Source: Saccoglossus kowalevskii | Taxonomy: Eukaryota > Hemichordata > Enteropneusta > Harrimaniidae | DNA: 23,833 nucleotides | NCBI RefSeq assembly: GCF_000003605.2 | Contig: NW_003155237.1 | Span: 357,833-381,665 of the forward strand | Direction: 5' to 3' | In this document: positions 1-23,833 of the stretch, one piece after another | Layout of the letters: every line of letters begins with the position of its first letter | How positions within the stretch are numbered: the stretch's first letter is position 1 | Made by a program: the position numbers and the translations under genes | Notes under the pieces: generated by a model | What the model saw: the letters and a program-made list of their open reading frames with translations, nothing else | What the model was told of the DNA's origin: nothing | The model's database searches: none

Positions 1-448
1 AAAATATGCATTCCATTTAACTCATGTACAACAAATGTACTACTATTTTCATTGTTTCAAATTAAAAGATAAATATTTATCCTATTAAAATGTTTTTATG
101 AAAAATTTACAAAACTTTTACGCTGAAAGGTCCTCATTGTAACCTTTGAATCACCAGATTAAAAACATATATAAAGATTTTATACAAAATACATTTCTCA
201 GGAGTTCATTTAACGGCATATTGATTTTGATAATAAAATAATGGTTTATTCTGAGCATATTTGAATGCAGTGTTATGTTGTTGTTTTTTCGTTTTTTTTA
301 ATGCAATATTCAGAAGTTATACGTGTACATTTACAGTTTGGGAGAAATAAAATCACTTTAATAATGTAACATAAATAAATAAGTTAAGAAGTCTGTTTAA
401 ATATATTTAATTTATTTCACAGCTAGAATAAGTTTTTGCCACGACAAC
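1..448. other. AT-rich sequence downstream of the ERR hinge exon (probably intron)
   Basis: No ERR ligand-binding-domain codons, repeats or other genes are visible on either strand. It is presumed intronic because the receptor's C-terminal half is still missing. Confidence 0.5.
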
Positions 449-557
449 TTGCCTTTTGATTTCTTGGCAATCAAAGTTTCAGCAGGCGGTAAACACTCTT
501 GTTTTCTCTTGATGTGGTATTTCTGTCTCCCTCCCCTCACCCTATCTAGCCTCACTC
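449..557 (-). CDS. ERR: ERR, third coding exon: C-terminal extension of the DNA-binding domain and start of hinge (3' boundary uncertain)
   Basis: The acceptor TTTTTGCAG|GAGTG at 558/557 continues phase 1 to give GVRLDRVRGGRQKY. This is the T/A-box extension, nearly invariant in ERRs, that contacts the 5' bases of the extended half-site. The following residues, HIKRKQECLPPAE and then AKKSKGK, form a basic hinge unlike the usual KRR(I/M)DAEN continuation of vertebrate ERRs. An in-frame TAA falls at 411-409, so the exon must end earlier. The only reasonable donor I see is GGCAA|GTTGTC at 449/448 (phase 2), which is weak. The ligand-binding domain must therefore lie left of the window. Homology is certain for the first 15 codons; the exon end is a guess. 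Confidence 0.82.
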
Positions 558-1039
558 CTGCAAAAAAATGAAAGAGTCCAAGTTGCATAATATTTTGACT
601 GACAGAAAAAAAAGGGGCCAAGATATTAGGGTCCTTTAAAGGTAGAGATGTACTTTATATAATTTGCATGAAAGAAAATTGCACAGTCATACTTGAACAA
701 AAGCCCGTATATTTGACATCGTCTATTACGGAGGGACTACATTTCAAGGATGTAGCTTGGAACAGCAATTCAACAGCCTACGGCATATAACTATTTGAAT
801 ATTTTATCCATTGCCAGACAGGTGAATGCCCTGTTCACACAAATTACAGTGTAACACAGGTGCCAGTCACTATTATACATACGACTGAATGGTTTGAATA
901 AAGTTTTGTAACGGCATAGAAGACGATGCAACAATTGTAAAATGGATCTGAATGAATTATATATTCATTTATTTTTGCGCACCACTCGCATAAAATGATG
1001 ACTTAATAATTAAACGAGCAGATAATGAAAGACTTGTAC
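558..1039 (-). other. ERR intron between zinc-finger-2 and hinge exons
   Basis: This 482-bp AT-rich intron has a GT at 1039-1038 and an AG at 559-558, with a T-rich tract before the acceptor on the minus strand. I see no repeats or other genes in it. Confidence 0.85.
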
Positions 1040-1156
1040 CTTCTTTCATCATTCCCATAACTAAACACTTCCCGTATCTACACGATTGGCAGGATTTCCG
1101 TCTTCTTTTCGTAATGTCACATTCGTTTACTGCGGGACACACATATTGGATATTAC
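1040..1156 (-). CDS. ERR: ERR, second coding exon: zinc finger 2
   Basis: This 117-nt exon was too short for a six-frame ORF call and was found by splice phase. The acceptor is GATTCAG|GTAAT at 1157/1156 and the donor is GAAG|GTACAA at 1040/1039, phase 1 on both sides. It encodes residues 125-164, beginning [20 protein letters not shown], followed by [19 protein letters not shown]. Zinc-finger-2 cysteines are C131, C137, C147 and C150, with basic run KRRRK at 141-145. In nuclear receptors this module supplies the dimerisation D-box and the helix that stabilises DNA binding. Compared with vertebrate ERRs, [18 protein letters not shown] and VMGMM are diverged positions, while all zinc ligands and the GMxKEG end are kept. 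It is separated from the first exon by a 3.3-kb intron. Confidence 0.95.
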
Positions 1157-5569
<4,413 letters not shown>

Positions 5570-6960
5570 AATAGTGCGTAACCAGTTACGTAATGATAAC
5601 AACGACGCGTGTACCTATGCAGCTAGAGCCTCATTTGAAGCATCATGAATATTTATTAACGGCATGCAAATACGTTCTCTGACCCAGTTTTCAGCATCGT
5701 GTTATCGATGGCGGCGTTCCAGCTCAGTTAAAAAACCACCGATTATTTATTTGTCTTGTCAGCTATATTCTACAAGAACTATATAAAACATCTAATTCTG
5801 TCATAGATTTGTTTTTTATACAACAGCTCCCTAATCCAATAAGACGCGCCATTTGAATAGGGCAATTCGCGAAATGAGATTGTGTGTTTGTTTACAAAAC
5901 AGTCGTCGCTTGCGATATACTTTCGGCAAAACTTGGACATGGAGACAGGCTAATAATCGGGAAAATATCTGTCGAACAACGTCAATAATTCCCGCAGTTA
6001 CGTAGCGACGATATTTTAACGGCCACAACACAGATCCCCGACATAGATCAAAACGCTATATAATTTAAGGGGAATCAGTTTCATCACAGAAATAAGTACG
6101 GGTCAGTCGTTATGCTGAGCGTCTTCGACTAAGTCCTTAATAGTCAGTTATACGGCAATGCCAGTTAAATGACCATATTTCGGCTTGACAACCTATTGTT
6201 ACTGTAATAGTGGTCGATGCAATAACGATATACACATACCAATCAGCTGACTTAAGTATATCATAGCTCCATGATCCATAGGTATATTCAGTACCCGGGA
6301 TTTTATGGTATGGTGATCGTTGGAGCATAAATGGGCGACTAATATGCCAAACATAATTTAAAAACTCATGCAGCAATTAGCTTAATTAACTGCAGTTAAG
6401 ATTTGTACAGTTTACTTTAAAATATTTGTGCTGGGAGCAGTGAAAGCAAAACAAACGACATACATCACAGCAAGGCAGCAACCAGCAAGCAAAACCATTT
6501 TTAATTTGTTGTTTGGCAGTAAAATAAAGCACTGTGTTTTACCAATCCGGAAGTCAAGTCCCAAAAAGCATAGCCGGCAACATACCGGCAAATTAAACAT
6601 ACACAGAATTCGACAACGCAATCGATCTTTGCGTCATTAGCGATCGGTTGTTGCAAAACTATTACCTACCTATCGGAAACTAACTGCTTGGCGAGAGAAC
6701 GTTAAACGCTACTGTCCTGGACGCGTTACTTGTAACGACAGCGATAGAACGGAGATAGAGACGGCTTACAGAATGAAGGGGTCAATACGTTACCATCACA
6801 CACGCGTCTGACCCACTGAACTCTAAACGCGTAGATGTTCTGAAAACAGTGACACAAAAATTGGAGCAGCCAGTCGTATCAGCTGATTTGCAGGGCAAAG
6901 CCCTTTTTTAACTCGACTCGACCATTTCAATTCGGGGGGTGCACAATAGTGAATTTGGTC
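5570..6960. promoter_or_regulatory. CpG-enriched stretch, candidate ERR 5' region
   Basis: CG dinucleotides are clearly denser here than in the surrounding AT-rich DNA, for example 5580-5610, 5835-6040 and 6620-6850. The stretch lies upstream of the minus-strand ERR start exon. An ATGCAAAT octamer occurs near 5664. No TATA box, initiator or first exon could be fixed. Chance or an old repeat remains possible. Confidence 0.25.
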
Positions 6961-9477
6961 ATCAAACCGGCATACTAGTAATACCCTTTCGCATCATGGC
7001 ACTATACGACAGCGAACCACGCATGTTTGTTAGTGCAAATATTATTTTTTCAAAGTATATGTAATTAAAAACCTAAAATGAAAAAGCTTTTAATGTTCAT
7101 CACATCAATAGAAAGCCCGAGACGAATTGCTGAATCTCATAACCTGTAACCCCAAGACCCGTCAGCGGATACACAATCCTGTGAGCAGCGCTCTGCCTGG
7201 CTGACTGACTCGTCATGAGAAACTTGAATATTGTGAAGCTCACAATGCCCATTCAGCGACCAGTAGATATTGGATGATCTCCTCAGGTACACTCACTTTT
7301 TAAAATTTTACGATATCATCTGTGTTTTTTTTCCCAACTGCGAGGTACTCGCCATGACACTATCACCATTATGAACTTGAAGTTAAAACAAATTTAAAGA
7401 TGTATTATAGTTCATGATATTTGCTGAAACTACTGAAAACGTGAGCTCTGAGTTGAAAGAAAACGTTTTCCCGCGTTAATGAATCAAAGTATTCAAAACT
7501 ACCACAAAACTTAAAGAATTACATTGTATATGACTTTACATATTTTTGATAAAAACCCGGGTAACAATAATGTAATATTATTTTAGATGTTATTCAAAAA
7601 AATACGTTTTACAGGTAATAAAGAAAATTATATAACTTCGAAATCATTACATTGTTGTCTTTTGTGTGTGCATAAACGTAAATGTGTACTTTTGTTGTCT
7701 ACTTAAATTCTAGCAAGTCACAGAATGATTTGGTTTTTGTCTCATTAGTCCATTAGATTTTTTGGGGGGGTCTGGAGGAAATTGATGAACTAACACGACA
7801 ACAAACAACAACAGCAAGTCATTTTGTGTGAAGGGTGATCAAATTGTATTTCTCTTTTTACCATCAATCGTAAACAACAGTACGATTTGATGTATATGCA
7901 GAATAACAATACATCTCCGTTCTTATGGCTTGGTGCATATTTTGCATTTACATATTTTGTCAATAGAAACGCCATAAAATACCAGACATATATATATCGA
8001 AGGTTGAATGGATTTAGAAATGATGTCATAGATATTTACTACTATTATATCGCGTATTTCACGGTAACACATAATTATCCTGCACGGATTATGCGGTTTT
8101 ATTATTTTAAATTCCCGAAATTATCAAACGTATTTCTGTTTGGTAACGTAAATTATCGTTTTTCGAAATACAAATTCACTACAAGTATGCTATATCTTAA
8201 TCTATTAAATCCTCAATATAATTGGCTTAACGAGAAGAAGGAAGGACTGTTATAGAATCTATTTATCCAACCAAAGACACCAGTGTCTTTGATCTAACTA
8301 ACTTCACTTTCACTCTTAGACTATTTGAAAGTTGAAGTACTAGTATATTGTTAACATATACATTCTTTGACAACTTCCCGAGGTAGAGCGATATTCGTTC
8401 ATTTCTGGCATTATGTAAACAATATTTTTGTGTGCACATTTCTCTTATTAAAACAGATTCCGCAGTCTTATATAAATATATTGATCAACTAACGTCACTA
8501 CATAATAGAACGAACTGAATAATAGCAATCCATCGCCATGTATAAAACCCACATTTTTTCAAATACAGCATGTTGATTGCTTGTTATGATTTGATCGGTT
8601 TAGTACTACTATTATGTAACAACATCAGAACAAACTTTGCACACGTTTCCTTACATGGAGTGACATGCTTGAACGAATAATAATGGTTTATTGCTATTGT
8701 ATATGTACGTTTTATATTCGTATTTGTTTATCGCTCGACTCAAAAAGCGTTATACGAGGGCAACGACCCTTATATTTTGAAGTACAGTAGAGTCTACCAC
8801 TGACAGATGGTACTTAGAAACTGTTTGGAATTTGGCCAAGTATCAATGCATTTCATCAATCAGTTGCTAAGCAACAACCACGTAATAGTGTGATTGTGTA
8901 ATCTACGGACAAAGATAAAACAAACCGAATAAAGTACAGTGGCACAGAATATTACATAATATGATGAACATGCGTCATAAACTAAACAAAACATGAATCG
9001 AAAATAACACTGAAGTTACTAATCAAATAATAAAGTATAGTACTGCATTATGTTGTTTTTGGTTGAAAAGCAATACAGGTATTGAAAGATGTTTAGTCCT
9101 TAATTTCACCTGCGTTATCAGTTTTTTGTTTAGTGGGATTTTTTGGATTTGTCAATGAATGAAAATAAAAATGAATCAAATGAAAATATCTTTGGTATAC
9201 ATACAAACAAAATGGTGTGTCACCCTCTGTATATACTATTTTGAAAAGCCAATAACTTATATTAATAAAAAAATGGTTTAACCAAGACTGTTTTTCACTA
9301 CATAAAGACCTTAAAAACATCTCAAAATTATATCAACGATTCCCAAATGATCCTATCATTCTCGATAAACTTTATACAAAAAAATACTTTTTGATAAAAA
9401 CTATTAAGAAATTCCACACAATCCTGGAAAATAATGCGAGTCTTGGGTAAACCACAAATTCTAAATTGCCAGGTGGT
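6961..9477. other. Intergenic AT-rich sequence
   Basis: No gene or clear repeat was recognised. A 122-codon open frame at 7887-8255 is dominated by Y, F, N and K codons, lacks any recognisable motif and is best read as chance in AT-rich DNA. The last part, from about 9250, may be the eroded 5' region of the LINE that follows. Confidence 0.4.
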
Positions 9478-10822
9478 CACATCGAACCAGATGAATGGTT
9501 TAAATATTTCAAGACTTGTTAAATAATAAAAAGACTTCGACAGAAAAAAGCATGAATAATTATGTTGAAACTGGAAAACAAGAAGAGAATAGTCAGAGCA
9601 TTGACATTTTTATCGGTATTATCGAAAAATTAGAAAAAATGGCAATTAGTAATCTAAAAAAAAATGAAATGTTCAAAATTGGTGGAGATTACCTCACAAA
9701 TGCATTACAGTCTTTAATATTGTCTTCAATTCTACTAAATATCCCGGAATCATAGAACACAAATTTAATGATTCTAATTCATAAACCTGGTTCAAAATCA
9801 AGCCCATCCAACTACAGGCATATTGCTATCTCAATATGCATAGGAAAACTATTCGATAGCATTTTAAATAATAAGCTGGTAACTTACCTTGACAATAAAT
9901 ATTCCTAGGAAACAACAGTTTGGTTTCAGAAAAATAATTCCGAACAATAAATAACCTCTTTATCTTAAAAACAGGCATTAATAAGTACTTTTACCACGGT
10001 AAAGAAACAAACAACGAACTCGAACCACGTTTATGCATGTTTATTCAAGGTTTGGCATAATGGTTTTTATAACTTCTAAAATACAGTGCCACAAAGAAAA
10101 TGTTCAATATAAGTAAAACATGTATCGCGACGTCAAATTAACAAATTAACAAATGACATTTCTATCGATATCCGATGTCATACAAGGCTGCAATTTAAGT
10201 CCATATCTATTCAACGACCTGACGGAGTTGACAGTTGTGATTCACCTCATTCAAAAATTAGCATTTAACTGTAAATACTGAAAACACTAAAATCATGAAT
10301 TTTCTTCCATGAAGGCGGCGAAATATGCACCGAAGACAATGTAATTGCCTCAGCATCAATATAACTCTAAATGAAAAAATCAAGGAATGACTAAAATCAC
10401 CGAAGAAAAAGGCCTTAAGGCAATGAACCTTTTTAAAAAAAATATAGTTTAGATGATTACTTGATAATGAACAACATTTTGTGATGTCTTGCACTGTCTA
10501 TGCCCAACATTCTATTTACGGAAGCAAGGAAAATAATTACACATTTCAATAAATTACAGCAGGACGACCAATTAAGATTTAACTTGAGCAATAAATCCCT
10601 GTCAATTCCTTTATGCCGATATTTGCGAATCTGTTTTGAATCTAGACAGCAACATCTTCTTCCTTGGATTTTCTTGGATTTTTATTTTTAATTGTTTTTT
10701 TGTTTTTGTTTTTTTCTCTGTGTATGTTTTTTTACTTTGTTATGTCACTTTTTTGTCTTGTATTTTGTGCATTGTATCCATTATTGTCCAATGGATGTTA
10801 AGTGAACAATCAATCAATCAAC
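9478..10822 (+). mobile_element. Decayed LINE (non-LTR retrotransposon) copy A: reverse-transcriptase remnant and 3' end
   Basis: Broken reading frames on the plus strand follow the order of a LINE ORF2. Pre-RT text IEPDEWFKYFK is at ~9484, NEMFKIGGDYLTNALQ at ~9662, and SNYRHIAISICIGKLFDSIL then NNKLVTYLDN at ~9808-9895. QQFGFRK is at ~9911 and ILKTGINKYFYHGKE at ~9965. Later pieces resemble the 'CxLSPxLFNxxxNDL' region near 10180. Several stops and frameshifts separate them, so it is inactive. The 3' part is T-rich (10683-10740) and ends in a (CAAT)n tail at 10807-10822, a typical LINE 3' terminus. The catalytic YADD box is not seen. Clade (CR1/L2/Jockey-like) is not determined. Confidence 0.85.
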
Positions 10823-11229
10823 CGTGATCGCGGGTGAACCAAGTGGCCATCACGTGATTTTAAGCAAACAATGCTTTGTACAATAGTATTTTGGTTTACC
10901 ACTGCAACATGACAATAGGTCGATAATCGATGCGCGTTGATTTGGCCATGAACTTCATAGAGTTCATCTGCAAAACACATATGTATGCATGCAAGGGGGC
11001 TCTGGGTATATCAGTAAACGAACATGTTATCCCCTCTTCAAAACTCAATGCTCAACATTAAAACTGATATTGCGGTTAAGCCGACTACACAATACATGCA
11101 ATCGACATTAAAAATGTTGTGAGTAGCCGTAATTTTAAAATAATACACATTTTTTTAAAAACAACCATTTTAATATACATATAAAGATGTATTGGTCTCT
11201 GTGCGGTTCCGTCATATATTGTGATAACC
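10823..11229. other. Intergenic sequence after LINE A
   Basis: A CACGTG E-box lies in CATCACGTGATT near 10850. Nothing else was recognised. Confidence 0.35.
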
Positions 11230-11760
11230 CAACTTACTAGTAACTAGGTTATTGTACCCGGATTCGTAACGAACGTGCTCCTGCACATAGATGTACGCAT
11301 GCGCATGCTTTTTTGGGGTCAAAAGTCTAAACGCGTGTCTGTTCGATGCGGTACGCATGAACATCACTTTGGTTGGGGTGAACCCATTCTTTACTGTCCC
11401 GATGTGTTATATTTCATGGTCTAGTATGTTTTATGGCACTCCGTGAGAATGTTCAATCTAATAACGGTGATAGAGATTTTAATCCTTTTAACATACTCAT
11501 GACGTAATCATTGCATTATGTAAAATATGATGTGTACTCGTACTTTATACGTTGTGTGAAAGTTCAGTGACTGACCGGGAGTGACTGGTCTACCGCTTAA
11601 TTACGCTACGATTGGGACAAGATCTACCAGTGATACAGTTTTTAACGCCCGTACAGAATGAGCCATCTAGCGTTGCGTTCTGTAATCGCTACAGTAGTAC
11701 AGTAATGCCGGTCGGTGTGTATCTAACCGATATTATCGTAGTAGCGACAGTTCCGTTTTG
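11230..11760. promoter_or_regulatory. Second CpG-enriched stretch with a GCATGCGCATGC palindrome
   Basis: CG dinucleotides are frequent here. A perfect 12-bp palindrome, GCATGCGCATGC, lies at 11297-11308 and resembles an NRF1-type GC-rich palindromic site. It lies between the divergent ERR and permease genes. No transcription start can be fixed. Confidence 0.2.
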
Positions 11761-12119
11761 ACTATTTCAGAGCAATATTTAGACCGGTTAACTTATGAGC
11801 TATTGATTGTTGCAACTTGTCAGATGGTTGCAACTTTAGTTGGCGAAAGGGCAGTGACATGTTGTATGGCGGGGGTAGTTTGATTGCATCAAGACCACAT
11901 CGGGGTGCAAAATCATAGTTGTCATAGTGATACACTTTTGCATACATAATTACATCGCTATACGCATATGAAGCTACTAGGGCTAATTTATTTGGAAACA
12001 CCTTCAATACTATGGACAGTGAGTGAGCTGTAGTATTACGTAGTTTGGTTTGTCGTCGCACCCTGCACCGTATTCAAAACAGCAACAACTATCAGTGTAT
12101 TAGGCTACATTTTGTGTTC

Positions 12120-12300
12120 ATTCTATATTCTGTATTCACCATTGGCTGCAAATTGTCTTTATTGTTTTTGATTTGTTTTATATTTTTAGAAAAGTTTTTA
12201 TTTTTTGTTTTCCTTTTTAGTAGTTTTTTTAATTTCTTTCTGTAAGACCTTTTTTATCCTTTCCTAAGGATTTTATGCGTCTAATAAAAAATATAAAAAT
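12120..12300 (+). repeat. T-rich segment resembling a LINE 3' tail
   Basis: A T-rich run like that preceding LINE A's tail is followed by AATAAAAAATATAAAAATAC at 12281-12300. It may be the 3' end of another retroelement, but no coding remnant was recognised beside it. Confidence 0.3.
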
Positions 12301-12579
12301 ACATGCCCCCTGTGACGTATTACATCGCGTGTTAATATATTATTCGCAACGACTGCGGCGCTTCACTGTAAGCCGACTAGATATCAATAAATAGTAGCAC
12401 ATTATGAAACAAGAACGACGACTTCCATTTACTAATCATTAATCACATTTCACAGCTTAAACATAAAGACAAATCCAAAGTGGACGTGCCACTGACAATA
12501 GGTTTTAAACTTTCTATCCACAACACCTCACAATTCACTGTGTACAAAATAGAAACCCATCTAGTAACATTACAAATTT

Positions 12580-13568
12580 TTTGCTATGTTCACACGGCAG
12601 CATTCTATCGGAGCCGAACTACTGCTCCTCCCACTGATTAACAGGGGATTATCTCTAATGCGTTCATACGGTCGGGAGCCGAACGAGAGCCGAGATCTGT
12701 CAGAGTTCGATTCAGTTCGATCAGAGCCAAACAGTGCCCTCGAATAATGAGTATGAAAAAACTGTACTGAAATCGATTTTGGTGTCGTGTTTGTCTTGTT
12801 TCTTTACATGGCACGATGCTGATGGGCTAGGAAAAAAAAGTCGCGAGTCTGAGCATGGAGGTAGAAAAGACAATGCACTAATGTTATTATTTAGGTACAT
12901 GTACTATATAGTACTTCGAATAAACAGGAAACACGGCAGCTAAAATGTGTTACAACCTATTATTTATTGTCATGCAAAATTATCATTTTGTAATTATTCA
13001 ACTGTTAGTGATATCTACTACAATGTAGTACTATGAAGAATCATAGTACCTCTATCCTCTCTATATATCACAGAGGGACTGCGGAAGAATCTAAATCTAC
13101 TAGATCGCTTCTACGATTTTTTCTTTGGTGTCTTTAAAAAGTTTCCGTCCAGTCGTTCCTTCAAGTTTTTGTTGCATAATGTCGTACGCCATTTTCCCGT
13201 TTTCCGTCGAGCTATCAATCAATCTGGCAGCAATTCTTTGCTCTGCCAAGTGTATATTAGGGCGCGTAACTCTTCTTCAAGCCGGAAATTGCGTGAAATT
13301 ACGAAATATGTTGTCTCCGCCATAATTGAAATGATAGGTTACTTGGAGAAGACGATTGAGGGCGTGATTTTGGCTCCTATAGTTGGGCCCTGATGCGTTT
13401 ACACGATCGGAGCCATGTCGGGACTCAACCCTATCGGAGTTCAACCCCGAGGGTTTAGTGGAGCCGAACTTGGCTCGAGCCAGCTCGAGCCGAACGCGTT
13501 CACACGGCCATTTTTGCTGGCTTGAGCCGTAGGGCTCCGATAAAATGCTGTCGTGTGAACGTAGCAAA
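12580..13568. mobile_element. ~990-bp inverted-repeat DNA transposon, Harbinger-like, non-autonomous
   Basis: The ends form a ~36-bp imperfect inverted repeat. The left end starts TTTGCTATGTTCACACGGCA at 12580 and continues GCATTCTATCGGAGCC; the right end is GGCTCCGATAAAATGCTG at 13533, then TCGTGTGAACGTAGCAAA to 13568. Both subterminal regions carry repeated GAGCCGAAC (12611, 12676, 13461, 13487) and CGTTCAYACGG motifs, plus the palindrome GGCTCGAGCC, as expected for transposase-binding sites. A decayed minus-strand Myb/MADF-like ORF lies inside (13100-13323). That second-ORF type plus the termini suggest PIF/Harbinger; no clear target-site duplication was found, so the superfamily is an inference. 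A 69-codon plus-strand frame (12734-12943) could be another remnant but is unrecognised. Confidence 0.75.
13100..13323 (-). pseudogene. Broken Myb/SANT-MADF-like ORF of the DNA transposon
   Basis: From ATG at 13323 the minus strand reads MAETTYFVI, then LEEELRALIYTWQSK. After a one-base shift near 13236-13240 it continues as IAARLIDSSTENGKMAYDIM and then QQKLEGTTGRKLFKDTKEKI, ending TAG TAG at 13102-13097. The order 'W/F..E E..ALI..W.S...........K...Y..I...L......' with conserved aromatic positions resembles the Myb/SANT or MADF-type DNA-binding accessory protein that accompanies the nuclease ORF in Harbinger elements. The shift can be explained by loss of one A in an AAA run. It would not yield a full protein. 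The family call rests on pattern, not a search. Confidence 0.55.
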
Positions 13569-14022
13569 TATAACACACTGTGATGCTAACAAAGTAGCAA
13601 TATTGATATCAGGTTACCATGACAATTATTAAACTGTTTAACCTATCAATATTGCATTTTTTATTAGCTAAACAGTAAAGCTATATTGTAAAACAGCTGG
13701 TTGGATTGCCATTTCGGTCACAGTAAAAAAAAAACTGTTTCCTATAATATTATTATTACTTTGAGAAGTAACCTAATATCGTATATGTCTGTTTTAGTAG
13801 TTCATATATGGACAACTTGGCATGGGGCCCAGTTTGATTTAGAATACCGCTTTCTAAATTCGTTAAAGAAACATTTACTCAAAAATCGTCAATGTTATTA
13901 TTTTGGCATTTTCAGAATTATGTATGAATTGTGTGTTTAATAGCAAAAAAACAATAACAATAAAAAAAGGAAGTAACTAAAGTTGTTATTATTATATTAT
14001 CAATTTTGATTCATGTTCAATT

Positions 14023-14058
<36 letters not shown>

Positions 14059-14621
14059 GGGTTACAAATATAGTTCAGGATACACGTGCTACACGTGTTT
14101 TTATTCAGAATTGGTAATAGTTATACAACGAATGTATACATCACGCCTCACTCCCCGGACAGTCATTATACTGAAATCGAACGGATTAATTTATGAAACT
14201 ATGACAGCTGAGAATGTTATTTACGTGTTTTGTTTTTAGCAATATTGAACCCCTCGTTTGTAATCCTTCTTGTACGAACGCTTCTTCCCCGAAACAAGGA
14301 ATAGATATTTTATAATTATATATTATTCATAACATGTTCTGAGAGAAAGTGATTGGAAGTGTATACGACGTATCATAGCGACAGCAACAACGAACACCGC
14401 GTAACCAGTAAATTCATGACTGCCTTCTGTGAATCGATAAGTTATTGGTGAGTGCATATTCCGGTAAAACTTAGTAACATGCTAAGGATAAAAAGTCCCC
14501 AGACTATCCAAAACAATTTAAGAATAGTGTAAGAAGTTAACAAGAGGCATTGCGATCTGACATTAAAGCAATTTGCCAGGAAATCATGGAAAACGTGTCC
14601 TTTTTTTGATACAGGAAAAAG
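13569..14621. other. Intergenic AT-rich sequence with an (AT)n microsatellite
   Basis: The only recognisable item is the (AT)n tract at 14028-14053. The stretch from about 14520 may be a more eroded 5' part of LINE B. No gene was seen. Confidence 0.4.
14028..14053. repeat. (AT)n microsatellite
   Basis: About 13 uninterrupted AT dinucleotides. Confidence 0.95.
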
Positions 14622-15821
14622 TTTGCAGCTTCGGTCAATGATTCCAAACAATTATGGAACAGAGTGAGGCGCCCAATGTCTATCAGTTGTAATACGATCG
14701 AACCAGGGGATTGGTATGACAGTTTCATCAAACTGTTTATTTCTGAGGCAGAACTTGGTCAAAATTTTCCATTGTCAGAAGAGTTACATTATCTGTAAGA
14801 TTCGATTGATGAAAATACCGTGAATGATTTTGAACTAAATTCAATATTAAACGGTCTAATTCATCGGGACGAAATTGTTTATGGAATTTATAGAAATGGC
14901 AAATAGTGCCGGTCCGACATTTTGGATTTTTAAAATCTGCATCTCAACCTTTATCGTCCCATATCTTACAGTGTTATTTAATGATCCAGGACTATTTGAT
15001 TCAGGTTTATTCCTATTTGAATGGTTCCACATCAAATAGTGTTCCCTTACATAACAAAAATGCTCGTACGATAATCCAGATAATCACAGAAGTATTTTGT
15101 TATTGAGTATCTTTAGTAAAATTGTCCCTTCCATCTTAAATAATCGTCTTCTGGACAGAATTCTTAGAAAGACCCATGAAACACAAATTCCGTCGTGAAT
15201 ATTCTACTGTTGACACTATCGTTGTTGTAGTCTATTGTTCAAAAATATTTGTTCAAAAAGCATGCATGAATATTTTTCATTAATGATTTGTCAAATGAAT
15301 TGCACAGTGACACGCGCCATGCACTCAATCATCGCCATATCTGATTAAGATCATGTGCTTATTACATTGCTTCAGTATCCGATATCGGCAATTATCTTAG
15401 AGAGCAATTTAAATTATTTGAGCTCATATTGCGAAACAAGGTAACTATTCGTTAATCTGGCAAAAACAAAAATGATTGTGTGCAAATATGCATTTTATCC
15501 AAAATTGAATAAAATGGAAGTATAACGGCCACGTGATTGGGTAGCTGTGGTGACGTGTTATACATATATAGCTGTGTTTTTTTCTCAAGTAGATCATAAT
15601 ATAGTGAGAGGCAGCCAAAACTTTGTTCCTTGTCTTTAACATATTTAGAGTTACAAAGTTTGAAGTTTTCGACTCGATACAATGATAACTTAACTTGCGT
15701 TGCAGGAATGTGGAGATTTGACGAATATTAATGTCTTGAACGAATTCAGTTTTTAGCCGCAGTTTTTGGATGTCTCTTGTAATGCTCCTAATGTTTCTGT
15801 TCTTGGCGAGTGTGCGCGCGC

Positions 15822-15852
<31 letters not shown>

Positions 15853-16290
15853 TGGGGGGGAGGAGTCCCGATTTTTTTACAAACTGCACGAAGATGTGTT
15901 AAATATTTGTATCAACTTTTGAATATGCCTGACCAGAGATATCCAAAAATGCTACAAAATACTTAACAATATTACAATGTCGGGGATTTGATGTACCCAT
16001 TAAGGGTTTACCAGGTTAAAAACATATCAGTCCGCTGTAACCTCACATATGTATGGGACCAGCAAAAAATAATAAATGTGTTTTCTACGACAGGTGAAAA
16101 CTTATTTTATTTATCGAGTGGCAAAGCAGAATCTCTCCTACCGATAAATTATCTTTGTATCGGTAACTTACAATCTGAAAACAATATTTATTTTGCGTTA
16201 AAGAATATGTTCATATTCAAATGCATGCTCGTCTTCGCTATACATCACATTGGCTTCGGATCGAGAGGGACCGTAAATACAAAGTGGACA
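14622..16290 (+). mobile_element. Decayed LINE copy B: nearly full ORF2 order, multiply frameshifted
   Basis: Plus-strand frames follow a LINE ORF2 from pre-RT to C-terminus. FAASVNDSKQLWNRVRRP, then NTIEPGDWYDSFIKLF, lie in one open run (14622-14794). KIVPSILNNRLLDRILRKT is at ~15118, followed by FRREYSTVDTIVVVVY at ~15190. FFINDLSNELHS is at ~15270-15305. NAPNVSVLGE and then VKYLYQLLNMPDQRYPKMLQ lie in the open run 15766-15963. QVKNISVRCNLTYVWDQQKI is at ~16010 and HARLRYTSHWLRIERDRKYK at ~16225. These are landmarks of animal LINE ORFs; the last matches the 'LAxxRxSxHxLxIExGR' zinc-binding region. At least half a dozen frame breaks make it inactive. It shares the IEPxxW...F start motif with copy A, so the two families are related. 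It ends ~480 bp before the permease start. Confidence 0.85.
15811..15860 (+). repeat. (TG)n/(CG)n microsatellite inside LINE B
   Basis: A 44-bp alternating pyrimidine-purine tract in blocks TG-CG-TG-CG-TG (15811-15854) is followed by six Gs. It interrupts the LINE codons for 'VLGE...VPIFLQ' and leaves the frame open across it. Confidence 0.92.
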
Positions 16291-16766
16291 TGGATAGACA
16301 ATGAATACTTTATTTCAGTTTATTCGATTTTTGATACCTAGAGAAAAAAAATTATTCAATTTTACATTATAATTTACCTTTTGGGATGAAATTCATTGAT
16401 TTAATGTCAGTGTTTAGCAGTTTTAAAAGTTCATAAAAAATATTCATAAGCTTGATGTGTAGACCTGTATATATTGTTTTAATAGCCACATTATGTGAAT
16501 ATTTTGGATAAATCGCCATTATAGTACTGGTTATAGTATACACACATTAAAAAAAGATTCAGCAAAAAAAAAGTCATGCTTTAACAACAATCAACTCATA
16601 GCTATTTTTGCGGGGTCTCAAGATCGTACGCCATTTGGCGAATTGTCGCGTGTTGGCGCTCGACCTGTTTGGAATAAATGACTGTCACCTCCAGCTATAC
16701 ACATCCAAGGAATCACTGGTCATTTATCGGCAGGGCATTCAGTTGTTGTGCAATAGCAATTATAAC
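16291..16766 (+). other. Upstream region and 5' UTR of the TsuA-like gene
   Basis: This 476-bp stretch lies between LINE B and the permease ATG. Several CAG acceptor-like sites occur (16692-16694, 16731-16733), so an upstream non-coding exon is possible. No TATA box or start site could be fixed. Confidence 0.35.
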
Positions 16767-16857
16767 ATGTGTTCAATAGACTTACCAACAGTTACGAAGT
16801 CTGGCGTGTGCTTAGCCAGTGGTACCTTCTTTGGATACGTGCTGCAGAAATCTTCTG
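16767..16857 (+). CDS. YeeE/YedE (TsuA-like, Sulf_transp) membrane protein, first coding exon
   Basis: This is the start of a seven-exon gene for a multi-pass membrane protein of the YeeE/YedE family (Pfam Sulf_transp), whose bacterial member TsuA imports thiosulfate across the inner membrane. The exon encodes residues 1-30 plus one base: a short N-terminus, then a hydrophobic glycine-rich helix (GVCLASGTFFGYVLQ, residues 13-27) matching the family's first 'GFxLQ(R/K)' helix. The start ATG has A at -3 (TATAACATG) and is the first ATG of the open stretch. The donor is TCTTCTG|GTAAGA at 16857/16858, phase 1. In bacterial relatives the segment after LQR carries a conserved Cys (RFC); here the joined sequence reads QKSSVYTP, with Tyr32 at that place. 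A further upstream exon cannot be excluded. Which membrane it sits in cannot be read from the sequence. Confidence 0.82.
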
Positions 16858-17299
16858 GTAAGAATAAGTCATGTCCGCTTTAAAGTTACCATGCGATCGT
16901 CGCAAGGGTCACGCAAACAACATTTACGTGCGGTCGCAAGGAAATGCACGTCCCTCATCTGAAGTCATAACATATTCTCTCATCAGTGGTCCATTGATGA
17001 TAAAAAAGCACAACTTATAAACTTGCAATCATTCTTTGAAATTATCGTATGAATTATTGCTGTTCTGTAACACGAAAACTTGCGTTTGCACTGAATATAG
17101 GTCATCTCGTTGGTCATCGTGGGTCACGCAAATCCATGTGTAACTTTGTCCTTTATCGACGATAACAAACATATGTATATAGCATTGCTTTGATTCTCCT
17201 TTATAATATCCTTACACTCACAAAAGTTCGACGCTTATTTTGTTTATGCCCAACTATATAATAATTATAAAATATTTTTTTCTCGTTCAATATTTTCAG
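16858..17299 (+). other. Intron 1 of the TsuA-like gene
   Basis: GT-AG, 442 bp, phase 1. It has a pyrimidine-rich acceptor tract (TTTTTTTCTCGTTCAATATTTTCAG, 17275-17299). No repeat was recognised. Confidence 0.85.
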
Positions 17300-17383
17300 T
17301 TTACACCCCAGATGTGATCAGAAATGCGGCGTTGATGCAGAGCGGCACGCCTCTGAAGATGTGGCTAGCCGCTAGTACTGCAA
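17300..17383 (+). CDS. TsuA-like membrane protein, exon 2
   Basis: The acceptor TATTTTCAG|TTTACACC at 17299/17300 joins exon 1 in phase 1, giving FGYVLQKSS-VYTPDVIRNA. The donor is GCAA|GTAAGT at 17383/17384, phase 1. It encodes residues 31-58: VYTPDVIRNAALMQSG, then PLKMWLAASTA. In this family the first helix is followed by a polar '..IR.Q' segment and a second hydrophobic helix beginning '.LKM.LAA'. I58-style inference aside, both parts are present and in the right order. The 84-nt exon is GC-richer than its AT-rich intron flanks, which supports coding. Confidence 0.88.
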
Positions 17384-17982
17384 GTAAGTGCTTGTTTAGA
17401 AACCACATCAACTAAACATTGTCTCCAACATTCTGGTGTAAAAACTCTCTATATTCATTCTTCGGGTTTCTCATTTGATTTGCCTTGATTCTAACTTTCC
17501 AAGTTTCCATTAATGATTATATTAGGTATTAAAAACTAAAAATGTGATTGAGGTACTCGTGTAATATTTTTTCCTCTATTTTTTTATGAAATTTCTCAAA
17601 ATGGAATTTGTAACAAAATTATATTATATATACATAAATTTTCATTTTTTGATCAACATAAAGGTAGCTCAGCTGTTATTTATAAAGGATAACTATCTCG
17701 ACTGAAAATCTTGATAATAATACACTGTCTATAGTGTATTGTACTTTGATAACTATGTGTGTTTAATAATTAAGTGCATAATAATAATAATAATGCATAT
17801 ATTAATGTAGCATCTAAATCCTTAACAACATATTACTCACAGGTGCTGCACAATATTACCTCGGTTATTTGCCATCTCCACTCCCTGGGAAGAATATAAA
17901 TGCGGCTGCCCCACACTGGTGCTTTAATTTTGTGGTCTGACAAGATATATAACCAAATTATTATGTCATCATTTGTGGTCAT

Positions 17983-18870
17983 TATTAGTCCCCGTTCGGA
18001 CGCAGTCCAAAAACGGGGACTTATGTTTTGACCTCCGTGTGTCCGTGTGTTCGTGCATCCGTCCGTGCATGCGTGCCTGTATCTTAGAAATGCCTGGACC
18101 AATCACACATCACAAACTTCACACATACATCATACATGATATTATACATATGCACGTCAATTTGTTTCACAATCTGATTCAAGATGGCCGAATGGCTGCC
18201 ATTTTTGTTCTAAAAATCATCAAAATCAAGCATTTCTCGGTTGTGTACAGATGGATTTTGTTCAAACTTGGTATATATATGTTGGACATTATAGGACCTT
18301 GATGCACATCATTTTGTTTTTCAGATAAGATTCAAAATGGCCGATTGGTGGCCATTTTGTTTTAATGAATGTGGTTCTAGTGCCATATCTCTGACTTGCT
18401 GTGACTGATTATGTTCAAATTTTAAATATTCATCATACATCATGTCATAGATATACAGATATATTGGTTTGACAATCCTATTAAAAATGGCCGAATGGTG
18501 GCCATTTTTGTGCTAAAAAATCATCAAAATCAAGCATTTCTCGGCTGTTCACAGATGGATTTTGTTCAAACTTGGTATACTAGTATATATGTTGGACATT
18601 ATAGGACCTTGATGCACATCATTTTGTTTTTCAGATAAGATTCAAAATGGCTGACTGGTGGCCATTTTGTTTTAATGAATGTGGTTCTAGTGCCATATCT
18701 CTGACTTGCTGTGACTGATTATGTTCAAATTTTATATATTCATTATACATGTATTCAAAATGGATGATTTTGTTTTAATTATTGCTGTTCCAGAGCAATA
18801 TCTCTTAATACTCATTTGACGATCAGATACAAATGCCGATCATTTTAATGTTAAACAATCATCATATTCC
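17983..18870 (+). repeat. Interspersed element with ~304-bp tandem monomers and a terminal hairpin
   Basis: After a hairpin start (TTATTAGTCCCCG), a monomer of about 304 bp is repeated. CAAAATCAAGCATTTCTCGG occurs at 18221 and 18525, and CATTATAGGACCTTGATGCA at ~18287 and ~18595. CATATCTCTGACTTGCTGTG lies at ~18383 and ~18696. Each monomer holds two 'ATGGCCGAxTGGTGGCCATTTT' palindrome-like cores. A third, decayed monomer continues to about 18870 (TTCAAAATGGATGATTTTG, CAATATCTCTTAA). It is non-coding. The class is unknown; the tandem internal monomers would fit a non-autonomous Helitron- or MITE-like element. Confidence 0.8.
17989..18020. repeat. Nested hairpin at the head of the tandem element
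   Basis: GTCCCCG (17989-17995) pairs perfectly with CGGGGAC (18014-18020), and an inner GGAC/GTCC pair encloses GCA. The 32-nt nested stem-loop would be very stable. Confidence 0.85.
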
Positions 18871-20074
18871 TGACATTATATATTCCAGCTTATTACTATA
18901 AACGAAACTATATATCTTATATTCAATAACTAACGGGACTGTGCCATGCATGGCTTGTTTCATCAAATATTTATAATTGTTAAACCATAGCTACTTAAAA
19001 CCACCCTTATTATTGCTTGCAGTTGTATTTTTAAATACTGTATTTGCTCTATTATAAGCACATGTGCTTACAGTAAATATAAATGACAAGGACAGGTCTA
19101 TGGTCAAAATAAGACATATTTCAATGATTTTGCATGCAATAAATACAATACGTTTCATGTGAAATGACGCTGTGCTTCTAATATAGTAAATACTATATTC
19201 CTTAGTTGTACGTCATGCCTCAAATACCTTCTGCACACAGGAGTTCTTTCTAAGCTTTCTTTAATTGTTAATTAGATGGAATTAAGCACATACTGATACT
19301 AAGTGATGTAGATAAGATCCAGTACCCAGTTACAATGCCCTGCTATATACTCACAATGACTGTGTTCAAATATGTGTATTCCTGACAAGCCAATAGTGTT
19401 AACAATACAATGATTGAACTCTAACACGCTAATCTTCCAGTATCAGTATTGTATACATTACTGATTAACAAATCTCGACATGCCACAGAATTTATATTCA
19501 TATTTCTCACATTTACATCCATTCTGATTAAAACAAGATCCTAGTTTTGGCTTTATTTTTTTCTGCATGTTTTTAATTATTTATTTTTATCATACACTTT
19601 TACTTTATAGGAATTTATTATTTATTTGCTATACATGTAATTTTTATAAGTTTTAATAATCGCAAAACCCAACAAGGCAATAGTTAAGGTAATGTAATAA
19701 TAAAAATAATAAAAATATATAGTAAAATAAAAATAAATAAAATTCACGCCATACATAACATCAGATTTTAATCAAATTGGTTTTCATCAATAATTATTAA
19801 TTTACAAAAGTTGTTCCTGTGCATTTAATTAAGTGGTATGGTAATTAACGATGTGTGCAATTCAAATAAATAATTTATACAATTGAAGTGTCTTTGGTAT
19901 CATGATTAATGTCAACATCTTATTTGTGTATCACTAAAGCAAAATTGAACTTGGTTTCTTTTATTTCAGTATAAGTTAATGTTGAACCCTGATCTACAAA
20001 TTTCTTTTTGCTAGATGATGACAGTGATCTATTCTGACCTATGTCAAGCTCTGCACGTTTGATCATGTGACCAG

Positions 20075-20490
20075 TTATTAGTGCCCACACAAAAACTGTG
20101 GTTTAACCTTTGTGCTTTCTTATCCACTTGTAACTGGCACATGCTTGGACCGATCAAACTGAATGTTCACATTAATGGTGGCTGAATACCAGCTAATTTA
20201 ATACCAAAAATACGTCAATAACATCCCTTTTTGCCATTCCAGAATTCAGATTTTGTTTTAACTTTGTATATGCACTGTACACCATGGTTCCTTGATGCAA
20301 GTCGTGTTATTCTTAAGATAGGTCTCTTTGGTGCCATGACCAACTGGAATGCAGTTCCCAATCCATATTTCTGACTTGCCTGAACCGAAGTTCAGACATA
20401 ATTTTATGCACATACATCAGCAGTTGTGTCATGATTTTCATATCTGTTTTAAAATGGATTTAGTTCAAATCTGTTGTATGAAAATAAAAA
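20075..20490 (+). repeat. Diverged second copy of the 17983-18870 element family
   Basis: Landmarks recur in the same order as in the first copy: TTATTAGTGCCC at the start, CTTGGACCGATCA, GATTTTGTTTTAACTTTGTA, TTCCTTGATGCAAGTCGTGTT and CATATTTCTGACTTGCCTGA. The terminal hairpin is lost. The copy is single-monomer and much more eroded. Confidence 0.6.
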
Positions 20491-21382
20491 TGCCTGAGCT
20501 GTTAATTTAACACATTTTGAGAGACTGTATTTTATCTTCAGGAGACGTACAATGCATGTATAATTACACATACACTCAAATATACTTTTACATTAAAAAC
20601 GATAGTTGTTTGAACAGGCATAAAGACAAGAGACTTCTATAAAGATTTATTAACACCGCTGTTTTAACCAGTGTGAATAATGATTTAGGCTAGCACTGAA
20701 TGTGCCTCTTGCACATGTCAATCCAGTAAAAGAACTGGTGTCAAATCAGAAACAAAATACATGTAGTAACTTTAGACACTCTCGCTGTCAAGGAAACAGT
20801 AGAACAGAACTTTTTAAAAAAAATATATCCACCTTTCTAGAGTGCAATATTGACCCAACTCCACCCCACCCCCAATAAAATTACAGAAAAGTTAAAAGGC
20901 AGCTTTTGGTAAAAAGTTACCTTAATTGGAGGTCAAATTTCTTGGCGAAGGAAAACAGATATAAAAAACAAAAAAACAGCAACTTTGTGCCCACACTCAA
21001 ATTGAGTAGAATGAGTTATGTCCAAAGTTTTTATTCCAAGATACATTTAGCGCATTTAAAAATTGTCACACAGGGAATGTAATTTTATGACAACCATTTC
21101 TTATGTGTTACTGTAATCATTACATTTTGTCAGTTTATGCACTTATATCTACATGTGAATTGTACTAAACATTGAGATGAACTACTGGTAAAAACCACAC
21201 CAGGATTTTGCATTGTTTATCTTGCTCTCAGGGGTATCTCAAATAGATTTATTTATTTAGTTACTTTGCTATTCTGTTTTCATCGTAGATGTTCACAAGT
21301 TTGAGCGGCTTGGAAACATCTCTTGTATTATGATATTATTCTCATTTTAGATTATTTATTAGATTTACATTTAATATTACAG

Positions 21383-21531
21383 ACATGGCGGCCCTGGCGA
21401 TACTTCCTGCAGTTGGTGGGGCAAATATAGTGAAAGAAGCCAAGGCAGATCACTGTGCTAAAGGAGAAAGTCTACCATGCAGTGTTGTGGGTGGATTCAT
21501 TCATGGTGCTGGCATAGTTATATGTGGGGCT
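21383..21531 (+). CDS. TsuA-like membrane protein, exon 3
   Basis: The acceptor TAATATTACAG|ACATGGCG at 21382/21383 continues phase 1 from exon 2 across a ~4-kb repeat-filled intron, creating Asn59. The donor is GGGGCT|GTTAGT at 21531/21532, phase 0. It encodes residues 59-108: a hydrophobic helix (MAALAILPAVGG), a loop with C83 and C91, then VVGGFIHGAGIVICGA. That last segment is the first half of the family signature 'GxxxGxGxxxxGxCP', which lines the substrate path in bacterial TsuA; the signature Cys is the first residue of the next exon. An additional cysteine, C106, sits three residues before it. Confidence 0.93.
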
Positions 21532-21886
21532 GTTAGTATTCACTATCAAACTATATTTTTTTTGATAACATAAACCACTGGCCCTGACATGAATCGAGCT
21601 AAATTCATCTTAGATGTTGTTGGAAATTCATTTTTGCAACAAAATAATATGTAATACCATATACATAAATGAGAGAGGTGTGTGTCTATGAAAGTTACCA
21701 TGATCTAATGCCAATCTAAATCATATTTCAATGTTCAAGCAAACCATAAATACACTAATCTAAAGTTATAAATAGGATCCCAAATTTGAGCCAGTGTTTA
21801 AGTGACTTATAAAATTCCTTTTTTGAACCATTGACAGAAACAAAAGAAAATAGAGATATATTAATAAATCAAATTACATTTTCCAG
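21532..21886 (+). other. Intron 3 of the TsuA-like gene
   Basis: GT-AG, 355 bp, phase 0, AT-rich. No other feature was seen. Confidence 0.88.
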
Positions 21887-22041
21887 TGCCCTGCAACCAT
21901 CCTTGTACAACTTGGTACCGGTACTGAAAACTCTCTTTATACGCTTGGTGGCTATCTAGCAGGGGGTCTCCTATATGGCTTCTTAGATGAAAAGATTGCT
22001 TCTATAAGGAGTGAAACCAAGATGCTCAAACGAAAATGCAC
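21887..22041 (+). CDS. TsuA-like membrane protein, exon 4 (CPxTxLVQLGTG signature)
   Basis: The acceptor ACATTTTCCAG|TGCCCT at 21886/21887 is phase 0, and the donor TGCAC|GTAAGT at 22041/22042 is phase 2. It encodes residues 109-159. It opens with CPATILVQLGTGTENSLYTL; joined to exon 3 this reads GAGIVICGA-CPATILVQLG, the hallmark of the YeeE/YedE family. C109 corresponds to the strictly conserved substrate-handling Cys of bacterial TsuA (Cys91 there, from memory). A Gly-rich helix (GGYLAGGLLYGFLDE, 129-143) and a charged linker (KIASIRSETKMLKRKC) follow. The clear family match and both strong splice sites make this one of the best-supported exons in the window. Confidence 0.95.
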
Positions 22042-22222
22042 GTAAGTCAGTAATAGCAAGTGTTTCAAAATGAGTAATCTACATATTAGGCGTGTCCAGT
22101 TGTTTTTGATAAAAGTAGCTGCAAAGGTTTATAAAAACAAAAAAGTCAGTGATTATTGTGGTCATTTGCAAGTAATTGACATGTGTATGATGAAGAATTT
22201 TGTGCTTTTTTCACTGGGAATA

Positions 22223-22381
22223 TACTGTGAAAAACTTTATTTCCACTTAGAATTTATTTTCGCTGAAGTGATGATTCAGTGAATATGAAATATATTTTTT
22301 CCTATATTTTACTTTCAACTCAGTGAAAAAACGTCTTTTCAGCAAAAATAAATTCAGGCTAAAAGAAAGTATTTTATAGTA
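22223..22381. mobile_element. MITE, copy 2, just upstream of permease exon 5
   Basis: Terminal sequences TACTGTGAAAAACTTTATTT and AAAGAAAGTATTTTATAGTA are diverged inverted repeats. The interior (TTTATTTTCGCTGAAGTGATGATTCAGTGAATATGA, split over ~35 bp, and TTTTTTCCTATATTTTAC) follows copy 1 in order. It ends 24 bp before the exon 5 coding start at 22406, so it occupies much of the short intron 4. Confidence 0.75.
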
Positions 22382-22405
22382 TTTACATGTATTCCTTAAT
22401 TACAG

Positions 22406-22545
22406 TTTGGATGACTTTGTAGGATGTAGTTATGCACTACTGGCCATTCCATTATGTGCAGGTATCATGACATTTTTGAAATACTCCTCCGACTATCTCC
22501 CAGCTGACTTGAAAACTAGCTGCAATTGTGGATCCATAAAACCAG
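22406..22545 (+). CDS. TsuA-like membrane protein, exon 5
   Basis: The acceptor CCTTAATTACAG|TTTGGATG at 22405/22406 restores phase 2 (Thr160), and the donor AACCAG|GTATTC at 22545/22546 is phase 1. It encodes residues 161-206: LDDFVGCSYALLAIPLCAGI (one membrane helix with C167 and C177), then a polar, probably non-membrane loop KYSSDYLPADLKTSCNCGSI with a CxC pair (C199, C201). A MITE ends only 24 bp before this exon, and the 29-bp minisatellite fills most of the next intron. The segment corresponds to the region between the two Sulf_transp half-repeats of the family. Confidence 0.92.
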
Positions 22546-22623
22546 GTATTCAAAGTAGTACGGTATATTGAATTTCTAATACTGTGTATAAACCATGCAA
22601 CTAGCCATTCGCACAGCACGTCG

Positions 22624-23058
22624 TGCCAACTGAGCCATTCTACACTACGTTGTGCCGACTGAGCCAGTCTACACTATGTTGTGCCGACTGAGCCAGTCTA
22701 CACTATGTTGTGCCGACTGAGCCAGTCTACACTATGTTGTGCCGACTGAGCCAGTCTACACTACGTCATGCCGACTGAGCCAGTCTACACTATGTTGTGC
22801 CGACTGAGCCAGTCTACACTATGTTGTGCCGACTGAGCCAGTCTACACTATGTCATGCCGACTGAGCCAGTCCACACTACGTCATGCCGACTGAGCCAGT
22901 CCACACTACGTCATGCCGACTGAACCAGTCCACACTACGTCATGCCGACTGAGCCAGTCCACACTATGTCATGCCGACTGAGCCAGTCCACACTACGTCA
23001 TGCCGACTGAGCCAGTCCGCACTACGTCATGCCGACTGAGCCAGTCCACACTACGTCA
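22624..23058 (+). repeat. 29-bp minisatellite, 15 units, in intron 5 of the TsuA-like gene
   Basis: Units start TGCCGACTGAGCCAGTCYAC and end with ACTAYGTYR, at exact 29-bp spacing from 22624 to 23030. A decayed unit follows at 23059 and a decayed half-unit precedes at about 22597. Variation is ordered. Units 1-8 have TCTACAC and units 9-15 have TCCRCAC. The last bases are TTG in units 1-4, 6 and 7, and TCA in units 5 and 8-15. The array fills most of the 557-bp intron (22546-23102) and ends 44 bp before exon 6. Confidence 0.97.
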
Positions 23059-23102
23059 TGCCGATTGTGACACCTATTCATTGTTTACTCTTATTACCAT
23101 AG

Positions 23103-23263
23103 GTTTAGTCCTGGGTTTTGTCAATATCCCGATATTGCTGGCCGTCAGAAAGATGATTGGTTGCAGCAGTAGTTGCATCACTCTGGCATCTCAGATCGTT
23201 CCAAAGTCAGTATCTTCGAAGTATCTTGACGCACACAGGTCGGGCTTCAAAAAATGGTGGCAG
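23103..23263 (+). CDS. TsuA-like membrane protein, exon 6
   Basis: The acceptor TTATTACCATAG|GTTTAG at 23102/23103 is phase 1 (Gly207), and the donor GGCAG|GTATGT at 23263/23264 is phase 0. It encodes residues 207-260. GLVLGFVNIPILLAVRKMIG and then CSSSCITLASQIVP match the 'GLxxGxxxxPxxLxxxxxLGxSSS' segment that opens the second half of YeeE/YedE proteins. A basic amphipathic stretch (AHRSGFKKWWQ) follows. C227 and C231 are additional cysteines. The frame happens to stay open backwards into the minisatellite, but that part is intronic by the clear acceptor. Confidence 0.93.
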
Positions 23264-23744
23264 GTATGTTAACTTTGTATCTTTGAACCCGCAAAGAATT
23301 GTAAATATCATTGGTAAAAGTGTGTCATTGGCAATATGATTATTATTCATGATGATTATGGATTTTCAGTGTATTTTTAACTGTTGTGGTATTGAAATAA
23401 GTTTCCAGATAATTTGTTTAGGCAGTAAATGTCTTTGAGATTGATGGTTAATGTTGTAATTGTAAATTTTAGCAATTAACACATTTTTTACAGCGACCAT
23501 GTCCTATGGTTCTCCTTCAGTAAGATTATGTAATGGTGGCAAACCCCACACAGGTACAGCCTGTTGTCCAGAATTCATATTGTTATTGAATTTTCCAAAA
23601 CATTGTTATTTAATTTGTGGTATTTAAGTGAGACAATATTTTGAATTTGTTTTTCATGATAGTAGATGCTTGCTAAATTCATAAATGTGACATTTACATC
23701 TGGCAGTTATAGCACTTTTATGAATTTCATGTTTATTTCAACAG
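23264..23744 (+). other. Intron 6 of the TsuA-like gene
   Basis: GT-AG, 481 bp, phase 0. No repeat or gene was recognised. Confidence 0.88.
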
Positions 23745-23833
23745 GTTCTGTTCACAGCAGGGGCTGTAGGTGGTGCTTACATTGCAGCAAGAGGATCAGA
23801 CTCTTTAAACACAGTGACTGGAGTTTCCAAGCC
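23745..23833 (+). CDS. TsuA-like membrane protein, exon 7 (truncated by window end)
   Basis: The acceptor TTTATTTCAACAG|GTTCTG at 23744/23745, phase 0, continues directly from exon 6 (KKWWQ-VLFTAGAVGGAYIAAR). It encodes residues 261-289: a Gly/Ala-rich helix with GGAYIAA matching the family's 'GGxxGA' helix of the second repeat, then a loop DSLNTVTGVSK. The window stops inside the exon. The family's second Cys signature (GGCSxGxG in bacteria) should be encoded just downstream and cannot be checked here. Confidence 0.88.

Follow-up and report, generated by a model that had tools for sequence, protein, structure and literature searches.

Does the genome of the enteropneust Saccoglossus kowalevskii encode a membrane protein of the Sulf_transp (YeeE/YedE) family, and which bacterial transporters could serve as models for what it does? 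The question is raised by a stretch of 23,833 nucleotides from contig NW_003155237.1 (hereafter the window), in which an earlier note had proposed an intron-bearing animal member of this family, labelled it TsuA and excluded bacterial contamination as its source. An animal exposed to sulfide has to transport thiosulfate and sulfane sulfur, and with an animal gene of this family such transport can be tested directly. We know of no experimentally tested animal transporter of the family, and a literature search, with most subscription journals outside its scope, found no report of transport by an animal Sulf_transp member.

A chain of seven exons was rebuilt from the sequence on the + strand (16767-23833), the last exon being truncated where the window stops. 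The six introns are without exception GT-AG, and the phases keep a single frame open for 289 aa as far as the window reaches, which agrees with the seven exons, matching phases and six GT-AG introns of the earlier note. The frame upstream of the putative start ATG at 16767 is open to 16602. The predicted gene consists of the following parts, listed together with intron 2:

16767..16857, + strand: exon 1, with the putative start codon and the first hydrophobic segment
17300..17383, + strand: exon 2, phase 1 in and phase 1 out, containing Y32, aligned with C22 of StYeeE
17384..21382, + strand: intron 2, 4.0 kb, containing a 310-nt direct duplication
21383..21531, + strand: exon 3, with the GAGIVICGA segment at its end
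21887..22041, + strand: exon 4, starting with CPATILVQLG, whose first cysteine (C109) is aligned with C91 of StYeeE and the cysteine of the YedE2 GACPG motif
22406..22545, + strand: exon 5, a linker and the next hydrophobic segment
23103..23263, + strand: exon 6, where the second half begins, with a GCSSSC segment aligned with GISSSL of YedE1
23745..23833, + strand: exon 7, truncated by the window end; the C293 position would be encoded farther on

With its introns predicted from sequence, the transporter gene is a well-supported gene prediction. The duplication in intron 2 spans 18128-18750 with 90% matches, and intron 5 holds a minisatellite in which a 29-bp unit is repeated in tandem about 16 times (22603-23064, 94% matches) and which ends 38 bases before exon 6. 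Also within the + strand, an open segment that follows an AG from about 17844 is in frame with exon 2 and ends in a stop; it may be there by chance or serve as an alternative last exon. It was not taken into the chain as an additional or alternative exon, the Pfam stretch being collinear without it.

The profile search that the earlier note had named as a check on its proposal gave a significant match: Pfam Sulf_transp (PF04143) matches the 289-aa spliced protein with an E value of 1.5e-19 and 71.1 bits, above the curated cut-off of 27 bits. The match is a single collinear stretch that places aa 28-281 on profile positions 1-251 of 310; the last 59 profile positions fall outside the window, and this C-terminal gap is about what the window end removes. 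Because the splicing had been guided by eye, an unguided search, independent of the hand splicing, was run with five HMMs of bacterial and archaeal relatives against 824 six-frame stop-to-stop segments of at least 20 aa, the six best rows being considered for each model. Exon 4 came first for the YedE2 HMM (E 8.3e-5), followed by exon 3 (E 0.16), and exon 3 came first for both the TsuA N-half HMM (E 6.1e-4) and the whole-TsuA HMM (E 1.1e-3). Exon 6 was first for the YedE1 HMM, but with an E value of only 0.41; exon 7 was second for the TsuA C-half HMM (E 1.0), with an unrelated segment ahead of it, and exon 1 was sixth for the TsuA N-half HMM (E 2.3). Exons 2 and 5 were absent from the six best rows of all five HMMs. 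Shuffled sequences gave a further comparison. For the N half, none of 1000 shuffles reached the real score with either the YedE2 or the TsuA N-half model, the best shuffle scoring 10.7 bits for each against 46.5 and 48.5 bits, respectively; for the C half, none of 1000 did so with the YedE1 model (best 11.0) and one of 1000 with the TsuA C-half model.

The plain BLAST signal of the animal protein is low. Its best match in the PDB has an E value of 0.011, and tblastn against plasmids gave no match at E 0.01. When the central 89 aa were compared with plasmids at E values up to 10, all 13 matched records were annotated as YeeE/YedE, DUF6691 or DUF395 YeeE/YedE, each of these matches being weak (best E 0.1). 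No relative of the protein was found in the viral collection, and Rfam gave nothing at its gathering threshold.

The surrounding DNA shows that the host is an animal. Two exon pieces on the - strand each encode one of the two parts of a C4 zinc-finger DNA-binding domain:

4475-5059, - strand: first piece of the zinc-finger domain
969-1175, - strand: second piece of the zinc-finger domain

Joined, these pieces have estrogen-related receptor gamma (ERR gamma) as their closest relative in the PDB, and nuclear receptors are described as specific to metazoans (PMC7827873). The ERR-type gene and the transporter gene are divergent, with about 12 kb between the nearest coding pieces seen. From its six predicted GT-AG introns and the ERR-type neighbour, the transporter gene is a nuclear animal gene; bacterial contamination is ruled out by the same two features, so that this part of the earlier note holds with the added weight of the neighbouring gene. 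The Pfam match, the introns and the animal neighbour together uphold its central claim, that an animal gene with introns encodes a protein of the Sulf_transp (YeeE/YedE) family. An open stretch precedes the first piece of the ERR-type gene and may be its N-terminal region. Between the two genes, on the + strand (9256-9908), three open segments resemble, by eye, a decayed non-LTR reverse transcriptase, without Pfam support.

Membership of the family leaves the choice between TsuA, the two-protein YedE1E2 transporter and neither of them. Both NCBIfam TsuA models give scores below their cut-offs, NF052577 with 25.2 bits (cut-off 400) and NF041049 with 18.5 bits (cut-off 645); the window-end cut lowers these scores, though in our judgement by far less than the gap to the cut-offs. 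The scores with the NCBIfam model for the putative selenium transporter YedE (23.3 bits, cut-off 200) and with DUF6691 (PF20398; 18.3 bits, cut-off 27) are likewise below the cut-off. For a finer comparison, profiles were built from bacterial and archaeal rows: 84 for YedE2, 83 for YedE1 and ten for long TsuA-type forms. For YedE2 and YedE1, the rows were taken from the 80 loci most like YedE2 among 572 confirmed, with four plasmid pairs added. Of these 80 loci, 78 yielded a YedE1; one locus (L058) gave two YedE1 pieces that were left in, as was one YedE2 row that is a 19-aa fragment (L046; also among the tree rows). The TsuA-type rows comprise E. coli TsuA, a Paracoccus form retrieved with the animal sequence as query and eight picked among 40 of 56 plasmid records, and not all ten need be functional TsuA.

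Against these profiles, the first 155 aa of the animal protein fit TsuA and YedE2 about equally well (48.5 bits with the TsuA N-half profile, 46.5 bits with the YedE2 profile), whereas the second half scores 16.2 bits with the YedE1 profile and 6.1 bits with the TsuA C-half profile, a lean toward YedE1 carried by 16 bits over about 70 residues. Single-sequence comparison of the N half gave 30.6-32.9 bits for YedE2, 12.0 for E. coli TsuA and 28.4 for the Paracoccus long form; the claim that the N half is closer to YedE2 than to TsuA was dropped, since the profiles give an equal fit. Trees of each half were built with a random 14 of 80 YedE2 and 14 of 79 YedE1 rows and four plasmid rows of each. 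In both, the animal row lies outside the TsuA and YedE groups, on branches of 1.43 (N) and 4.17 (C) changes per column. Bootstrapping with 200 trees places it outside the YedE group firmly for the N half (100%) and weakly for the C half (60%). With a midpoint root, its neighbour is TsuA in the N-half tree and YedE1 in the C-half tree. Given such long branches and different midpoint-root neighbours in each half, no firm kinship with TsuA or YedE1E2 follows, and a clear assignment to either, which the trees do not back, was rejected. We read the animal protein, from these sequence comparisons, as a separate lineage of the Sulf_transp (YeeE/YedE) family. A single animal sequence does not allow descent from an old eukaryotic gene to be distinguished from a transfer.

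The proposed relay cysteines of the bacterial proteins separate the models further. In StYeeE, C293, C91 and C22 have been proposed to relay thiosulfate inward, with YeeD receiving it beside C22 (PMC11073785). The C91 column is a cysteine in all ten TsuA-type rows and is C109 in the animal protein, and the cysteine of the YedE2 GACPG motif, aligned with C109, is kept in 83 of 83 letters (84 rows, one being the 19-aa fragment). The C22 column is a cysteine in nine of the ten TsuA-type rows, one long form also being without it, and is Y32 in the animal protein; C293 is a cysteine in all ten long forms, its position in the animal gene lying beyond the window end, where a further break in the relay could lie. 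No cysteine column other than that of GACPG is shared by more than 30% of the 84 YedE2 rows, which thus have no C22-type cysteine. A YedE1 cysteine near the second-half match (82 of 83 letters) is not kept in the alignment of the animal protein. At a Kyte-Doolittle threshold of 1.2, four hydrophobic segments are counted in the animal protein and 8-11 in the ten prokaryotic forms, which are longer (330-420 aa); at a threshold of 0.8 the counts are eight and 10-13. The TsuA label of the earlier note is therefore not retained, the protein being far under the NCBIfam TsuA cut-offs, lacking the C22 relay cysteine and falling outside the TsuA group in trees with long branches.

The reading that we favour, and consider probable, is that of a separate lineage moving reduced sulfur species via a shortened cysteine relay, with the cargo taken by analogy from the bacterial relatives. 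The nuclear animal gene would encode a Sulf_transp (YeeE/YedE) membrane protein made of a single chain, in which a reduced sulfur species (thiosulfate or persulfide/zero-valent sulfur) might cross the membrane along buried cysteines, as in the bacterial YeeE proposal and the report on YedE1E2. With the cytoplasmic relay cysteine C22 gone, a TsuA-style hand-over to a TsuB/YeeD-like partner appears unlikely, and for that reason release to a small thiol, for example glutathione, would be the preferred exit, in place of a TusA-type partner. Physiologically, the protein may then take part in sulfide handling by moving sulfane sulfur or thiosulfate. YedE1E2 is reported to import zero-valent sulfur and to produce glutathione persulfide (GSSH), each subunit having one essential cysteine; in the same report the pair of YedE1 and YedE2 made uptake of zero-valent sulfur faster, which the single-chain bacterial YedE3, of the TsuA type, did not (PMC10812762). 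As the animal protein is single-chain like YedE3, the zero-valent sulfur version of our reading is disfavoured. It is conceivable, if doubtful, that a separate eukaryotic lineage carries YedE2-like and YedE1-like halves in one chain, has lost the relay cysteine on the cytoplasmic side and would let animals import sulfane sulfur straight to glutathione without a TusA-type partner. The missing third cysteine, of the C22 type, shows which bacterial models should be compared in tests.

Three other explanations compete with the shortened relay. A family member whose relay has decayed, so that it carries a different cargo or transports nothing (examples being a selenium species, some other anion or a structural function), would account for the long branches in the trees, the loss of one relay cysteine, the weaker hydrophobic segments and a selenium-transporter score close to that of TsuA; it sits poorly with the retention of C109 in a column so uniformly cysteine in the TsuA-type and YedE2 rows, and we regard it as unlikely. 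We find it about equally unlikely that the protein is a true TsuA, a thiosulfate importer handing its cargo to a TusA/YeeD-type partner as in bacteria. The tyrosine in place of C22, the distance below the NCBIfam cut-offs and a second half that barely fits, at a score that a shuffle can match, all speak against such an importer, even though the TsuA N-half profile fits the first half as well as any, the C91 equivalent is kept, the midpoint-rooted N-half tree sets the animal row beside the TsuA group, the single chain is the TsuA arrangement, and the single-chain YedE3 likewise gave no zero-valent sulfur uptake in the report cited above.

A pseudogene or a chance assembly of exons could underlie a chain predicted from DNA, in which exons 2 and 5 were not recovered independently and exons 1 and 7 only at E values of 2.3 and 1.0, and the open segment with its AG near 17844 shows that exon-like pieces do occur here. 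Six consistent junctions without a stop and a collinear 71-bit Pfam match make this explanation very improbable.

Set beside its known relatives, the animal protein shares with TsuA/YeeE (E. coli; Spirochaeta thermophila 6LEO; the YedE3 of PMC10812762) the presence of both halves in one chain, the C91 position and the fit of the N half, but differs from it in the tyrosine at C22, the poor fit of the second half, scores far under the cut-offs and a branch of its own. With the zero-valent sulfur transporter YedE1E2 (YedE2 being DUF6691, and the pair being related to PmpA/PmpB) it shares the absence of a C22-type cysteine, the GACP cysteine and a second half leaning toward YedE1; however, YedE1E2 consists of two small separate bacterial proteins, whereas the animal protein is one chain, E2-like then E1-like, and lies outside that group in the trees. 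Among eukaryotes, a host YeeE/YedE gene of the sponge Aplysina aerophoba is reported to be up by day, as is SQOR, which detoxifies sulfide (PMC12879404), and is likewise an animal host gene assigned to the Sulf_transp family; the fungal C1G7B3, listed as a YeeE/YedE family integral membrane protein (PMC12565617), is by name a eukaryotic member. An animal member was thus found, as the earlier note had proposed, but it is less surprising than it had seemed and not new as such, because eukaryotic YeeE-like proteins and the sponge host gene were already in print.

In bacteria, the E1 gene lies upstream of E2 in the four annotated plasmid pairs. No rhodanese, TauE/SafE or DsrE gene is shown at one of the four loci with a YedE1/YedE2 pair (L007). 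At the other three (L005, L006 and L008) rhodanese, TauE/SafE and DsrE genes are close by, neighbours that are in keeping with sulfane-sulfur handling.
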